This document shows, in pieces, positions 1 through 64,000 of a stretch of DNA of 64,000 bases; the first letter of the stretch is position 1, and each line of letters opens with the position of its first letter. The translations under genes were made by a program, and so were the position numbers. The notes beneath the pieces are model-generated. The model worked only from the letters and a program-made list of their open reading frames with translations, had not been told where the DNA came from and did not search any database. Source of the stretch: Shewanella chilikensis (lineage in GTDB: Bacteria; Pseudomonadota; Gammaproteobacteria; Enterobacterales; Shewanellaceae); contig NZ_NIJM01000004.1 of the NCBI RefSeq assembly GCF_002836945.1, positions 1 to 64,000 on the forward strand. Reading direction: 5' to 3'.

Positions 1-91
<91 letters not shown>

Positions 92-197
92 TCAATCTAA
101 GATTTTCTGGTGGTGAAACCATATATAGTGAAAAAGTCCGATGCAAATGAATGTCATCGAACAGATTATAAAGGTAGAAGTAGAATTTAAGAGAGGC

Positions 198-273
<76 letters not shown>

Positions 274-282
274 ATGCAAATT

Positions 283-356
283 TGGAGCGGGCAGCGGGAA
301 TCGAACCCGCGTTATCAGCTTGGAAGGCTGGAGTAATACCATTATACGATGCCCGC
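283..356 (-). tRNA. tRNA-Gly (anticodon TCC)
   Basis: This is a 74-nt cloverleaf on the minus strand with acceptor stem GCGGGCA/TGCCCGC, discriminator T and encoded CCA. The anticodon loop CTTCCAA gives anticodon TCC. It sits between tRNA-Tyr and tRNA-Thr(GGT), as glyT does in the E. coli tufB operon. Confidence 0.96.
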
Positions 357-391
357 GCAACCTACTTAAGGCTACCTACTTACCTTGAAAA

Positions 392-476
392 TGGTGGAGG
401 GAGAAGGATTCGAACCTTCGAAGGCGGAGCCGTCAGATTTACAGTCTGATCCCTTTGGCCACTCGGGAACCCCTCC
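392..476 (-). tRNA. tRNA-Tyr (anticodon GTA)
   Basis: This is an 85-nt class II tRNA on the minus strand with the long variable arm expected of tRNA-Tyr. The acceptor stem is GGAGGGG paired with CCCTCC, and CCA is encoded. The anticodon loop CTGTAAA gives GTA. It is equivalent to tyrU in the tufB operon. Confidence 0.96.
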
Positions 477-484
477 AATAAAAT

Positions 485-560
<76 letters not shown>

Positions 561-578
561 ACTTCATTTCGGTAGCGG

Positions 579-607
579 ATATTAGGTAAATGTTGGGTCG
601 AGTGCAA
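579..607 (-). promoter_or_regulatory. Sigma-70 promoter of the tRNA-tuf operon
   Basis: On the minus strand, TTGCAC (607-602) and TAATAT (584-579) are separated by exactly 17 nt. A GC-rich discriminator (CCGCTACC) follows, a feature of stringently controlled stable-RNA promoters. The position is right for transcription of the four tRNAs and tuf. This is a sequence match only; the start site is not mapped. Confidence 0.8.
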
Positions 608-793
608 TAGTAAATTGGTTTTTTTTCGCAAAAAAGCCCTGAATGGTGTTTTTTTACTCTGGCACTGCGTAGCGATTAGACTTCCCCCTAACCCTTTGTA
701 CACGGGATAAACAATTCGGTCTGGCATAGGGATTTTTTATTGTTCACGAATAATTCATGGTGTACTGTGCCTTGCCTGAGCAGAGGAAATCAG

Positions 794-1741
794 ATGACAA
801 CAGCCAACTCAATTCAACAGGCATTGTATATGCCTTTTCACCGCCAGCAATGGGCCGAACTTCGTGAGTCTGTGCCTTTGACCTTGAGCGAAACCGAATT
901 GAAGAAGCTGCGGGGGATTAACGAAAAAGTTTCCCTCACAGAAGTTACCGACATCTATCTGCCCCTCAGCCGTCTGCTTAACTTGATCGTTGGCGCCAAG
1001 CAGCAAAGAGGTTTGGTGTTAAATGAGTTTTTGGGGCAAACCCCAGCGAAGAGCCCATACATTATCAGTATTGCCGGCAGTGTCGCCGTAGGGAAAAGCA
1101 CTACAGCCCGTATCCTGCAGGCACTGTTGAGCCATTGGCCCGAACACCCTAAAGTCGATCTGATTACCACTGATGGTTTTCTCTACCCGCTGGCCGAGCT
1201 GAAACAAAAAGGGTTGTTGCAGCGTAAGGGCTTTCCGGAAAGCTATGACATGAAGCTATTGGTGGAGTTTATCGCCGCCATTAAGTCAGGCGCCGAGTTG
1301 GTCGAGGCTCCTCTATATTCCCACATCAGTTACGACCGGCTTCCCGAAGTGCAGCAGGTCAGACAGCCGGACATTTTGATCCTGGAAGGCTTGAATGTAC
1401 TGCAGACAGAGCTGGATTCTCCAGTGAGTATCAAGCGGCCTTTTGTTTCTGATTTCGTAGACTTCTCTATCTATGTAGATGCGGACGAATCACTGCTGAA
1501 ACATTGGTATATAGACAGGTTCCTGCAGTTCCGGCATACAGCTTTTGCCAATGAACGCTCCTATTTCCACCACTATGCCAAGCTGAGCGATGCCGAAGCC
1601 GAACATATAGCCGCCAATATCTGGGACACTATCAACGGCCCGAACCTGAATCTGAATATCGAGCCCACCCGCGAGCGGGCACATCTTATTCTGAAAAAAG
1701 GTCAGGACCACCTGATGGATCAAGTGCTACTGCGAAAATAA
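794..1741 (+). CDS. coaA: Pantothenate kinase (type I)
   Basis: Phosphorylates pantothenate with ATP, the first committed step of coenzyme A synthesis, in the cytoplasm. The 315-residue protein matches E. coli CoaA in length and along its whole sequence: PLSRLLNL near residue 55, P-loop [15 protein letters not shown] near residue 95, [30 protein letters not shown] and [11 protein letters not shown] chose the ATG at 794 because GAGGAAA lies just upstream and the protein then starts like the family. An in-frame extension back to 740 adds 18 residues not seen in homologues. The stop codon abuts the convergent birA gene (1742) with no intergenic base. CoA feedback is known for the family, but no regulatory site was recognised. 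Confidence 0.96.
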
Positions 1742-2701
1742 TCAAGCACCGCGTAAACTGATTTCCCCACCAACAAAATGCTGTGTGCCTGTATCTGTCT
1801 GCAGGATAACGCCGCCTTGCTCATCCACTCCCAGGTAGTGGCCGCTAATCTGCTGCTCACCCAGCAGCAGTTTGACCTGTTGACCGGCAAAGATATCGGC
1901 ACTCTGCCACCTGGTGCTGAATGCCGCCAATCCTTGAGTTTCAAACAGCTTAATATCTTTCAATAACTGTTGGTAAAGATTAATAGCCAACTCCGTCTTG
2001 TCCGGCATAGAATCAAGGCCACTGAGATCGCTCCAGGGTTGATCCAGTTGTTCACCCAGTTCAGCAGGCATAGCCATATTCAAGCCTATTCCGATCACCA
2101 GATCGCATTCGCTGTCGGCAGTACCACTCATTTCAATCAGTACACCGGCAAGTTTACGGCCATCGAGATAGATATCATTGGGCCACTTCACTCCCAAACC
2201 TGTAATACCGAAAGACTCCAACACACTAACCAGAGAACAGGCGACCACCAGACTTAAGCCCATCGCCTGGGAAAGACCTTGAGAGAACTGCCAGTACAGG
2301 GAAAAGTAGAGGTGACTGCCGTAGGGCGACAACCACTGGCGTCCTCTACGCCCTCGTCCAGCCGATTGGTACTCGGCAATACAGAGATCACCATTACTCA
2401 ATTCATCGACATGGTTGAGCAGGAAGGTGTTGGTACCAGCCAACTCATCAAAGTAAAAGCAGCGGTTATCTATAGCGGAAAGCAAACGCGGCTTGTCGAT
2501 AAGATGCAAACTTCTCGCTAACTTATAACCTTTGCCTTTCACGCTGAAAATATCGATCCCAAAGGCGGCCAAGGCGCTGATATGCTTGCTGACGGCGGTA
2601 CGGCTGATACCGAGCTGTTCGGCCAGTATCTCGCCGGAAACAAACTCACCCTGCTGCAACAGCTGTAATATTTCCCGCTTGCGCTTCCACTGTTCGGTCA
2701 T
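1742..2701 (-). CDS. birA: Biotin-protein ligase / biotin operon repressor
   Basis: Bifunctional BirA makes biotinyl-5'-AMP, biotinylates the acetyl-CoA carboxylase carrier protein, and represses biotin synthesis genes. Its 319 residues are close to the E. coli 321. The N-terminal winged helix contains LAEQLGISRTAVSKHISAL (about residues 23-41). The catalytic core shows SAGRGRRGRQWLSPYG, the biotinyl-adenylate loop, then KWPNDIY and KLAGVLIE. A C-terminal SH3-like domain (residues 270-319) completes the group II type. It follows murB with a 2-bp gap, so the pair is an operon as in E. coli. The presence of the HTH domain suggests that it is a DNA-binding repressor and not merely a ligase. Confidence 0.96.
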   Translation of the reverse strand: MTEQWKRKREILQLLQQGEFVSGEILAEQLGISRTAVSKHISALAAFGIDIFSVKGKGYKLARSLHLIDKPRLLSAIDNRCFYFDELAGTNTFLLNHVDELSNGDLCIAEYQSAGRGRRGRQWLSPYGSHLYFSLYWQFSQGLSQAMGLSLVVACSLVSVLESFGITGLGVKWPNDIYLDGRKLAGVLIEMSGTADSECDLVIGIGLNMAMPAELGEQLDQPWSDLSGLDSMPDKTELAINLYQQLLKDIKLFETQGLAAFSTRWQSADIFAGQQVKLLLGEQQISGHYLGVDEQGGVILQTDTGTQHFVGGEISLRGA

Positions 2702-2703
2702 CG

Positions 2704-3729
2704 TCAGAGACTCCTCTCTCCTGTTGCCGCAAAAATTCGCGGCTCGGGTAGTAATTCAACACCGAAACGCGTTTGCACTTGCCTGATAATTTCCCGCGCC
2801 AAATTAGCCACATCTTCACCGCTGGCGCCGCCTTTATTCACCAGCACCAAGGCTTGCTTATCATGAACTGCGGCAGCTCCCATCTGGAAACCTTTCAAAC
2901 CTGCCTTATCGATAAGCCAGCCCGCGGCCAACTTAACAGTACCATCCTGCTGAGCATAACCCACCAAATCAGGAAAGCGTTCGGCCAACTTAAGATAGTC
3001 GGCAGCAGCAACCACTGGATTCTTGAAAAAGCTGCCAGCATTGCCAAGCACGGTAGGGTTAGGCAGTTTTTCCTGACGAACCTGACATACCTGCTTAAAA
3101 ATCATAGGCGCGGTCACTTTTGTCTCTTCAGCAAGTGACTGCAACGGCCCATAACTCAGTTTGGGCTGCCAGTCTTTAGGCAGTTTCAAGCCGACAGAGG
3201 TGATCACAGCCCTGCCCTTGAGCTCGTTTTTGAAAATTGACTCTCGATAGCCAAAACCACAATCAGCGGCCTCGAGACGAGTTATCCCCCCGGTTTGCAG
3301 ATCCAGATACTCAACCCAGTCACATACCTGGCACAGTTCAACCCCATAGGCACCTATGTTTTGAATCGGCGCAGCACCAACCGTTCCAGGGATAAGAGCC
3401 ATATTCTCAAGTCCCGGCATCCCCAGCTTAAGCGTTTCACAAACCAATTCATGCCAGTTTTCACCGGCGGCAACCTTTAAATAGAAATGCGCTTGGTCCT
3501 CACTGACGTCGATTCCCTTGGTAGCGACTTGAATCACGCTCCCTTGATAATCCTCAAGCAACAATAGATTACTGCCGCCACCGAGGATCAGCATAGGGAC
3601 ATCATCATCCTTGTGCTGCATACAAGCCCGGACAAGCTCAGCGGTAGAACTCACTCTGATGAGTTCCCGACAATAACAATCGATTCCAAAAGTGTTCAAG
3701 GATTTAAGGGAGTGGACTAGGGCTGACAT
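2704..3729 (-). CDS. murB: UDP-N-acetylenolpyruvoylglucosamine reductase
   Basis: MurB reduces UDP-GlcNAc-enolpyruvate to UDP-MurNAc with NADPH and bound FAD, in cytoplasmic peptidoglycan precursor synthesis. The 341-residue protein matches the E. coli type I enzyme (342). It has the FAD-binding segment ILGGGSNLLLLEDYQG, the motif GTVGAAPIQNIGAYGVE, the active-site serine segment GNAGSFFKNP, and the C-terminal glutamate in LLPEPRIF. It is the first gene of the murB-birA pair. The gene starts at ATG 3729, and the 300 bp upstream contain no other gene. Confidence 0.96.
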   Translation of the reverse strand: MSALVHSLKSLNTFGIDCYCRELIRVSSTAELVRACMQHKDDDVPMLILGGGSNLLLLEDYQGSVIQVATKGIDVSEDQAHFYLKVAAGENWHELVCETLKLGMPGLENMALIPGTVGAAPIQNIGAYGVELCQVCDWVEYLDLQTGGITRLEAADCGFGYRESIFKNELKGRAVITSVGLKLPKDWQPKLSYGPLQSLAEETKVTAPMIFKQVCQVRQEKLPNPTVLGNAGSFFKNPVVAAADYLKLAERFPDLVGYAQQDGTVKLAAGWLIDKAGLKGFQMGAAAVHDKQALVLVNKGGASGEDVANLAREIIRQVQTRFGVELLPEPRIFAATGERSL

Positions 3730-3880
3730 CTAAAGCTTTCACTGCAAATAAAAGCAGCATTGTAACGGGATTAACCGACTATTTCAGCCTTCAGCGGTTA
3801 AACATACTCAAACAAGTCAATCGTCTATCCAATAGAACTGATATCACACTTTAGCGTTCAACAGGAAACTCATTAGGGGG

Positions 3881-3902
3881 ACTATGATGTAGCGATCATA
3901 GT
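3881..3902. repeat. Perfect 8-bp inverted repeat upstream of murB
   Basis: ACTATGAT and ATCATAGT are separated by GTAGCG. It lies about 150 bp upstream of the murB start, in the gap between murB and the end of the M16 peptidase operon. No T-run follows on either strand, so a protein-binding palindrome is as likely as a terminator. Nothing else was recognised in 3730-3986. Confidence 0.4.
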
Positions 3903-3986
3903 GGTAAAAAGCTTCCGGTGTTATGACAGGCAATTGCAGATTAACTTTACCGGGAATGTGTCTGAATCACTGTGCTCCAAGCAAGA

Positions 3987-4017
3987 CAGTCAAACAACAA
4001 GAAGCGTTGTTTGACTG
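3987..4017 (-). terminator. Strong hairpin after the M16 peptidase operon
   Basis: A perfect 12-bp stem (CAGTCAAACAAC with GTTGTTTGACTG, 7-nt loop) begins 11 bp beyond the stop codon of the second M16 gene. The tract after the stem on the minus strand (TCTTGCTTGG) is only moderately T-rich. It is a likely terminator or 3'-end stabiliser. Confidence 0.6.
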
Positions 4018-4028
4018 CCATGAAAGGA

Positions 4029-5462
4029 TTAACCGCCGAAACCGACATCCTTGATATCGACCCGGGTCACCTCGCCATACTTGGCCGCTATCGGGGCTAT
4101 CTTGTCGCCACTGCCAATCAGCACCATCTGCAACTTATCCTTGGGGAAGTAGTTGTCAACCAACTGCTTGGTCTGCGCCAGAGTCAGTCCATCCACCCGT
4201 TGCTGGAATTGATTGATATAGGACTCATCAAAACCGTACAGGTACATGTCTGACAGCAGACCTGCCAACTGGCCGCTGGTTTCAAACTTGGGCGGGAACT
4301 GGCCTTTGACGTAGGCCTTGGCCGAATCCAGAGTCTGCTGATCTATCCCTTTCTGCCACAGGCGGCTGTAGGTCTTGAGTGCCAAGTCAATGGCTTCCTC
4401 TGTAGTAGCCGACTTGGTGAAAGTACTGATCATAAACACCCCTGAGTCACGATAGGGGACGAAACCCGAGCGCGCGCCATAGGTTAAACCGGCATTCACC
4501 CTCAGCTCATCGTTGAGCCAGGAGGTAAAACGGCCACCGAGTATGGTGTTGACCACAGTCAGGCCCACATAGTCAGGGTTATCCTGAGTCACACCCAGGC
4601 CACCTATGGTGAAGGTGGTCTCTATCGCGTCCGACTTATCCACCAGCAAGACTCGGCTGGCAGACAGAGTCGGCAGCCCCTGCTTGAGGTCAACGGCACG
4701 CAGCGATTCACTGTTGCTCCATTGACCGAATGCCGCCTGCAGCTTGGCCTTCATCTGCGCCGGGTCGAAATCGCCCACCACGCTGATAGCGGTATTGGCC
4801 GGTTGATAGTAGCCCTTGTGGAAGGCTCTCAGCTGGTTGACCGTCAACTGGGACACAGATTCGCTGGTTCCCGAAGTGGCATTGCCATAAGGATGCTGAC
4901 CGAAGACCAACTTGTTGAAGTAGCGCCCAATCACAGACTTGGGACTCTCTTTCTCCTGCGCCAGCTCGGCGACTCTGCGGTTCTTGAGTTTATCAAACTC
5001 GCTAGCATCAAAGTCGGGACGGGTCAGCACATCGGCAAACAATCCCAGCATGGTATCAGCATCTTTGGCCATAAAATCGGCACTGAGGTAACTGCCCTCA
5101 CGGCCGGCATCGGCATTCAGACTGGCACCGAGAAAGTCCACCTCCTGCTCTATGCTGGCCTTGGTGCGACCGGCGGCGCCAAGCAACAAGCCCTGAGCCG
5201 TCACCTCTGCCACACCGGCTGTGGTGTCATTGACGCTGCCGACTTTCACCACGGCGTTCAGGGTGATCAACGGCACCTCTTTCTGCGGCATCAGCATCAG
5301 CGTCAGGCCGTTACCCAGAGTGACTCTTTCATAAGTTGGCAGTACAAAGTGGCCGGTATCCTGGCTCACCTTCACCTGGGTAGACTGACAACCTGAAACC
5401 ATCAAGGCTGCAGCAATGGCCACGGCGCCCAGAGAGGCCTTGAGAGAAAAAACCTTGCTCAT
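4029..5462 (-). CDS. M16 family peptidase-like lipoprotein, non-catalytic partner
   Basis: A 477-residue M16 (pitrilysin/processing-peptidase) fold protein with a lipoprotein signal: hydrophobic residues 10-22, then the lipobox MVSGC with Cys25. The zinc motif HxxEH is absent; the equivalent segment reads GVAEVTAQGLLLG. The second half keeps the R...Y region (ELRVNAGLTYGARSG, about residue 325), which in heterodimeric M16 enzymes completes the active site of the partner. It overlaps the upstream catalytic gene by 4 bp (ATGA), so the two are translationally coupled. By analogy with other paired bacterial M16 proteins I infer an envelope-anchored heterodimeric metalloprotease. The substrate cannot be told from sequence. 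Confidence 0.85.
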   Translation of the reverse strand: MSKVFSLKASLGAVAIAAALMVSGCQSTQVKVSQDTGHFVLPTYERVTLGNGLTLMLMPQKEVPLITLNAVVKVGSVNDTTAGVAEVTAQGLLLGAAGRTKASIEQEVDFLGASLNADAGREGSYLSADFMAKDADTMLGLFADVLTRPDFDASEFDKLKNRRVAELAQEKESPKSVIGRYFNKLVFGQHPYGNATSGTSESVSQLTVNQLRAFHKGYYQPANTAISVVGDFDPAQMKAKLQAAFGQWSNSESLRAVDLKQGLPTLSASRVLLVDKSDAIETTFTIGGLGVTQDNPDYVGLTVVNTILGGRFTSWLNDELRVNAGLTYGARSGFVPYRDSGVFMISTFTKSATTEEAIDLALKTYSRLWQKGIDQQTLDSAKAYVKGQFPPKFETSGQLAGLLSDMYLYGFDESYINQFQQRVDGLTLAQTKQLVDNYFPKDKLQMVLIGSGDKIAPIAAKYGEVTRVDIKDVGFGG

Positions 5463-6787
5463 TGATCCGCCTCCTCTTGTGCAGCCAGTACCCCCACAGT
5501 GCGGTTGGCCCGGCGCAGGTATGTTTCTGCCACCCTTTGAATGTCGGCCACTGTGACCTGGTTATAGGCATCCGGTGCCTGGAACAGCTTGTCGAAGCTA
5601 CCGAAATAAAGTTCGTAGGTGCCCAGGGTATTGGCCTTGCCATTGATGGTTTCCATACTGCGATAGAAATCCATCAGCTTGATATTTTTGGCTTTTTCCA
5701 ACTCTTCAACCTTAACGCCGTCACGGGCAATACGGTTGACCTCTTCAATCAATGCCTGTTCCAGAGTGGTGGCGCTGACACCTGGGGCCGCCACCCCAAG
5801 GATGTACAACAGGTTGGGGTCAAAAGACATGGGCATATAAGTCTCGGCGGCAATCGCCAACTGCTGGTCCACCAAAGCCTTGTAGAGACGCGAGCTGTTG
5901 CCTTCACTCAGAATCGAGGTCAGCAGATCCAGCGCGTAATAGTCTTTATTGGTGGTGGCCGGTACGTGATAGGCCAGCATGATATTAGGCGTGCTGACAG
6001 ACTCTTTCTTGACGAAGACCCGTCGTTCCCCTTTTTGCAGCGGCTCGACTGTCTTCACCGCCTTGGGTGGCTCTTGCGCCGGGATAGGGCCAAAGTAACG
6101 CTGGGCCAGACGCTTGACCTCGGCCAGCTTAACGTCACCGGCAATCACCACAACCGCATTGTTGGGGGCATAGTAGGTCTTGTGATACTGCACCAGATCT
6201 TCCAAGGTCCAGGCCGCAATATCAGATTCATGGCCAATCACTGACCAGCTATAAGGATGCGCCCTGAAGGCCACACCTTTTACCTCTTCCTGCAGGGTAC
6301 GCCAGTTGGAGTTTTCCAGCCCTGTGGTACGTTCTGAGGCAACTACGCCGCGCTCACTCTCTACCATCTCTGCATTGATATCCAGCGCCGCAATCCGATC
6401 GGCTTCCAGATCAAAAATGGTTTCCAGAGCATTGGAAGGGAACCAGTCGGTATAAACGGTCACGTTTTCAGTAGTGTAGGCGTTGTTGGCGCCACCGGCC
6501 GCTTCCATGGTGCGGTCAAACATCTTGGGGCCGTATTTCTTGGAGCCATTGAACATCATATGCTCGAAGAAGTGAGAGATCCCTGTGATCCCGGGCACCT
6601 CGTTGCGTGAGCCCACCTTCCAAAACAGATACATGTTGGCATTGGGAATGGATGAATCTTCCAATACCATGATTTTCATGCCGTTATTCAGGGTAAAACT
6701 CTGAATATCTTCGGCCGTGGTCGCCTGTGTTGTCGCCGCCCCAAGAAGGCTGGCTGACATCAGCAGGGCGGTCAGCGTACGCTTCAT
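5459..6787 (-). CDS. M16 family zinc metallopeptidase, catalytic subunit
   Basis: A 442-residue secreted M16 peptidase. A Sec signal peptide (MKRTLTALLMSASLLGAATT, cleavage after about residue 22) is followed by the inverted zinc motif HFFEHMMF near residue 69 and the downstream zinc-ligand glutamate region LEADRIAALDINAEMVESE. The ATG at 6787 was chosen because AAGGAG precedes it and it begins a clean signal peptide; an in-frame extension upstream has neither. The protein is first in a two-gene operon with the inactive M16 partner. Periplasmic location and zinc-dependent proteolysis follow from the family; the target is unknown. Confidence 0.88.
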   Translation of the reverse strand: MKRTLTALLMSASLLGAATTQATTAEDIQSFTLNNGMKIMVLEDSSIPNANMYLFWKVGSRNEVPGITGISHFFEHMMFNGSKKYGPKMFDRTMEAAGGANNAYTTENVTVYTDWFPSNALETIFDLEADRIAALDINAEMVESERGVVASERTTGLENSNWRTLQEEVKGVAFRAHPYSWSVIGHESDIAAWTLEDLVQYHKTYYAPNNAVVVIAGDVKLAEVKRLAQRYFGPIPAQEPPKAVKTVEPLQKGERRVFVKKESVSTPNIMLAYHVPATTNKDYYALDLLTSILSEGNSSRLYKALVDQQLAIAAETYMPMSFDPNLLYILGVAAPGVSATTLEQALIEEVNRIARDGVKVEELEKAKNIKLMDFYRSMETINGKANTLGTYELYFGSFDKLFQAPDAYNQVTVADIQRVAETYLRRANRTVGVLAAQEEADQ

Positions 6788-6914
6788 TGGGTCGCTCCTT
6801 GGCTGATTGCTGATTTCAAAAGATCCAATATCGGGTAAAAAAGCACTGCAAATCAAGTAACAAGTGATACAGAATTGTCAGATTTTGTAAGCAAAGTGCT
6901 TTATCCCGTACGGT

Positions 6915-7300
6915 TTATTTGCTGCTTAAGCTGGAGAGTGCCAGTGTGGTCAACGCCTCTATCCCCGTATTGAACGCTGCTTCATCGGCATAGAAATAGG
7001 GGGAGTGATTGCTGGCCGCCGTTGACGGGTCAGTCCCCTTAGGCGTTACCCCAAGAAAGAAGAAAACTCCCGGGGTTTCTTGCGCGTAGAAAGCAAAGTT
7101 CTCAGCCCATGTGATAAGCCCGGGTTCCACCAGCCTCTCCCCTTGCCGACCACTTGCTCCAGCAAGGGCCTGACTTCGGCTACCAATTCAGCACTGTTCA
7201 CCAGCACAGGATAGCCTTGGACTGCCTCTGTCTTCGCCTCAGTGCCATTGGCTTGCGCTATCATTTCAGCGGTCTTGCTCAGTTGCCGTTTAATATTGGC
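6915..7300 (-). pseudogene. Remnant of an M20 family amidohydrolase (truncated and frameshifted)
   Basis: The minus strand encodes the C-terminal third of an M20D amidohydrolase (hippurate hydrolase type) in two frames. One frame carries KTAEMIAQANGTEAK and EVRPLLEQVVGKGRG. The other continues with EPGLITWAENFAFYAQ and ends with NHSPYFYADEAAFNTGIEAL, the usual C-terminal signature. The switch lies near 7125-7140 and needs a single-base indel. The N-terminal two thirds, with the metal-binding domain, are missing; family similarity stops near 7290-7300. The product would be inactive even if translated. The indel could in principle be a sequencing error, but the 5' truncation cannot. Confidence 0.8.
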
Positions 7301-7411
7301 TCGGCTAGAGGTTCTACTAATAGTAAATTGAGCGTCAGCCGTTATTGAAGACCTCCAAGTTTAGTTAAACGGCAAACACTTTAACTTGGGGGGCTGAAGT
7401 ACTGATTTGGC

Positions 7412-7765
7412 TTAAGGCTCTATTTTCTTCTGTTTCAGCTTCTTCATCTTGGGCTCGTCGATTTTACGCTCTTTGGCCGCCGCCTCTTTGGCTTCCTGCA
7501 GGTATTTCTGTTCCCGCTGCGCCCTCTCATCAAACTGTTTACTGGCTTTTAACCTTTGCTCCTCCTGCCAATCTCCCGATTGCTGGCGTTTGAGCACCTT
7601 CTGTTCCCGCTCGGCAGTTTCCGTGGCGGCGGCCCTGGCTTTTTCCAGTTGCTCCTGCTCCAGACGCCGGGCATCTTCACTGGCCTTTTCACTCAGTTGA
7701 GTCAAATCAGCCGCACTCACGCCAAAGGCCAGCAACCAGCTCAATAACAGTATTAATCTCGCCAA
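7412..7765 (-). CDS. Small secreted coiled-coil protein, unknown function
   Basis: I do not recognise this family. The protein has 117 residues if it starts at TTG 7765. That codon has a good ribosome-binding site (AGGAG, 7-nt spacing) and gives a clean signal peptide (ARLILLLSWLLAFGVSAAD). An ATG in the same frame at 7828 would put 21 unlikely residues before the signal peptide. The mature part is almost entirely charged helix (repeats of Glu, Lys, Arg, Gln and Ala) and ends in a Lys-rich tail (KMKKLKQKKIEP), so an elongated periplasmic coiled coil is expected. It stands alone, divergent from the GGDEF-EAL gene. Confidence 0.6.
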   Translation of the reverse strand: MARLILLLSWLLAFGVSAADLTQLSEKASEDARRLEQEQLEKARAAATETAEREQKVLKRQQSGDWQEEQRLKASKQFDERAQREQKYLQEAKEAAAKERKIDEPKMKKLKQKKIEP

Positions 7766-8097
7766 AATTCGCTCCTGCTTAGAGAGAACAAAAATCCATC
7801 TTCCAAGGACTATCACACATTTTTTCACCAGTTTGACCGATAATGAAGGTTTTTAGCAACAAAACGAAATTTTGATTGAGCCAAAGAGTAGATCTGTTTA
7901 GCTTTAAACTAACGGATTGAAATGCTGTTCCACATAACCGTTTGCCCAACCAATAAGCTATAGGGTGCAAGGCAGGTCACCACATAGTCGGAAGTGTTAG
8001 CTTCCTTCCTGTTGGTTGAAAAGCCGAATATGCGGAGCTGTGTAAACATAACAAAGGGAAGTGGTTCTCAACGGAGAACGACAAGGGAGTATCCTGG

Positions 8098-10200
8098 ATG
8101 ATCCGATGGACACAACTGTTACAGAGCCTGGTGGCCGACACAAAACTCGGCCCCCAGTTGCAACTCTGGCGCAGCGAGCCTCACTCGACACCTCTGGCCT
8201 TATTCATGGGGTGCAAAATTTTTGCCGCCAATCAGGCAGCATTGGATTACTTCGCCTGTGTTCACCAGGAAATTCTCGATGCCACTCTCTACGACTTTGC
8301 TCCCCGACTGCAATTAGGCGGTCAGAGCAGTATAGAGTTGGCCAAAAAACTCATGCAAGCCGCGGCGGCCAGCTCTCAAGTACAGGAGTGGTTACACCTC
8401 AATCGCCACGGCAAAGAGCTGCCAACCCGCCTCTACCTGGAACCCGTCAGAATAGATAGTAATAAGATGATCTTGGTGAGGTTCGAAGCCTTGGATCGTC
8501 GCCTTAGTCCCAGAGGTGAAGCTCAAGACGTATTCGGCCTGCTGCCCCGCAGCGTATTGGCCGGAATTCTCGAAGAAAGTGCCGAAGCCGTTGTCATCAG
8601 TGATACCTCGGGCAAAATCCTTGCGGTCAATCGAGCCCTCTGCCGTCTTTGCGGCTTTAGTCAGGCGCAGCTGATAGGTCAGCAGTTGCAGATCCTCGAA
8701 ACCGCAAACGATCCCAAGCAGAGAGAATGTCGTGCTGCGCTGGCGCAGCGGGACTTCTGGCAGGGAGAGGTCAGCCATACCCGGGTCGATGGCAGTCACT
8801 TCCCCGCCTGGCAGAGCAGTCGCAGGTTGCAGACTGAATCCGGTTGTTATCTGGTCACCATCTTCAGCGATATCAGCGAGCGTAAACAGCTGGAATCACG
8901 CCTGACAGAACAAGCCATGTTTGACATGCTGACAGGGCTTCCCAATCGCCGTCATATGAAGCGCAAGCTGCGCCAGGTTCTCAGAGCCAGTCTAGAGGCC
9001 TTCAACCAAGGAAAGCCAACCACGGGAGCCTTGATGTTTCTGGACCTCAACGGCTTTAAACATGTCAACGACTGTTTCGGTCATTCCATGGGGGACAGAA
9101 TACTGCAACTGGTCGCCGCCAGGCTGGAAGCCGGTTGTATAGAGAGAGCCGATATCGCCCGTATGGGCGGCGATGAATTTACTCTGGTGTTGCAAGATTG
9201 CCGCGACAGGGAAGATATCTACCTTTTTGCACAGCAGATATTGGCTCTATTCGAGACCCCATTTGAACTGGAAGGACAAAAGTTTTACCTGGGTACCAGT
9301 ATAGGTATCAGCCTTTTTGGCAACCAGGAGATAGACCCTTCCGAACTGCTGAGCCAAGCCGACACAGCCATGTACAGTGCCAAACGCAGCGCCAGCCATA
9401 TCAATTTCTATGACAGCTCCATGAGTGAGGCCGCCGAACATAAACTTAAACTGCTCGGCGATCTGCGTCACGCCTTGGGTCTGGGACAACTAAGCCTGTT
9501 TTATCAACCCATAGTCAGGCTCAAAGATAACCATATGGCCGGTGCCGAAGCACTGCTGCGCTGGCACAAGAGTCCTCATGAACTGTTGGAAGCGGCCGAT
9601 TTTGTACCCTTGCTTGAAGAAACCGGTCTAATAGTCACTGTCGGCAACTGGGTCGTAGAGCAAGCCTGCCGACAACTGGCTGTTTGGCGGCAACAGGACA
9701 ACGACTTTATTATTTCAGTCAATATATCGCCGCTGCAATTAGAGCACCTGGACTTTTACCAACAGGTAAAATCTGCACTGCAACATCATCAGCTTCCCGC
9801 AGAAGCCTTGATTCTGGAGATCACCGAATCGGCATTGCTGGGCCACCCACGTCAGGCCAAACAAACCCTCAAACAGCTCAGGGCACTGGGCGTCAAAATA
9901 GTTCTCGATGATTTCGGTACCGGGCTGTCATCATTGAGTCGTTTGGGCAGTCTGCCACTGGATGGGCTAAAAATTGCCGGTGAATTTGCCGAGCAATTAC
10001 AACATCAAAAAGGCAAACGTTTGTGCCAAGCCATAGTACAGCTGTCACAAGCACTTGAACTCAAATTTGTTGCCGAAGGAATAGAAACCGAATATCAAAA
10101 TAATATGGTACGACAAATGGGGGATGGACTGGCTCAGGGATTCTTTTTCGGTTACCCCTTGCATCCAGAACAGTTTGCCTTGGCGCATTTTGATCTATAA
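8098..10200 (+). CDS. PAS-GGDEF-EAL cyclic-di-GMP signalling protein
   Basis: A 700-residue cytoplasmic protein. It has an N-terminal sensor-like region (residues 1-150), a PAS domain (about 160-265: ILEESAEAVVISDTSGKILA), a GGDEF domain with intact motif RMGGDEF (near residue 358), and an EAL domain. The EAL catalytic set looks complete: GAEALLRW, NISPLQL, EITESALL, VLDDFGTG, the Lys of LKIAGEF, AEGIE and AQGFFFGYPL. The usual Asp after that Lys is replaced by Ala. The RxxD inhibitory site expected just before GGDEF is missing. It could therefore make and degrade c-di-GMP, or one domain may regulate the other. No transmembrane segment was seen. It is monocistronic; GGGAG precedes the ATG. 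Confidence 0.9.
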   Translation: MIRWTQLLQSLVADTKLGPQLQLWRSEPHSTPLALFMGCKIFAANQAALDYFACVHQEILDATLYDFAPRLQLGGQSSIELAKKLMQAAAASSQVQEWLHLNRHGKELPTRLYLEPVRIDSNKMILVRFEALDRRLSPRGEAQDVFGLLPRSVLAGILEESAEAVVISDTSGKILAVNRALCRLCGFSQAQLIGQQLQILETANDPKQRECRAALAQRDFWQGEVSHTRVDGSHFPAWQSSRRLQTESGCYLVTIFSDISERKQLESRLTEQAMFDMLTGLPNRRHMKRKLRQVLRASLEAFNQGKPTTGALMFLDLNGFKHVNDCFGHSMGDRILQLVAARLEAGCIERADIARMGGDEFTLVLQDCRDREDIYLFAQQILALFETPFELEGQKFYLGTSIGISLFGNQEIDPSELLSQADTAMYSAKRSASHINFYDSSMSEAAEHKLKLLGDLRHALGLGQLSLFYQPIVRLKDNHMAGAEALLRWHKSPHELLEAADFVPLLEETGLIVTVGNWVVEQACRQLAVWRQQDNDFIISVNISPLQLEHLDFYQQVKSALQHHQLPAEALILEITESALLGHPRQAKQTLKQLRALGVKIVLDDFGTGLSSLSRLGSLPLDGLKIAGEFAEQLQHQKGKRLCQAIVQLSQALELKFVAEGIETEYQNNMVRQMGDGLAQGFFFGYPLHPEQFALAHFDL

Positions 10201-10386
10201 GAGCTCGATACTAAGAAGGGTGAACAGAACTGTCGGCAACAGAGTTACTCTGCTACCACTCCCCTGCAAAAGCGGTAAGCCGACAGTCCCACTCCATCAT
10301 CAAGGATGATGTAGGCTCATTAAAACCGGATTCACTTATAAATGTCGTGATCTACACGGAATTTTCGCGACTACTTACTCACTTAC

Positions 10387-10977
10387 TCAATACCGCTCAC
10401 GCACTTTGGCCGGCATCCGCCGTAGCCTCTGCTCCACCAGCTCAGCAAGTAATGCGTACATAGGTGCCACATCCAGCCCAGGCTCCAACTGAGACAGAGC
10501 TGCAGCTGCAGCCTCGAGTGTCGATAAGCTATCACTGCGATTAGCCTTGCGGATGCGATACGCTGTCGGCACCGCCAGTGGCAAATGCCTTTGAGGCAAC
10601 GCCTGTAACCAAGGGTTAAGCCGATACATTTTCAAGGTTTTGCGCCAGGTGCCGTCCAGCAGGATAAGCCTTACAGCTTCTGATGAGTCATCCGCCTGCA
10701 ACAGCTGACTGTTATCAGAAGGATAGAGCAAGAAAGTCGGCATGCTATCTGTTGTCAGTTCAGCTCTCAACTCGGCAAAATCCGCCTCGGTTTCTCCCAC
10801 TATCACCCGGGTGTCCGGCACGGCCAACTGCAACAAACGCACACTATTTTTGGCATGCTCGACCTCCGCAGGATGCTGCAGCACCAGCAGCTGGCTACCA
10901 GGATATATTGCAGACACTGCAGTACAAACACAGGCCGTTTCTGGGTACCCACATTGTTCACAATAACAGCGCGACAT
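10387..10977 (-). CDS. tapT: DTW-domain tRNA-uridine aminocarboxypropyltransferase
   Basis: A 196-residue DTW-domain protein. In E. coli the homologue TapT (YfiP) transfers the aminocarboxypropyl group of SAM to U47 of tRNAs to form acp3U. The sequence shows an N-terminal zinc-type cysteine cluster (CYCEQCGYPETACVC), the segment LLVLQHPAEVEHAKNS, the DTW-type core LLDGTWRKTLKMYRLNPWL (Asp and Trp conserved) and YRIRKANRSDSLSTLEA. It stands alone. Assignment to the TapT subgroup and not another DTW paralogue is likely from the Cys cluster, but was not tested by alignment. Confidence 0.8.
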   Translation of the reverse strand: MSRCYCEQCGYPETACVCTAVSAIYPGSQLLVLQHPAEVEHAKNSVRLLQLAVPDTRVIVGETEADFAELRAELTTDSMPTFLLYPSDNSQLLQADDSSEAVRLILLDGTWRKTLKMYRLNPWLQALPQRHLPLAVPTAYRIRKANRSDSLSTLEAAAAALSQLEPGLDVAPMYALLAELVEQRLRRMPAKVRERY

Positions 10978-11280
10978 ACCTAATATCTTTCCTTAATCAG
11001 CACTTGCTCTCTTCAACGCCATCTTGCTATTTATAGTCAGGCTGATAGTCGATCATCTGCCAAGACGGCAGCTCAGTAATGCCAATATTAACACATGCCC
11101 CAGGTTAAATTCGGCTCAGAGTCCGATGCCAAAATGAAACGGTTAATGAGAGTCCACTGTATGACAACAATGCTTTATAAATAGAACAACTCTGTCCTCA
11201 TCGCCTTTGCTTCCAGTTAGGTGACTAACAGAACTTGTCGAAAATCCGACCTCAAAAACAATGGTAAAAGATATAAAAAA

Positions 11281-11301
11281 GCCCCGCTCAAAGAGCAGGG
11301 C
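11281..11301 (-). terminator. Rho-independent terminator of the PfkB-type kinase gene
   Basis: On the minus strand, GCCCTGCTC and GAGCGGGGC form a 9-bp stem (one mismatch) with a 3-nt loop, followed directly by TTTTTT. It lies 130 bp beyond the kinase stop codon. The rest of the gap 10978-11431 holds only the upstream region of the TapT-like gene; no further gene was seen. Confidence 0.75.
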
Positions 11302-11431
11302 AAGCCAGTTAGCACATAAATAAGAAGGGAGAAACCCGCAGAGCCCTTAAGCTCTAACCAAAGATCGCCAGCAAGATTAAGCACTCTTGATGACAGCGGC
11401 ATGACACTGATGCGGGATTTTTATGACAAAC

Positions 11432-12280
11432 TCAATCCTGCTGTGCTTGCAGGTACTGACGCAAGGCGTCTCCCGGAATCGAGGTTTCCGAGGCAACCGC
11501 GAAAGCCGCCCACAAAGAGGCTTCCTTCATGGCCTGTTCCACTGCCATTCCCGATACCAAACCATGGATAAGCCCGGCGGCAAAAGCATCACCAGCACCC
11601 GTGGTATCCACCACTTTCGCCGGAACAGCAGCTATCAGAGCCTCACCATCCTCCTGATATAACACCGCGCCCTGCTCGCCTTGAGTCACAATAAAGTATT
11701 TAAGTGCGTCACCGGCTATCTGACGCCCAAACTGCCAGGGGCTGAGCTCGCTGCGTCCTTGCATATCTGTTACCGAAGACAGCAATACATGGCAGGGTCT
11801 TGGCCTGTCATCTTTGGCCAATTGTGCCACCACCAGAGTGTGTTCCAGCGCGGTTCGCGCCCAACTGACCGCACCTTCGGCGGATGAGTTGATATATAAG
11901 GCATCCCACTGCGACCACTTGGGCGGCGCCGGCAATTCAAATATCGGCCGTTGCGGCCGAATAATGGTGCGCTCGCCATCCGGGGTCATCACCAACAGCA
12001 TTTCACAGGTATTGCCTGCTCGCCGCTGCACCCTGCGACAATCCAACCCTTGGGTACTGGCTTCGGCCAGTAGCCAATCGCCCATCTCGTCGCGTCCAAC
12101 CTGACTCACCAGAGCCACATTATGGCCGGCCCATTCCAGACCTATGCCTGTATTGGCGCCACCACCACCCAAGCGTTGGCCACCATCCTGATAATGGAAT
12201 CTGCCTCCGGTACGCAAGGGTTTATCCAGCAATAAGATTCGGTCACAGTTAAGGTTGGCAACGAGCAAAATCTTGGCCAT
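11432..12280 (-). CDS. PfkB family carbohydrate kinase
   Basis: A 282-residue ribokinase/PfkB-type sugar kinase of unknown substrate. It shows the N-terminal family pattern with the glycine-rich substrate loop QRLGGGGANTGIGLEWAGHN (about residues 36-55), VSQVGRDEMGDWL, and the C-terminal signature VDTTGAGDAFAAGLIHGL, which contains the catalytic Asp and anion hole. The ATG at 12280 gives the family start MAKILLVANLNCDRI; an upstream extension to 12379 has no homology and a poor initiation region. It is monocistronic, and its neighbours do not indicate the sugar. Confidence 0.85.
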   Translation of the reverse strand: MAKILLVANLNCDRILLLDKPLRTGGRFHYQDGGQRLGGGGANTGIGLEWAGHNVALVSQVGRDEMGDWLLAEASTQGLDCRRVQRRAGNTCEMLLVMTPDGERTIIRPQRPIFELPAPPKWSQWDALYINSSAEGAVSWARTALEHTLVVAQLAKDDRPRPCHVLLSSVTDMQGRSELSPWQFGRQIAGDALKYFIVTQGEQGAVLYQEDGEALIAAVPAKVVDTTGAGDAFAAGLIHGLVSGMAVEQAMKEASLWAAFAVASETSIPGDALRQYLQAQQD

Positions 12281-12571
12281 AGAAATAATCCACAGAAACG
12301 AATGACCCCATCTTACCCCAGGGCAAACACTAAATGCAGCGCAGCCAACAACAAAGGCCACAAGAGGTGATATTGCCAAACGGCTAAAAACACCGTTTTA
12401 ACTCAGCAAAAATTGCCATTTAAGCGAGTTTTTATTTACATTTATTCAAAGTTAAAACAGACTATTAAACATCCAGACTTTGGTGAAATTTTCTTTCCAA
12501 GACAACAAAATAAACTCACTTTACCCGAGCGCTACAGACTCCTATATTCGCGGAAAATTTCACCATTCAGA

Positions 12572-12599
12572 CTTTTTAAACAGATCTCCGTTTAAAAGG
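12572..12599 (+). promoter_or_regulatory. Inverted repeat just upstream of the YcaD-like transporter
   Basis: CTTTTTAAAC and GTTTAAAAGG are separated by 8 nt and can pair over 10 bp with one wobble. The element ends about 15 bp before the ribosome-binding site of the transporter gene and is followed by TCGTTTTT. It could be an operator or a weak attenuator. The rest of the A+T-rich gap 12281-12571 shows no gene. Confidence 0.4.
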
Positions 12600-12623
12600 T
12601 CGTTTTTCTATTTGGAGTCTGAG

Positions 12624-13790
12624 TTGTCCCAACCTCACGCCACCGCTCACAACAACAGTGCCTGGGTACCTGTTGCGGGTTTGACCCTGTTTGCTCTGGC
12701 TTCCGGCTATCATATGAGTCTGCTGCCGCTGGCATTGGACGGTTTTGGCTTGGCAACAGATCTGGCGGCTTGGCTGGCGAGTATTTTCTATTTCGGCTTG
12801 CTACTCGGGGCAACTTGTATTTCACCTGTCGTGGCACGCCTGGGACACAGAGGCGCCTTCATCCTGTTTCTATTGCTGCTGGCGGCGACAGTGGCTGGCA
12901 TGCCCTTGGTGGTTAATGGTCAGTTTTGGCTGGCGGCGCGCTTTATTGCCGGGATTGCCGTGGCCGGCATCTTCGTAGTGGTGGAGTCCTGGTTGTTGAT
13001 AGCCGACACCGCCAAGCAGAGAGCCAAGCGTTTGGGCTTCTATACAGGCTCACTCTATGGCGGTAACGCCCTGGGACAACTGGGTGTGGGACAATTGGGT
13101 GTCGATGGTGCCATGCCGCATATTTTGGTGGCGATAGTACTGGTGTTGGCCGTATTGCCGCCACTGCTGGCCAAGCGCTGCCAGCCACAAAAAATACAGC
13201 ATCAGAAGATTAGCTTCAAAGAAGTCAGGCATGTCAGTCGCCCTGCCATCATGGGCTGCCTGGTTGCAGGTTTGGTATTGGGCCCCATCTATGGCCTGAT
13301 GCCTGTGTTTCTCAGCGAGCAAACGGGTGACCATCAACTGACGGGCAAACTGATGGCCATAGTGATCCTGGGAGCCATGTTGGTGCAACCCCTGGTCAGT
13401 TGGTTGTCTCCCAGATTCAGCAAGACTCTCTTGATGGCGTTTTTCTGTTTGTTGGGCGCCGCCGGGGTTGTGGGTATTCTGCTGAGTCACAGCACTTTGG
13501 TGATGGGCTTCAACCTGTTGCTGCTGGGGGCTGCCGCCTTCGCCCTTTACCCTATCGCTATTACGCTGGCCTGTGACAGCCTCGACAGCAGCAAGATAGT
13601 GGCGGCAACCGAACTTATGCTGCTCAGCTACTCTGTGGGTTCGGTTATCGGGCCTCTGGTAGCCAACGGCTTCCAGCAACAGCAGGGGTTGCCCATGTAC
13701 CTGGGCTTGTGTCTGACCACAACTTGTATCTATATGCTAATGTCCAGTGTGCGACCAACCCGTGGCCGGATGCCGGCACTGCGTCCCTGA
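12624..13790 (+). CDS. MFS transporter, YcaD-like
   Basis: A 389-residue inner-membrane major facilitator with about 12 hydrophobic segments. It matches E. coli YcaD along its length: the central motif FVVVESWLLIADTAKQRAK, GSLYGGNALGQLG, LVAGLVLGPIYGLMPVFLS, ALYPIAITLACDSLD and LLSYSVGSVIGPL. The substrate is unknown for the family. I chose TTG at 12624, which has TTGGAG six bases upstream. The frame is open back to an ATG at 12480, but those 48 residues are polar, lack a ribosome-binding site and are not part of the family. The gene is divergent from the PfkB-type kinase. Confidence 0.82.
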   Translation: MSQPHATAHNNSAWVPVAGLTLFALASGYHMSLLPLALDGFGLATDLAAWLASIFYFGLLLGATCISPVVARLGHRGAFILFLLLLAATVAGMPLVVNGQFWLAARFIAGIAVAGIFVVVESWLLIADTAKQRAKRLGFYTGSLYGGNALGQLGVGQLGVDGAMPHILVAIVLVLAVLPPLLAKRCQPQKIQHQKISFKEVRHVSRPAIMGCLVAGLVLGPIYGLMPVFLSEQTGDHQLTGKLMAIVILGAMLVQPLVSWLSPRFSKTLLMAFFCLLGAAGVVGILLSHSTLVMGFNLLLLGAAAFALYPIAITLACDSLDSSKIVAATELMLLSYSVGSVIGPLVANGFQQQQGLPMYLGLCLTTTCIYMLMSSVRPTRGRMPALRP

Positions 13791-13807
13791 GTCCACTTCC
13801 CGAGCTT

Positions 13808-13832
13808 AGTGTCAGCCATTCAGGCTGACACT
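13808..13832. terminator. Hairpin between convergent transporter and patatin genes
   Basis: AGTGTCAGCC and GGCTGACACT form a perfect 10-bp stem with a 5-nt loop in the 75-bp gap between two convergent genes. Neither strand has a T-run after the stem, so it is an incomplete intrinsic terminator, possibly acting as a bidirectional 3'-end structure. Confidence 0.5.
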
Positions 13833-13865
13833 CACTTGGAATGACCCGCTAAGCTCCTGAGTCAT

Positions 13866-14774
13866 TTATGCTCTGTGGGCGTCGCTAGGCTTGTCAGCAT
13901 AGCAACAAAACGCCAACACAGCAGGCAATGCCTCACGACCATCGGCCAGCCCTAAATGATACACAGCCTCTACCTTGTTGATGTCGCGCTCCAGCCTCGA
14001 CAAGTCCAGCGCCATCTTAGGCTGGAGCACCATGGCACTTCCATCGGCAACTGCCTGCTGTAATTGCTGTTGTGCCTGGTTGTACACCTGATGACGCCTC
14101 AGCAAAGCATCGACAACCTTGGGGTAACGCCGATAAGCTTTTTGTGCCAGCCATTTAAATTTAAAGGCTGACTTTCTGTAATCTGCGGCCTGAGTCAGGA
14201 TAATCAGTTGTTTTTGATAGCCATCTACTCTGGCTTGCTCTAGCGGAATAGGTGCCGCAATGCCACCATCAAGATAAGGCACCCCATTGATGACGACGGG
14301 TTTGGAGATAAAAGGCAGGCTGCTTGAGGCAATCAGTATCTGCAACAGCTCGTCGTGGCCACCAAAATCACTCATGCCAAAGAAGTCAGTTTCACCGGAA
14401 AGGCAGTTGAAAGCCCCTATCTTGAATTCGGCTCCCGAGGACAGGAAGGTCTCAAAATCGAACGGCAGCAACTCGTGAGCCATACGTCTATAGGTGAAGT
14501 CAGTATTGACATAATTGCCCGTCTTCAGCAGATGCCTCATGCCCATGTAGCGCTTATCTGCAAGATAACGCTGCTGAATTAACAGGTTACGCCCTTTCTG
14601 CCTGGAAAGGTACGAAGCCGGATAGATAGCGCCGGCGGAAACCCCTACCTGATAATCAAACATGACCCCGGCTTCCAAGAAAGCATCCAGCACCCCGGCG
14701 GTATAAATGGCGCGCAGGCCGCCGCCCTCCAGTACCAAAGCCGTGCCTTGCTGTTGCCTAAACGCTGTGACCAT
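13866..14774 (-). CDS. Patatin-like phospholipase, YjjU type
   Basis: A 302-residue patatin-fold acyl hydrolase. The glycine-rich oxyanion loop LEGGGLRAIYTAGVLDAF (near residue 12), the nucleophile elbow GVSAG (Ser near residue 45) and the catalytic Asp motif YLDGGIAAPIP (near residue 170) are all present, so it should be active. Its layout matches E. coli YjjU, including the spacing between nucleophile and DGG motif. ATG at 14774 follows GGGGGA; an upstream ATG at 14852 would add a hydrophobic stretch absent from the family. It is probably cytoplasmic, and the lipid substrate is unknown. Confidence 0.85.
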   Translation of the reverse strand: MVTAFRQQQGTALVLEGGGLRAIYTAGVLDAFLEAGVMFDYQVGVSAGAIYPASYLSRQKGRNLLIQQRYLADKRYMGMRHLLKTGNYVNTDFTYRRMAHELLPFDFETFLSSGAEFKIGAFNCLSGETDFFGMSDFGGHDELLQILIASSSLPFISKPVVINGVPYLDGGIAAPIPLEQARVDGYQKQLIILTQAADYRKSAFKFKWLAQKAYRRYPKVVDALLRRHQVYNQAQQQLQQAVADGSAMVLQPKMALDLSRLERDINKVEAVYHLGLADGREALPAVLAFCCYADKPSDAHRA

Positions 14775-15106
14775 TATGATTCCCCCAATACAGCCAATAG
14801 CGCAGCATAACCAAGCATACCTCACAGGGAAAGCTGCTCTTGAAATACCCATACTTTAGAAGTAAGTGATTTGCCTTTGATTACTTAAGCTTATACTGAT
14901 TTTCCATTAAGAAATCTGCCAAAAACATTCTAATTGATTACCAGCTTATCCTTGGTAAACCCTGGTGGCATCGGGTTTGGCTATGTTTGGCAAAATCACA
15001 ACATTACGGTTATCAGGCGAGCCGGCATTATCAAACAACTGATTAAAAAGTAACTTATCTACCGTGGCAGGAAGCCATGCTGTATTGCCGGACAGGAGTT
15101 AAAAGA

Positions 15107-15280
15107 ATGGATGCTAGAAATCAAGGGGAAATCTGCTTACTACCGCAGTTGGCCAACAAGCACAAACTCAAGCTCTATCGCTGTTGTCTGGAAGAATTTC
15201 GACAGTTGGGCTACTGGGACAAATATGTGCAGCAAGTGCAAGACGAAGTTAATAGGCTCCAAGCCTTGGCGGAACAATAA
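15107..15280 (+). CDS. Small conserved-looking protein, 57 residues, unknown function
   Basis: I do not recognise the family. The ATG at 15107 follows CAGGAG with good spacing, which argues for a real gene. The product is a soluble, mostly helical peptide with Leu, Tyr and Gln at intervals (KLYRCCLEEFRQLGYWDKYV, then QQVQDEVNRLQALAEQ), so the second half could form a short coiled coil. It is the first of three tiny reading frames in one direction (15107, 15286, 15450). The 330-bp gap before it, 14775-15106, contains only the divergent promoter region. Confidence 0.55.
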   Translation: MDARNQGEICLLPQLANKHKLKLYRCCLEEFRQLGYWDKYVQQVQDEVNRLQALAEQ

Positions 15281-15285
15281 ACAAC

Positions 15286-15453
15286 ATGACACCCGGCAAC
15301 AGGGTGGCGCAGCTCAAATTTAAGTTGAAACATTTCCCGGAACAAGCTGCAATATCGACGCAAAATTTCACCTTGGACTGTCTAGCCACTCAGAAATACA
15401 AAGCCAACTTCAATTTGGCCAAGGATGCCGAAATACTTAAGGAAAAAAGATGA
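15286..15453 (+). CDS. Possible 55-residue protein between two small genes
   Basis: This frame starts at ATG 15286, five bases after the previous stop, and ends with TGA overlapping the ATG at 15450 (ATGA), which would fit translational coupling. The product (start MTPGNRVAQLKFKLKHFPEQ) is basic and has no recognisable domain. No clear ribosome-binding site precedes it, so it could be chance. It is listed because it would join the two flanking genes into one operon. Confidence 0.3.
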   Translation: MTPGNRVAQLKFKLKHFPEQAAISTQNFTLDCLATQKYKANFNLAKDAEILKEKR

Positions 15454-15459
15454 AACGCT

Positions 15460-15771
15460 TTGTTTTTTTATCTTATTTTTGGTTATGCCTGTTATCTGAG
15501 TTGGGTAAAGCTCAGCGGTAATGAACCGCAACAGCTGACCGACATTCACCAGAACACCCTAAGCAAGAGTATCCGCGAAGCGGCTCAAACCTCGCCGCGC
15601 TATGCCAGTCACTCTGTGGAGATGGATGTCAGATTCCACTGCGATGGACGCCAGTATTGCAGCCAGATGACCTCCAGGGCCGAAGCCGAATACTTCAACC
15701 GTTACTGCCCCAACACCAAGATGGACGGCGACAATGATGGCCGTCCCTGTGAAAACGACAGTCGCTGGTGA
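15460..15771 (+). CDS. Membrane-anchored Excalibur-domain protein, start disrupted by a T-run frameshift
   Basis: A protein of about 105 residues with an N-terminal membrane segment (FFYLIFGYACYLSWV) and a C-terminal Excalibur calcium-binding motif: conserved Cys pair, then DGDNDGRPCE near the end. The best start, ATG at 15450 with AAGGA upstream, is in a different frame; it reads MKRFVFLSYFWLCLLS and stops. The two frames meet at a run of seven T (15463-15469). With six T the product would be a continuous MKRFVFYLIFGYACYLSW protein. As written, only TTG at 15460 opens the domain frame. The options are a sequencing error, slippage-based on/off control, or real decay. Excalibur domains are usually extracytoplasmic. 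Confidence 0.65.
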   Translation: MFFYLIFGYACYLSWVKLSGNEPQQLTDIHQNTLSKSIREAAQTSPRYASHSVEMDVRFHCDGRQYCSQMTSRAEAEYFNRYCPNTKMDGDNDGRPCENDSRW

Positions 15772-16014
15772 GTCACGCTATTTTTCAACCAGCGGCTATA
15801 GCTCACTCAGAACCAGACAACTGCCAACAGTTGCGGCCAAGTTTCTTGCCTTGATAAAGTGCTTTGTCGCACCACGGCTATCATGCTGGAAAGCTCATCG
15901 TCACATCCAAATCCAGTTCTGAGTATCAACACTTAAGTGACAAGCACAGCTTGGTGTTACTGATACAAAAACGTTTCATCCGTGAGCGGATTTGGTGATA
16001 AAACATACTATATT

Positions 16015-16938
16015 TCAAGGTTTAAAATCTGGACGAGATCCATGAGCGGCGAAACATGCCCCCAGGGTCGCTATCGCCTCACGGATTTTTGGCGCCTGCC
16101 CCTCACGCCCTGCGGTCAGGGCATAGACGCTGTACTGTGGCAGTTGCCAGTCAGGCAATAGAGGCAACAAAGTGCCCTGCTGCAAAAACTGCTGCACTTC
16201 AGGCTCCGGTAAGGCCGCATAACCCAAACCATCCAGGGTGAAGCGGATCAGACTCTGCATATTGTTGACCGCCAGACGCCCAGGCGTTAAAGACAGCTGC
16301 TCACCACTGACGGTATGACTCAACATATTGTCCTGCACCATACTTCCCTTATGGCACAGACGCTCCCAATCCTGCAGTTCACCAGGATGGCTTGGCATAG
16401 AGCGCCCTCGCCGATGCAGAAAGTCTGGTGCCACGCACAAGAGCATCTGCCAATCGGCCAGATGATGAGCCACCAGCGCCGAATCGGCCAAGGGCCCGAT
16501 ACAGATAGCCAGGTCTAGGGCGCAACCCACCAAATCTACCACCTCATCCTGCAACTGCAGCGTCAATTGAATGCCGGGATGCGCCTCCAACAGACGCCTT
16601 AACGGCTCACTGAGAAGGCCGCCACCAAATCCCACGGGGGCGGCTATCCGCAACTCACCGGCCGGAGAGTCCTTCAATCGACTCAACTGCAGCTCAGTCT
16701 CATCGGCAAGTGCGATCATCTGCACACAACTCTGGTAAAAGAGTTTTCCAGCCTCAGTCGGCGTCAACGCCCTGGTGCTGCGGTTAAGTAGCCCAAGCCC
16801 TAGTTGCTGCTCCAGCTTGAATATCTGCTGACTAACGGCAGAAGTACTCATGCATAACTGCCTGGCGGCGGCATTCATAGTGCCCTTCTCTACTGTGGTG
16901 GCAAATACCAGCATCGCCTTGACCATCTGCCTATTCAT
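16015..16938 (-). CDS. LysR family transcriptional regulator
   Basis: A 307-residue LysR regulator with an N-terminal winged helix (MNAAARQLCMSTSAVSQQI, then EQQLGLGLLNRSTRALTPTEAG, residues 20-62) and a C-terminal effector-binding domain (about 90-295). It belongs to the CrgA/AaeR-like subset by its pattern (LKDSPAGELRIAAPVGFG). It is divergent from the CirA-like receptor gene with a 179-bp gap carrying a Fur box, so it may add a second input to that receptor. The natural ligand is unknown. Confidence 0.88.
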   Translation of the reverse strand: MNRQMVKAMLVFATTVEKGTMNAAARQLCMSTSAVSQQIFKLEQQLGLGLLNRSTRALTPTEAGKLFYQSCVQMIALADETELQLSRLKDSPAGELRIAAPVGFGGGLLSEPLRRLLEAHPGIQLTLQLQDEVVDLVGCALDLAICIGPLADSALVAHHLADWQMLLCVAPDFLHRRGRSMPSHPGELQDWERLCHKGSMVQDNMLSHTVSGEQLSLTPGRLAVNNMQSLIRFTLDGLGYAALPEPEVQQFLQQGTLLPLLPDWQLPQYSVYALTAGREGQAPKIREAIATLGACFAAHGSRPDFKP

Positions 16939-17063
16939 CTTTCAGCCCCATCAAAACAGCCAAAACATCTCAGTTACGGCAGTCGCTATAAAGCAATCCT
17001 TAACTGTGTTTTCAGAAAAATGCGCTTGAGAGGATTGTATCATCGGCGTAAATTCTCGCCATT

Positions 17064-17082
17064 GAAAATCATTCTCATTTAC
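17064..17082 (+). promoter_or_regulatory. Probable Fur box of the CirA-like receptor gene
   Basis: GAAAATCATTCTCATTTAC matches the 19-bp Fur consensus (GATAATGATAATCATTATC) at 13 of 19 positions by my count. It lies about 35 bp upstream of the receptor start codon, the usual place for iron repression. It is probably occupied by Fur-Fe2+ in iron-rich cells. Confidence 0.7.
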
Positions 17083-17117
17083 ATAGTTTGCATTTATCAT
17101 TCAGGAGTCAGAAACCT

Positions 17118-19094
17118 ATGCCTTTGTGTCGAATCAGCCCACTGGCCAGCGCCATTGCCGCACTCTTACTCATACCTGCGGCTCAGGCCGATGAAGCGCC
17201 CCAAGACATGGAAGTCATAGTGGTCACAGCCTCCGGCTACGAGCAACAACTCAAGGATGCTCCCGCCTCTATCAGCGTGCTTACCCGAGAACAGCTGGAT
17301 AGCCGTTTCTATCGCGATATTACCGATGCCATGCTGGATGTTCCCGGCGTTGTGGTTACCGGCGGCAGCGATCGCCGTGACATTAGCCTGAGGGGCATGG
17401 GAAGCCAATACACACTGATCCTGGTAGACGGCATGCGCCAGTCATCCCGGGAGACTCGTACCAACAGCGATGGCCCGGGAGTCGAAGGCGCCTGGACTCC
17501 GCCATTGTCGGCAATAGACAGAATCGAAGTGGTGCGCGGCCCTATGTCATCCCTGTATGGTTCTGATGCCATAGGCGGGGTGATCAATATCATCACCCGC
17601 AAGGTTCCGGAAAACTGGCAAGGCGAACTCAGGCTGGACAGCACAGTTCAGGAACGCAGCGAATCCGGCAATATCTATCAGGGTAACTTCTTTGTCAGCG
17701 GGGCCCTGATCCCGGACTGGCTGGGTCTACAACTCTATGGACAATACACCAAGCGAGAAGAAGACCAGATCACCGGCGGTTACCGCGGCCGAGATGCCAA
17801 CAATCTCAGCGCCCGTTTCTCGCTGACTCCGAGTGACGACCACGACATCATTTTGGAGGTCAGCAGTGCCATTCAGGAATTGGACAGCACTCTTGGCAAA
17901 ACAGTCGCCCCTCTCGCTCCCGGCAAACCCTGCGGCCGTTTTGGCTGCCCGGCGTCCTCCACCACAGAATATGAAAGCCGCAAGTATTCCTTGGCACACA
18001 CGGGCCGCTGGGAAATAGGTACGAGTAACACCTGGGTCAAATATGAAGAGTTTGAAAACAAAAGCCGGGCAATGACCATCAAAAACACTGATGCCCAGAC
18101 CAGTCTGATCACCGGCTTTGGAGATAGTCATACCACCACCTTTGGAGCTGCCTTCAATTACCAGGATCTCAGTGATAAAACAGGTAATCAGGTAGGTGAC
18201 CGTAGCGACATCAGCAGACGCCAATGGTCGGTATTTGCCGAAAACGAATGGCGCATGAGCGACACCTTTGCCCTGACGGCCGGTTTACGCATGGATGATG
18301 ACGAAAACTTTGGCGAGCACTTCAGCCCCCGTATCTATGGAGTCTGGAACCTGACTGACAGCACAACCCTCAAAGGTGGTGTTTCCACCGGCTTCAGGGC
18401 GCCAAGCCTGAGACAAACAGTGCCGGATTGGGGCCAGGTCAGCCGCGGTGGCAATATGTACGGTAACCCGGATCTAAAACCCGAGACCTCAATCAACTAC
18501 GAGCTGGGGCTGCACACCGGCTTCGGCGAGAATATCACCACGGCCATGACAGTCTTCTATAACGAGTTTGAAGACAAAATTACCCGAGTACCCTGCCCCG
18601 AGAGTCAGTGTACCGATGGTCCGAACCGGTTTGGCTCGGATCCCACCACTTATGTGAATGTGGATGAGGCGGTAACCCAAGGGTTCGAGTTGGATTTCAG
18701 CTATGACATCAATGATGACATCCAACTTTCGGCCAACTACACCTATACAGACTCAGAGCAAAAAACGGGTCGCTATCAAGGCAGCCCTCTGAATAAACTG
18801 CCCAAGCACTTGCTGCAAACCTCCCTTAATTGGCAAATCAACGACAGCTGGGGCAGTTGGGCCAGAGTGCACTACCGAGGTGAAGAGAGCCAGCCCACCA
18901 CAGGCCCTTCGTCATCGACTCTGGTAGCCCCCTCTTACACACTGCTGGATATAGGTGCCAACCTGCAACTGATGGAAAACCTCAAACTCAGCGCCGGTAT
19001 CTATAATTTACTGGACAAAGAGATTACCCAGGAAGAATACGGCTATATCGAAGACGGCCGCCGCTATTGGCTGGGGATGACCTGGAGCTTCTAA
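17118..19094 (+). CDS. TonB-dependent catecholate siderophore receptor, CirA-like
   Basis: A 658-residue outer-membrane receptor. A signal peptide (residues 1-24) is followed by the TonB box region MEVIVVTASG, the plug domain (LKDAPASISVLTREQL, ISLRGMGSQYTLILVDGMRQ, IEVVRGPMSSLYGSDAIGGV) and a 22-strand barrel ending in the typical C-terminal aromatic (GMTWSF). Several stretches are very close to E. coli CirA, including FRAPSLRQ, GNPDLKPETS and EDGRRYW. CirA imports ferric catecholates such as dihydroxybenzoylserine. The ATG at 17118 has AGGAG upstream and gives a proper signal peptide. Regulation by Fur is likely from the adjacent box. The exact siderophore is inferred from the family. Confidence 0.9.
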   Translation: MPLCRISPLASAIAALLLIPAAQADEAPQDMEVIVVTASGYEQQLKDAPASISVLTREQLDSRFYRDITDAMLDVPGVVVTGGSDRRDISLRGMGSQYTLILVDGMRQSSRETRTNSDGPGVEGAWTPPLSAIDRIEVVRGPMSSLYGSDAIGGVINIITRKVPENWQGELRLDSTVQERSESGNIYQGNFFVSGALIPDWLGLQLYGQYTKREEDQITGGYRGRDANNLSARFSLTPSDDHDIILEVSSAIQELDSTLGKTVAPLAPGKPCGRFGCPASSTTEYESRKYSLAHTGRWEIGTSNTWVKYEEFENKSRAMTIKNTDAQTSLITGFGDSHTTTFGAAFNYQDLSDKTGNQVGDRSDISRRQWSVFAENEWRMSDTFALTAGLRMDDDENFGEHFSPRIYGVWNLTDSTTLKGGVSTGFRAPSLRQTVPDWGQVSRGGNMYGNPDLKPETSINYELGLHTGFGENITTAMTVFYNEFEDKITRVPCPESQCTDGPNRFGSDPTTYVNVDEAVTQGFELDFSYDINDDIQLSANYTYTDSEQKTGRYQGSPLNKLPKHLLQTSLNWQINDSWGSWARVHYRGEESQPTTGPSSSTLVAPSYTLLDIGANLQLMENLKLSAGIYNLLDKEITQEEYGYIEDGRRYWLGMTWSF

Positions 19095-19170
19095 CGAGAA
19101 AGCCTTATGCCGTTTTTATAAACCAGGACAATTCTGGGATATACTGGCGCAGTTCAACTCTCTTACTCCA

Positions 19171-19198
19171 AAGACCGCGCACCGTCGCGGTCTTTTTA
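19171..19198 (+). terminator. Rho-independent terminator of the CirA-like gene
   Basis: AAGACCGCG and CGCGGTCTT form a perfect 9-bp stem with a 6-nt loop, followed by a T-rich tail (TTTATT). It lies 77 bp after the receptor stop codon. Confidence 0.92.
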
Positions 19199-19268
19199 TT
19201 ACGGTTGCAAAAAACGTCATGACAGCGTTTACTGTGTCCGCGCCAACTTCTCAAGGTTAAGGAAAACA

Positions 19269-20795
19269 ATGAAACTGATACTGATTATTATCGCGTTTGT
19301 GGCCTTCTTTATTGCCCTGAAAAAGTGGCAACGAGCCCAAGCGGTAAAAAGTGGCGACCCGGATGCCATGGCCAATGAAGGCTTGAGACTGATTGGCAGA
19401 AATAGCGTCGATGAAGGCATAGCGCTGCTGGAACAGGCCGCCAATAAAGATCATCCCGCCGCCGCCCAAATGCTCTATGAGTTCTATACCCGTCCCGAAC
19501 TGGAGATGGTCCCCAATGATGCCGACAAGGCGATGCACTGGGCCGCCAAGGCCTCGTCATTGGACAATGAATTTGCCAAGCTCCATGACCTGATGCTGGA
19601 GCTGAACCAACACCCTGCTTTTGGTGACAATATTCAGCTACTGGAGCAAAACTTACTCCCCAGAGCCGAAGCCGGTGATATTGAGAGCCAAAGCCAACTG
19701 GGACGGGTCTATGCCCGTAACCCGATACTCGATAAAGATGGCAGCAAGGCGATAAAATGGCTCGAGTTGGCCGCTGCCAAAGATGATCCCGAGGCCTGCT
19801 TTCATCTGGGAAAATTACTGCAGGAACCCAGACAAGGTGAAGCCGATTTGCAGCAAGCAAGATTCTGGCTCACCAAGGGGCACCAGCTCGGTGAAACTGC
19901 CAGCGGCGGTCATCTGGCGGAAATGATGTTGCAAGGCCAAGGTGGCCCGGTGGATAAACGCCAGGCCGAACGACTCTTGATTGAGCAGGCAAAAGACAGC
20001 AGTTACTCGCAACTGACATTAGGGCAGCGCTACCTGAACGGTGACCAATTACCCCAAGATCTGCACAAGGCCAGAGAATGGTTGGAAAAAGCCGCAGCCG
20101 ACGAAGAAAACAGCGTGGCGGCGACTATTTGGGCCGGTTTCCTGCTCGAGCACTCCCGCGATAGCCAGGATCACCTGCATGCCAAGGCATTACTGGAGCC
20201 CCTGGCGCAAGCCTGGGATCTTGGTGCCCACTTTCAGCTCGGTAAGCTCTATGAACAAGGGTTAGGTGTCAATCGCCAACTGCCGCTGGCACTGATGCAT
20301 TTCGAGTTTGCCGCCATGGGCGAAGAAGCCGAATATTTCGCCGCCAAAGAGACTCTGGCAGCACGTCTGAGCCAATCGGAAAAGCAGCAAGCCCAAGCTC
20401 TCAAACAGGAATATTTGACCCTGCACCCCATAGATAACCTGGCCCAGGCCAGATTGGACCTGCTCAAGGGCCAAGCTCTACTGTATGCGGATGAGCAAGA
20501 ATACCAGGAGCTGCAACAAGCGCTGCACTGGCTGGAAAAGGCCGCCTTCGGCGGAGAAACTCTGGCCTATGAAGAGCTGTATGAAACCTGCCTCAAGCTG
20601 GATAAACGGGTAGATGCCGCCGTATGGCTGTATCTGGAACTGGCAGAACATAACCAGTTTGGTTTTCAGGGGAATCTAGTGCTAAAACAACAGGAACTGC
20701 TGCAAAGCTTTACCGAGGCCGAAACTGCCTGGTATGAGCAGCGTCTCGAAGAGGTTCGGGCGCAGTTGCCGCAAAATAACCCCGAGGCCGCCTGA
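19269..20795 (+). CDS. Membrane-anchored Sel1-repeat protein
   Basis: A 508-residue protein with one N-terminal membrane helix (LILIIIAFVAFFIALKKW) and a long series of Sel1-like/TPR helical repeats. Examples are DAMANEGLRLIGRNSVDEGI, SQLGRVYARNPILDKDGSKA, ACFHLGKLLQEPRQGEADLQ, FQLGKLYEQGLGVNRQLPLA and TLAYEELYETCLKLDKRVDA. Sel1 repeats are protein-interaction scaffolds. No enzymatic domain is visible, so the partner and role are unknown. AAGGA precedes the ATG. The gene is monocistronic, with terminators on both sides. Confidence 0.8.
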   Translation: MKLILIIIAFVAFFIALKKWQRAQAVKSGDPDAMANEGLRLIGRNSVDEGIALLEQAANKDHPAAAQMLYEFYTRPELEMVPNDADKAMHWAAKASSLDNEFAKLHDLMLELNQHPAFGDNIQLLEQNLLPRAEAGDIESQSQLGRVYARNPILDKDGSKAIKWLELAAAKDDPEACFHLGKLLQEPRQGEADLQQARFWLTKGHQLGETASGGHLAEMMLQGQGGPVDKRQAERLLIEQAKDSSYSQLTLGQRYLNGDQLPQDLHKAREWLEKAAADEENSVAATIWAGFLLEHSRDSQDHLHAKALLEPLAQAWDLGAHFQLGKLYEQGLGVNRQLPLALMHFEFAAMGEEAEYFAAKETLAARLSQSEKQQAQALKQEYLTLHPIDNLAQARLDLLKGQALLYADEQEYQELQQALHWLEKAAFGGETLAYEELYETCLKLDKRVDAAVWLYLELAEHNQFGFQGNLVLKQQELLQSFTEAETAWYEQRLEEVRAQLPQNNPEAA

Positions 20796-20812
20796 GCTGT
20801 GTTAAACCTTTG

Positions 20813-20848
20813 AAGACAGACCCCGGCCTTGGCCTGGGTTTGTCTTTT
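20813..20848 (+). terminator. Rho-independent terminator of the Sel1-repeat gene
   Basis: AAGACAGACCC pairs with GGGTTTGTCTT around an inner CGGCC/GGCC hairpin, followed by TTTCT. It starts 18 bp after the stop codon. Confidence 0.85.
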
Positions 20849-20882
20849 CTGAGATGATTGCCAAAACCGCTAACCCAGCAGT

Positions 20883-21227
20883 TCAGCCTTTATTCTTGAT
20901 GGTCCAATAGGCGGCGTTGACACCATCTTCACGAAACTCGATATCCACCGGGTACTCACGCTCACAACCTTCTACTATCCAGCGTTCATGCCAGTAGCGC
21001 TCACCGACTTCGCCTTTGGGCATCGCCAGCACAAAGGCAAAAAACTGCTCCGGCACCTCGCAGCCGCGGCGAGCCACTTCGGCGGCCACGCCCGGCATAG
21101 CATCCTTGAGCAGAGTTTCATTGGCTAAAGTGCCTTGCTGAACTATCTCCTCAGAGAAGTATTCCCCTTCGGCCGCGGCTACCGGCAGTGACACCAGCAA
21201 GCCACACAAGATCCCAATCCATTTCAT
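20883..21227 (-). CDS. Small secreted protein, unknown function
   Basis: A 114-residue protein with a clear Sec signal peptide (MKWIGILCGLLVSLPVAAAE) and two cysteines in the mature part (RRGCEVPEQ and VEGCEREYP) that could form a disulfide. No family was recognised. The ATG at 21227 follows GGAGGAAAG, an excellent ribosome-binding site. It probably sits in the periplasm and stands alone between a Sel1-repeat gene and an orphan pilin gene. Confidence 0.7.
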   Translation of the reverse strand: MKWIGILCGLLVSLPVAAAEGEYFSEEIVQQGTLANETLLKDAMPGVAAEVARRGCEVPEQFFAFVLAMPKGEVGERYWHERWIVEGCEREYPVDIEFREDGVNAAYWTIKNKG

Positions 21228-21545
21228 CTGCTTTCCTCCCTGATAGTTTCAGTATCAATATTAGCCCGTCATCCCGCCACAGGCTCAACCAGCCTAGTAG
21301 AAGATGGGTCTGCTTTAGGTCGCCGGAGTGTGAACAAAGCTGTAGTTTCATGTAAAACAATATCTTAAGCTTTAATGTCTTTGGATTTATGCACCGAGGC
21401 AAAATACCATTAAGGAATCCATGGCAGCGACCTTCCCTATATCCACTGCCACTCTCAGCTTGCCAGACGTCAGAGGCTTGGCTAGACTGCCGCATCGGCG
21501 ACGATTCAGTTGGCAATATCTCTATTCTATAAACCGGGCGATGTA

Positions 21546-22088
21546 ATGAAAGCAAAGCAGTATCAGGGCTTTACCCTAATTGAACTTGTAGTGGTGATTA
21601 TTATCCTCGGGATCCTGGCAGTGGTGGCCGCACCCAAGTTCCTCAATCTGCGCGACGACGCCACAGAGCAGGTACTTAAAGGCCAGTATGCCGCCTTTGA
21701 ATCTGCGGTGAAACTCTATCACAGTGGCTATCTGGCCAAAGGATATCAGGGCGCCATCGACAACCTCGCCAGCTTTGGTGATGGCAGTGTTGATTCCAGT
21801 GCCAACGGCTGGCCCTATGCCACAGCAGGCAAAGACACCCATATTTTCGACGCCTGCGAACAGTTGTGGCATGGCCTCACAGATACCGACCTCAGCATCG
21901 CCTATGTGGAAGATGCCAATCTGCCTACAACCACTGTCGACGTGGCCTATACCTATAAGCAAACGCCCAATACCTGTATCTACCGCTCAGTGTATTTTAT
22001 CCAGCAAAATGAAGAGACACTGATCATGGAATATCTGCCGGATACGGGTGAGGTCTCGGTTAGCAAAACCTTCTGGAGTCAGCCTTAA
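21546..22088 (+). CDS. Orphan type IV pilin / pseudopilin, MSHA-like
   Basis: A 180-residue prepilin. The short basic leader MKAKQYQG precedes the type III signal FTLIELVVVIIILGILAVVA, so prepilin peptidase should cut after Gly8 and N-methylate Phe. The globular part contains two cysteines about 45 residues apart (DACEQLWHG and PNTCIYRSV), like the D-region disulfide of pilins, and resembles MSHA pilin subunits. No assembly genes (ATPase, platform, secretin) are nearby, so it must rely on machinery encoded elsewhere. The ATG at 21546 was chosen from the leader peptide length. The gene overlaps the convergent AraC-type gene by 4 bp at the stop codons. Confidence 0.8.
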   Translation: MKAKQYQGFTLIELVVVIIILGILAVVAAPKFLNLRDDATEQVLKGQYAAFESAVKLYHSGYLAKGYQGAIDNLASFGDGSVDSSANGWPYATAGKDTHIFDACEQLWHGLTDTDLSIAYVEDANLPTTTVDVAYTYKQTPNTCIYRSVYFIQQNEETLIMEYLPDTGEVSVSKTFWSQP

Positions 22089-22954
22089 AGCCTGGCTGTT
22101 TCCCCCGGACTCTGGTCAAAGTAACGCTTGAACTCCCGACTGAATTGGGCCGGGCTCTCATAGCCCACTTCCAGTGCCGCTTCCTTCACCTTGAGGCGCT
22201 GTCTTTGCAGTAGCTCTTTGGCCTTATTGAGGCGGATCTTCTTCAAGTACTGAATGGGCGATGAGGCGGTTACCTCCTTGAAACAGCGATGAAATGCCGA
22301 GGGACTCATGTTGACCAACTCGGCCAGCTGCTCTACCTCCACACTTTCACGATAGTTCTGGTGCAGATATTTGAGCGCCTTCTCTACCCGGGATAAACGG
22401 GTATGACTGAGCGCCAGCGCATATAAAGGCGCCGCATTGTCGGAAGCCAACACCCGAAACAGCAACTCCTGCACCATGGCCTTACCCAAGATCTCGGCTT
22501 CCAACGGCGACTGCAGAGCCAGCAGCAAACGCTCGACACAGCAAAGCATATCTTCGCTGTTGGCGGCAACAAAGAAGCCGCTCTGACGGGCATCATCGAG
22601 ATCCTTGGGCATCTTGTGGTGTTGATCCATCATGCGGATCAACTGGTTCAGTTGCTGCAGATCTATATCCACCATGAGTACCAATACCGGTTCTTCCTCG
22701 GAAGCAAAGGTTTCACACTCCACCGGCATAGGCACTGTCATCACCAAGGTGTTCTGCGGATCATAGTCGTAGATCTTATCTTCGAGATAGACACGTTTAC
22801 GCCCCTGGCCGACTATCATGATCCCTTGGGAATAACACATGGGGCCACGGCTGCCATAGGCCGAACTGCGAAACAGATGCACCCCTGGCAGGCTGGTGCT
22901 GTTGACCCCTTCATGCACCGCCAGGGCCGCCATTAAAGCTGCAATATCACTCAT
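22085..22954 (-). CDS. yqhC: AraC family regulator, YqhC-like
   Basis: A 289-residue regulator with an N-terminal AraC_N cupin-type domain (about residues 20-175: MCYSQGIMIVGQGRKRVYLE) and a C-terminal double helix-turn-helix (VEQLAELVNMSPSAFHRCFK and KEAALEVGYESPAQFSREFK). It is divergent from a YqhD-type reductase gene, the same arrangement as E. coli yqhC-yqhD, where YqhC activates yqhD in response to reactive aldehydes. I therefore infer the same role. The ATG at 22954 was chosen because GGAG sits six bases upstream. Confidence 0.85.
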   Translation of the reverse strand: MSDIAALMAALAVHEGVNSTSLPGVHLFRSSAYGSRGPMCYSQGIMIVGQGRKRVYLEDKIYDYDPQNTLVMTVPMPVECETFASEEEPVLVLMVDIDLQQLNQLIRMMDQHHKMPKDLDDARQSGFFVAANSEDMLCCVERLLLALQSPLEAEILGKAMVQELLFRVLASDNAAPLYALALSHTRLSRVEKALKYLHQNYRESVEVEQLAELVNMSPSAFHRCFKEVTASSPIQYLKKIRLNKAKELLQRQRLKVKEAALEVGYESPAQFSREFKRYFDQSPGETARL

Positions 22955-23147
22955 AACACTCTCCAATCATCAGGGTTTTGATACTAGCACCATCACAGAA
23001 AAAAGCATCAAAATAGCCAAATTTAAGCCCCTATTAACCAAACCAGGCAGGAATAGGCATAAACGCTCCAGCAATGTGTATTTCAATCCAAGCTGAGAGG
23101 ACTAAGATGGCAACCATAGTTTTTCGGCTGTAGAAGAGAGATATATC

Positions 23148-24305
23148 ATGCTCAATTTCGACTATCGCAACCCTACCCACATAGTATTTGGTAAAGACAG
23201 ACTGGCAGAACTGGACCAACTGGTACCGGCCAATGCCAGAGTGCTGGTGACTTACGGCGGTGGCAGTGTCAAACGCTTCGGCACCCTGGACAAGGTCATA
23301 ACCGCGCTGGGCGACCGTGTTGTATTTGAATTCGGCGGCATTGAAGCCAACCCCAAATACGACACCCTGGCCAGGGCTGCCGAGCTGGCGCGGCGCGAAT
23401 CCATCGACTTTCTGTTGGCCGTCGGTGGCGGTTCAGTGATGGACGGCACCAAGTTTATTGCCCTGGCGGCAAAATTCGATGGCGACAGCAGCAGCTTGCT
23501 GCATCACGGTTTCAACCCGGTTCCTGTGACAGAGGTACTGCCTGTCGGTACAGTGGCGACACTGCCGGCTACAGGCTCAGAAATGAATGCTTTTGCCGTG
23601 GTCAGTCATCAGGGTGGCAAGTTCCCTGTAACTCATCCACAGAGTTTCCCGGTATTCTCCGTGCTGGATCCCAGCCTGACCTTCAGTTTGCCGAAGATCC
23701 AGGTCGCCAACGGCGTAGTCGACTCTTTCGTGCACGTGGTCGAGCAATACGTCACCTTCCCCGTGGATGCCAGAGTTCAGGACAGAATGGCCGAAGGCAT
23801 ACTGAAGACCCTGATTGAAGTGGGCCCTGTCACCGTGGCCGAGCCGGAGAACTATAATGCCCGCGCCAACCTGGTGTGGAGTGCCACCTCGGCGCTCAAC
23901 GGTATGATAGGCTGCGGCGTACCGGCAGACTGGACCACTCATATGATAGGCCACGAACTGACCGCCATGTTCGGCATAGATCATGCGCAAACGCTGGCCG
24001 TAGTCCTGCCCTCTGTATGGCGGGTGCGCAAGGAACGGAAACGCGCCAAGCTGCTGCAATATGCCGAGCGGGTTTGGGATATCACTTCGGGTGATGAAGA
24101 CAGCCGTATCGAGCAAGCCATTGCAGCCACTCAGGCCTTCTTTGAACAGGTCGGCCTCAAGACTCGCCTGCGCGACTATGATGTGCCGCAAGAGCGTATC
24201 GCCGACGTTGTTGCCGCACTGGAAGCTCACGGCATGACGGCCTTGTCTGAAACCGGCGATCTTGGTCTGGACAGCAGCCGTGAAATCCTTGAGCTTGCCT
24301 GGTGA
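23148..24305 (+). CDS. yqhD: NADPH-dependent aldehyde reductase (iron-type alcohol dehydrogenase family)
   Basis: A 385-residue member of the iron-containing alcohol dehydrogenase family, very close to E. coli YqhD (387 residues), which reduces short toxic aldehydes with NADPH. The sequence shows LVTYGGGSVKRFGTLDKV, FGGIEANPKYDTL, the cofactor segment AVGGGSVMDGTKF, TLPATGSEMNAFAV, and the metal-binding His/Asp region (DSFVHVVEQY, GHELTAMFGIDHAQTLAVV). It acts in the cytoplasm. Its divergent AraC-type neighbour is likely its activator. The E. coli enzyme uses Zn2+; the metal here is not decidable. Confidence 0.92.
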   Translation: MLNFDYRNPTHIVFGKDRLAELDQLVPANARVLVTYGGGSVKRFGTLDKVITALGDRVVFEFGGIEANPKYDTLARAAELARRESIDFLLAVGGGSVMDGTKFIALAAKFDGDSSSLLHHGFNPVPVTEVLPVGTVATLPATGSEMNAFAVVSHQGGKFPVTHPQSFPVFSVLDPSLTFSLPKIQVANGVVDSFVHVVEQYVTFPVDARVQDRMAEGILKTLIEVGPVTVAEPENYNARANLVWSATSALNGMIGCGVPADWTTHMIGHELTAMFGIDHAQTLAVVLPSVWRVRKERKRAKLLQYAERVWDITSGDEDSRIEQAIAATQAFFEQVGLKTRLRDYDVPQERIADVVAALEAHGMTALSETGDLGLDSSREILELAW

Positions 24306-24445
24306 CCGACCGATAAGACTGAACTTTGAGTCAGTGAATTAACCCACTCAGCTAAATCAAAAATCAGCAAAAGGTGCGAGAAATACCGAGATTATCCAGG
24401 TACAAAACGTCTGGATAATACTTTAAACGCCCGTCAAGAAAGCAT

Positions 24446-24474
24446 AATGCCGTTCACTTGAGGTGAACGGCATT
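24446..24474. terminator. Hairpin between yqhD and rpoH (convergent)
   Basis: AATGCCGTTCAC and GTGAACGGCATT form a perfect 12-bp stem with a 5-nt loop between the 3' ends of two convergent genes. On the minus strand it is followed by ATGCTTTCTT, weakly T-rich. It probably serves as a terminator for rpoH and perhaps for both genes. Confidence 0.75.
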
Positions 24475-24510
24475 CATTAGCAATCAAAACAACACACTAA
24501 ATAAGTTAGG

Positions 24511-25368
24511 TTATACGTCCATACAAGCCTTGAGCTTGTTCATGGCGTTTTTCTCCAACTGGCGGATCCGCTCGGCAGACACCTGATAGGTATCGGCCAA
24601 TTCCTGCAGTGTGGTCTTTTCATCGTCCAACCAACGGGCCCGCAGAATATGCTGGCTGCGCTCATCCAAGGTCTTGATGGCAGACAACAGCTTGTTCTGG
24701 GCATTGGATTCCCAGTTGTCATTTTCTACCTGAGCCGCCAAGTCGGAAGAGTGGTCTTCCAGATAAAGCGCCGGGGCAAAGTCATGATCATCATCGTGAT
24801 CATTGGTCAGGTCGAAGGCCGGATCCTGCGCCGCCATCCGCGACTCCATCTCGGTCACATCCTGTTTGGATACGCCAAGATTTTCGGCCACCATGGTGAC
24901 TTCTTCATCGCTGAACCAACCCAGACGTTTCTTGGCCTTACGCAGGTTGAAGAACAATTTACGCTGTGCCTTGGTGGTGGCAACTTTAACTATGCGCCAG
25001 TTCTTCAGCACATATTCATGAATTTCTGCCTTGATCCAGTGCACGGCGAAAGACACCAAACGCACACCCACATCAGGGTCGAAGCGCTTGACCGCCTTCA
25101 TCAGGCCTATGTTGCCTTCCTGGATCAGATCTGCCTGAGGCAGACCATAACCCGCATAGCCGCGGGCAATATGCACCACAAAACGTAAGTGCGACATAAT
25201 CAGTTGCTTAGCCGCCTGCAGATCACCGGTTTCCTGCAAACGCTTCGCCAGCTCATACTCCTGCTCGGCGTCCAGCATGGTCATGCTGTTTACCGAATGG
25301 ATATAGGCCTCGAGACTGCTGCTCCCTTGGGGAACCATCAGTGCCATTGATTGCGTTTGATCAGTCAT
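24511..25368 (-). CDS. rpoH: RNA polymerase sigma-32 (heat-shock sigma factor)
   Basis: Directs RNA polymerase to heat-shock promoters. The 285-residue protein matches E. coli sigma-32 (284). It has region 2 ([20 protein letters not shown], then [15 protein letters not shown]), the RpoH box [16 protein letters not shown] that distinguishes it from other sigma-70 family members, and region 4 ([20 protein letters not shown]). The ATG at 25368 follows CAGGAG. It lies downstream of ftsYEX on the same strand, as in other gammaproteobacteria, but has its own upstream region with a probable promoter. Its leader may act as an RNA thermosensor, as in E. coli; I did not fold it. Confidence 0.96.
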
Positions 25369-25435
25369 TCACGCTCCTGTTTCTTACTGCTTTGATGCTC
25401 ATTTCGGGTCGAAAAAAATGCTGATGAGCCGATGC

Positions 25436-25464
25436 ACTATCGGTCAATTGACATATATTGTCAA
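25436..25464 (-). promoter_or_regulatory. Probable sigma-70 promoter of rpoH, embedded in a palindrome
   Basis: On the minus strand, TTGACA (25464-25459) and GATAGT (25441-25436) are 17 nt apart, about 70 bp upstream of the rpoH start. The -35 box is one arm of the inverted repeat TTGACA-TATAT-TGTCAA (25448-25464). A second hairpin, CGGGGT/ACCCCG, lies at 25481-25499 between this promoter and the ftsX stop codon. The start site is not verified. Confidence 0.55.
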
Positions 25465-25539
25465 CGCCGTATCCAACACCCGGGGTTATTTTTACCCCGA
25501 AAATAGGACAATGCAAGTGAAGATAAGTTCATTTTTACA

Positions 25540-26505
25540 TCAGTGAGGCTCTATGGCTCGCAGGTGTTGGCGCACCGACAGGAAAGACCCCAGCCAGCCC
25601 AAAAATGACGCCAGTGCCATCATCTGCAGCAGCTCGACAAAACTCAGGGACTGCATCTCAAGTTGGCTGCCATATAGGCCCAAAAGCGAGGCCAGCGCTC
25701 CATCCAGATACCAGACCAAGAGGTTGATTATCACCCAGGCGAGCATACCGCCGATAACACCATACCAGATGCCGGTATAGAGAAAAGGCCGTTGAATAAA
25801 GGCTTCTGTGGCCCCGACCAGCTTCATGACCTCAATTTCACTGCGCCGATTCATGATAGCCAGGCGAATCGTGTTGCCTATGACCAGCACCACTGCCAGG
25901 ATCAGCAGCGCCGCCAACGCCAGCACAGTACGTTCCAACAAGCGCACCAGCGCCTGTAAGCGCTCCAGCCACTCGATATCCAGACGGCCAAAGCTCACCT
26001 CTGGCTCACGCTCCAGCTTGGTCAAAAGCTCTCTGGCGCCTGTTGGGCTGGAATACTTTTCGGTGGGGATCACGCTGATCACCGCCGGCAAAGGGTTGCT
26101 TTCCAGATAGGAGAGCGCCTCGCCGAAACCAGACAGCTGTTGGAACTCCGCCAGTGCCTCGTCACGATTGATATAGTCGACCTCATCGATTTCCGGGTAG
26201 ACCTTAATCCGCGCCAGCAGGCTCTGAATACTCTGCTCTGAGCGGTTCCCCTCGATAAACAAGGAGATCTGTGCCGCGCTGTTCCAGGATTGGGTAATGG
26301 TCTCGGCATTTTTTACCAGCACCTGCAAGGCGGCCGGCAAACTCAGGCTGACCCCCAGCACTGCCATAGTCATCAGCGATGAGATAGGGTTGCGCCACAA
26401 CTCACCCATGCTGGCCATGGCATGCTGTATATGGCGGATAAAGAACATCACTATCCGGCCGGAAAGCGGGAGTTTACTGCGGGTCAATGAAGGCTGGGCA
26501 GACAT
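25540..26505 (-). CDS. ftsX: Cell division protein FtsX
   Basis: The integral-membrane subunit of the FtsEX complex, which couples ATP hydrolysis at the divisome to periplasmic activation of peptidoglycan amidases. The 321-residue protein has an N-terminal cytoplasmic segment, a first membrane helix (residues 40-62), a large periplasmic loop (IDEVDYINRDEALAEFQQLS), and three further helices in the C-terminal half, the last ending in ASFLGWLGSFLSVRQHL. It is third in ftsY-ftsE-ftsX, 3 bp after ftsE, so translation is probably coupled. Confidence 0.95.
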   Translation of the reverse strand: MSAQPSLTRSKLPLSGRIVMFFIRHIQHAMASMGELWRNPISSLMTMAVLGVSLSLPAALQVLVKNAETITQSWNSAAQISLFIEGNRSEQSIQSLLARIKVYPEIDEVDYINRDEALAEFQQLSGFGEALSYLESNPLPAVISVIPTEKYSSPTGARELLTKLEREPEVSFGRLDIEWLERLQALVRLLERTVLALAALLILAVVLVIGNTIRLAIMNRRSEIEVMKLVGATEAFIQRPFLYTGIWYGVIGGMLAWVIINLLVWYLDGALASLLGLYGSQLEMQSLSFVELLQMMALASFLGWLGSFLSVRQHLRAIEPH

Positions 26506-26508
26506 AGC

Positions 26509-27201
26509 TTATTCCTTAGCGCTCATGGGGCTGGTCCCCAGTTCTTCACCACCTATCATCCGTCCCTGCTTCAGGGTTAGGGTGCGGTATTTCATTCTGG
26601 CGATAAGACCGAGATCATGGGTGGCAATCAACACGCTGGTGCCCGCATCATTGAAGGTTTCAAACAGCCTGAGAATATCCATGGATAGCTTGGGGTCCAG
26701 GTTACCGGTCGGTTCATCGGCCAGCAATAGAGGGGGTTTGTTGACTATCGCCCTGGCAATGCCTACCCGCTGCTGCTCACCGCCCGAAAGCATGATGGGA
26801 TTATGGCGCTCTTTACCATAGAGCCCCACCATATCCAGAGCACCGGCTACCCGCTTGCGGATCTCCCCCAGGGTAAAACCTTCGATAACCAAGGGCAGCG
26901 CCACATTGTCAAACACGCTGCGGTCCATCAATAGATGGTGGCTTTGGAAGATCATCCCGATATCGCGGCGCAGATAAGGCACATGGCCGCGCTTGATACC
27001 GGCGATATCATGACCGTTGATCCATACCCGGCCGGCACTGGCGCGCTCGATAACAGTGATCAATTTGAGCAAGGTACTCTTACCGGCTCCGGAATGTCCG
27101 GTAAGAAAGGCCATTTCGCCCCGCTGAAGATGAAAACTCACATCAGACAGTGCCTTTTGGCCCCCGGCGTAAATTTTGCTGACCTGCTCAAATCGAATCA
27201 T
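26509..27201 (-). CDS. ftsE: Cell division ATP-binding protein FtsE
   Basis: The cytoplasmic ABC ATPase of the FtsEX complex. Its 230 residues contain Walker A (LTGHSGAGKSTLLKL, near residue 37), the Q-loop region GMIFQSHHLLMDRSV, the ABC signature LSGGEQQRVGIARAIV and Walker B LLLADEPTGNLDP, with the downstream switch His in IATHDL. It sits between ftsY and ftsX with 3-bp gaps on both sides, forming one tight operon. Confidence 0.96.
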   Translation of the reverse strand: MIRFEQVSKIYAGGQKALSDVSFHLQRGEMAFLTGHSGAGKSTLLKLITVIERASAGRVWINGHDIAGIKRGHVPYLRRDIGMIFQSHHLLMDRSVFDNVALPLVIEGFTLGEIRKRVAGALDMVGLYGKERHNPIMLSGGEQQRVGIARAIVNKPPLLLADEPTGNLDPKLSMDILRLFETFNDAGTSVLIATHDLGLIARMKYRTLTLKQGRMIGGEELGTSPMSAKE

Positions 27202-27204
27202 ATA

Positions 27205-28950
27205 TCAATTATCCGTCTTCTCCTGACTGAACAGGGCTTCGATAAAGTCTTTGGCATTGAAGGTACGCAGATCGTCTATCTGCTCTCCCACGCCTATGTA
27301 ACGAATAGGAATACCAAATTTATCGGCAATGGCAAAGATAACTCCGCCTTTGGCTGTGCCATCCAGCTTGCTGATACTGATACCGGTAACCCCGACTGCT
27401 TCCTGGAACAGTTGCGCCTGACTGATGGCATTCTGACCCGTACAGGCATCCAGGGTCAGCATCACTTCATGGGGAGCGTCCGGATCCAGTTTCTTCATCA
27501 CCCGAACCACTTTCTTCAGCTCTTCCATCAGATGGCTCTTGTTCTGCAATCGACCTGCGGTATCGGCAATCAACACATCGATATTTCTGGCCTTGGCAGC
27601 CTGCAAGGCATCAAACAGCACAGAGGCGCTATCGGCACCTGTATGCTGGGCAATCACAGGAATATCGTTGCGCTGGCCCCAAACCTGCAGCTGCTCAACC
27701 GCAGCCGCGCGGAAGGTATCACCGGCTGCCAGCATGACAGACTTGCCTTCGCGCTGATACTGTTTGGCCAGCTTGCCTATGGTGGTGGTCTTGCCAACGC
27801 CGTTGACACCCACCATTAAAATAACGAAAGGCCCGGCGGCATTGTCCGGCACCAGAGGCGCACTCACAGGCTCCAGCGTCGCCAGCATCTCCTGCTGCAG
27901 CAATTCATATAAGGCTTCGGCATCCTTGAGCTGCTTGCGTGAAGCATGATCTGTCAGGCTGGAGATCAACCGACTGGTGGTTTCCACCCCAACGTCGGCA
28001 ATAAGCAGTTGCTCTTCCAGCTCTTCAAACAGGTCATCATCAATCTTTTTACCACGAAACAGCCCGATAAAACCGCTACCGATATTTTCGCTGGTGCGCA
28101 TCAGCCCCCGCTTGAGGCGGGCAAAGAAGCCCTCTTTAACAGGTTTTGCCTGTGGCTCAGGTTGAGCTTCTTCCTCGGCAACCTGTTCAGCCTGGGCTTT
28201 TTCAGCGGCCAAACGTTCAGCTTCGGCTTGCTCTGCCTGCGCCTTTTCAGCAGCAATACGCTCGGCTTCTGCCTGTTCTGCCTGCGCCTTTTCAGCTGCC
28301 AGACGCTCGGCTTCTGCCTGTTCAGCCTGCGCCTTTTCAGCAGCAATACGCTCGGCTTCTGCCTGTTCAGCCTGTGCCTTTTCAGCTGCCAGACGCTCGG
28401 CTTCTGCCTGTTCTGCCTGTGCCTTTTCAGCCGCCAAACGTTCAGCTTCGGCTTGCTCTGCCTGTGCCTTTTCGGCCGCAATACGCTCGGCTTCAGCTTG
28501 CTCGGCCTGCGCCTTTTCGGCAGCAATACGCTCGGCTTCAGCTTGTTCTGCCTGTGCCTTTTCGGCAGCAATACGCTCGGCTTCAGCTTGTGCCTTTTCG
28601 GCAGCAATACGCTCGGCTTCTGCCTGTTCTGCCTGTGCCTTTTCGGCAGCAATACGTTCGGCTTCTGCTTGTTCAGCTTGTGCCTTTTCGGCAGCAATAC
28701 GCTCGGCTTCTGCCTGCTCGGCTTGTGCCTTTTCAGCTGCCAGACGTGCTGCTTCTACCTGCTCGGCTTGTGCCTTTTCAGCCGCCAGACGATCAGCTTC
28801 GGCTTGTTCGGCCTGCGCTTTTTCAGCAGCTAAACGTTCGGCCTCTGCCGCGGCTTCTGCGGCTTGTTGTTCGGCGAGTTTGGCCGCCTGCTCGGCTTCG
28901 TCGTTGCGTTTGTCTTTACGAAACCAGGAAAAAAAACCTTTCTTTGCCAT
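27205..28950 (-). CDS. ftsY: Signal recognition particle receptor FtsY with an expanded repeat-rich A domain
   Basis: The SRP receptor docks Ffh-ribosome complexes at the membrane for cotranslational targeting. The protein has 581 residues against 497 in E. coli. The basic N-terminus (MAKKGFFSWFRKDKRN) is followed by 15 tandem copies of a helical 15-mer (about residues 35-256), then a linker and the conserved membrane-binding and N domain (EGFFARLKRGLMRTSENIGS). The G domain carries GVNGVGKTTTIGKLA, DTAGRLQNKSHLM and SKLDGTAKGG. All catalytic elements are intact; only the acidic A domain is enlarged. It is the first gene of ftsYEX. Confidence 0.95.
   Translation of the reverse strand: MAKKGFFSWFRKDKRNDEAEQAAKLAEQQAAEAAAEAERLAAEKAQAEQAEADRLAAEKAQAEQVEAARLAAEKAQAEQAEAERIAAEKAQAEQAEAERIAAEKAQAEQAEAERIAAEKAQAEAERIAAEKAQAEQAEAERIAAEKAQAEQAEAERIAAEKAQAEQAEAERLAAEKAQAEQAEAERLAAEKAQAEQAEAERIAAEKAQAEQAEAERLAAEKAQAEQAEAERIAAEKAQAEQAEAERLAAEKAQAEQVAEEEAQPEPQAKPVKEGFFARLKRGLMRTSENIGSGFIGLFRGKKIDDDLFEELEEQLLIADVGVETTSRLISSLTDHASRKQLKDAEALYELLQQEMLATLEPVSAPLVPDNAAGPFVILMVGVNGVGKTTTIGKLAKQYQREGKSVMLAAGDTFRAAAVEQLQVWGQRNDIPVIAQHTGADSASVLFDALQAAKARNIDVLIADTAGRLQNKSHLMEELKKVVRVMKKLDPDAPHEVMLTLDACTGQNAISQAQLFQEAVGVTGISISKLDGTAKGGVIFAIADKFGIPIRYIGVGEQIDDLRTFNAKDFIEALFSQEKTDN
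28183..28848 (-). repeat. Tandem array of 45-bp units inside ftsY (15 copies)
   Basis: The ftsY A domain is built from 15 units of consensus AEAER(I/L)AAEKAQAEQ. Fourteen are 15 residues long. Unit 6, near 28575, lacks AEQ and is 12 residues, a 9-bp deletion that keeps frame. Units 1-3 are the most divergent (AEADRL, VEAARL). The DNA copies differ mainly at third positions (TTTTCAG or TTTTCGG; CGCTCG or CGTTCA), so the array is old enough to have drifted yet could still recombine. Long reading frames on other frames here are by-products of the repeat. Confidence 0.95.
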
Positions 28951-29175
28951 CAGTGCTACCAGTGCTCAACATCGTGGGGGATCTTCAGGAGCCGGGCTCC
29001 CGCTTGAGGTCGCAACTATTTCCCTGGAGCAACGGGGCCTGTTACTGGCATTCCCGAGCGATAAAGGGCTTTAGCTTCATCTCACCTTTTCGGCTGAGTT
29101 TGTTATAAAATAGCGACGCTTTTAAGGTGGCATAGTCTACCACTTTCTTTCTTCAGGCAAAATCACGGGGGCAAG

Positions 29176-29763
29176 ATGGCCAAAAATAGACCGGGCAGCG
29201 GTCAGGTTCGTATTATCGCAGGCCAATGGCGCTCGAGAAAATTACCCATCCAAGATCTGGAAGGGCTGAGGCCAACCACAGACAGAGTGCGGGAAACCCT
29301 ATTTAACTGGCTGGCAGGAGAACTCAGCGGCAGCTCGGTATTGGACTGTTTCGGTGGCAGTGGTGCTCTGGCATTGGAAGCCCTGTCTCGCTATGCCGCT
29401 TTTGCCAGAGTCTATGAGCTGCAAAAAACTGCCGCTCAGCAACTGCAGCAGAATCTGCAAACCCTAAAATGCGATAGTGCCGAGGTCATTAACGGCGATG
29501 TATTGGCCGGTTTGGCGCGCCCTGCCGATCGCCGTTTCGATATCGTGTTTATCGATCCCCCTTTTCGCAAGGGGCTGGCCGAGCAAACCCTAACCCTGCT
29601 GGCCCGGCATCAATGGCTCAACCCAGGCGCCCTTATCTATCTCGAAGTGGAATCAGAATTGCAGCAGTTGCCGATACCGGCTGACTGGGAAGCATTGAAA
29701 GAGAAGCAGGCCGGCCAGGTCAGCTACCGCCTGTATCGCTTCCCGGGAGGAGTAGAGTCATGA
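29176..29763 (+). CDS. rsmD: 16S rRNA (guanine966-N2)-methyltransferase
   Basis: Methylates G966 of 16S rRNA with SAM. The 195-residue protein shows the N-terminal RsmD pattern (VRIIAGQWRSRKLPI, GLRPTTDRVRETLFNWLA), the SAM-binding loop VLDCFGGSGALALEAL and the catalytic FIDPPFRKG motif of N-amino methyltransferases. It is divergent from ftsY, the same gene neighbourhood as in E. coli, and overlaps the following DUF1145 gene by 4 bp (ATGA). Confidence 0.95.
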   Translation: MAKNRPGSGQVRIIAGQWRSRKLPIQDLEGLRPTTDRVRETLFNWLAGELSGSSVLDCFGGSGALALEALSRYAAFARVYELQKTAAQQLQQNLQTLKCDSAEVINGDVLAGLARPADRRFDIVFIDPPFRKGLAEQTLTLLARHQWLNPGALIYLEVESELQQLPIPADWEALKEKQAGQVSYRLYRFPGGVES

Positions 29764-30062
29764 AAGCCGTATTAGTGTTGGGAAAACTGGCGACCCTATT
29801 GGCCTGGGTGTTGATGTTTTTCAACCTGTTCAGCCCGTTTGAAGGTAATATCGGCGTGATACTCACCATACTTCTCGGGGTAACCGCCATGATGCATGGG
29901 CTGCAGGTGCTGATATTTCACACGATATTTTGTCAGTTGTTGCCGCTCAAGGCAAAAGACTATCTCAACGCCTTTCTATTCGGGGTGTTTGCCTTGCTGG
30001 ATTACCGCCAACGAGCGCTGAGTCAACTGGCTGCAGAAACCTCGGCAAACACTCAGGATTGA
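29760..30062 (+). CDS. DUF1145 inner-membrane protein (YhhL-like)
   Basis: A 100-residue protein with three hydrophobic segments (VLGKLATLLAWVLMFFNLF, VILTILLGVTAMMHGLQVLI, AFLFGVFALLDY). It matches the DUF1145/YhhL family, which sits next to rsmD in E. coli. The function is unknown. It is translationally coupled to rsmD and has its own strong ribosome-binding site (GGGAGGAG). Its last 10 bp overlap the end of the convergent next gene. Confidence 0.85.
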   Translation: MKAVLVLGKLATLLAWVLMFFNLFSPFEGNIGVILTILLGVTAMMHGLQVLIFHTIFCQLLPLKAKDYLNAFLFGVFALLDYRQRALSQLAAETSANTQD

Positions 30063-30535
30063 GGCGGCAAAGGCGCCTCTTTACCCTTGGCCAATATTTC
30101 CAGAATTTGCTGCAAATGCTGGCTCAAAGCATCAGCCTCAGCTGCCGCAAACCTTTGCTTAAGGGATGCATCGAGTTGAGTCGCCAGCTCAGCCTTCACA
30201 GCAGAGAGAGCTGGTTGGTTCTCTTCAACCTGTAACTTGGCAATGCTGAGAGCCAACAACTTAAGCTCAGGCAACAACTCTATTTGCTTCAATGGTGCCA
30301 ATAAACCTGGGTCGTCATCACTGAGTCGTTGATCCAGAGTCATCAGCAGTTGGTCGACCCGCGCCAACGTCTGCTCTCCGCGCTGATACAGAGGGGTTAT
30401 GGCAACATCATTGGCAAAGCCAGTGAGTTGATAGAGGGTCACGCTCAGCGTCAGCACGATTAACAACAGCGGCAGTGACAACCCGAACACCAGACCGACC
30501 CAAAAGTTATTGATACCGGATAAAAAGGCTCGCAT
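30053..30535 (-). CDS. Membrane-anchored helical protein, unknown function
   Basis: A 160-residue protein with one N-terminal transmembrane helix (FWVGLVFGLSLPLLLIVLTL) followed by a soluble helical part rich in Leu, Gln and Glu (RGEQTLARVDQLLMTLDQRL, LEILAKGKEA). No family was recognised. ATG at 30535 follows GGAGGAG; the frame is open to 30586 but without a comparable start. It lies downstream of the DUF4870 gene on the same strand (47-bp gap), so the two may be cotranscribed. Confidence 0.65.
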   Translation of the reverse strand: MRAFLSGINNFWVGLVFGLSLPLLLIVLTLSVTLYQLTGFANDVAITPLYQRGEQTLARVDQLLMTLDQRLSDDDPGLLAPLKQIELLPELKLLALSIAKLQVEENQPALSAVKAELATQLDASLKQRFAAAEADALSQHLQQILEILAKGKEAPLPPQS

Positions 30536-30582
30536 TGCTCCTCCGCTGTCTGCAACAAGGCCATCCAATGGATGGCCCGGGA

Positions 30583-30918
30583 TCATAGGAATTTGATTGC
30601 CAAGGGGTACTTGTATTCCACCCCCTCACTGGCCTTGACCGCTGCGACTATGGTCACCACCACATCGAAAATCGCCAGTACAGCCACCAGCACCAAACCT
30701 ATGCCAACAAAGATCAGGATCAGGCTGATGATGGTGTAAATGATCATACTGATTTTGAAGTTCAGGCAATTACGGCCGCAAACATCGACAAATTCAAACT
30801 CTTCCCGTTTCATCAACCAAACGATCAACGGCCCCAAGATAGTGCCGAAAGGGATCAGGTAACCGGCAAAACTCGCCAGGTGCACCAACATTCCCATGTC
30901 TCTTTCCTGCTTTTCCAT
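30583..30918 (-). CDS. DUF4870 (Tic20-like) membrane protein
   Basis: A 111-residue protein with three membrane segments. It has the DUF4870 pattern: N-terminal ERDMGMLVHLASFAGYLIPF, a charged loop WLMKREEFEFVDVCGRNCLN, and two hydrophobic helices (ISMIIYTIISLILIFVGIGL and VAVLAIFDVVVTIVAAVKAS). Its function is unknown. The ATG at 30918 follows AGGAAACAG. It is followed by an unrelated membrane-anchored protein and preceded 17 bp upstream by the end of the MOSC gene, so all three may form an operon. Confidence 0.85.
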   Translation of the reverse strand: MEKQERDMGMLVHLASFAGYLIPFGTILGPLIVWLMKREEFEFVDVCGRNCLNFKISMIIYTIISLILIFVGIGLVLVAVLAIFDVVVTIVAAVKASEGVEYKYPLAIKFL

Positions 30919-30935
30919 GCTGTTTCCTAACTTTT

Positions 30936-31640
30936 TCAGTTCAAAGCCAAACTATCCGGGCCATAGAGGCGCATCTGCCAGTCTTCTATGCTGCCCCGCT
31001 CCAGTCGGCGCTGCAAGCTGCCAACCCAACTGGCCGCCAAACCTTCACAGCTGAGCAGCCTGTCATAGGCGGCCGCATCAAATTCGGGGCGAAAATACAG
31101 CTTCATCGCCTCGGCGACACTGATATCGGTACGCCTTTGTTTCAGTATCAGGGCATCCTGACAGCTTATGATGCCAGGCTTAAGCACCCGATAGAACCAA
31201 CCTGACATACCTGTTTGCTGCATGGCAAGGGCAAAGTCCCTCTGACCATATTGGTGATTGAGCTTAAAACAGGGTGAACGTGGTTGGGTGACCTGCAGCT
31301 CGACTTCGCCAAAGCTGAGGATATCGCCGATATGAATATCTGCCTCGGTCAGGCCAACACTGCTGATGTTTTCTCCCATGGCCGGAGCATCCTGCCCCGC
31401 GGTTATCAGCCCCATGCGCCGGTAGTGGCCATAGTGCTCGCGAGGGAAATGATGCAGTACCCTATCCGGGCCACCATGATGTTTGGGATCCGCCTGGGCA
31501 TCACCCGCAACCCTGTCGCCGAAAACCTCCAGTGTCTCCATCCGAGACTTGTTATCTATCCCGCTTGCCAGCTTGTCCCTGAATGTCAGTTTATCACCGG
31601 CATACAGCCCAGAAATCTTGTCAATCAAACACTTGGTCAC
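30936..31640 (-). CDS. MOSC domain protein, YiiM-like
   Basis: A 234-residue MOSC protein. MOSC domains bind or transfer sulfur to molybdenum cofactor. E. coli YiiM acts in Moco-dependent reduction of N-hydroxylated compounds. The match to YiiM is strong: KHHGGPDRVLHHFPREHY, MGENISSVGLTEADIHIGD, QVTQPRSPCFKLNHQYGQ with the conserved Cys, and a C-terminal 3-alpha domain ending in RGSIEDWQMRLYG. I chose GTG at 31640, which has GGGAG seven bases upstream and gives the family length. The frame is open to 31952, but the extra 104 residues run over the promoter of the divergent mipA-like gene. Confidence 0.85.
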   Translation of the reverse strand: MTKCLIDKISGLYAGDKLTFRDKLASGIDNKSRMETLEVFGDRVAGDAQADPKHHGGPDRVLHHFPREHYGHYRRMGLITAGQDAPAMGENISSVGLTEADIHIGDILSFGEVELQVTQPRSPCFKLNHQYGQRDFALAMQQTGMSGWFYRVLKPGIISCQDALILKQRRTDISVAEAMKLYFRPEFDAAAYDRLLSCEGLAASWVGSLQRRLERGSIEDWQMRLYGPDSLALN

Positions 31641-31787
31641 GTTACGTCTCCCTTCGGGTGCCAAAGCCCGATCATACTCCAAGCTTACGGGACAGATCAC
31701 GGACATTTCCATACAAAGCGGCACTATTGTATGGCCGCAGCGCCGAGGACAATGCCCTGGATTTCTTATGTATTCAGGAGAAGTAAT

Positions 31788-32576
31788 ATGAAAGCATTCA
31801 GATTCAGCGCCCTGGCCCTCATTGGCGCTGCAGTAAGCAATGCCGCCTTGGCGGACAACACTGACGTTTATATCCGTAATGGCCAGATTTACAGCCATGA
31901 AAACAGTTTCTTTGTCTCTGCCGGTGCCTATCAGGGCAGCGAACTCTATCAAGGCGTCGATTCCAAGCTGCGTCCCTTTGGCAACCTGGGTTATAACGGC
32001 AAGGACTTCAACGCCTCACTGGCCAATATCAACTACCGCTTCTTCGGTAATGATAAAGATCTGTTCAACCTGAGTCTGTATCTGGGTAGTCCTGGTATTG
32101 CCTTGAAAGGCTCAGACGCTGCAGCGCTTGGAGGCATCCATGAACGTAAGCTGAGTGGCGATCTGGGTATCAATCTGGATACCCAACTGGGATTCGGTAC
32201 TCTGTCCACCTCGGTACAACATGACGTAACCAACAGATACAACGGCTTTATCGGCCAGGTCCGTTACGCCGTACCACTAAACCTGGGCTGGGGCACTGTC
32301 GTTCCCTACGCCGGCGTCAGCTACTTAAGCCGTGACTTTACCCAATACTACTTCGGAGTCAGCAAGGCTGAAGCCAATAAGCAGCATAAGGACTACCAAC
32401 CGGGCAAAGCCTTCACCTACAACGCAGGTTATAAGCTGATTGTGCCTCTGAGTGAACATCTCGAACTCAGCCAAAGCAGCAACTTCAACTACCTGGATTC
32501 CGCCATTGCCGACTCGCCGATTGTCGATGGCAAACAACAGTGGAACGCCAACCTGGCACTGACTTATTACTTCTGA
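31788..32576 (+). CDS. MipA/OmpV family outer-membrane protein
   Basis: A 262-residue beta-barrel protein with a signal peptide (MKAFRFSALALIGAAVSNAA, cleavage after ALA) and a typical C-terminal strand ending in Phe (LALTYYF). The alternating strands and motifs VSAGAYQGSELYQGVDSKLR and VPYAGVSYLSRDFTQYYFGV fit the MipA/OmpV family, proposed to scaffold murein enzymes or act as outer-membrane channels. AGGAGAAG precedes the ATG. It is followed 15 bp later by a small lipoprotein gene and then by an RstAB-like two-component pair, suggesting one envelope-stress module. Confidence 0.88.
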   Translation: MKAFRFSALALIGAAVSNAALADNTDVYIRNGQIYSHENSFFVSAGAYQGSELYQGVDSKLRPFGNLGYNGKDFNASLANINYRFFGNDKDLFNLSLYLGSPGIALKGSDAAALGGIHERKLSGDLGINLDTQLGFGTLSTSVQHDVTNRYNGFIGQVRYAVPLNLGWGTVVPYAGVSYLSRDFTQYYFGVSKAEANKQHKDYQPGKAFTYNAGYKLIVPLSEHLELSQSSNFNYLDSAIADSPIVDGKQQWNANLALTYYF

Positions 32577-32591
32577 ATCTGAGGTCATTGG

Positions 32592-32822
32592 ATGAAATCG
32601 CTTAAAAACCTCTTTCTTACCATAGGTTTAGCCATAGTAGTCAGTGGCTGTGCGACCCATTATGACACCCAGAAATTTTCCTGGGATCTCGACAAAGACT
32701 TAACGAGAACTCAGGTGGACTCAAATACTTGGTGGAATAACTACGTTAACAACCATAACGACAAATACATAATGGCGGCACTCTGTCAGAAACACCGCTA
32801 CTCCCAGTACTGCAAAAGTTAA
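32592..32822 (+). CDS. Small outer-membrane-type lipoprotein, unknown function
   Basis: A 76-residue protein with a lipoprotein signal: MKSLKNLFLTIGLAIVVSGC, lipobox VSGC, with Cys20 as the acylated residue. The mature part is short, rich in Asn, Trp and Tyr (NTWWNNYVNNHNDKY), and ends with two cysteines about eight residues apart (LCQKHRYSQYC) that may form a disulfide. No family was recognised. It lies 15 bp after the mipA-like gene and before a terminator, so the two form an operon. Confidence 0.75.
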   Translation: MKSLKNLFLTIGLAIVVSGCATHYDTQKFSWDLDKDLTRTQVDSNTWWNNYVNNHNDKYIMAALCQKHRYSQYCKS

Positions 32823-32901
32823 TTTATAGCGATCTATAACTTGGATTTTCGGCTGGCTATATTTTCAATACTGTCAGCTGCATTACTGGATGTTCGTGGG
32901 T

Positions 32902-32926
32902 AAAGGGGTGACCAAGTCCCCCTTTT
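32902..32926 (+). terminator. Probable terminator after the mipA-lipoprotein operon
   Basis: AAAGGGG and CCCCTTT pair around a 10-nt loop and are followed by further T residues. It lies 80 bp after the lipoprotein stop codon and before the two-component genes. If leaky, it would let the operon read into its presumed regulators. Confidence 0.65.
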
Positions 32927-33003
32927 ATGTCAATTGAGCTGTCACTTATGTAACCGGAGTGATAATTTTGCTTTATCTAAACCCGCATGCTTATCGGCAG
33001 GAA

Positions 33004-33699
33004 ATGGCAAACACTCGCATAACACTCGTAGAAGACGATAATAAGATCAGTGACCTTCTGACAAATTATCTCAGAAACCAACATTTTGATGTAGAGCGAA
33101 TAAACGATGGTAGTTGCGCAGGACAACTTATCCTCGAGCGTCAGCCTGAACTGGTGATCCTGGATCTTATGTTGCCGGGAAGCGATGGCTTGAGTATTTG
33201 CCGTGAAATCCGCGCCCAATACCAAGGCAAGATACTGATCCTGACCGCCAGTGAGGACGACATGGATCAGGTGGCCGCGCTGGAGATGGGCGCCGATGAT
33301 TTTGTCAATAAACCAATCCAACCCAGAGTACTGCTGGCCAGGATCCGCATGTTGCTGAGACGTCAGGAAAATGTGCCAACGGAAAGCAATCGCGAACGCC
33401 AGTTCGGAGAACTCTACCTGGATAATGCCCGCAAGCTTTGCACCATCAGTCAAACAGAAGTCAACCTCACCACTGCCGAATTTGACCTGCTATGGCTGCT
33501 GAGCTCACATCCGGATGAAATACTGTCACGAGAGTATCTGGTCAAAGAAACCCGCGGCATAGAGTACGACGGAATAGACCGCAGTATAGATAACAAAGTA
33601 GTGATTTTAAGAAAGAAATTAGGTGACAACCCCAGCTTGCCGCGCAAGATAATCACGGTAAGAGGCAAGGGTTATCTATTTGTACCGGATAGGTGGTAA
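33004..33699 (+). CDS. OmpR-family response regulator, RstA-like
   Basis: A 231-residue regulator if started at ATG 33004. The receiver domain (residues 1-120) has phospho-acceptor Asp in LVILDLMLPGSDG and a C-terminal winged-helix domain (LTTAEFDLLWLLSSHPDEIL, RGIEYDGIDRSIDNKVVILR, VRGKGYLF) close to E. coli RstA. The start is uncertain. ATG 33004 gives the canonical receiver beginning, but its AGGAA is too close. TTG at 32968 has GGAG eight bases upstream and would add 12 residues. It overlaps the sensor kinase start by one base (TAATG). The likely target is the upstream mipA-type operon. Confidence 0.85.
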   Translation: MANTRITLVEDDNKISDLLTNYLRNQHFDVERINDGSCAGQLILERQPELVILDLMLPGSDGLSICREIRAQYQGKILILTASEDDMDQVAALEMGADDFVNKPIQPRVLLARIRMLLRRQENVPTESNRERQFGELYLDNARKLCTISQTEVNLTTAEFDLLWLLSSHPDEILSREYLVKETRGIEYDGIDRSIDNKVVILRKKLGDNPSLPRKIITVRGKGYLFVPDRW

Positions 33700-35006
33700 T
33701 GAAACGGCTGTTTATCTTCTCCTACCTGGTGCTGGTGTTTCTGTTTTTCACCTGCTTCATTTTTGTCTTTCAACTGGACTTCTTTTCCTCCGATGAGTGG
33801 GAAGCCGACTATCAGGATCGCTCCTATATATCACTGAGCCAGTTGTTATCGGATATTTCGGCGGCCGAGGGCGTTGCCAGTGCCGAGTCATCACTTCAAC
33901 AAGTACTAGGCAACCTGCACAAACAGCTGAGGGTCATCTCGCTGGACTCGGATGAGCTGTCGGCTGACGAAAAACAGCGCCTGAGAGAAAACCAGCGTTA
34001 TATCAAAGATGTGGAAGAGGATATCTCCTACATCATGTTCCAAGGCTCAGACAAGGTGTATGCCATCAGCCGCGATGAGTCCGCACCCTTCTGGCAGGAA
34101 TACTACTTCAAAGAATCCATTGCTTTCTGGGTGCTGTTTCCGGTACTGGCTTTTATCAACTTTGTGCTGCTCTACCTATTGGCCCGGCGTCTGCGCCGCT
34201 TGGAGCGGGTTCACAACGCCTTTGCCAATGGTAATTTCAAAGTTAGAGCCAAAACAGGTGTTTGGCACAAAGTGGGGCACCTGAACCAATCCTTCAACCA
34301 GATGGCTGACAAGATAGCCAAACTCATCGACAGCAACAAACAACTCACCAATGCCGTAGCCCATGAAGTGCGTACACCTATATTCAGGATCCGTTGCAAT
34401 CTGGACATGCTGGACGATTCAGGCGTTCGCCCGGAGCAAATGCCCTATCTGGAAGGCATACATCAGGATCTGGATGAACTTGGCACCATGGTGGACGAAT
34501 TGTTGCATTACGCCAAGATGGAACGGCGTCAGGCGCCATTGCAATTGAGCTGCCAATCATTGAATACCTCGCTACAAGAGCTGATTGCCCACCTGCAGTT
34601 TGAAACCGATATCGCCCTTGAACTCACCACCACAGAACCACTGGAGGCCCTGGTAGACCTGCGCCTCTGGCACAGAGCAATCAGTAATATCATCCGCAAC
34701 GGCTACCGTTATGCCAGCCAAAGCGTCAGCATAAAGCTGAGCGGCGACACTGACAGAATCAGGCTGCATATTGCCAACGATGGCCCGGGGATCCGGGATG
34801 AAGACAAACAGCGCATTTTTGATCCCTTTGTTCGCATCGACAAGTCACGGGATCGCGACAGCGGCGGTCACGGCCTGGGACTGGCCATCAGCGCCCAGAT
34901 CATTCGCCAACATGGCGGAGACATCACCATTAGCGACACCGCAAACGGCGGCCCAAGTTTCGATATCTGGTTACCTAAACCGACAACAAGCTGCCAAAAC
35001 AGATAA
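33699..35006 (+). CDS. Sensor histidine kinase, RstB-like
   Basis: A 435-residue inner-membrane kinase. The first membrane helix (FIFSYLVLVFLFFTCFIFVF) is followed by a periplasmic sensor of about 115 residues, a second helix near 147-167 (LFPVLAFINFVLLYLLARRL) and HAMP. The HisKA H-box is AVAHEVRTPIFRIR and the ATPase domain has N-box IRNGYRYA, DGPGI and GGHGLGLAI. Layout and motifs match E. coli RstB. It pairs with the overlapping RstA-like regulator. RstB responds to low Mg2+/acid in enterics; the stimulus here is not known. Confidence 0.87.
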   Translation: MKRLFIFSYLVLVFLFFTCFIFVFQLDFFSSDEWEADYQDRSYISLSQLLSDISAAEGVASAESSLQQVLGNLHKQLRVISLDSDELSADEKQRLRENQRYIKDVEEDISYIMFQGSDKVYAISRDESAPFWQEYYFKESIAFWVLFPVLAFINFVLLYLLARRLRRLERVHNAFANGNFKVRAKTGVWHKVGHLNQSFNQMADKIAKLIDSNKQLTNAVAHEVRTPIFRIRCNLDMLDDSGVRPEQMPYLEGIHQDLDELGTMVDELLHYAKMERRQAPLQLSCQSLNTSLQELIAHLQFETDIALELTTTEPLEALVDLRLWHRAISNIIRNGYRYASQSVSIKLSGDTDRIRLHIANDGPGIRDEDKQRIFDPFVRIDKSRDRDSGGHGLGLAISAQIIRQHGGDITISDTANGGPSFDIWLPKPTTSCQNR

Positions 35007-35011
35007 AAAAA

Positions 35012-35031
35012 GCCCCGTTAAAAAACGGGGC
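35012..35031 (-). terminator. Second intrinsic terminator downstream of the Bcr-type gene
   Basis: On the minus strand, GCCCCGTT and AACGGGGC (4-nt loop) are followed by a run of eight T. It lies just past the convergent sensor-kinase stop codon, about 190 bp beyond the Bcr-type gene. Confidence 0.75.
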
Positions 35032-35157
35032 ACCAGCAAATCAGTGGGGAATCAGCGAGTGAATCACCGCGCCATAAAGAAGACTCGCAATCGAGATTAA
35101 GCCCATCACATGACAAGCTTGTTACTCTAATAAGACATTGGTATGAAAATAAAAAAT

Positions 35158-35186
35158 GCCCGCTGCAGCGGTCAACTGCAACGGGC
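35158..35186 (-). terminator. Intrinsic terminator of the Bcr-type efflux gene
   Basis: On the minus strand, GCCCGTTGCAG and CTGCAGCGGGC pair (one mismatch) around a 7-nt loop and are followed by ATTTTTTATTTT. It begins 34 bp after the efflux-gene stop codon. Confidence 0.85.
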
Positions 35187-35220
35187 CAAGGGTGAAACCT
35201 TAATCTGTTGAAACTAAAGC

Positions 35221-36429
35221 TCAGTGATGCGCACACTGTTGCTCCTGATGCCAAGCATTAAAACGGCTCTGGGCCATGACCAGCAGCAGCACCATAGACA
35301 GGCTGCCCATCACCAAAGTCACGGCAAATGGCGCACCGAGGTCGGTTTGCTGCACCAGACCGGCCAGCAAAGAAGCGCCGCTCATCTGAATGAAACCAAG
35401 CAAGGCCGCCGCAGTACCGGCGCGCTCACCGAAGGCCGCCAACGCCATACTGGTTGCCGGACCCAGCAGGAAGGCAAAGCCGACACACAGCAACATCATG
35501 GGCAACATAAAGCTCATGGCGGCAGCCATACCTTGCTGAGGACCATAGATCTGCAGTACAGGTTGTATGGCGGCAGAAGCCAGCAACAACCAGAGCGAAA
35601 ACACAACAGTCGTGCGATTTCCAAGGCGTTTGGTGACCACTGGCGCAGCAAAACAGGCAATAATATTCACCAAGGCGTTAAGGCCAAACAGGCCACTGAA
35701 TGCCAGTTCTGACATACCCAGATGATCAATCAGCCACACAGGAGCGTAGGACACATAACTCAATATTGAGGCCATACCCGCCATGCAGCAGAAGGCATAA
35801 AACAGGAAGTGGCGTTCGGCCAATACAGGCTGATAACGGCCCCAACGGTACAGCGGCCCACTGCTGACGGTATTCTGCGGCCGGGTTTCTGGAAAACGCA
35901 GGCTCACCAGCAGCAGGATCACCAAGCCGTAAACAGCCATCAGCCCAAAGGTAGAGCGCCAACCGAAGTGCATCGCCATCACGCCGCCAATCGTTGGTGC
36001 CAGTGCGGGGATGACGCAAATCGCACCGTTGAGATAGCTGTAGATGCGGGTACTTTCAGCCGGTGTGTAACAGTCACGCACCGCGCTAAACACCACAATA
36101 GAAGTGGAGCAAGCTGCCAACCCCTGCAATACCCTGGCAATCTGTAACCATTCGAACTCCATGGCAACCACAGCCAACAGCGCACTGAGCACATAGAGAG
36201 CAATTCCTCCCAATGCCACAGGCCTGCGGCCAAATCTGTCTGCCAAGGGGCCTATGAGGATCTGTCCCACCCCCATGGCGAACAGGAAAAGCACCAGAGT
36301 CGACTGGACTTCGCCGGCACTGACGCCATATTCACTGGCCATGGTTGGCAGAGAAGGCAGATAAATATCGATGGCCAGCGGGCTTAGCAGCACCATGGCC
36401 ATCAGCATAGGCAGGAGTCTTTTTGCCAT
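35221..36429 (-). CDS. Bcr/CflA family drug-resistance transporter (MFS)
   Basis: A 402-residue inner-membrane drug:H+ antiporter-type MFS protein with about 12 membrane segments. Family features are the N-terminal PLAIDIYLPSLPTMASEYGV, motif A GPLADRFGRRPVALGG, the motif C-like region GAICVIPALAPTIGGVMAMH and LLGPATSMALAAFGERAGTA. E. coli Bcr exports bicyclomycin and other compounds; the substrate here is unknown. It is divergent from a LysR gene (113-bp gap), which probably controls it. Two tandem terminators follow. Confidence 0.9.
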   Translation of the reverse strand: MAKRLLPMLMAMVLLSPLAIDIYLPSLPTMASEYGVSAGEVQSTLVLFLFAMGVGQILIGPLADRFGRRPVALGGIALYVLSALLAVVAMEFEWLQIARVLQGLAACSTSIVVFSAVRDCYTPAESTRIYSYLNGAICVIPALAPTIGGVMAMHFGWRSTFGLMAVYGLVILLLVSLRFPETRPQNTVSSGPLYRWGRYQPVLAERHFLFYAFCCMAGMASILSYVSYAPVWLIDHLGMSELAFSGLFGLNALVNIIACFAAPVVTKRLGNRTTVVFSLWLLLASAAIQPVLQIYGPQQGMAAAMSFMLPMMLLCVGFAFLLGPATSMALAAFGERAGTAAALLGFIQMSGASLLAGLVQQTDLGAPFAVTLVMGSLSMVLLLVMAQSRFNAWHQEQQCAHH

Positions 36430-36542
36430 AGGTTGTCGTTCAATCCTGAGTGAAAACTGAGATGGGGCACATTCTAATGAACTGGTGGTATGAAAAGAAA
36501 TGATATAATCTCACAACATAATTTCCTCTGAGGAATATCAGG

Positions 36543-37502
36543 GTGAATCTGGATAACCTGGCCCGTATCGACCTCAACCTGTTGGTCATGTTGCAGGTGC
36601 TGCTGGAAGAGCGCAGCGTGACCCGCGCCGCCAATCGGCTGCACCTGAGTCAATCTGCATTGAGCAAGAGTCTCAACCGTCTGCGCGACATGTTGGGCGA
36701 TCCTCTGTTTCAGCGCACCGCTCACGGTCTCAAACCGACAGCGCACGCCGAACAGTTAGCACAACATCTACCTATCGCCTTACAAAGTTTGCATCAACTG
36801 ACCCAACCTCCCGTGTTTACCCCGGCCAGCAGCAACCGGCAGTTTTCGCTCACCATGGTAGAAAGCGCCTATGAAACTCTGCTGCCCAGTTTTATCGGTC
36901 GCTTGCTCAGCAACGCCCCCAATGTCAGGCTCGACTCCTACGTCTGGACCGAAAAATCCATGCAGGCACTGCAGCAAGGGCAGATAGATTTGGGTATTTC
37001 GGGAAGGGATCTGCAGCCCAGCTCCAGCTTTCACTTCAGCCAGTTGCCGGAAGGGATCCTGTATCAAACTCTATTTCAGGATCATCAAGTGTGTCTGGTA
37101 CGCGAAGGACACCCGGCGCTGCAAGCTCAAAAGAACAAAGTCTGGGATCTGGCGGCCTACCTGGCGCTACCCCATGTACAGGTGCGTTGTGAGGGTAATG
37201 ATTGGTGGGCGCTGGACTACTTTCTGGCGGATCTCGGTCATCATCGCCGCCTCAGTGCTACAGTGCCCGACTTCTACGGTGCTGCCAGTATTTGCGCTCA
37301 CAGTGACTTGGTATTTACCCTGCCCTCCAGTTTTGCACTGCACGCCTGCAAGCTTTACTCGCTGCAGCAATTGCCGCTGCCGATAGACTTTATGCCCATG
37401 GCTTATGTGTTGCTCTGGCATGAGCGCAATAACGACGACCCCGGCCACCGCTGGATGCGGCAGCTGATAGGTGACAGCATGAGCAGTAAAAAAACCGCCT
37501 GA
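36543..37502 (+). CDS. LysR family regulator divergent from the Bcr-type pump
   Basis: A 319-residue LysR protein starting at GTG 36543 (AGGAA upstream). The helix-turn-helix lies in SVTRAANRLHLSQSALSKSL (residues 21-40), followed by RLRDMLGDPLFQRTAHGLKP and an effector domain. The pattern is like the NodD/LeuO-type LysR subgroup (RIDLNLLVMLQVLLEERSVT). Its divergent position suggests that it regulates the efflux gene and itself from the shared intergenic region. Confidence 0.88.
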   Translation: MNLDNLARIDLNLLVMLQVLLEERSVTRAANRLHLSQSALSKSLNRLRDMLGDPLFQRTAHGLKPTAHAEQLAQHLPIALQSLHQLTQPPVFTPASSNRQFSLTMVESAYETLLPSFIGRLLSNAPNVRLDSYVWTEKSMQALQQGQIDLGISGRDLQPSSSFHFSQLPEGILYQTLFQDHQVCLVREGHPALQAQKNKVWDLAAYLALPHVQVRCEGNDWWALDYFLADLGHHRRLSATVPDFYGAASICAHSDLVFTLPSSFALHACKLYSLQQLPLPIDFMPMAYVLLWHERNNDDPGHRWMRQLIGDSMSSKKTA

Positions 37503-37526
37503 GCAGCGGTCTTGGGTTAAATGTGA

Positions 37527-39398
37527 TTAGAGCACGAAGGTCGCAACCTTGGCATTGAGGTCGGTCGCACGCACCTTGAGCGCCTTGGCGTGCTCTAGGT
37601 CGTCCATGGCGGTGGCGGTGATCTCATCGGTAACGTCCTTGATGGCCGTGGTGTTTTGGGTAATCTCTCCCGTTACCTGAGTCTGCTCTTCCGCCGCCGT
37701 GGCTATCTGCCCCGCCATATCGGATATCTGCGCCACAGCAATAGCTATCTCTTCCAGCGCCTTGCTGGCCTCTTCGGCATCGCCGACACTGCGACCTGCC
37801 ATCTGGCGACTGTTTTCCATGGAGGCAACCGCCCTGGCAGTGGTATGCTGCAAAGCCTCTATGGTGTCGTGGATTTCGGAGGCCGATTCCTGAGTACGCT
37901 GAGACAGAACCCTCACTTCATCGGCCACCACGGCAAAACCGCGCCCTTGTTCACCGGCACGGGCAGCCTCGATGGCGGCGTTCAACGCCAACAGATTGGT
38001 CTGTTCGGCCACCCCTTGAATTGCGGTGAGAATACCGCTGATAGCCTGGGCATGACGATTGAGCTCATTGATCACTTCGGTGGTTTGGCCGACTTCCTCG
38101 GCCAATGAATGTATCGAGTTTCGGGTCTGCAGTACCAAACTCTTACCCTGCTGCGAGCTGCAGGAAGATTGCTGCGCTGCAGTAGCGGTCAACTCGGCGT
38201 TGGCAGCAATCTCCTGGGTGGCACTGGCCATTTCAGTAACTGCGGTCGCCACCATGGTCACTTCCTGCTGCTGCCTTTGCAGCTCAGCAACCGAGCTCTG
38301 GGTGGTGTTCAACCCCCGCTCAGCATCCAGATCCAGTTCGGCCGCCAACTGACGTATATGGCTTATCAGCTGATGCTGGGCCGAGACAAAGCGGTTGAAG
38401 TTGTCGGCCAGCTCGGCCACTTCATCATTGCTGTCGACCGTGATCCTTTGGGTCAGATCGCCATTGCCGTCGGCAATCCGTGCCAGCGCCTGGGATACCC
38501 GCCCAAGGGGAGCCAACAAGAGTCCGAGAAACCAAGAGATAGCCGCCGTACTCACCAGCAGCACAAGCGCCGCCAAACCAACCTGGGTCCAAAGCAATTT
38601 GCCGAGCGGTGCTTCAAGTGTCGCCTTGTCCAGCAGCAGCAAGAGCTGCCAGTCGGTATCCGGAATAGCCGTTGCCCAAACAAGTTTGTTCCGACCATCG
38701 GCATCAAAATACAGGGATTGCAACTGCGCCGTTTTTTGAATATTGGCCAAAATGCCCGCACCGAGATCATCATCAATTTCGGCAACCGGACGCATCGCCT
38801 TGCTGCCATCCTTATAAGCGATTACGGTACCGTCGTTATGCATCATGATGGCAAAACCAGCAGCCGGGATCGCCATGCTGTTAACCTCAGCCACCAGAGT
38901 ATCAATTGCCAAGTCGCCACCTATCACCCCTTTGGCGGTTGGCTGCGCCAAAGAGATCACCTGAATACCATAGCCGCTGTCGATATAGGGTTTGGTGATA
39001 ATGGCCCGGCCTTTAGCCATGGCGTCCTGATACCAGGGACGACTGCGGGGATCGTAATGACTGTTGTCCACATTGGGGTCGGCATCCTGCATTTTGCCAT
39101 CATTGCCACCGAAGTAGACAGACTCCAACTTGCCGGCTGCACGGGCCTGCTGCAGTGCAGGTACAAAGTCATCACTTATGTATTCCTGCAAGGATGAAAC
39201 CACGTTGGTGCGAATCGCCAACCACTCGGTGACCCGCTGAGCCTGCATCTCACCAATACGCATTAACTCTTGCTGACTGGCTTGCAGCAATTGTGTTTTC
39301 TGAGTGCTGTAGCTTTGCCAGGAAAGCAGCACCACGATCAGAGTCAATGCCAGTGCCACACACACCAGCAACTTGTGTTTCAATGAGCGGAGTTTCAT
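37527..39398 (-). CDS. Methyl-accepting chemotaxis protein with dCache sensor
   Basis: A 623-residue chemoreceptor. It has an N-terminal membrane helix ([18 protein letters not shown]), a periplasmic double-Cache ligand-binding domain (about 35-275, with the typical [20 protein letters not shown]), a second membrane helix and HAMP ([20 protein letters not shown]). The signalling domain has the conserved hairpin tip [20 protein letters not shown]. No C-terminal CheR-tethering pentapeptide is seen. dCache domains of this kind often bind amino acids, but the ligand cannot be read off. ATG 39398 was chosen to begin with the basic-hydrophobic anchor; upstream in-frame codons to 39431 lack a better signal. 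Confidence 0.9.
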
Positions 39399-39716
39399 CT
39401 TCAGCGGGGTCCGATATTTGAGAAAAGGCAACAGCCATAGGCGCGGTACGATTTGGTCGAAATGATTACATATTCTGTCGCTGCAGTTGAGAGTTAGTTC
39501 ACAATCATTTGAAAAACCAGCCTAAGCTGCAACAAAAAACACTTTTCAAGTATTAAATCACAGTTGATGAATAAATATTTATTCGGGGAACTCCTACCTC
39601 TTAACGCTTTCTTAATAAAGCGGTATTAAACATGATAAATAATGAAGTAGATTTAGACCTGACCTGAGCCAAGCACGGGGTCATACTTGGACCCAAGCAA
39701 GTCCGGAGGAAGAAAC

Positions 39717-40016
39717 ATGTATCGACAGTTTGTGCAGAATCTGCCACTCAACCCCAGAACCTTGACGGGAGCATTGCTGAGTCTCTGCGCTTTTAGCCTG
39801 GCCCTCTTGCTTATGCCCCTGGTATTGATATTGGCAGCAACCACACTCCTGTGTCTGAGCCTGTTTGGCCGCAACTACTTAAAGCGTCAATTGGCTAGTA
39901 TCCAGCAGTGCCGCCACAAAGGCAGACAAAGAGATCTCTATGACTTGGATCCCAACCTGTGCCGGGATTCTGGATTGGGTTCAAGAGGTCGAATCCTAGA
40001 ACACGAACCGGACTAA
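39717..40016 (+). CDS. Small membrane protein, unknown function
   Basis: A 99-residue protein with one long or two short hydrophobic segments (TGALLSLCAFSLALLLMPLV, LILAATTLLCLSLFG) and a basic C-terminal tail (RRNYLKR-like, then QQCRHKGRQRDLYDLD). No family was recognised. The ATG at 39717 follows GGAGGAAG, a strong ribosome-binding site. Its stop overlaps the end of the convergent Sel1/DUF4145 gene by 4 bp. The 318-bp gap upstream (39399-39716) is A+T-rich and holds the divergent promoters; no other gene was seen. Confidence 0.65.
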   Translation: MYRQFVQNLPLNPRTLTGALLSLCAFSLALLLMPLVLILAATTLLCLSLFGRNYLKRQLASIQQCRHKGRQRDLYDLDPNLCRDSGLGSRGRILEHEPD

Positions 40017-41425
40017 TCGGCGAGTAGTTCCTGCGCCCGTTTCAGGGCACGCCGCTCATCCGCAGACTGGCTCAGTTGCAATACGCTCTCCACCTGTTGT
40101 TGCAGTGACTGCCACAAGGGGCCTATCACCTCCAGTTCACGCTCATCGGCACGCTCTCGCGCCAGTCGCAACCAGGCAACAGCCTCCACTACATCTATGC
40201 GTCCAAGGCAACCATCGGTCAGGGCTATCGCCAATTCAATCATGGCGGTCACACTGTGACCATAGCGAATAACCTGCCTTAAGTAACTCTCCGCCTGAGA
40301 CAGATCCGAACCAAATGCAGCATCATCGTTAAGCATATGCTGCGCCCGCGCCAACATAGCATCCAGTTGCCCCTGCTCTGCCGCTTCAGCCAACCATTGT
40401 TCACTGGCCCCAGGGTCGGCTTCACAGCCTTCGCCACGGGCCAACATCAGGGCTAGGTGGTATTGAGCGTGGGGATCTCCGGCTCTGGCCGCCCGGGTGA
40501 TGTGTTCAAAAGCTTGTTGCAGCTCGCCGCGTTGATAGCAGAGCACCCCGAGATTGGCCATAGCCTCAGATTGTTCGTTGGCGGCAGCAGCACTGAGGAA
40601 ACGCTCTGCCTCGGTTTCATCTTTAGCCAGCTCACCGCTACCTACCAGATAAAAGTAACCCAGGAGTGCCATGGCATCGGTCACGCCGGCCTCGGCGGCT
40701 TGGCTAATCGCCTGCTGCCCGGCGGCGATATCAACGTCGCCGCGATAGCCATGAATTAGGGCGACTCCGTGCTCAAACAGTGCCTTGGGTTCGTTTGCTG
40801 CCGCCTCGGCAAACCAGTGTGCTGCCTTGGCCAACATGCGCGCCGAATCGCCGGCAAGCGGCTCGTCAGCCTTATCTTGCAGGGCCTGCTCCTGGCCCCG
40901 AGCAATCAGAGCACGATTCTTGAGCGCCATCCCCAACAGATATTGCGCCTCGGCATCATCTTTCATTACGGCCCGATAGCAGAGCTCACGTCCGGCCTGT
41001 AAATCAAAGTCATCGAAACGGTATTCAGGAGCTTCCCGGCCCTTTAGCCTGGGATAGGCCAGTTCCATCAGTTTCAGCAGATCGCCGATGGCTTTTTTGG
41101 CCAGCGCCAGCAACTGAGTTTCGGTAAGGTGAAACTTTTCCGGATGGGCACCGCGGTTGCCATCGGCTCGCAGCCTATGCAGCGCCCGGGTGATACGCAC
41201 ATCTATCAGCCGCAGGCGATTGAGCTGTTCGATACGATCATAAAGGTTAGGGCTATCAAAAGTGAGCTCGGCGGACTCGGCCAACAGCCCAGTCAATTTG
41301 TGAGCAAAACTGCGAACATGCAGCAACGCCTGGGTTGGCACATCCTGCACATAACGCTTGGCAGTCCGGTACTCCCGGGCCAAGTCTTCTGACACACTGG
41401 CAATAAAGGCAACATCATCCAGCAC
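40013..41425 (-). CDS. DUF4145 plus Sel1-repeat protein
   Basis: A 470-residue cytoplasmic protein. The N-terminal about 120 residues look like DUF4145 (EDLAREYRTAKRYVQDVPTQ, ALLHVRSFAHKL, LRLIDVRITRALHRLRADGN followed by RGAHP), a domain also found on some restriction and signalling proteins. The rest is a series of Sel1-like repeats (AEAQYLLGMALKNRALIARG, ALLGYFYLVGSGELAKDETE, AMANLGVLCYQRGELQQAFE, AQYHLALMLARGEGCEADPG). No enzymatic motif is evident, so it is a scaffold of unknown role. It ends 4 bp inside the convergent small membrane protein gene. Confidence 0.75.
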   Translation of the reverse strand: MLDDVAFIASVSEDLAREYRTAKRYVQDVPTQALLHVRSFAHKLTGLLAESAELTFDSPNLYDRIEQLNRLRLIDVRITRALHRLRADGNRGAHPEKFHLTETQLLALAKKAIGDLLKLMELAYPRLKGREAPEYRFDDFDLQAGRELCYRAVMKDDAEAQYLLGMALKNRALIARGQEQALQDKADEPLAGDSARMLAKAAHWFAEAAANEPKALFEHGVALIHGYRGDVDIAAGQQAISQAAEAGVTDAMALLGYFYLVGSGELAKDETEAERFLSAAAANEQSEAMANLGVLCYQRGELQQAFEHITRAARAGDPHAQYHLALMLARGEGCEADPGASEQWLAEAAEQGQLDAMLARAQHMLNDDAAFGSDLSQAESYLRQVIRYGHSVTAMIELAIALTDGCLGRIDVVEAVAWLRLARERADERELEVIGPLWQSLQQQVESVLQLSQSADERRALKRAQELLAD

Positions 41426-41472
41426 AGTCTAACCTCACAGGGCCGCAGGAGCGGCCGGCAGAGAGTTGATGA

Positions 41473-42171
41473 TTAGCCCTTGCGGGCAACGCGATAGAGG
41501 CGGAATAAGGCCACATTGACGAACAAACCAATGAAAGCCACCAAGGTATCCACCACCAACTGCAGTGGCATACCACCTGCCTGCCCCAGTTGCGACAGCA
41601 CACTCCCTATAATAAGCAGCGGAAAGTAGCTCAAAAGCACCAAGATTGTCTTGCCGGTGAGACCGCTACTGAACTCAAAACTGGCCTTAATCGCCTGTAG
41701 CGGGGTCAGACGCTCGACCACCACCATAAAGTTAACAAAAGCCAGGCGGGCAAACAGATACAGACTAATCCCCATCCCCAGGATCCATACCGGCCCAATG
41801 GCTGCCAGGATCATGGTCGGTGCAGCAATCGCCATGCCGGAGAACACCCCGGCCAACATCAACCCCGGCACAAATGCCAGACTGGACTTTAATACCTGGC
41901 CCGTACTGGGCTGCATTCCTTCGGTACGCAGTTCCATAAATAGTGTCAAGGCCGCAATAAGCACAGAGAAGATCACCATCAAGGCGATCACAGCCAGCAT
42001 ATGAGGGGTACCGAATTGTGGGTTTTCAGGATCGGCACTTTGCAACTCGGTACCGAGCCACATTTGAATACCCACCTGCAGTAGCAGCAAGGGAACGGTC
42101 AGCATTGCCAGCTGAACGATATGATTACGGAAGAAGTTATAAGCTTCGGTCAGGATGGCAGACAGAGACAT
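41473..42171 (-). CDS. YciC-like (UPF0259) inner-membrane protein
   Basis: A 232-residue polytopic membrane protein with about six hydrophobic segments. The start MSLSAILTEAYNFFRNHIVQ and the overall arrangement, ending in NVALFRLYRVARKG, resemble E. coli YciC (UPF0259, 247 residues). The function of that family is unknown. It lies 47 bp upstream of the DUF4145/Sel1 gene on the same strand, so they may be cotranscribed. The YciC assignment is by pattern only and could be a related DUF family. Confidence 0.65.
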   Translation of the reverse strand: MSLSAILTEAYNFFRNHIVQLAMLTVPLLLLQVGIQMWLGTELQSADPENPQFGTPHMLAVIALMVIFSVLIAALTLFMELRTEGMQPSTGQVLKSSLAFVPGLMLAGVFSGMAIAAPTMILAAIGPVWILGMGISLYLFARLAFVNFMVVVERLTPLQAIKASFEFSSGLTGKTILVLLSYFPLLIIGSVLSQLGQAGGMPLQLVVDTLVAFIGLFVNVALFRLYRVARKG

Positions 42172-42358
42172 GCAGCTTTCCCAAAAAGGTTGTAATTAAA
42201 GGATCAAGATAGACGCCAAGGATACCCAAATTCCCACGCCAATGCACAAATGAAATACAGCAAAACGACCGCCTGTCACGCAAAAGCCGTGCATCAACGC
42301 CTGAGATAAGACTAGAATATGGCCCCAGAAGACCTTTTATATGCACAGGAAAGCAGAA

Positions 42359-42889
42359 ATGAAAGCTTATATCACAGCAGCCGTAATCATGGGCTCACTG
42401 TTGGCGACACCAGCGCAGGCCGGTTGGTTCGACAAACTCACCAACAACACCCAGACCCAAAACGATACGGCTACCAATAACCAGACCACCACTCAAAACA
42501 GTGAACTGGTTGGCACCGTGATGTCACAGCTGGGTCTGACTCAAACCCAGGCCGAAGGTGGCCTTGGCAGTCTACTAGGACTGGCCAAGACCTCATTGGG
42601 GCAAGAATCTTTCTCCCCTATTGCCGACAGCATTCCCGGTATTGATGGCTTGCTGGCCGCGGCGCCCAAACTGGATGGCAACTCAGGGATGACGGGCCTG
42701 CTGTCCAAAGCCGGAGACCTGGGTAACTCTCTACAGGGCAGCGCCATGGTCTATGATGCCTTTGCCAAGCTGGGAATTTCCAAAGAGCTGGCAGCACCCA
42801 TGATAGATATAGTCAAAAACTACCTGCAAAGCAGCGGCGGTGAAGGCACAGCCGATCTATTGACTAAAGGATTGGGCTCACTGCTGTAA
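42359..42889 (+). CDS. Secreted DUF2780 (VcgC/VcgE-type) protein
   Basis: A 176-residue protein with a signal peptide (MKAYITAAVIMGSLLATPAQ, cleavage after AQA). An Asn/Thr/Gln-rich linker is followed by a helical domain typical of DUF2780 (VMSQLGLTQTQAEGGLGSLL, GLLSKAGDLGNSLQ, VYDAFAKLGISKELAAPMID and IVKNYLQSSGGE). The function is unknown. ATG 42359 was preferred over 42341 because AGGAAAGC precedes it and it gives a proper signal peptide. Confidence 0.8.
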   Translation: MKAYITAAVIMGSLLATPAQAGWFDKLTNNTQTQNDTATNNQTTTQNSELVGTVMSQLGLTQTQAEGGLGSLLGLAKTSLGQESFSPIADSIPGIDGLLAAAPKLDGNSGMTGLLSKAGDLGNSLQGSAMVYDAFAKLGISKELAAPMIDIVKNYLQSSGGEGTADLLTKGLGSLL

Positions 42890-42901
42890 AGCAGCCCGTA
42901 C

Positions 42902-42929
42902 TATCAGTGGGAACCTGCAGCCACTGATA
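42902..42929 (+). terminator. Hairpin directly after the DUF2780 gene
   Basis: TATCAGTGG and CCACTGATA form a perfect 9-bp stem with a 10-nt loop, starting 13 bp after the stop codon. It has no T-run, so it is at best an imperfect terminator or a 3'-end stabiliser. Confidence 0.5.
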
Positions 42930-42933
42930 ACGT

Positions 42934-43026
42934 CTAAAAAGTGTGGCCACTCGGTTTAAGCGCGCATCGGCAGGGCCGGATTTTATCCGGCTCCAAACCG
43001 CAAACCACGTGGCCCGACACGTTTAG
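42934..43026. repeat. Strongly folded 93-bp nested inverted-repeat element
   Basis: Five pairs of arms nest in register: CTAAA (42934) with TTTAG (43022); GTGT (42941) with ACAC (43017); GGCCAC (42945) with GTGGCC (43009); CGGTTT (42952) with AAACCG (42995); and, inside, GCCGGAT (42975) with ATCCGGC (42985). It fills most of the gap between DUF2780 and the TerB-like gene. It may be a MITE-like or other palindromic intergenic repeat, a structured non-coding RNA, or a long 5'-leader of the TerB-like mRNA. No long T-run follows it on the plus strand; on the minus strand the last arm is CACACTTTTTAG. Confidence 0.6.
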
Positions 43027-43059
43027 AACCTATACTGAACCAACTGACAAGAGAAGCCT

Positions 43060-43515
43060 ATGATCGCCAAGCTCAAGCAGTTTTTGAATGCCCACCAACA
43101 AAGTCAGTCCCCGCAGGAACAACAGAAACAACTGGAACTGGCAGCCGCCAGCATGTTGTTGGAAGTGGTTTATGCCGATGAGGAGATGTCCGGCACCGAA
43201 TCCCAGCTGTTACCCGAACTCCTTGAACAAACGCTGGGTATCGCCACCGAAGCAGCGGCCGAGCTGATAATTGAGGCGAAACAAAGCCGTCACGATGCCA
43301 CTTCACTGTTTGAGTTCACCTCAGCCATCAATGATAGCTTTACCCTTGATCAGAAGCAGCAGCTGATCCTGGCGATGTGGCGTGTGGCCTATGCCGACGG
43401 CGAACTGTGCCGCTACGAAGACCAGATCATTCGCCGCTGTGCCGACCTGCTGTATCTCAAACACTCTGAGCTGATCCAGCTGCGCAACCAAGCCATGACT
43501 GGCGGCACAAACTGA
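43060..43515 (+). CDS. TerB-like (tellurite-resistance family) protein
   Basis: A 151-residue cytoplasmic helical protein of the TerB fold. It has the repeated acidic metal-binding type segments LEVVYADEEMSGTESQLLPE and MWRVAYADGELCRYEDQIIR, which are hallmarks of the family. Stand-alone TerB proteins of this size are common and not necessarily tied to tellurite. GAGAAG precedes the ATG. The folded 93-bp element lies just upstream. Confidence 0.82.
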   Translation: MIAKLKQFLNAHQQSQSPQEQQKQLELAAASMLLEVVYADEEMSGTESQLLPELLEQTLGIATEAAAELIIEAKQSRHDATSLFEFTSAINDSFTLDQKQQLILAMWRVAYADGELCRYEDQIIRRCADLLYLKHSELIQLRNQAMTGGTN

Positions 43516-43549
43516 GCCCGTCCTATATTGCATGCTTTATTGCACGCTT

Positions 43550-44815
43550 TTATTGCATAGGGATCACCGGCGGCAATTGGCGTTTCTGCCACTGCTGCTG
43601 CAACGTTAGCAATACGGCCAGCACACACAGCAACCCCAGGGCGTAGGCCATGGCGCTGCCGAGTGCAAACGCCAACAAGACACAAAGCGCGCAGCTTAGC
43701 AGTACCAAAGGCAGGTAGCGTTTGCTCAGCAAGCGAATGGCAGCCAGCATGGACAAAAGATAGATCACCACAAATACCCCGTTGCTCCAGGCAATCAGCT
43801 GCTCGAGTTGTTGGCCTGAAATATAGGTCAGCACTATCACCAGCCCCATCACCCCCAGCACGGCCGACAAAGCCCTGACCGGTACCTGATAACTGTTACG
43901 CTCACGGAACCAGGCCGGCAATATTCCCTCGGTACTGAAGCTCCAAAGCAGCCGCGATACACTGGCGGCATAGACGTTCACTGCCGCCAGACCACTGGCA
44001 ATACCCAGCACTCCTATCACCTGAGCACCGTATCCGCCGAGCAAGGTATCGAATGCGCCTATCATGGCGACCTTGGTATCCACTTCCACCAGCAATAACA
44101 GCAAGGTACAGACCAGATAAACCGCACCGACCAAAATCACCCCTATCACCATAGCGGGAATCAAGTCCCGATCCGGGCGCCGAAAATCGTTGGCCAAGTG
44201 AGTCATGGCCTCCACGCCGAGGAAACTCCAGAAGGCAATGCCTATCGCCAGCATCACACCGTCATAGTCAGGAGTGGAATGAGCGGTCAAAGACACCAGC
44301 TCACCTGCCTTGGCACCACCGGCGCCGAACATCATCACCACCACGGCAACAATCCCCAGTGTCAGGGCAAATTGCGCCTTGGCCGACACTTGAATGCCCC
44401 TGAGATTGAGTAGCCAAAGCCCGAGCAGAACCAAGAGTTCACAGCCCACCTGCACCCAACCGGACACGGGAACCAAGGCGTTAACGAATTGGAAAGTCAT
44501 CAAAATGGCGGCGGGCGCGCCGATAGGCACAGCCATCAAAAAGCTCAGGCCTATGGTGCGGCCCAGGGTACGGCCAAAGGCTCGTTCGACAAAATAAGCG
44601 GGGCCAGCAGCGTGAGGGAAACGGCTGGCCAAACGGGCAAACACCAAGGTCACCGGAATAATGGCTAGGGTCAACAGAGCCCAAGCCAGCAAGGCGCCAC
44701 TACCGGCTTTGGCGACTGTCATCTGTGGCAAAATAAACACCCCGGTACCCAACAATGTGGTGGCCATTAAGCCAGCACCCTGCCAGCGTCCGATAGTTCC
44801 TGTAACTTGATTCAT
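43550..44815 (-). CDS. yjeH: Amino-acid exporter of the YjeH type (APC superfamily)
   Basis: A 421-residue inner-membrane protein with about 12 helices, matching E. coli YjeH (418 residues), an exporter of L-methionine and branched-chain amino acids. Supporting segments: LMATTLLGTGVFILPQMTVA, FVERAFGRTLGRTIG, AIGIAFWSFLGVEAMTHLAN followed by DFRRPDRDL, and LIAWSNGVFVVIYLLSMLAA. An AsnC/Lrp-type regulator is encoded divergently 141 bp upstream, which fits amino-acid-responsive control. The substrate is assigned by family. Confidence 0.85.
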   Translation of the reverse strand: MNQVTGTIGRWQGAGLMATTLLGTGVFILPQMTVAKAGSGALLAWALLTLAIIPVTLVFARLASRFPHAAGPAYFVERAFGRTLGRTIGLSFLMAVPIGAPAAILMTFQFVNALVPVSGWVQVGCELLVLLGLWLLNLRGIQVSAKAQFALTLGIVAVVVMMFGAGGAKAGELVSLTAHSTPDYDGVMLAIGIAFWSFLGVEAMTHLANDFRRPDRDLIPAMVIGVILVGAVYLVCTLLLLLVEVDTKVAMIGAFDTLLGGYGAQVIGVLGIASGLAAVNVYAASVSRLLWSFSTEGILPAWFRERNSYQVPVRALSAVLGVMGLVIVLTYISGQQLEQLIAWSNGVFVVIYLLSMLAAIRLLSKRYLPLVLLSCALCVLLAFALGSAMAYALGLLCVLAVLLTLQQQWQKRQLPPVIPMQ

Positions 44816-44956
44816 CTGCTAAATTATCAGTATCTTGAATGGCGCCAGTATAGTCGTTCTCCGGCAGAATTTCTGTCATTCGTTTCCGTCAAATACGGCT
44901 TTTAAGCCGACGAAATGACGGCAAATCAGCAAAAAACACACAAAACGTCAGGTAGC

Positions 44957-45382
44957 ATGGATAAGTTCGATAAAGCAATCATTAATGCGCTTAAAAAAAA
45001 CGCCCGCCGGAGCATTTCAGATGTGGCAGCCGAAGTGTCACTGTCCCGCAGCGCCGTCTCGGACAGGATCAAGAAGCTCGAGCAAAATGGGGTGATCCGT
45101 GGTTACCAATTGCTGCTCAGCGAATCCCAAAAAGAAGCTGTGAGTGCCTACTTTGAAATTCAACACAAATGCCCCCGCTGCAGCGATGTGGTGCATGTAT
45201 TTCATGCCATTCCGGAAGTCGTGACCTGCCATGGTATCTCCGGCGACATGGATCTGCTGGTGTTTGTCAAAACGCCATCCATGCGACGACTACATGAGAT
45301 CCGCGAGTATATCGATACTCATACCGAGATAGTGAAGATTAAAACCCATGTGGTGATGAGCGAGTGGATTAATAATCAGTGA
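44957..45382 (+). CDS. AsnC/Lrp family regulator
   Basis: A 141-residue regulator with an N-terminal helix-turn-helix (RSISDVAAEVSLSRSAVSDR) and a C-terminal RAM ligand-binding domain (VTCHGISGDMDLLVFVKTPS). ATG 44957 has AGG five bases upstream and begins at the usual point (MDKFDKAIINALKKNARRSI); ATG 44915 would add 14 residues without a ribosome-binding site. Its divergent position makes the YjeH-type exporter the probable target. A CPRCSD segment (near residue 75) is unusual and might bind a metal. Confidence 0.85.
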   Translation: MDKFDKAIINALKKNARRSISDVAAEVSLSRSAVSDRIKKLEQNGVIRGYQLLLSESQKEAVSAYFEIQHKCPRCSDVVHVFHAIPEVVTCHGISGDMDLLVFVKTPSMRRLHEIREYIDTHTEIVKIKTHVVMSEWINNQ

Positions 45383-45499
45383 GCTAAAACCAAGAAAAGC
45401 CACCCGCGTGCTCAATAGGTGGCGAGTCCCGTGGAGGATCGGGAAATGCGTCAAAAGCGCAATAACAAAGTGGCTTCCTGCCCAATCACTTCCTTGTCT

Positions 45500-45562
45500 G
45501 CAACGTAATAACGTTGCTTCAGGATGCGGCGGTGCTTGTTCTTGACTGCAAAGCCGCCGCAT
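45500..45562 (-). terminator. Two stem-loops downstream of the cytochrome operon
   Basis: GCAACGT/ACGTTGC (45500-45517, 4-nt loop) and ATGCGGCGG/CCGCCGCAT (45524-45562, 21-nt loop) lie within 80 bp after the tetraheme cytochrome stop codon. They probably terminate the nrfB-nrfC-nrfD-cctA transcript or protect its end, though neither has a clear T-run. Confidence 0.45.
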
Positions 45563-45576
45563 TCCTTAACCTCTTA

Positions 45577-45867
45577 TTAGTGGCAGTCTTTGCAACCCGC
45601 TGCCGGGTCTTTTTCTTCGTGAGCTGTGTGACAGTCAGTACAGCTGAGCACGCCATCATGTTTCTTGTGTGCCTCACCTTCGAGCGACTTCATATCACCG
45701 TGACAGGAAGCACATTGCTCGTTTTCAAAGGCATAATCGGCGGAAGGCGAACCATCTTTATGGCAGGCTTCGCAGCCGGACATTTCCGTGTGAGAATCAG
45801 CTATTGGGGCTGCCAGCAGTGAACCGGAGAAACCCAGAGCCATCATCAGAAGCATTTTTTTCAACAT
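45577..45867 (-). CDS. cctA: Periplasmic small tetraheme cytochrome c (CctA/STC-like)
   Basis: A 96-residue protein with a signal peptide (LKKMLLMMALGFSGSLLAAP) and four CxxCH heme sites: CEACH, CASCH, CTDCH and CKDCH. Layout and sequence (DSHTEMSGCEACHKDGSPSA, FENEQCASCHGDM) closely follow the small tetraheme cytochrome of Shewanella, a soluble electron shuttle between inner-membrane quinol oxidation and periplasmic or outer-membrane reductases. The C-terminus ends at the fourth heme site, shorter than S. oneidensis CctA, so this may be a paralogue. It is the last gene of the nrfBCD-type operon. The ATG at 45867 follows AAGGA. Confidence 0.85.
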   Translation of the reverse strand: MLKKMLLMMALGFSGSLLAAPIADSHTEMSGCEACHKDGSPSADYAFENEQCASCHGDMKSLEGEAHKKHDGVLSCTDCHTAHEEKDPAAGCKDCH

Positions 45868-45889
45868 CACATTTTCCTTTTTATGGGGG

Positions 45890-46831
45890 TTAAGCAATCG
45901 TCATTTGTCCTGTGTACAGGATGAAGTGGCGCAGCAAAATGACCCCCAACAGACTCAGGGTTGCTGTCGCTGCCACATAAGACCATTTACGCTTGGCCGT
46001 GGCGGTCATAAACAGATTCATGGCTAATGGGATAGAGAGACCACAACCCAGGATACCGAGCCAGAACACCCAACCCCAGAAACCTTCCCCTATGGCATTG
46101 AAGGCCGCAACCTTGCTTTGTCCACCGGTAAGCACCAGCCCGACAAAGAAGGTGAAGATCACCGCAATTTCCACCAGGATCAGTGGGATCTCTATCTTGT
46201 GAATAAAGTGCACTTCTTTGCCATCGGGGTTACCCTTGAGCAGCACACCACCGAGCAGAGACGCCGCCGCACCGGAAGATAGACCGGAGATCAGGAACAG
46301 CAGCGGTAATACCGGATTCTTCAGCATGGGGTAACCGGGCAGAGCCGACAGCAGGAAGCCGGTATAAGCCCCCAGCGCCAGAGACAAGATCACCAATAAA
46401 CCTGTTAAACTGGGTTCATGTTTGGCCAAAAATCCGGTCACTTTGAGCACCACGGGGAAGCGCTGCTCACACCAGTCATCTATCGGTTGACGGAACACCA
46501 TGGCAATCCAGGCGAACATAAACACCATATAGACCATGAGGATCATCACCCCGATGGACATCACCGAAGTGGGGTTATAGAACACCAAAATCTTCCAGAA
46601 ATGGAACGGCTTGGTCAGGTCAATGACCAAGATCCCCAAACCCGCCATCACAGTAAGTGGGGCGACCAAACAAGCGGCCTGGACAAAGCCGGAACGCCAG
46701 GCATCCTGTTTCAGGCAACGGTTTTTCAGCAATACGGCAAAGAACATGGCGCCCGCCGATACCCCGGCGAAGAACAGATAAAACGCAATGGGCCAGTGCC
46801 AAACCAAAGTATCAAAATGAAAAGGACTCAT
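45890..46831 (-). CDS. nrfD: NrfD/PsrC-type membrane quinol oxidoreductase subunit
   Basis: A 313-residue polytopic inner-membrane protein of the NrfD/PsrC family, which exchanges electrons with the quinone pool. It begins FDTLVWHWPIAFYLFFAGVS (first helix, typical NrfD) and continues with about eight hydrophobic segments, including VIDLTKPFHFWKILVFYNPT and SALPGYPMLKNPVLPLLFLI. Its start overlaps the stop of the ferredoxin-type gene by 4 bp. With the NrfC- and NrfB-like proteins it would form a menaquinol-to-cytochrome module. SirD of the sulfite-reduction system is an alternative close relative. Confidence 0.82.
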   Translation of the reverse strand: MSPFHFDTLVWHWPIAFYLFFAGVSAGAMFFAVLLKNRCLKQDAWRSGFVQAACLVAPLTVMAGLGILVIDLTKPFHFWKILVFYNPTSVMSIGVMILMVYMVFMFAWIAMVFRQPIDDWCEQRFPVVLKVTGFLAKHEPSLTGLLVILSLALGAYTGFLLSALPGYPMLKNPVLPLLFLISGLSSGAAASLLGGVLLKGNPDGKEVHFIHKIEIPLILVEIAVIFTFFVGLVLTGGQSKVAAFNAIGEGFWGWVFWLGILGCGLSIPLAMNLFMTATAKRKWSYVAATATLSLLGVILLRHFILYTGQMTIA

Positions 46832-47511
46832 AGCTTAATCTCCCCCTGTTTGGCCACAATCTTGAACAGCTTGGGCCGGGTGCCGAGATCAACCTTGGAT
46901 CTCTGGGTTGGGTTGGCCCGAATCATCTGCACCACTTCTGAACTCGGATCTTTCAGGTTACCGAATACCAAAGCCTTGGTTGGGCAGGCTTCTACACAGG
47001 CCGGCTGTTTGCCCTGCTTGAGTTGAGTCTCACGGCAGAAATCACATTTGTCGGCCGCTTTGGTAACCGGGTTAATAAAGCGCACCTGATAGGGGCAAGC
47101 CGCAATACAGTACTGGCAACCAACACACTTCCAGGCATCCACAGTCACAATGCCGGTTTTCTTGTCTTTAAACGCCGCACCGGTTGGGCAAACGTTGACG
47201 CAAGGCGCGTCTTCACAGTGCTGACAAGACTTACGGCTAAAGTGGTAAAACTGGTTCGGGTATTCACCATATGGGCCAGTGCGAATAATCTCCAACCGGG
47301 AAACCCCTTCAGGTACCTGGTTCACTTCCCGGCAGGCATCACTACAGGCATTACAGCCAATACACTTGGTTTCATCATGGAGCAGGGCATAGTTGATGCC
47401 AGAGTCATGATCGGCGCTGGCAACCGCCTCATTGCCACTCAATGGATAGAGAGAGGCACCGGCCATCAGGGCACAGCCCCCTTTTAAAAAACGTCTTCTG
47501 GAATTTTCCAT
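46828..47511 (-). CDS. nrfC: Periplasmic 4Fe-4S ferredoxin, NrfC-like
   Basis: A 227-residue protein with a twin-arginine export signal (SRRRFLKGGCALMAGASL) and sixteen cysteines in four ferredoxin-type clusters. Examples are CIGCNACSDACREVNQVPEG, CQHCEDAPCVNVCPTGA, CVGCQYCIAACPYQVRF and CDFCRETQLKQGKQPACVEA. It is as long as E. coli NrfC (223) and carries electrons from the NrfD membrane subunit to periplasmic cytochromes. It overlaps the nrfD-like gene by 4 bp and follows the pentaheme gene by 12 bp. SirC of sulfite respiration is a near-identical alternative. Confidence 0.85.
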   Translation of the reverse strand: MENSRRRFLKGGCALMAGASLYPLSGNEAVASADHDSGINYALLHDETKCIGCNACSDACREVNQVPEGVSRLEIIRTGPYGEYPNQFYHFSRKSCQHCEDAPCVNVCPTGAAFKDKKTGIVTVDAWKCVGCQYCIAACPYQVRFINPVTKAADKCDFCRETQLKQGKQPACVEACPTKALVFGNLKDPSSEVVQMIRANPTQRSKVDLGTRPKLFKIVAKQGEIKL

Positions 47512-47523
47512 TACTCTTACCCC

Positions 47524-47985
47524 TTAGTTGACCGTATGACAGTCACGGCACAGCTTGCTGTGCTGTGTGCCAGTTGCTTGCTTCATTGGATCGTCCAACG
47601 GGTGCAGCTTGTGGCAGGCGGCGCAGCTCAACTTGTCGGCGTGAACATTGTGGGTCCACTCTTTCTCAGCCAATTTCTGTGGCTGGTGACACTTGAGACA
47701 AGTGGCATTCTGGGTTGCAGGAGCAATCCCTTCCTGAGGAGTAAAAACTCTTAAATCATTAGGTTTTCTTGGATGTTTTCCTTTTTCCCCATGACAGGTG
47801 CTGCAACTCATATTGAGCTGATCCTGACCATGGTGTCCCTGCATTAAGCCATTGCGTTTGTGACACTTCACACAGGGATCACTGTTGATTTTCAACGCGG
47901 TCTCGGCATATGCAATGCCGCTTACCCCCAACAAACAGGTCATAGAGGCCGCGCCTAATATTGCACGCCATCGAATACTGGACAT
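47524..47985 (-). CDS. nrfB: Periplasmic pentaheme cytochrome c, NrfB-like
   Basis: A 153-residue protein with a signal peptide (residues 1-27, ending AYA) and five CxxCH sites: CVKCH, CSTCH, CLKCH, CAACH and CRDCH. NrfB of E. coli is the pentaheme electron donor to nitrite reductase NrfA. The protein is first in the operon nrfB-nrfC-nrfD-cctA. No NrfA or other terminal reductase gene is seen in the surrounding window, so the acceptor must be encoded elsewhere. The gene starts at ATG 47985; a short untranslated gap separates it from the next gene upstream. Confidence 0.82.
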   Translation of the reverse strand: MSSIRWRAILGAASMTCLLGVSGIAYAETALKINSDPCVKCHKRNGLMQGHHGQDQLNMSCSTCHGEKGKHPRKPNDLRVFTPQEGIAPATQNATCLKCHQPQKLAEKEWTHNVHADKLSCAACHKLHPLDDPMKQATGTQHSKLCRDCHTVN

Positions 47986-48060
47986 CTCGGGTCCTCACTT
48001 TCAATTGGATATAACAGGGACTAAAGGGTAGCGGTCTAAACCGCCACCCGTTATTGCAGC

Positions 48061-48525
48061 CTAAGCCGTCAACATCTGCTCAAGGTGCTGTGCATCCAGA
48101 GGATTAGAGCGTTTCATATCGATGAGGCGAACGTTGAGCTTTTCGAGTAGGCTCTTTGAGTTGGCGCTTTCAGCATCACTGAAATCTGAAATTACCATTT
48201 TTATTTCTGAAGAATTCTGATCTATCAATACATAGTCCAGGCGCGAGTGACTCGCGGTCGCATGTGGGTCAATATCAACCACTGAGTCCAACGCCACATT
48301 GCTACAAACTTCGTATCGACCATTGGTTAAAGACTTCAGAGATTTAAAAAAGTCTAAACTCTGCTTGTCAAAGAACCGATTTTTGAGCTTTATCTCTTCG
48401 GCGTTTTTTTCGTCTGACTTAAAGAACTTGATACAAGTCATTACAAATACCACCAGCACGAATGGCACTGCAATAAAAAGCACGAAATAGATAAAGGCAT
48501 AACTTAGAATAACTGAAGTATCCAT
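48061..48525 (-). CDS. Membrane-anchored protein with a DUF2726-like domain
   Basis: A 154-residue protein with one N-terminal membrane helix (FIYFVLFIAVPFVLVVFVMT), a Lys-rich cytoplasmic stretch, and a domain (GRYEVCSNVALDSVVDID, SRLDYVLIDQNSSEIKMVIS, LNVRLIDM) that resembles DUF2726, a nuclease-like fold of unknown role. The match is weak and I saw no obvious catalytic triad. The ATG at 48525 follows GGAGGG with seven-base spacing and was preferred over 48540. It lies between the cytochrome operon and a LysR gene on A+T-rich DNA. Confidence 0.6.
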   Translation of the reverse strand: MDTSVILSYAFIYFVLFIAVPFVLVVFVMTCIKFFKSDEKNAEEIKLKNRFFDKQSLDFFKSLKSLTNGRYEVCSNVALDSVVDIDPHATASHSRLDYVLIDQNSSEIKMVISDFSDAESANSKSLLEKLNVRLIDMKRSNPLDAQHLEQMLTA

Positions 48526-48930
48526 ATAATAACCCTCCAAACATCATTTTTAGTTTTAATACGCTTAATTGCGCAGTTGAATTATTACTATCTACAGCAA
48601 TATGAATTTTGATCACCATCAAATAACCGTTGAGGAAAAGACTGAAAGTTCAAAACATAAGACATTGACTACATTACCATTTTGCAGAAAACATACTGCT
48701 AAAAATTAGAAATAGCATTTAGACAATGCGATATTTGAAAATGCACTATTTCACTATTTGAAATATACAGAGTTAATGAGAATCTCTCTCACAAACCTCC
48801 TTGAATCAGTCAAAAAAACAGCATTTAGTGATCTAGAATACAGAATCGGAAATAGCTTCGAATAAAATTATTCTTTCTGAAAAAACAGGTTAATATAGAT
48901 GTCGGATGTACCACTAAAGGAGTATTGCAG
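48526..48930. other. A+T-rich intergenic region between a DUF2726-like gene and a LysR gene
   Basis: 405 bp without a gene on either strand, noticeably richer in A+T than its neighbours. It carries the divergent promoters of the two flanking genes. It contains GAAAAGACTGAAAGTTC (48635-48651), a near-identical copy (16 of 17) of a sequence upstream of the NarL-type regulator (56457-56473). No other repeat or RNA gene was recognised. Confidence 0.5.
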
Positions 48931-49890
48931 ATGAACCATATTGACTTTGAAAAACTGGATATTTTAAGTCTTTCCATTCTTGTTAGCTTATACGAGAACA
49001 AATCTGCAACACACGTTTCAAAACTTTTAAACGTACCCGCACCTAAAATAAGCCGTTGTTTAAAAACAGCCAGATCTATTTTTGGTAACGAACTATTTTT
49101 AAGAAAGAAATATGGCCTTATTCCCAATGAATTTGCGGCCAAGGTTTACCCTATTGCAAAAGAAATAGTGAACTGTGCCAAGGGCTTCAATCAGCTTGGC
49201 AATCCAGCATTTGCAGGCAACAAAAACTTTGAGCTGGTCACCCCTGGGCTTATCTCTTACGCCTACCCCAAGGCGTTGATGCAGGCCATTAAACAACAGA
49301 ACAAGCAGTTGCATATCAATTTGAACTCCTGGGGCTGCAACTCATTGCAAGGGATAATAGACGGCAACATCAGTGCAGGACTCTGCAGTTGCCATTACCC
49401 TCAAGAGTTGCAAGCTATCGGCAGCAAATTACAGATAGAAGCCCTGAGAAAACTGGATAGCCTCTACCTTATCTGCAACAAAAATCATCCGCTGCTCTCC
49501 CGTGAGCTAACCCTGGAAACCATTGCCGAATATCCCTATATCAATACGGATCTGGGCCTTGGGCCCAACAGTCTTAGCCCATTTGAAGACTACTGCCGGA
49601 TCAACAATCTGGATCTGAATGTTGAGATGACTATCACCGGGATCTCATCTCTGAGTGCCTATCTCGAAGCCTCACAGGCGGTGGCCTTGGTGCCCTATAA
49701 GGCGGTATTCGATCTATTGGGCGAAGAGCCCCTGTTACACCTTTGCAAGCTGTCGGAAATGGAAACCACCCGGCTGTTCAATGTCACTGAGCCACTGACA
49801 CTGACACTGCTTAGCCCCAGCGGCCAACAAGACCCGGATCTGGAATGGATTCGTTCACAGTTGCGTTTGGTGAGCGGGACCTTGCTGTAG
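48931..49890 (+). CDS. LysR family regulator
   Basis: A 319-residue LysR-type protein. The helix-turn-helix lies near residues 20-45 (KSATHVSKLLNVPAPKISRC), followed by FGNELFLRKKYGLIPNEFAA and a periplasmic-binding-fold effector domain. The helix-turn-helix is less canonical than the other LysR proteins here (Lys-Ile-Ser in place of Ala-Val-Ser). AAGGAG precedes the ATG at 48931. Its targets are not obvious; the divergent DUF2726-like gene and the cytochrome operon beyond it are the nearest candidates. Confidence 0.82.
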   Translation: MNHIDFEKLDILSLSILVSLYENKSATHVSKLLNVPAPKISRCLKTARSIFGNELFLRKKYGLIPNEFAAKVYPIAKEIVNCAKGFNQLGNPAFAGNKNFELVTPGLISYAYPKALMQAIKQQNKQLHINLNSWGCNSLQGIIDGNISAGLCSCHYPQELQAIGSKLQIEALRKLDSLYLICNKNHPLLSRELTLETIAEYPYINTDLGLGPNSLSPFEDYCRINNLDLNVEMTITGISSLSAYLEASQAVALVPYKAVFDLLGEEPLLHLCKLSEMETTRLFNVTEPLTLTLLSPSGQQDPDLEWIRSQLRLVSGTLL

Positions 49891-50029
49891 ACTTGTGATA
49901 ACAATCTAAACAGGATCTCAGCCTGCTCTTTACGACTTGAAGTATACAGACAGATTTGCCCAAGAGTTCATACAATAGCGTTGCCAAAAGCGGTACACTA
50001 ATGAGCATTCGATACTGGGTAAGCTGTTT

Positions 50030-51751
50030 ATGCAAATCAATTCTCACGCCGAACTCAATCTCCTTTGGGGTTCCCTCATACTTGAAGAACTGGCACGCCT
50101 TGGGGCTCAGCATGTGTGCATGGCGCCGGGCTCGCGCTCCACGCCTCTGACGCTGGCAGCCGCCCGCCAGGACAAACTGAAACAACATCTGCACTTCGAT
50201 GAGCGAGGACTGGGCTTTATGGCACTCGGACTCGCCAAAGCCAGTCGGGCTCCGGTCGCCATTATCACCACCTCGGGAACAGCCGTGGCCAACTTGTATC
50301 CGGCCATCGTTGAGGCCTGGTTGACTCAAGTCCCCTTGGTCGTGCTTTCCGGCGACAGACCGCCGGAGCTGATAGCTTGCGGCGCCAACCAAGCCATACT
50401 CCAACCGGCAATATACGGCCAATATGCCAAGCAGTTGAACCTGCCGACACCGGATCTGGCCATAGCCCCTCAGGCACTGCTGACTCAGATTGATGAAGCC
50501 GTGGCCAACCAAAGCATGCCGGTCCACATCAATTGTATGTATCGTGAGCCGCTTTACCCAAGCAGCCTGGATGCCCCCAGAAGCCAAGCCATAGAGCACT
50601 ACCTGCAACCTCTGGCGAGCTGGCAACAGGCAAGCACACCCTATAACCAATATGCCACCAAAGGCATGGGACAAGTCCCAAGTTGGGATACCATGGCGCG
50701 TTTTGTTCACGGCAAGGGGGTTATCATCGCCGGCACTCTGGACAGTGCCGATAATCCACAAAAGTTGGTCGAACTGGCCAGCAAACTCGGTTGGCCGCTG
50801 CTGACAGATGCCCAGTCTCAGCTGCGCCAACATCCTGCCGCGATAGGCAATGTCGACCAACTGCTGCTCAACCCCAAGGGCCGAGCCCTGCTGCAACAGG
50901 CCGACCGGGCACTGGTGTTTGGTGGACGCCTGCTGTCGAAACGCTTGATAAGTTATCTGGAACAGCAGAACTGGCACCAATATTGGCAAGTATTGCCGCA
51001 GCAGATGCGCCTGGATCCCAGCCATAAACCCAAGCAGATCTGGCTGGCAGAGCTGCAACAGATAGCCGCCCTTGAGTGGCCACGCTCGTCCTCCGCCAAT
51101 TGGGCGCTGGAGCTCACCGCCCAGAATGAGGCGCTCAATGAGCTCTTTGTACGCCAAATCGATAACGGCGAGTTCGGTGAGGCTCAGGTGATAAGAGCCA
51201 TAGCGGCAACCCGCACCGGTGAGCAGCAGCTGTTTATCGGTAACAGCTTACCGGTACGGCTTTATGATATGTTCGCGCCCATCAGTTGCTGCGCCGCCAT
51301 CACCTATACCAACCGCGGTGCTTCGGGGATAGATGGCCTGCTGGCCAGTGCCTGCGGCGTCGCCAACCACAAGGGCCAGGCCACCACCTTGGTGCTCGGC
51401 GATCTATCGGCGCTGCACGACCTCAACTCTCTGGCATTGGCACGCCAGGCTCAGGGGCCATTAGTGATAGTGATACTCAACAATGATGGCGGCAATATCT
51501 TCAATATTCTGCCGGTACCAGATGAGCAAGTAAGGGCTCACTATTACCGATTAAGCCACGGGCTGGAGTTTGGTTATGGCGCGGCCATGTTTGGCCTACC
51601 CTACAATAGGGTGGAAGACTTCCAGGGCTTTATGGATGCCTACAGTGAAGCGCTCAACTATAACGGCGCCTCGGTTATTGAGGTTTGCGTCAGCCAAACC
51701 CAGGCCAGCGACCAGATAGCCAGCATAGGCCAATGGGTAAAGCAAAGCTAA
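50030..51751 (+). CDS. menD: SEPHCHC synthase (menaquinone synthesis)
   Basis: A thiamine-diphosphate enzyme that condenses isochorismate with 2-oxoglutarate. The 573 residues match E. coli MenD (556) in layout: [87 protein letters not shown] and the ThDP/metal motif [11 protein letters not shown] with NNDGGNIF. It is first of the overlapping operon menD-menH-menC-menE. Menaquinone feeds the anaerobic respiratory chains, including the NrfD-type module nearby. menF and menB are not in this window. Confidence 0.95.
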
Positions 51752-52539
51752 TGTTAGCCACAACGACTCAGGGTTCAGCAACCCAGCCGCCTTTGGTGCT
51801 GCTGCACGGTTTTCTCGGTAGCAGCCATGATTGGCACGAGTTGCTGCCGCACCTGAGTCAGGACTACTACTGTATTGCGGTCGATCTCCCGGGCCATGGC
51901 CGCAGCGGTGATATCCAAATCGACAGCCCAGGCTTCAATGACTGTATTGCCTTGCTGCGTCATACACTGCTCAAGGTTGGCATCCCACGTTTTCACTTAT
52001 TGGGATACTCGCTTGGCGGCCGTATCGCGCTGCATCTGGCGCAAACCTGGCCCGAAGCACTGCTGAGCCTGCATCTTGAGTCCTGTCATCCTGGCCTGTT
52101 ATCCCATGATGAACGTCACCAGAGGGCGATGGCCGATAAGCTGTGGGCCGAACGTTTTAACACTATGCCGATTGAGCAAGTGCTGGCCCTCTGGTATCAG
52201 CAAGCGGTATTTGCCGACCTATCAAGCGCCGAGCGAGAAGGTTTAATCGAAAAACGCCGCCATCAGCAGCCACTGGGCCTAATTAACTGTTACCAGGCCA
52301 CCTCACTGGCACTGCAACAGGATCTGCGCCAAGTGCCGGCCAAGCTTGCCTGCCAAAGCCACTACTACCTAGGGGATCTGGATGCCAAGTTTAGCGCTCT
52401 TGCCAAGGCCTGGCAGCCGCAAGCCGGATTCAAGCTGCATACCATTGCCGATGCGGGCCATAATAGCCATCAGGCCCAACCCGGCGCTTTTGCCATGGCG
52501 CTCAAAGGCGCCCTGAACGCGATTTCAAGGGGTGAATGA
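51751..52539 (+). CDS. menH: SHCHC synthase (menaquinone synthesis), alpha/beta hydrolase fold
   Basis: Eliminates pyruvate from the MenD product. The 262-residue alpha/beta hydrolase shows VLLHGFLGSSHDW, the nucleophile elbow LGYSLGGRIALHLA (Ser), and DAGHNSHQAQP with the catalytic His. The start ATG at 51751 overlaps the menD stop (TAATG); the frame extends upstream, but inside menD. It ends in a 4-bp overlap with menC. Confidence 0.93.
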   Translation: MLATTTQGSATQPPLVLLHGFLGSSHDWHELLPHLSQDYYCIAVDLPGHGRSGDIQIDSPGFNDCIALLRHTLLKVGIPRFHLLGYSLGGRIALHLAQTWPEALLSLHLESCHPGLLSHDERHQRAMADKLWAERFNTMPIEQVLALWYQQAVFADLSSAEREGLIEKRRHQQPLGLINCYQATSLALQQDLRQVPAKLACQSHYYLGDLDAKFSALAKAWQPQAGFKLHTIADAGHNSHQAQPGAFAMALKGALNAISRGE

Positions 52540-53582
52540 TGCATCCAGACTCACTGTCACTGGCCCGCTATAGGCTGCCGCTGGAAACCTCACTACCTGT
52601 GGGCAAGCAAAGAATCGAACAGAGAGCCGGGCTGGTTATCAAGGCCAGTTGCGGCAATGAAGAACATTTTGTGGAAGTCGCCCCCTTGAGCGGCCTGGAT
52701 GCCAACGGCGAGCCACTGCTGGGGTTCAGCCGTGAATCACTGACAGAGGTGACAGAAGCAGCCTTGGCGCTGATGCCAGCACTGGCCGCCAAAGAACTTA
52801 AGTTGAGTCAGGCGGCCGATGCCTGTCAGTATCCCTCGCTCGCCTGGGGGCTAAGTCTGCTCGATGCCAAACTCAAAGGACAACTGCCACAGCGTTGGCC
52901 GGCCTTTGAAACCATTCCACTCATCTATCACAGGGAAGAAGAGCCACTGGCGCTACTGCAACAAAGGCTGGCGGCGCTTCCCGATACGGTTCTCAGAGCC
53001 AAGATCAAGGTCGCCCAGACCAGCATGGAGCAAGAGCTCAGACTGATCCATGCTGTATTGGCCGCCAAACCTCATCTCAAACTCAGGCTGGATGCCAATC
53101 AGGGCTTTGAGTATCAACAAGCTGTGGATTTTTGCGCTTGTCTGCCCAAGGCCTGCATTGAATATATTGAGGAACCCTGCCGCCGCGCCGACGATAACCC
53201 TGCCCTATTCAAGGCCACAGGGATCCGCTATGCCCTGGATGAAACTCTGCTGCAAAGTGAGTTTGTACCTGACTGCAATGACTTCGCAAGCGGTCTCACG
53301 GCGCTGGTGCTTAAGCCGATGTTGCTCGGCAGCTTAACCAGACTGCAAACCCTGATCGAACAGGCCGAAGCGGCCGGCGTGCGCGCCCTATTGAGTTCCA
53401 GCCTGGAATCTTCTCTGGGAATTGCCGATCTGGAGGCGGTCAGTGCCCTCTTGACCCCCAACGAAGCCCCCGGACTGGATACTCTGGCGCCTTTCGGACG
53501 CGATATTATCGTCGGCCAAGGCCATAAGCCCCGTCTGGACTTTGCTGAGCTGGAACTCTTGGGTCAATGGCCCTGTCTGTAA
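52536..53582 (+). CDS. menC: o-Succinylbenzoate synthase
   Basis: Dehydrates SHCHC to o-succinylbenzoate; a member of the enolase superfamily. The 348-residue protein carries the catalytic lysine segment RAKIKVAQ, metal ligands in LRLDANQGF, IEYIEEPC and YALDETLL, and the second lysine region LVLKPMLLGS. The start uses ATG 52536 (ATGATG, overlapping menH by 4 bp). Its gene order is menD-menH-menC-menE. Confidence 0.93.
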   Translation: MMHPDSLSLARYRLPLETSLPVGKQRIEQRAGLVIKASCGNEEHFVEVAPLSGLDANGEPLLGFSRESLTEVTEAALALMPALAAKELKLSQAADACQYPSLAWGLSLLDAKLKGQLPQRWPAFETIPLIYHREEEPLALLQQRLAALPDTVLRAKIKVAQTSMEQELRLIHAVLAAKPHLKLRLDANQGFEYQQAVDFCACLPKACIEYIEEPCRRADDNPALFKATGIRYALDETLLQSEFVPDCNDFASGLTALVLKPMLLGSLTRLQTLIEQAEAAGVRALLSSSLESSLGIADLEAVSALLTPNEAPGLDTLAPFGRDIIVGQGHKPRLDFAELELLGQWPCL

Positions 53583-53635
53583 CCGCCAAGCTCTGACAGC
53601 CTCTGCAACCCCCAATTTCAGTAACAGGAAAGCAC

Positions 53636-55048
53636 ATGACCTACTCGCCCCTTCACCTCAGTGGCCAACAGACTCCGGATGCCGTCGCCTTGGTAGAGGG
53701 CGGTATCAGCCATAGTTATCAGGCAGTAAGCCGGCAAGTATTGGCGCTCGGCGCTAAGCTTCGAGCCTTGGGGTTGCAGCGCGGGGATAAACTGGCCTGT
53801 GTGGCCGCTAACTGCCGCGAGCTGATGTTGTTGTATTGGGCTTGTTTGGATCTGGGGCTGCTCTTTTGCCCGCTGTCACCCAAGTTTCCGGATAGTCAGC
53901 TCCAGGAGCTGCTTGAACGTTTACATATTCGCTTTATCTGGTGTCCGGATAATGCCAGGAATAAGCTTTGGCAAACGCGGGATATCACCCGAGTGCAGGC
54001 GGATTTTGCCATTCTCGAATCGAATTGTATCCCAGCCGAGATAGCCACTGTCTCGGCCGATACGCCGCTCAATATTATTCTTACCTCGGGCTCCAGTGGC
54101 TGCCCCAAGGCCGCAGTCCACTGCCTTAACAACCATATCGCCAACGCCAATGGTAGTCGGCAGTTGATTCCTTTGGCGAGTGGTGATGCCTGGTTACTCT
54201 CGCTGCCGCTGTTCCATATCGGTGGCCTGGCAATCCTCAATCGCTGCGCCCTGGCGGCCGCAGCCGTGGTGCTGCCGGACAATAAGCTGACTATGGCGGC
54301 GCAGTTGAGGCGTGATGCCATCACTCATCTCTCGCTGGTGGCCACCCAGTTGCAACGCCTTTTGGACGACAGCCCGGAAAGCCTTATGGGAGTGAAGTGC
54401 CTGCTACTCGGCGGCGGCGCCATAGGCCAAGGCCTGCTGGACAGGCTATCCCCCTTGAAGGTGAAAGCCTTTACCAGTTACGGCATGACAGAGATGGGCT
54501 CGCAGATCACCACGGGAATGGCCCGCAGCGATGGCAGCAGTGGCCGCCTGTTACCCGGGCGCGAGCTCAAAATAGAACAGGGAGTTATCTGGGTCAGGGG
54601 CGAGACCCTGTTTATGGGTTACCTGCAGTCGGATGGCAGCATAGTTAAAGAGACCCAAGACGGTTGGTTTTGCACCAAGGACAAAGGCTTCTGGAGTCAG
54701 GATGGGCTACTGCATATTCAGGGGCGGGTCGACAATATGTTTATCTGCGGCGGCGAGAATATTCAACCGGAAGAGGTGGAAGCGGCGCTGAAACAGCACC
54801 CTGCCATCCTGGATGCCATCGTCTTTGGTGAAGATAACCCTGAGTTTGGCTTACTGCCGGCCGCCATTTTGCGTTATCAAGGCTCACAGGCGCCGAGCGA
54901 AGCCGAACTGACCGCCTTCCTGGCAGACAAGCTGGCTCGCTTTAAGCGCCCGAGACACTATTATCCCTGGCCGCAACAGGTTGCCGAGGGGCTCAAAGTG
55001 CAGCGCCAGCAGCTTATTGCGGCGCTAAATTCAACCATGAAGCCTTAA
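53636..55048 (+). CDS. menE: o-Succinylbenzoate-CoA ligase
   Basis: Activates o-succinylbenzoate with ATP and CoA. The 470-residue ANL-superfamily enzyme has the P-loop motif LTSGSSGCPKAAVH (near residue 150), SLPLFHIGGLAILN, the adenylate motif SYGMTEMGSQIT, the hinge region GRVDNMFICGGENIQPEEVE and a C-terminal Lys near the end (AEGLKVQRQQL). It follows menC with a 53-bp gap. Its last 18 bp overlap the end of the convergent REC-EAL gene. Confidence 0.93.
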   Translation: MTYSPLHLSGQQTPDAVALVEGGISHSYQAVSRQVLALGAKLRALGLQRGDKLACVAANCRELMLLYWACLDLGLLFCPLSPKFPDSQLQELLERLHIRFIWCPDNARNKLWQTRDITRVQADFAILESNCIPAEIATVSADTPLNIILTSGSSGCPKAAVHCLNNHIANANGSRQLIPLASGDAWLLSLPLFHIGGLAILNRCALAAAAVVLPDNKLTMAAQLRRDAITHLSLVATQLQRLLDDSPESLMGVKCLLLGGGAIGQGLLDRLSPLKVKAFTSYGMTEMGSQITTGMARSDGSSGRLLPGRELKIEQGVIWVRGETLFMGYLQSDGSIVKETQDGWFCTKDKGFWSQDGLLHIQGRVDNMFICGGENIQPEEVEAALKQHPAILDAIVFGEDNPEFGLLPAAILRYQGSQAPSEAELTAFLADKLARFKRPRHYYPWPQQVAEGLKVQRQQLIAALNSTMKP

Positions 55049-56245
55049 AAGTTCATTTTGTAAGAAGTGTTTACAAAAGTCAGCCTCGCTCAATGGATGA
55101 GAAAAGTAAAACCCCTGGCCCAGATTGCAACCGAGGTTTTGCAATAGCTTGAGCTGGGCAGCCGTTTCAATACCTTCGATAACCAACTGCATGTCGAGCG
55201 AGTCAGATAATGCTATCACACTGGATATCGCAGCTTTGCATCTGGGCTCAGTATCCAGACCGGCCACAAAACAAGCATCCAACTTCATTTGCGAAAAAGG
55301 AAGTTCACACAGGCGAGCCAAAGATGAATAAGCAGCACCAAAGTCATCTATCGCCAATTCGCATCCTAGCATGCGTAAACGGATTAAATTTTCCATATTG
55401 AGGGCCGGCGCCAATATAAGGCCTGATTCCGTTATCTCTATAGTGACCAGTTTCGGTGGAAGTTTATAATCCCGGATCAATTTGGAGATTTGATATACGA
55501 GCTCAGTGGAGTTTAATTGGGAAATGTCCAGGTTGTAGGCGAGTGATAAGCGATAGTTCTGTTCCAACAATCGCTTTTGCAATTTAATCCCCTGACGGAA
55601 TAATTGGAGAAACATCTCATCCAGCAAGCCATAACGAATGAGAGGTTCGATAAACAGATTAGGATGTAACAACCCGAACACGGGGTGCTGCCAACGCACC
55701 AAGACTTCCGCTCCTTCTATTTGTAAATCCGTGACACTGAACTTGGGTTGGTAGAAACCAACGAACTGATGTTCAGTGACCGCTTCCTTAAAATCTCTGA
55801 AATTCAAAGAGAACCAATTTGGAAGCAGTTCTGGTTCAGGTGATACCGTCTGCGGTTCGTTCAGTTCACGATAACATTCGATCATAGCGCTCAAGTTTTC
55901 AATCGTCGGTGATTTGGCTAAATCACCAAGATACTGAAACCCCAACAGTTTAACCATCTGGGAGACAGCCCGGCGCAGATCTTTGTCGACATCACTGTAA
56001 AGGGCTACCCCACGGATCTTGAACCTGGCTCTAGCCTGGCGCAAAAAAGACAAACCATCGGTTCCAGCCAACATCAAGTCGCAAATTACGATATCGACTT
56101 CCCTATGCTGCTGTAGCCAGGAAAAAGCGGCTGTCGCGCAGCCAAAGCTGAAGACTTCCACACAAGTTAACGACTTGAGGTTGTGCTCCAGCACAGTGCG
56201 TTGAAAAGGATGATCCTCAAGCACCAACACCTTGCATTTCTTCAT
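55031..56245 (-). CDS. Response regulator with c-di-GMP phosphodiesterase output (REC-EAL), RocR-like
   Basis: A 404-residue two-domain protein. The receiver domain (residues 1-125) has acidic residues LEDHPFQRTVL and phospho-acceptor Asp in IVICDLMLAGTDGLS. The EAL domain (about 155-400) keeps the catalytic set: Glu of AEVLVRW (EVL instead of EAL), Asn of YNLDISQLN, EITESGL, AIDDFGAAYSSL, Lys of MKLDACF, EGIETAAQ and GQGFYFSHPL. It should hydrolyse c-di-GMP when phosphorylated or not, as in RocR of P. aeruginosa and VieA of V. cholerae; it lacks the VieA HTH. It is divergent from the NarL-type regulator and hybrid kinase. The kinase's HPt domain could phosphorylate both. Confidence 0.87.
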   Translation of the reverse strand: MKKCKVLVLEDHPFQRTVLEHNLKSLTCVEVFSFGCATAAFSWLQQHREVDIVICDLMLAGTDGLSFLRQARARFKIRGVALYSDVDKDLRRAVSQMVKLLGFQYLGDLAKSPTIENLSAMIECYRELNEPQTVSPEPELLPNWFSLNFRDFKEAVTEHQFVGFYQPKFSVTDLQIEGAEVLVRWQHPVFGLLHPNLFIEPLIRYGLLDEMFLQLFRQGIKLQKRLLEQNYRLSLAYNLDISQLNSTELVYQISKLIRDYKLPPKLVTIEITESGLILAPALNMENLIRLRMLGCELAIDDFGAAYSSLARLCELPFSQMKLDACFVAGLDTEPRCKAAISSVIALSDSLDMQLVIEGIETAAQLKLLQNLGCNLGQGFYFSHPLSEADFCKHFLQNELLRLHG

Positions 56246-56554
56246 TATTTAAGCCAAAAAAACTGATATGGATATAAATAGCAGTTAGCATCATTTATCA
56301 GTAAAAATAACTAAGAATTCTTTTATTAAGTTTATATAAAATCCTATATAGCTAAATTTACGCCAACACACCGTAAATGGTCTTTCTCACACTATTCCTA
56401 ATTTATTTTGAAATAATATAAGTCCGCTAATATTATAATAAATGCAAAACCCAACAGAAAAGGCTGAAAGTTCGGTAGGAAACATCCTACTTACATATGA
56501 AAATTATTCTGTAACAATTGATTTGGAATGATTAGAGGGACAGAAGTTTATAAT
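56246..56554. promoter_or_regulatory. Divergent promoter region of REC-EAL and NarL-type regulator genes
   Basis: 309 bp without a gene, very A+T-rich. It contains the inverted repeat at 56475-56490, a second possible half-site TTCCTA at 56395-56400, TCCTATA at about 56343, and GAAAAGGCTGAAAGTTC (56457-56473), which has a near copy at 48635. No clear sigma-70 boxes could be fixed among the A+T-rich hexamers. Confidence 0.5.
56475..56490 (+). promoter_or_regulatory. Candidate operator GTAGGA-AACA-TCCTAC
   Basis: A perfect 6-bp inverted repeat with a 4-nt spacer, 65 bp upstream of the NarL-type regulator start. Its core TAGGA-N4-TCCTA recurs upstream of the fimbrial operon (61076-61089). The geometry (two 5-7-bp half-sites in a 14-bp box) fits NarL/FixJ-type dimers such as RcsB and BvgA, whose half-sites also contain TTCCTA or TCCTA. 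It is proposed as the autoregulatory site of the adjacent regulator. Confidence 0.55.
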
Positions 56555-57178
56555 ATGAAGAACATTATTGTTGTCGATGACCATCCAGTAGTGATTATGG
56601 CTATAAAAATCATACTCGAGCAAAATGGCTTTCATGTCACAGCCACAACAGATAATGGAGTAGATGCGCTAAAACTCATAAGAGAGCACCAACCTGATGC
56701 CGTTGTTCTGGATATAGGCATACCACAACTAGATGGTCTTGAGGTTATTAACCGATTGAATAGTTTGGATTTACCACCAAAGATACTGGTACTGACGGCA
56801 CAGCCTTCTGAATATTTTGTCACCCGCTGCATACAGGCCGGAGCCTCTGGTTTTGTCTCTAAACAAGAGGATCTAACAGAGGTTCTGGGAGCGCTGAGAG
56901 CAGTATTATCCGGATATTCATACTTTCCAAATAACGCCTTCATCCATCATAAACAAAATAAACAACTGCCGGAGTCAGATAAATTGGCACAACTATCTGG
57001 TCGAGAAATGATGGTACTTCAACAGTTGTCACACGGCCTATCCAATAAAGAGATTGCCGATCGCATGTTACTCAGCAATAAAACCATAAGTACATATAAG
57101 ACTCGTTTACTGGAAAAGCTTAACGCCCGTACCCTGGTCGATCTTATCGAAATATCCAAGAGAAACCATATCATATGA
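56555..57178 (+). CDS. NarL/FixJ-type response regulator, EvgA/RocA-like
   Basis: A 207-residue regulator. The receiver domain (NIIVVDDHPVVIMAIKIILE, Asp in AVVLDIGIPQLDG, Lys in SGFVSKQEDL) is followed by a LuxR-type DNA-binding domain (LSGREMMVLQQLSHGLSNKE, NKTISTYKTRLLEKLNARTL). It resembles EvgA, BvgA and RocA1, the partners of BvgS-type kinases. ATG 56555 begins at the receiver; the frame extends nine codons upstream. It overlaps the kinase gene by 4 bp (ATGA). Its candidate binding site occurs in its own and the fimbrial promoter. Confidence 0.88.
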   Translation: MKNIIVVDDHPVVIMAIKIILEQNGFHVTATTDNGVDALKLIREHQPDAVVLDIGIPQLDGLEVINRLNSLDLPPKILVLTAQPSEYFVTRCIQAGASGFVSKQEDLTEVLGALRAVLSGYSYFPNNAFIHHKQNKQLPESDKLAQLSGREMMVLQQLSHGLSNKEIADRMLLSNKTISTYKTRLLEKLNARTLVDLIEISKRNHII

Positions 57179-60100
57179 AAAAAGCCCCTCTTATCCAGGC
57201 GCTCTACTTAATATTGATTTTTTTATCTTTAGTTTCACAGCAGGTCAATGGGACAGAGTTGAATACTCCAGGCATTTCTGGCCATGCCGGCATGAGTAAA
57301 ATTAGGATAATCCTGACCGATGAGCAGTGGCAATGGTTACAACAACAGCAAAGTATCCGAGTAGGAGTTGTTACTCCGGATAACCCACCATTCGATATGA
57401 CCATGGATGGTAACAGTGACTACTATGAGGGCTTGAGTGCCGATTACCTGCAGCTTTTGTCTGAAGCCCTTAAGCTCAAAATAGAACTACGTTTATTCAA
57501 TACCAAAGAGGACGCTATCTTAGCTATCAAGGCCGGTAAACTGGATCTGCTAACCGGGGCCTCCGGTTACGAAGCATCCCAAGGGTTGCTGCTAAGTCAG
57601 GCTTATGTCGATAATCAAGCTGTATTATGCACTTCAGAAAAACTAGCTGCAGAGCAGACTCCAACCAATATTGCTATGCCTTATGATTATCTGCCGGAGG
57701 TCGACCTTGCCCCCCTTCTCCCCAAAGCCCAAATCACTCGATATCCCTCCAAACTAAAAACAGTAGCCGCAGCCGTGTTCGGTAAAGCTGATGCCGTAAT
57801 CATGGATCTGTTCTCAGCCAACTACATAGTTAACAACTATTTTGCCAAGAAGTTGCGGATAACGAAATTTTTGCCCGTTGAGCCCCAAGGCTTAAGCTTT
57901 GCCTTAAGTAATGATAAACAGCAACTTAAAGAAATAATAGATGAAGCATTGAAGCAACTCCCGGAAAGTGAACATTGGGCCATCAAAAAACGTTGGAGTG
58001 GAGGCGGCCTGAATCTGTCCAGAAAAAAGCTCGATCTGGATCTGAGCGAAACGGAACTGGCTTGGCTAAAGCAACATCAACCGATAAGAATTGCGGCCAA
58101 TAAGTTCAATGCACCTATGACCTATTTTGATCAGAATGACAGGTTACACGGTTACGCGGCTGACGTTTTGGAGATCATCAAGCTTTATAGCGGAATTGAT
58201 ACCGTCATTATCAAGACACAAAATTTCCATGAAATTGAGCAGCGTCTGCAAGATAAAAGTGCCGATCTAGCTTTGTTATCTCCTTCGGATAAGCGCCAAA
58301 AAGAACTGATATTCACTAAAGAATTTTCTAATGCGCCTTTTGTTTTTATCTCCCAAAAAGGTCTTCACTTCAATCAGGAAAAAACCAACTTAAAAATCGC
58401 CCTCCCAGTAGCACATATCTCCTCGGAAATACTGCCTAAAGTGTTACCACAAATAGAGGTGGTAGAAGTAAGCAACTACATGGATGCCCTGGAAGCCACC
58501 TTAAAAGGTAAAGTAGATGCCACTATAGCTCCACTTGGAATCGCAGACTACTATGTCAATCACTATTATGGGCACAAACTTGCAATACAAGGCATTATTG
58601 ACGAGTTACCACCGGCAACTGCGGCCTTCGCCACGAGTAAGAGCAACCCTCAATTAATCAGTATTCTCAATAAGGTTCTGGCCATAATCCCTGCCGATGA
58701 ATTGCAATCTATAGGGAATAGATGGCGCAGCAATGCCGTTCCCGGACAAGAGACTTGGCGCGATTACAAATATACTATTTATTCAATTACTGTTGCTGCA
58801 ATACTATTGATTACTGCATCTTTAATCTGGGCCTGGTTTACCCGCAGCCACTATATAAAACGGCTTATGGTTAAAAAGAAACTACAACAACAACTTATAT
58901 TTATGCAAGAGGTGATCGACAGTATTCCCCACCCTATCTATGTCCGTAATACAGAACGCCAACTAATTCTCTGCAACCAAAGTTATTTACAATTCTTCCA
59001 AGTATCAGCTCATGACTTGATAAATAGAACTGTGTTGGAACACAGTGATAGGCTAAGTGATGTTCACTTGATAGATCAAAATTATACCCAAGCTATTAGT
59101 GAAAACAGAGCATGTTACGAAGACAGGCGCATATATTTGGATGGAAAACTTATTGATGTTTACCACTGGTTCCGACCTTATAAAAACGAACAAAATCAGA
59201 TCCAGGGTATTATAGGTGGATGGATAGATGTCAGCGACCGCGTCGAATTAATGCAACAGTTAAACTTGGCCAAGGAACAGGCAGAGAAAGCCAGTGTCGC
59301 CAAGACTCAATTTTTGGCAACCATGAGCCATGAAATACGTACACCTATGAACGCGATTATAGGCTTGCTGGAGCTATCGATGAAACGATCTCAGAAAAAT
59401 CTGTATGATTTTAAGTCTATTCGTGTTGCTTATGATTCAGCCAAAGGACTACTGGAACTCATAGGCGATATTCTCGATATAGTTAGAATTGAGGCAGGAC
59501 AGCTAAGCTTGAACCCAGTACAGACGGAGCTGAAGCAAACTCTGGATTCTGTAATTCGTATCTTCGAAGGTATAGCGATTCAAAAAGGCTTACAATTAAT
59601 ACTTGAGATGGATCCTGAACTACCTAAGTATGCACTGTTAGATCCTCTAAGGGTTAAGCAGATTTTATCCAACCTAATTGGTAATGCCATTAAATTCACC
59701 GACCAAGGTAATGTTTGCCTCTCAGCGCTTAAATCGCAAAATTCCAAAGGTCAAACCGAGCTGGTTTTCAAAGTCGCTGATACTGGAACAGGTATGCCAA
59801 TAGAGGAACAACAAGACTTATTTAAACCTTTCGTTCAGGTTCAAAATGGTGCCCATAATAAAGGAGGGACAGGTCTGGGGCTCCCCATATGTCGCTCCCT
59901 GTGTGAAATGATGGGCGGTTCAATTAACTTGGTCAGCGAACCGGGTCAGGGGACTTGTATCAATATCCGAATACCTTTACAAGTTACCAATGAAGCTGCA
60001 GCTGAAGAAAGCCCAACATTCCCTTCCTCAGATGTAATCCCTACGGCACAAGTGCAGCATGTGTTGATAGTGGATGATCATCCGGCCAACAGGCTGCTGT

Positions 60101-60801
60101 TGTCACAGCAACTTAAATATCTGGGGCACAGCATTGATGAAGCGAACGATGGTCAGGAAGCTCTCCATCTCTTCAACCTACACCCCTATCGAATAGTCAT
60201 TACCGATTGCAATATGCCGGAGATGGATGGTTATGAGCTTAGCCGCAAGCTAAGACAATTGGAACAAAGCCGTAATCTTTCACCGGCGATTATCTTAGGT
60301 TACACAGCCAATGCCCAATTGGAAGTCAAAAAAGCCTGTATCTCTGCAGGCATGAATGATTGCCTGTTTAAACCTATCAGTTTAGCTGAGTTGAAAAAAG
60401 CCTTGGATAACCTCCACCTGGTGCTCGAGCAAGAACCGCTCAAGCCTAGCTTCCTGCCAAGCACTTTGGACAAATTAACTGGCGGAAACCTGGAGCTAAC
60501 AGAGCAGTTATTGCTGGAACTGTTAAATGCCAATGAGGCAGATTTAATAAAATTACAAACGGCACTGAATAAGGGGGATGAAGATGATAGCAAAAGCGTA
60601 GCCCACAAAATTAAAGGTGCGGCAAAGATTATCTCAGCTACCTCCATCGTCAAACATTGCGAGCAGTTAGAACATGCGGAAACCATAGAGGAAGCCCGTG
60701 TAACTTTGGTTTCGCTCAGTGATTCATTGGAACACCTTGCTCGAGATATAAAAGCATATCTAAACTCAGAGAAAAGAGAACCAATGGATTTTATGCTCTA
60801 A
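57175..60801 (+). CDS. BvgS/EvgS-type hybrid sensor kinase
   Basis: A 1208-residue phosphorelay kinase. An N-terminal signal or anchor precedes two periplasmic substrate-binding (Venus flytrap) domains: about residues 55-280 (RVGVVTPDNPPFDMTMDG) and 290-520 (PIRIAANKFNAPMTYFDQND). A membrane helix follows near 533-556, then PAS (575-700), HisKA with His719 (ATMSHEIRTPMNAIIG), ATPase (LIGNAIKFT, DTGTGMP, GGTGLGLPIC), a receiver with Asp1011 (TDCNMPEMDGYEL) and HPt with His1144 (VAHKIKGAAKI). It thus carries all four phosphorelay sites plus a PAS. The ligand of the flytraps is unknown. Candidate phosphate acceptors are the NarL-type regulator and the REC-EAL protein. Confidence 0.9.
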   Translation: MKKAPLIQALYLILIFLSLVSQQVNGTELNTPGISGHAGMSKIRIILTDEQWQWLQQQQSIRVGVVTPDNPPFDMTMDGNSDYYEGLSADYLQLLSEALKLKIELRLFNTKEDAILAIKAGKLDLLTGASGYEASQGLLLSQAYVDNQAVLCTSEKLAAEQTPTNIAMPYDYLPEVDLAPLLPKAQITRYPSKLKTVAAAVFGKADAVIMDLFSANYIVNNYFAKKLRITKFLPVEPQGLSFALSNDKQQLKEIIDEALKQLPESEHWAIKKRWSGGGLNLSRKKLDLDLSETELAWLKQHQPIRIAANKFNAPMTYFDQNDRLHGYAADVLEIIKLYSGIDTVIIKTQNFHEIEQRLQDKSADLALLSPSDKRQKELIFTKEFSNAPFVFISQKGLHFNQEKTNLKIALPVAHISSEILPKVLPQIEVVEVSNYMDALEATLKGKVDATIAPLGIADYYVNHYYGHKLAIQGIIDELPPATAAFATSKSNPQLISILNKVLAIIPADELQSIGNRWRSNAVPGQETWRDYKYTIYSITVAAILLITASLIWAWFTRSHYIKRLMVKKKLQQQLIFMQEVIDSIPHPIYVRNTERQLILCNQSYLQFFQVSAHDLINRTVLEHSDRLSDVHLIDQNYTQAISENRACYEDRRIYLDGKLIDVYHWFRPYKNEQNQIQGIIGGWIDVSDRVELMQQLNLAKEQAEKASVAKTQFLATMSHEIRTPMNAIIGLLELSMKRSQKNLYDFKSIRVAYDSAKGLLELIGDILDIVRIEAGQLSLNPVQTELKQTLDSVIRIFEGIAIQKGLQLILEMDPELPKYALLDPLRVKQILSNLIGNAIKFTDQGNVCLSALKSQNSKGQTELVFKVADTGTGMPIEEQQDLFKPFVQVQNGAHNKGGTGLGLPICRSLCEMMGGSINLVSEPGQGTCINIRIPLQVTNEAAAEESPTFPSSDVIPTAQVQHVLIVDDHPANRLLLSQQLKYLGHSIDEANDGQEALHLFNLHPYRIVITDCNMPEMDGYELSRKLRQLEQSRNLSPAIILGYTANAQLEVKKACISAGMNDCLFKPISLAELKKALDNLHLVLEQEPLKPSFLPSTLDKLTGGNLELTEQLLLELLNANEADLIKLQTALNKGDEDDSKSVAHKIKGAAKIISATSIVKHCEQLEHAETIEEARVTLVSLSDSLEHLARDIKAYLNSEKREPMDFML

Positions 60802-61306
60802 AACAGACTTAAAACTTTAAAATTATTGAAATGGCACAATACTATTGATTGAGTTAAGTAAAAGCTATTGTGATTAAATAATAAGCTGTCACTGACTTAT
60901 ATTGTGACATTCTCTGTATCAACAACTTATCAAGCTTGCTTTTTACAGTACGCCAGCATAGCATAAGGATTAAATACAGACATTTTAAATCGCACCCAAG
61001 ACAATATAATAATAACCAAACACTCAAAAAAGTGTCCCTAAAACATAAAGCCCAGTTCAACAACAACAAACCCTGTAGGACTTTTCCTATAGGGTTAATG
61101 TTATTTCCGATCTACCCCCCTCCCCCTTTCATATTAGCAACAATTAATTGTAGTATCACCTTCGAAGTGGTTCGAGCTTAGCTTGAATAATATAGAGCTC
61201 AAAATTTTATTTTGAGATTTTAGGTTTTACCTAGGTTTCTAAATTCTGCAAGTATACAAGCGCATACCACCTATTCTTTAAATCTTAAGGATTAATAGGT
61301 AAACAT
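60802..61306. promoter_or_regulatory. Long upstream region of the fimbrial operon
   Basis: 505 bp without a gene, very A+T-rich apart from a C-rich patch near 61118-61127. It holds the inverted repeat at 61071-61094, a palindrome CAATTAATTG (61141-61150), and a stem CTCAAAAT/ATTTTGAG with a 3-nt loop (61198-61216) followed by a T-rich stretch that might act as a weak attenuator. The pilin ribosome-binding site is AGG at 61296-61299. I saw no pair of inverted repeats like the E. coli fim switch. Confidence 0.5.
61071..61094 (+). promoter_or_regulatory. Candidate operator CCCTGTAGGA-CTTT-TCCTATAGGG
   Basis: An inverted repeat of 10 bp per arm (one G-T pairing) with a 4-nt spacer. Its centre TAGGA-N4-TCCTA is the same as in the site upstream of the NarL-type regulator (56476-56489). 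It lies about 210 bp before the pilin start codon, consistent with an upstream activator site. Confidence 0.55.
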
Positions 61307-61864
61307 ATGAAGAAAATAATTGTATTAGCGGTATCTTTAGCTGGTTATGCTTCTTTGGGAACTGCCAATGCAGCATCAACAGGTCAAATTCAATTCGTTG
61401 GTGAAATCACTGGAGCCACTTGTAATGCTACGGTTAATGGCACTAGCAACGCCACTGTAACACTGCCAACTGTCAGTAATAGCCAACTTCAATCGGCTGG
61501 TAATACCGCCGGGAAAACCAGCTTTACCATTGAGTTAAGTGAGTGTACTGCACTAGATTCTATGACTCAGGGTTCTGCTTTCTTCGAGTCGGGCTCGGCA
61601 GTCAATATAGCAACTGGTCGTCTTAAAAATACAGCGCCAACTAATGCCGCAAGTAACGTGACATTGCAGTTACGTGACGCTTCATCTGATGCAGCAATCA
61701 AAGTTGGCGACTCGACTCAAACAACATCAAACACTTATGTCAACTTGCCGACCACTGCCGGAGGTAAGGCTCAACTGCCTTACACTGTAGAATATTATGC
61801 TGAGAATGCAGTAACTGCTGGTAAAGTTAATTCATCAGTAGTTTATTCAATCCAATATAAGTAA
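61307..61864 (+). CDS. Type 1-like fimbrial major subunit
   Basis: A 185-residue pilin of the chaperone-usher class. The signal peptide (MKKIIVLAVSLAGYASLGTA, cleavage after ANA) is followed by the donor strand, then the typical GQIQFVGEITGATCNATVNG with first Cys, second Cys in LSECTALDSM about 40 residues later, and a C-terminal beta strand SVVYSIQYK with penultimate Tyr. Low-charge, Thr/Ser/Ala-rich composition fits a surface-exposed fimbrial shaft subunit. It is first in the operon and followed by a G/C-rich hairpin and the chaperone. Confidence 0.87.
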   Translation: MKKIIVLAVSLAGYASLGTANAASTGQIQFVGEITGATCNATVNGTSNATVTLPTVSNSQLQSAGNTAGKTSFTIELSECTALDSMTQGSAFFESGSAVNIATGRLKNTAPTNAASNVTLQLRDASSDAAIKVGDSTQTTSNTYVNLPTTAGGKAQLPYTVEYYAENAVTAGKVNSSVVYSIQYK

Positions 61865-61889
61865 ACCTTTTATTAAATAGAGATATAGA

Positions 61890-61907
61890 GGGGGGAGCTC
61901 CCCCCCC
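61890..61907 (+). repeat. G6-AGCT-C8 inverted repeat between pilin and chaperone
   Basis: A run of six G (61890-61895), AGCT, then eight C (61900-61907). The G6/C6 arms can form a very stable hairpin in mRNA, in the 65-bp gap after the pilin stop codon. There is no T-run after it, so it is not a classical terminator. It would favour pilin over chaperone and usher by transcript processing or partial termination. Confidence 0.6.
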
Positions 61908-61929
61908 TATCATCAAAAAGGACAACACT

Positions 61930-62634
61930 GTGTTTCGCTTCTTTTACCTTATTCTAATTATAGTTTCATTAATATTTACTATAGGAGTTGCACCACAAGC
62001 ATTAGCCAGTGTGGTCATTACTGGCACTCGTGTAATCTACCCTTCTGATGCGAATGAGGTGAGTGTAAAACTGGATAACAGAGGAAATAATCCAGTGTTG
62101 GTTCAAAGTTGGATTGACAGCGGTGAAGTTGATACAAAGCCTGACTTTATCAATGTTCCATTTATCATTACTCCTCCAGTTAATAGAATTGATCCAGATA
62201 ATGGACAAAATCTAAGAATACGTTACACAGGAGATATTCTTCCAACTGATAGGGAGAGTTTATTTTGGCTAAACGTACTTGAAATCCCCGCCAAGCCAAG
62301 TTCCGAAAGCAATGAAAATTATATACAAATGGCATTTAGAACAAGAATAAAGCTGTTTTACCGACCAATTTCATTAGAGTTGGATGTTAAGGACTCTATG
62401 GAAAAGATTAGTTTCAACCGACTTGACAATGACACTGTAAGAGTTGATAACCCAACCCCTTTCCATATTTCCTTTGCAAAAATTGTATCCAATAAAAAAG
62501 AAATAGATGGCGAGATGGTATCACCATATTCATCTTTGGATTTCCAATTACCTAATCAAGCTGGAAATAAAATTGAAGCAACTTATATCAATGATTATGG
62601 CGCCATGAAACTTTTGGAATATTTAGTTAAATAA
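61930..62634 (+). CDS. Periplasmic fimbrial chaperone (PapD-like)
   Basis: A 234-residue two-domain immunoglobulin-like chaperone. A signal peptide (residues 1-27, ending ALA) is followed by SVVITGTRVIYPSDANEVSV with the conserved Arg of TRVIYP, a G1-type donor strand region (MAFRTRIKLFYRP with the conserved Lys), and a second domain. It would cap pilin subunits and deliver them to the usher. It starts at GTG 61930, which has AAGGA upstream; no in-frame ATG is near. It sits between the pilin and usher genes. Confidence 0.85.
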   Translation: MFRFFYLILIIVSLIFTIGVAPQALASVVITGTRVIYPSDANEVSVKLDNRGNNPVLVQSWIDSGEVDTKPDFINVPFIITPPVNRIDPDNGQNLRIRYTGDILPTDRESLFWLNVLEIPAKPSSESNENYIQMAFRTRIKLFYRPISLELDVKDSMEKISFNRLDNDTVRVDNPTPFHISFAKIVSNKKEIDGEMVSPYSSLDFQLPNQAGNKIEATYINDYGAMKLLEYLVK

Positions 62635-62694
62635 TTATCAGGCTAATGTGGACAACAATATTAGCATTAGCCAAATAACTAAATCGAGGTCAAA

Positions 62695-64000
62695 TTGAAA
62701 AAGTTATCAATAAGTAATTTCATTACACTGTTAGTCGTTAGCTATACACTATCATTTGGTTGTAGGATAACTCTTGCTGAGACCTCCACATCTGTTGGCG
62801 CATCATCTACTAGCGTTACCTTTGATTCATCTCTATTGAATATGGTTGGATCAGATAGCTTCGATTTAAGCTATTTTCAAGATGGCGCATCTGACCTTCC
62901 TGGTAATTATAAATCTGCAGTATATATCAATAAGATATTACTTGGGTATTACAATATTGAATTCAAGGTAAACAATAATAAAAAAGTATACCCATGCCTG
63001 AGTCGAAACTTGATAAAAGATATTCAACTCAATCCAGATGAATTACCCATATCCATTGATAAAAACATCGACTCATGCATTGACTTGAAAAGTTATATCA
63101 CCACGGCAAACGTTAACTATGATAGCGGAACTCAACACCTTGATATTATTCTTCCTCAAGCGTATCTGTACAATAAAGCAAGGGGAGAAGTTAGTCCTGA
63201 ACTATGGGATGAAGGCATCAACTCCGGTATTTTTGGATACAATATCAATGGTTACAGCAGCCGTTCCCATGGTGAAGATTACAACTCTTTATTTGCAAAC
63301 TTTAGAACAGGAATCAATATTGGGGCATGGCAACTAAGACATAATGGTAACTACTCTTCTGTTGAAGGGGGAAGAGAGAACTATAACGCTATCAATACAT
63401 ATATACAACGTGATATCCCTTCATGGAGAAGTAGTGCTTTAGTCGGACAATCAAATACTTCTGGGCAAGTCTTTGATACCTTACCTTTTGTTGGCCTTCA
63501 TTTGGCAAGCGATAGAAGAATGTTACCTGAGTCTCAGCAAGGCTACGCACCTCAAATAAGGGGGGTAGCGAAAACGAACGCACGAGTTTTTGTCCGCCAA
63601 AATGATCAAATCATTTACGAAACTAATGTAACTCCAGGTGAATTTCTGATTAACGATCTTTATCCTACCGGATTTGGTGGGGATCTTGTTGTTACTGTTA
63701 GAGAATCCGATGCCAGTGAACACTCATTTAAAGTACCTTATGCTTCTGTAACTCAGTTGTTAAGGCCGGGTACAATACATTATGAATTTACAGCAGGTAA
63801 AATTCATAGTGATAACTTATTAAGTGATCCTGATATTTATCAGGCAACTTATCAATATGGTGTTAATAATGCCTTCACTAGTTATGGTGGATTTCAGGCC
63901 AGTGACGATTATTACGCCGTGCAACTTGGTGGCGCAATTGGTTCTTCTATCGGTGCATTTGCTATGGATATTACCCACGCAAGAACCCGCTTAGGAGACG
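62695..64000 (+). CDS. Outer-membrane fimbrial usher, 5' part (gene runs off the window)
   Basis: The frame is open from TTG 62695 to the window end (435 codons visible; ushers are usually 800-900). A signal peptide (MKKLSISNFITLLVVSYTLS) precedes the N-terminal chaperone-binding domain: VTFDSSLLNMVGSDSFDLSY followed by FQDGASDLPGNY, with a Cys pair in YPCLSRN and DSCIDL. The barrel and plug then follow (GQVFDTLPFVGLHLASDRRM, LPESQQGYAPQIRGVAKTNA, TPGEFLINDLYPTGFGGDLV), all strong usher signatures. GAGGT lies five bases before the TTG; the next in-frame Met is after the N-terminal domain has begun. The C-terminus is not visible. Confidence 0.85.
   Translation, partial: MKKLSISNFITLLVVSYTLSFGCRITLAETSTSVGASSTSVTFDSSLLNMVGSDSFDLSYFQDGASDLPGNYKSAVYINKILLGYYNIEFKVNNNKKVYPCLSRNLIKDIQLNPDELPISIDKNIDSCIDLKSYITTANVNYDSGTQHLDIILPQAYLYNKARGEVSPELWDEGINSGIFGYNINGYSSRSHGEDYNSLFANFRTGINIGAWQLRHNGNYSSVEGGRENYNAINTYIQRDIPSWRSSALVGQSNTSGQVFDTLPFVGLHLASDRRMLPESQQGYAPQIRGVAKTNARVFVRQNDQIIYETNVTPGEFLINDLYPTGFGGDLVVTVRESDASEHSFKVPYASVTQLLRPGTIHYEFTAGKIHSDNLLSDPDIYQATYQYGVNNAFTSYGGFQASDDYYAVQLGGAIGSSIGAFAMDITHARTRLGD

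Follow-up and report, generated by a model that had tools for sequence, protein, structure and literature searches.

A locus at the end of the window, a 64,000-nucleotide stretch of Shewanella chilikensis DNA, adds a new member to the Roc/Pvr family already known from Pseudomonas. A RocR/PvrR-like REC-EAL protein with catalytic residues, a NarL-type regulator and a BvgS-like kinase with a receiver and an HPt domain are encoded at this one locus, and these regulators adjoin a chaperone-usher operon, a linkage of the CupD type. The locus probably encodes a branched phosphorelay of the Roc/Pvr type together with the fimbria that it targets. No description of such a module in Shewanella was found in an incomplete literature search. 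In the window and the contig extension, rocR is divergent from rocA-rocS, which are followed by pilin, chaperone, usher and adhesin genes:

55031-56245, reverse strand: rocR-like REC-EAL c-di-GMP phosphodiesterase, 404 aa (Pfam Response_reg and EAL).
56246-56527: rocR-rocA divergent control region, containing the operator at 56476-56489.
56476-56489: predicted RocA operator, TAGGAAACATCCTA, 68 bp upstream of the conserved rocA ATG (56558).
56528-57178, forward strand: rocA-like NarL/FixJ (EvgA/FimZ type) regulator (Response_reg and GerE); probable start at 56558.
57175-60801, forward strand: rocS-like BvgS/EvgS-type unorthodox kinase, 1208 aa (VFT-VFT-TM-PAS-HisKA-HATPase-REC-HPt).
61076-61089: predicted RocA operator, TAGGACTTTTCCTA, with 217 bp between operator and pilin ATG.
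61097-61110: weak second half-palindrome (6/10 matches), 21 bp downstream of the predicted pilin operator.
61307-61864, forward strand: major pilin, FimA family (PF16970, 1e-20).
61930-62634, forward strand: periplasmic chaperone, PapD family (PF00345, 4e-45).
62695-64000 in the window, forward strand: outer membrane usher (PF00577 and PapC_N); the full gene is 62695-65229 of the contig.
65286-66392 of the contig, beyond the window, forward strand: FimH/MrkD-like adhesin (PF00419, 6e-11; MrkDrd, 1e-5).
66502-66840 of the contig, beyond the window in the contig extension, reverse strand: 112-aa protein.

The REC-EAL protein, regulator, kinase, pilin, chaperone and usher named in a sequence-only reading of this DNA were all recovered at these positions. 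The gene order given in that reading also stood, but the fimbrial operon does not follow the kinase gene directly, as rocS and the pilin gene are separated by a gap of 505 bp with its own predicted operator.

The RocR-like protein matched the Pfam EAL (6e-55) and Response_reg (9e-11) domains and aligned over its full length with P. aeruginosa RocR (3sy8; E = 7e-94), which, together with a match to the NCBIfam PvrR model, upheld the suggested analogy to Roc. The score against the latter model was 250 bits, short of the equivalog cut-off of 580 bits; hence, the protein is ranked by sequence as a homologue of PvrR rather than PvrR itself. All residues of the full EAL catalytic set that had been claimed for it were located (E180, N238, E270, D300, D301, K321, D323, E357, E360 and Q377), with E180 sitting in EVL as in RocR. 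Loop 6 contains the single departure from RocR, reading DDFGAAYSS versus DDFGAGYSS, and the Ala was invariant in 7/7 aligned full-length orthologues. Full phosphodiesterase activity is not certain due to this substitution of a conserved Gly. The receiver phosphosite is D56. The protein is composed of REC plus EAL only, the EAL match running to residue 384 of 404, and the label "Vie-like" was not retained: V. cholerae VieSAB similarly combines a kinase with an EAL response regulator, but VieA carries an additional C-terminal HTH DNA-binding domain, whereas the window protein ends after EAL.

Pfam matches in the RocS-like kinase comprised two SBP_bac_3 domains, PAS, HisKA, HATPase, Response_reg and Hpt, with further matches to the BvgS periplasmic structure 4q0c (E = 9e-68) and the NCBIfam EvgS model (544 bits). 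Its hydrophobic segments are a signal peptide and about residues 533 to 557, and its phosphosites are H719, D1011 and H1144. The RocA-like regulator matched Response_reg (3e-28), GerE (4e-18) and EvgA structures (E = 4e-42), the best NCBIfam models being EvgA and FimZ. Alignment placed the true rocA start about 10 codons past the listed one, at ATG 56558; the phosphosite, D62, is numbered from the listed reading and not from this ATG.

In the proposed circuit, the periplasmic flytraps of RocS would respond to a signal, and phosphate would pass from H719 to D1011, to HPt H1144 and then to two receivers. Phosphorylated RocA would bind TARGA-N4-TCYTA before its own gene, resulting in autoregulation, and before the pilin gene, where it would switch on the chaperone-usher operon, while phosphorylated RocR would degrade c-di-GMP and so oppose or tune the sessile output. 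We infer that RocA binds the operators, that phosphate reaches both receivers, that RocA activates instead of repressing and that RocR acts as described, together with the consequences for fimbrial expression and c-di-GMP. In P. aeruginosa, RocA1 activates cupC, RocR represses cupC and both receivers interact with RocS HPt domains (PMC3083521). The earlier proposal of one kinase driving two outputs was supported by the constancy of the rocR/rocA/rocS trio in eight Shewanella and one Vibrio. This proposal would fail if RocR were not phosphorylated by RocS, being instead an independent or constitutive phosphodiesterase or a catalytically weak one. PvrR of PA14 acts without its phospho-acceptor Asp and showed no interaction with the kinase PvrS (PMC3842833), indicating that the EAL arm need not be kinase driven; the loop 6 Ala, present in every aligned orthologue, also favors such an exception. 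Nevertheless, the RocR-like receiver retains its Asp and Lys, no kinase other than rocS adjoins rocR in any relative and P. aeruginosa RocR interacts with the HPt domains of both RocS1 and RocS2 (PMC3083521). A RocR of this kind, not driven by RocS, is on balance unlikely.

Of the 129 Shewanella genomes examined, only 16 contained an usher, yet each of the eight Shewanella with a complete rocSAR had exactly one usher and this usher adjoined rocSAR in every case (8/8); hence, the linkage between rocSAR and the fimbria is not due to chance. An arrangement with rocR divergent from rocA-rocS (interrupted by a contig break in one Shewanella) and a chaperone-usher operon alongside was observed in these eight Shewanella and in Vibrio cincinnatiensis. 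This survey of genomes disposed of the possibility, raised in the sequence-only reading, that the genes were chance neighbors in one strain. No further orthologue was detected at 1e-60 in a class-wide sample of 369 genomes and an order-level sample yielded one further genome, outside Shewanella; the test of linkage, therefore, rests on Shewanella and one Vibrio.

A palindrome, TAGGANNNNTCCTA, was detected upstream of both rocA and the pilin gene, and this sharing of an operator by the two promoters supported the suggestion that the fimbria is the target of the regulator. The strict palindrome occurred at three places in the 4.4-Mb genome, two of them at this locus. The third (C36:2653) was rejected as a RocA site, being inside a coding frame and probably due to chance. 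A motif was learned blind from 12 promoters of other genomes, which bear a different fimbria; it had an information content of 16.2 bits, compared with 10.6 to 11.1 bits when the input was shuffled. Across the 64-kb window, it scored highest at the pilin promoter and second highest at the rocA promoter. The predicted pilin operator arose in 13 of 20,000 shuffled versions of the rocS-pilin gap, and 11 of the 16 distinct GTAGGANNNNTCYTA places in six genomes (about 27 Mb) fell in this locus. When one mismatch was tolerated in a 16-base operator, hits were no more numerous than with a reversed-pattern control, making this search useless for predicting the regulon. The form of the predicted operator is of the BvgA type, an inverted heptad TAAGAAATTTCCTA; a strong BvgA site, TAAGAAATTTCCTA, and a 22-bp dimer spacing occur in Bordetella (PMC7250471). 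The 22-bp phasing was clear in four five-gene relatives, which have a second site at exactly +22 with 7 to 8 of 10 matches, and weak in the window. A literature search for an EvgA box found nothing.

The distance from pilin operator to ATG was 217 bp in the window genome versus roughly 94 to 115 bp in Shewanella relatives, so the window pilin promoter would appear to differ in layout from those of relatives or to produce a transcript with a long leader. This distance could also be taken to mean that the targets of RocA are limited to its own operon and distant genes, with the adjoining fimbria under other control. Such a separation is highly improbable, as the predicted operator precedes the pilins of three unrelated fimbriae docked at rocSAR modules but occurs almost nowhere else in the genomes, and as linkage was found in 8/8 complete Shewanella cases and a Vibrio. 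Operator and linkage together point to control of the chaperone-usher fimbria, the output expected of a Roc/Pvr system, and the fimbria under RocA control is very probably whichever one occupies the module.

Linkage had been put forward as the novel point, but linked precedents exist in cupD-rcsCB-pvrSR of PA14 (PMC2696094, PMC3842833) and in rocA3/rocR3 beside cupB (PMC12051241). The PA14 locus, on the PAPI-1 island, likewise has a REC-EAL protein, a NarL-type activator and an unorthodox kinase beside a pilin-chaperone-usher-adhesin-chaperone operon. The cupD operon is oriented opposite to the regulators, a kind of layout shared by five-gene Shewanella relatives, but PA14 has a second kinase, PvrS, whereas Shewanella has one. 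The window lacks both the facing five-gene operon and the two kinases, its operon consisting of four genes in the same direction as rocS. The Roc1 system of P. aeruginosa (RocS1-RocA1-RocR) also has one kinase and two regulators, with RocR homologous over its full length; cupB and cupC are, however, not adjacent to roc1, unlike the linked window fimbria. In the roc3 locus of Pseudomonas, the kinase is absent and RocR3 lacks one catalytic residue; rocS3 has been proposed as the kinase gene lost from the roc3 ancestor (PMC12051241), and the arrangement proposed for this ancestor is the one found intact in Shewanella. Bordetella BvgASR resembles the window in having a BvgS-type kinase, BvgA, an EAL protein, BvgR, encoded downstream of bvgS, and BvgA promoters with the same palindrome type and 22-bp spacing (PMC7250471, PMC11537037). 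By contrast, BvgAS is a global virulence regulator and 12 of the 13 conserved residues of EAL domains are missing from BvgR, the catalytic set being intact in the window protein. The Shewanella locus is a compact single-kinase Roc/Pvr circuit outside Pseudomonas, and as it forms one self-contained block, with one usher per genome and very few operator copies, it offers a clean system for asking how phosphate from one phosphorelay is shared out to an activator of fimbriae and to a phosphodiesterase that degrades c-di-GMP.

In seven Shewanella, the operon at this locus is CupD-like, of the five-gene type, and faces the regulators, with one kinase; the window genome carries the different, four-gene operon and V. 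cincinnatiensis rocSAR bears a third fimbria type. In Shewanella without the module, menE adjoins rpoH, indicating that the block is an insertion. A near relative (G005) has its module at the menE position as well; compared with it, the window rocR and rocA show 87% identity and the 112-aa gene 71%, while the usher between these genes has only 32 to 35% identity. With flanks kept and the centre changed, the comparison indicates that the window fimbria replaces the type carried by relatives at the same locus. The sequence-only reading had missed this replacement. No remnant of the older five-gene fimbria was detected by DNA comparison in the rocS-pilin gap of the window genome. The nearest relative of the window fimbria in the genus (G083; usher identity, 40 to 42%) has neither roc genes nor the operator. 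Fimbria and regulators might alternatively have come as one mobile unit and never been exchanged, the window genome having received a different unit; the insertion of the block and the location of the trio at another genomic place in V. cincinnatiensis favor this, but the conserved flanks shared with G005 on either side of a divergent usher make it quite unlikely. Exchange is the preferred reading: the relatives show that regulators and their predicted DNA binding site are retained as one set of fibre genes gives way to another, a concrete case of adhesin rewiring in evolution. We tentatively propose, as a serious possibility, that rocSAR and its operator act as a docking module beside which unrelated chaperone-usher operons are swapped, each coming under the same signal by bearing or gaining a RocA palindrome, while the regulators and the 112-aa protein stay, the latter as a further working part. 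The 112-aa protein, for which no Pfam, NCBIfam or PDB relative was detected by sequence, was found only together with the rocSAR module; its gene has a possible operator, and it looks like an additional part of the module.

All of the genes claimed for this locus in the sequence-only reading were present: six were re-read from the window and assigned by Pfam (the first six below), and the block continues on the contig.

Genes of the module
55031-56245, minus strand: REC-EAL protein gene (rocR)
56528-57178, plus strand: NarL-type regulator gene (rocA)
57175-60801, plus strand: BvgS-type kinase gene (rocS)
61307-61864: pilin gene
61930-62634: chaperone gene
62695-65229 of the contig (end beyond the window): usher gene
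65286-66392 of the contig: adhesin gene (pilin domain and weak MrkD-like receptor domain)
66502-66840 of the contig, minus strand (opposite to the adhesin gene): 112-aa protein gene

The menDHCE genes lie upstream of the module, and a fabR-like gene is next after the 112-aa protein gene, on the contig beyond the window. The REC-EAL protein matched Pseudomonas aeruginosa RocR over 390 residues (E value of 7e-94) and also matched the NCBIfam PvrR model. All of the EAL active-site residues were kept; the single standout difference was in loop 6, with DDFGAAYSS versus the DDFGAGYSS motif, and this alanine was common to seven aligned full-length Shewanella RocR orthologues. The nearest relatives of the regulator (RocA) were EvgA and FimZ and those of the kinase (RocS) were EvgS and BvgS, with the phosphorelay His and Asp residues being retained in the kinase and in both receivers.

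Of 129 Shewanella genomes, nine had a RocR orthologue, the remaining matches being distant (about 30%), and eight of the nine also had a close match to the sensor part of RocS. The assembly of the other genome (G042) is broken at this locus: contig L053 ends within rocR and the 112-aa protein gene opens contig L112; hence, the stretch that would hold rocA, rocS and any fimbria is unassembled. In the eight genomes with a full trio, the block is located downstream of menE, with rocR divergent from rocA-rocS and a chaperone-usher operon next; one of these genomes (G126) has a contig break between rocR and rocA. Ushers were uncommon in the genus, being detected in 16 of the 129 genomes, and each of the eight module genomes had exactly one, the linked one, indicating that the regulators and fimbria are not neighbours by chance, a possibility allowed for in the earlier reading. 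One species of another genus, Vibrio cincinnatiensis, likewise had these three regulatory genes next to a chaperone-usher operon, with identities of 51, 65 and 42%. A further REC-EAL family, only distantly related (about 30% identity to RocR), was observed in three Shewanella genomes (L054, L055 and L056), with hybrid kinases nearby in two of the three; no fimbrial genes were matched near this family in these stretches. A catalase-peroxidase-like gene was located near the module in a near relative, G005, and in V. cincinnatiensis (L067 6625-8814 and L079 1215-3446), which may be a coincidence.

In Bordetella, the bvgAS genes are close to the fha and fim genes. Regulators of this type adjoin a chaperone-usher operon, as in the window, in the cupD-rcsCB-pvrSR locus of PA14 (PMC2696094) and in the roc3-cupB locus, for which loss of a kinase gene has been proposed (PMC12051241); the kinase gene of the window locus is intact. 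Given these precedents, the window locus belongs to an already known kind. What is added is an intact single-kinase version in Shewanella, together with a specific predicted operator that three unrelated fimbriae share, evidence that the fimbria was exchanged in place and a candidate additional component; no description of the module in Shewanella was found in the literature searched, most subscription journals being outside the coverage.

In seven of the Shewanella genomes, a five-gene operon (pilin, chaperone, usher, adhesin and a second chaperone) faces the regulators, that of G022 being split across two contigs. The operon of the window genome (pilin, chaperone, usher and adhesin) is oriented with rocS, and its usher had only 32 to 38% identity to those of the seven five-gene genomes; V. 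cincinnatiensis has a third fimbria type, on the rocR side. Identity between the window and G005 was 87% for rocR and rocA, 65% for rocS and 71% for the 112-aa protein; as the flanks were similar and the usher was dissimilar, the flanks had been kept while the centre changed. This pattern is evidence, at the level of sequence, of exchange of the fimbria in place beside retained regulators. Within RocS, HisKA and the receiver had the highest identity, and the least similar parts were the N-terminal, PAS, first flytrap and HPt regions. A search of the gap upstream of the window pilin gene for traces of the earlier five-gene operon found none. In five Shewanella genomes without the module, menE adjoins rpoH, the two being separated in some cases by a small gene or a transposase, and in five module genomes rpoH is directly after the 112-aa protein gene; hence, the block has the pattern of an insertion between these two genes, menE and rpoH. 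In S. decolorationis S12 (G022; L047 and L113), the module usher gene is in pieces on two contigs, one piece containing an internal stop and lying next to a transposase-like ORF, and the fimbria looks interrupted.

A palindrome was first suggested by reading the promoters, with the pattern being written after viewing the same promoters; three parts of the operator test are independent of this, namely the motif obtained blind, the window with its different fimbria, and the Vibrio locus. The input to a motif sampler was 12 promoters, five of pilin genes and seven of rocA genes, all from other genomes and none from the window. The resulting motif had an information content of 16.2 bits versus 10.6 to 11.1 bits for shuffled input, and its two best matches in the 64-kb window were in the pilin (61074) and rocA (56474) promoters. 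The strict form, TAGGANNNNTCCTA, occurred at three places in the whole 4.4-Mb genome, two being the rocA and pilin promoters, and was obtained in 5 and 13 of 20,000 trials with dinucleotide shuffles of these two gaps. Within the 21-kb locus of V. cincinnatiensis, which was left out of motif discovery, the occurrences of TARGANNNNTCYTA were confined to the rocR-rocA intergenic region (two copies) and the region upstream of the pilin gene. For six genomes together, 11 of the 16 distinct places of GTAGGANNNNTCYTA were within the module locus. The palindrome is a specific predicted operator common to three unrelated fimbriae. In Bordetella, the strong BvgA site is TAAGAAATTTCCTA, which matches the Shewanella palindrome in form, and binding of BvgA dimers occurs at 22-bp intervals (PMC7250471). 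A second site was located at +22 in four five-gene relatives (7 to 8 of 10 matches) and a weaker one at +21 in the window pilin promoter. Downstream of the pilin operator, and before the pilin gene, is a C6-T-C5 tract (61115-61126); C tracts of variable length are found near BvgA sites in the Bordetella fim promoters.

Based on the anatomy of these proteins and on work with Pseudomonas, RocS would sense a periplasmic signal and its HPt domain would pass phosphate to RocA and RocR; phosphorylated RocA would activate the fimbria as well as its own operon, and RocR would lower c-di-GMP as an opposing arm. The cupC genes of P. aeruginosa are activated by RocA1 and repressed by RocR, and each of these two proteins interacts with the RocS HPt domains (PMC3083521). 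Driving of the EAL arm by the kinase is the least certain of all the steps, because PA14 PvrR acts without its phospho-acceptor (PMC3842833).

No relatives of the 112-aa protein were found by sequence in Pfam, NCBIfam or PDB. The protein was detected in 8 of the 129 Shewanella genomes, all of them rocR bearing (Fisher test, 6e-12, which ignores relatedness), and its gene remains with the module where the fimbria differs. Weaker operator-like sites precede this gene in the window genome (about 66918 of the contig, 78 bp upstream) and in four relatives. The 112-aa protein is a candidate and probable additional part of the module. Another small protein of 109 to 112 aa, probably secreted, is encoded between the five-gene operon and the 112-aa protein gene (stretch L045:19552-19881, with equivalents in G063, G075 and G076), and a strict palindrome is located upstream of its gene.
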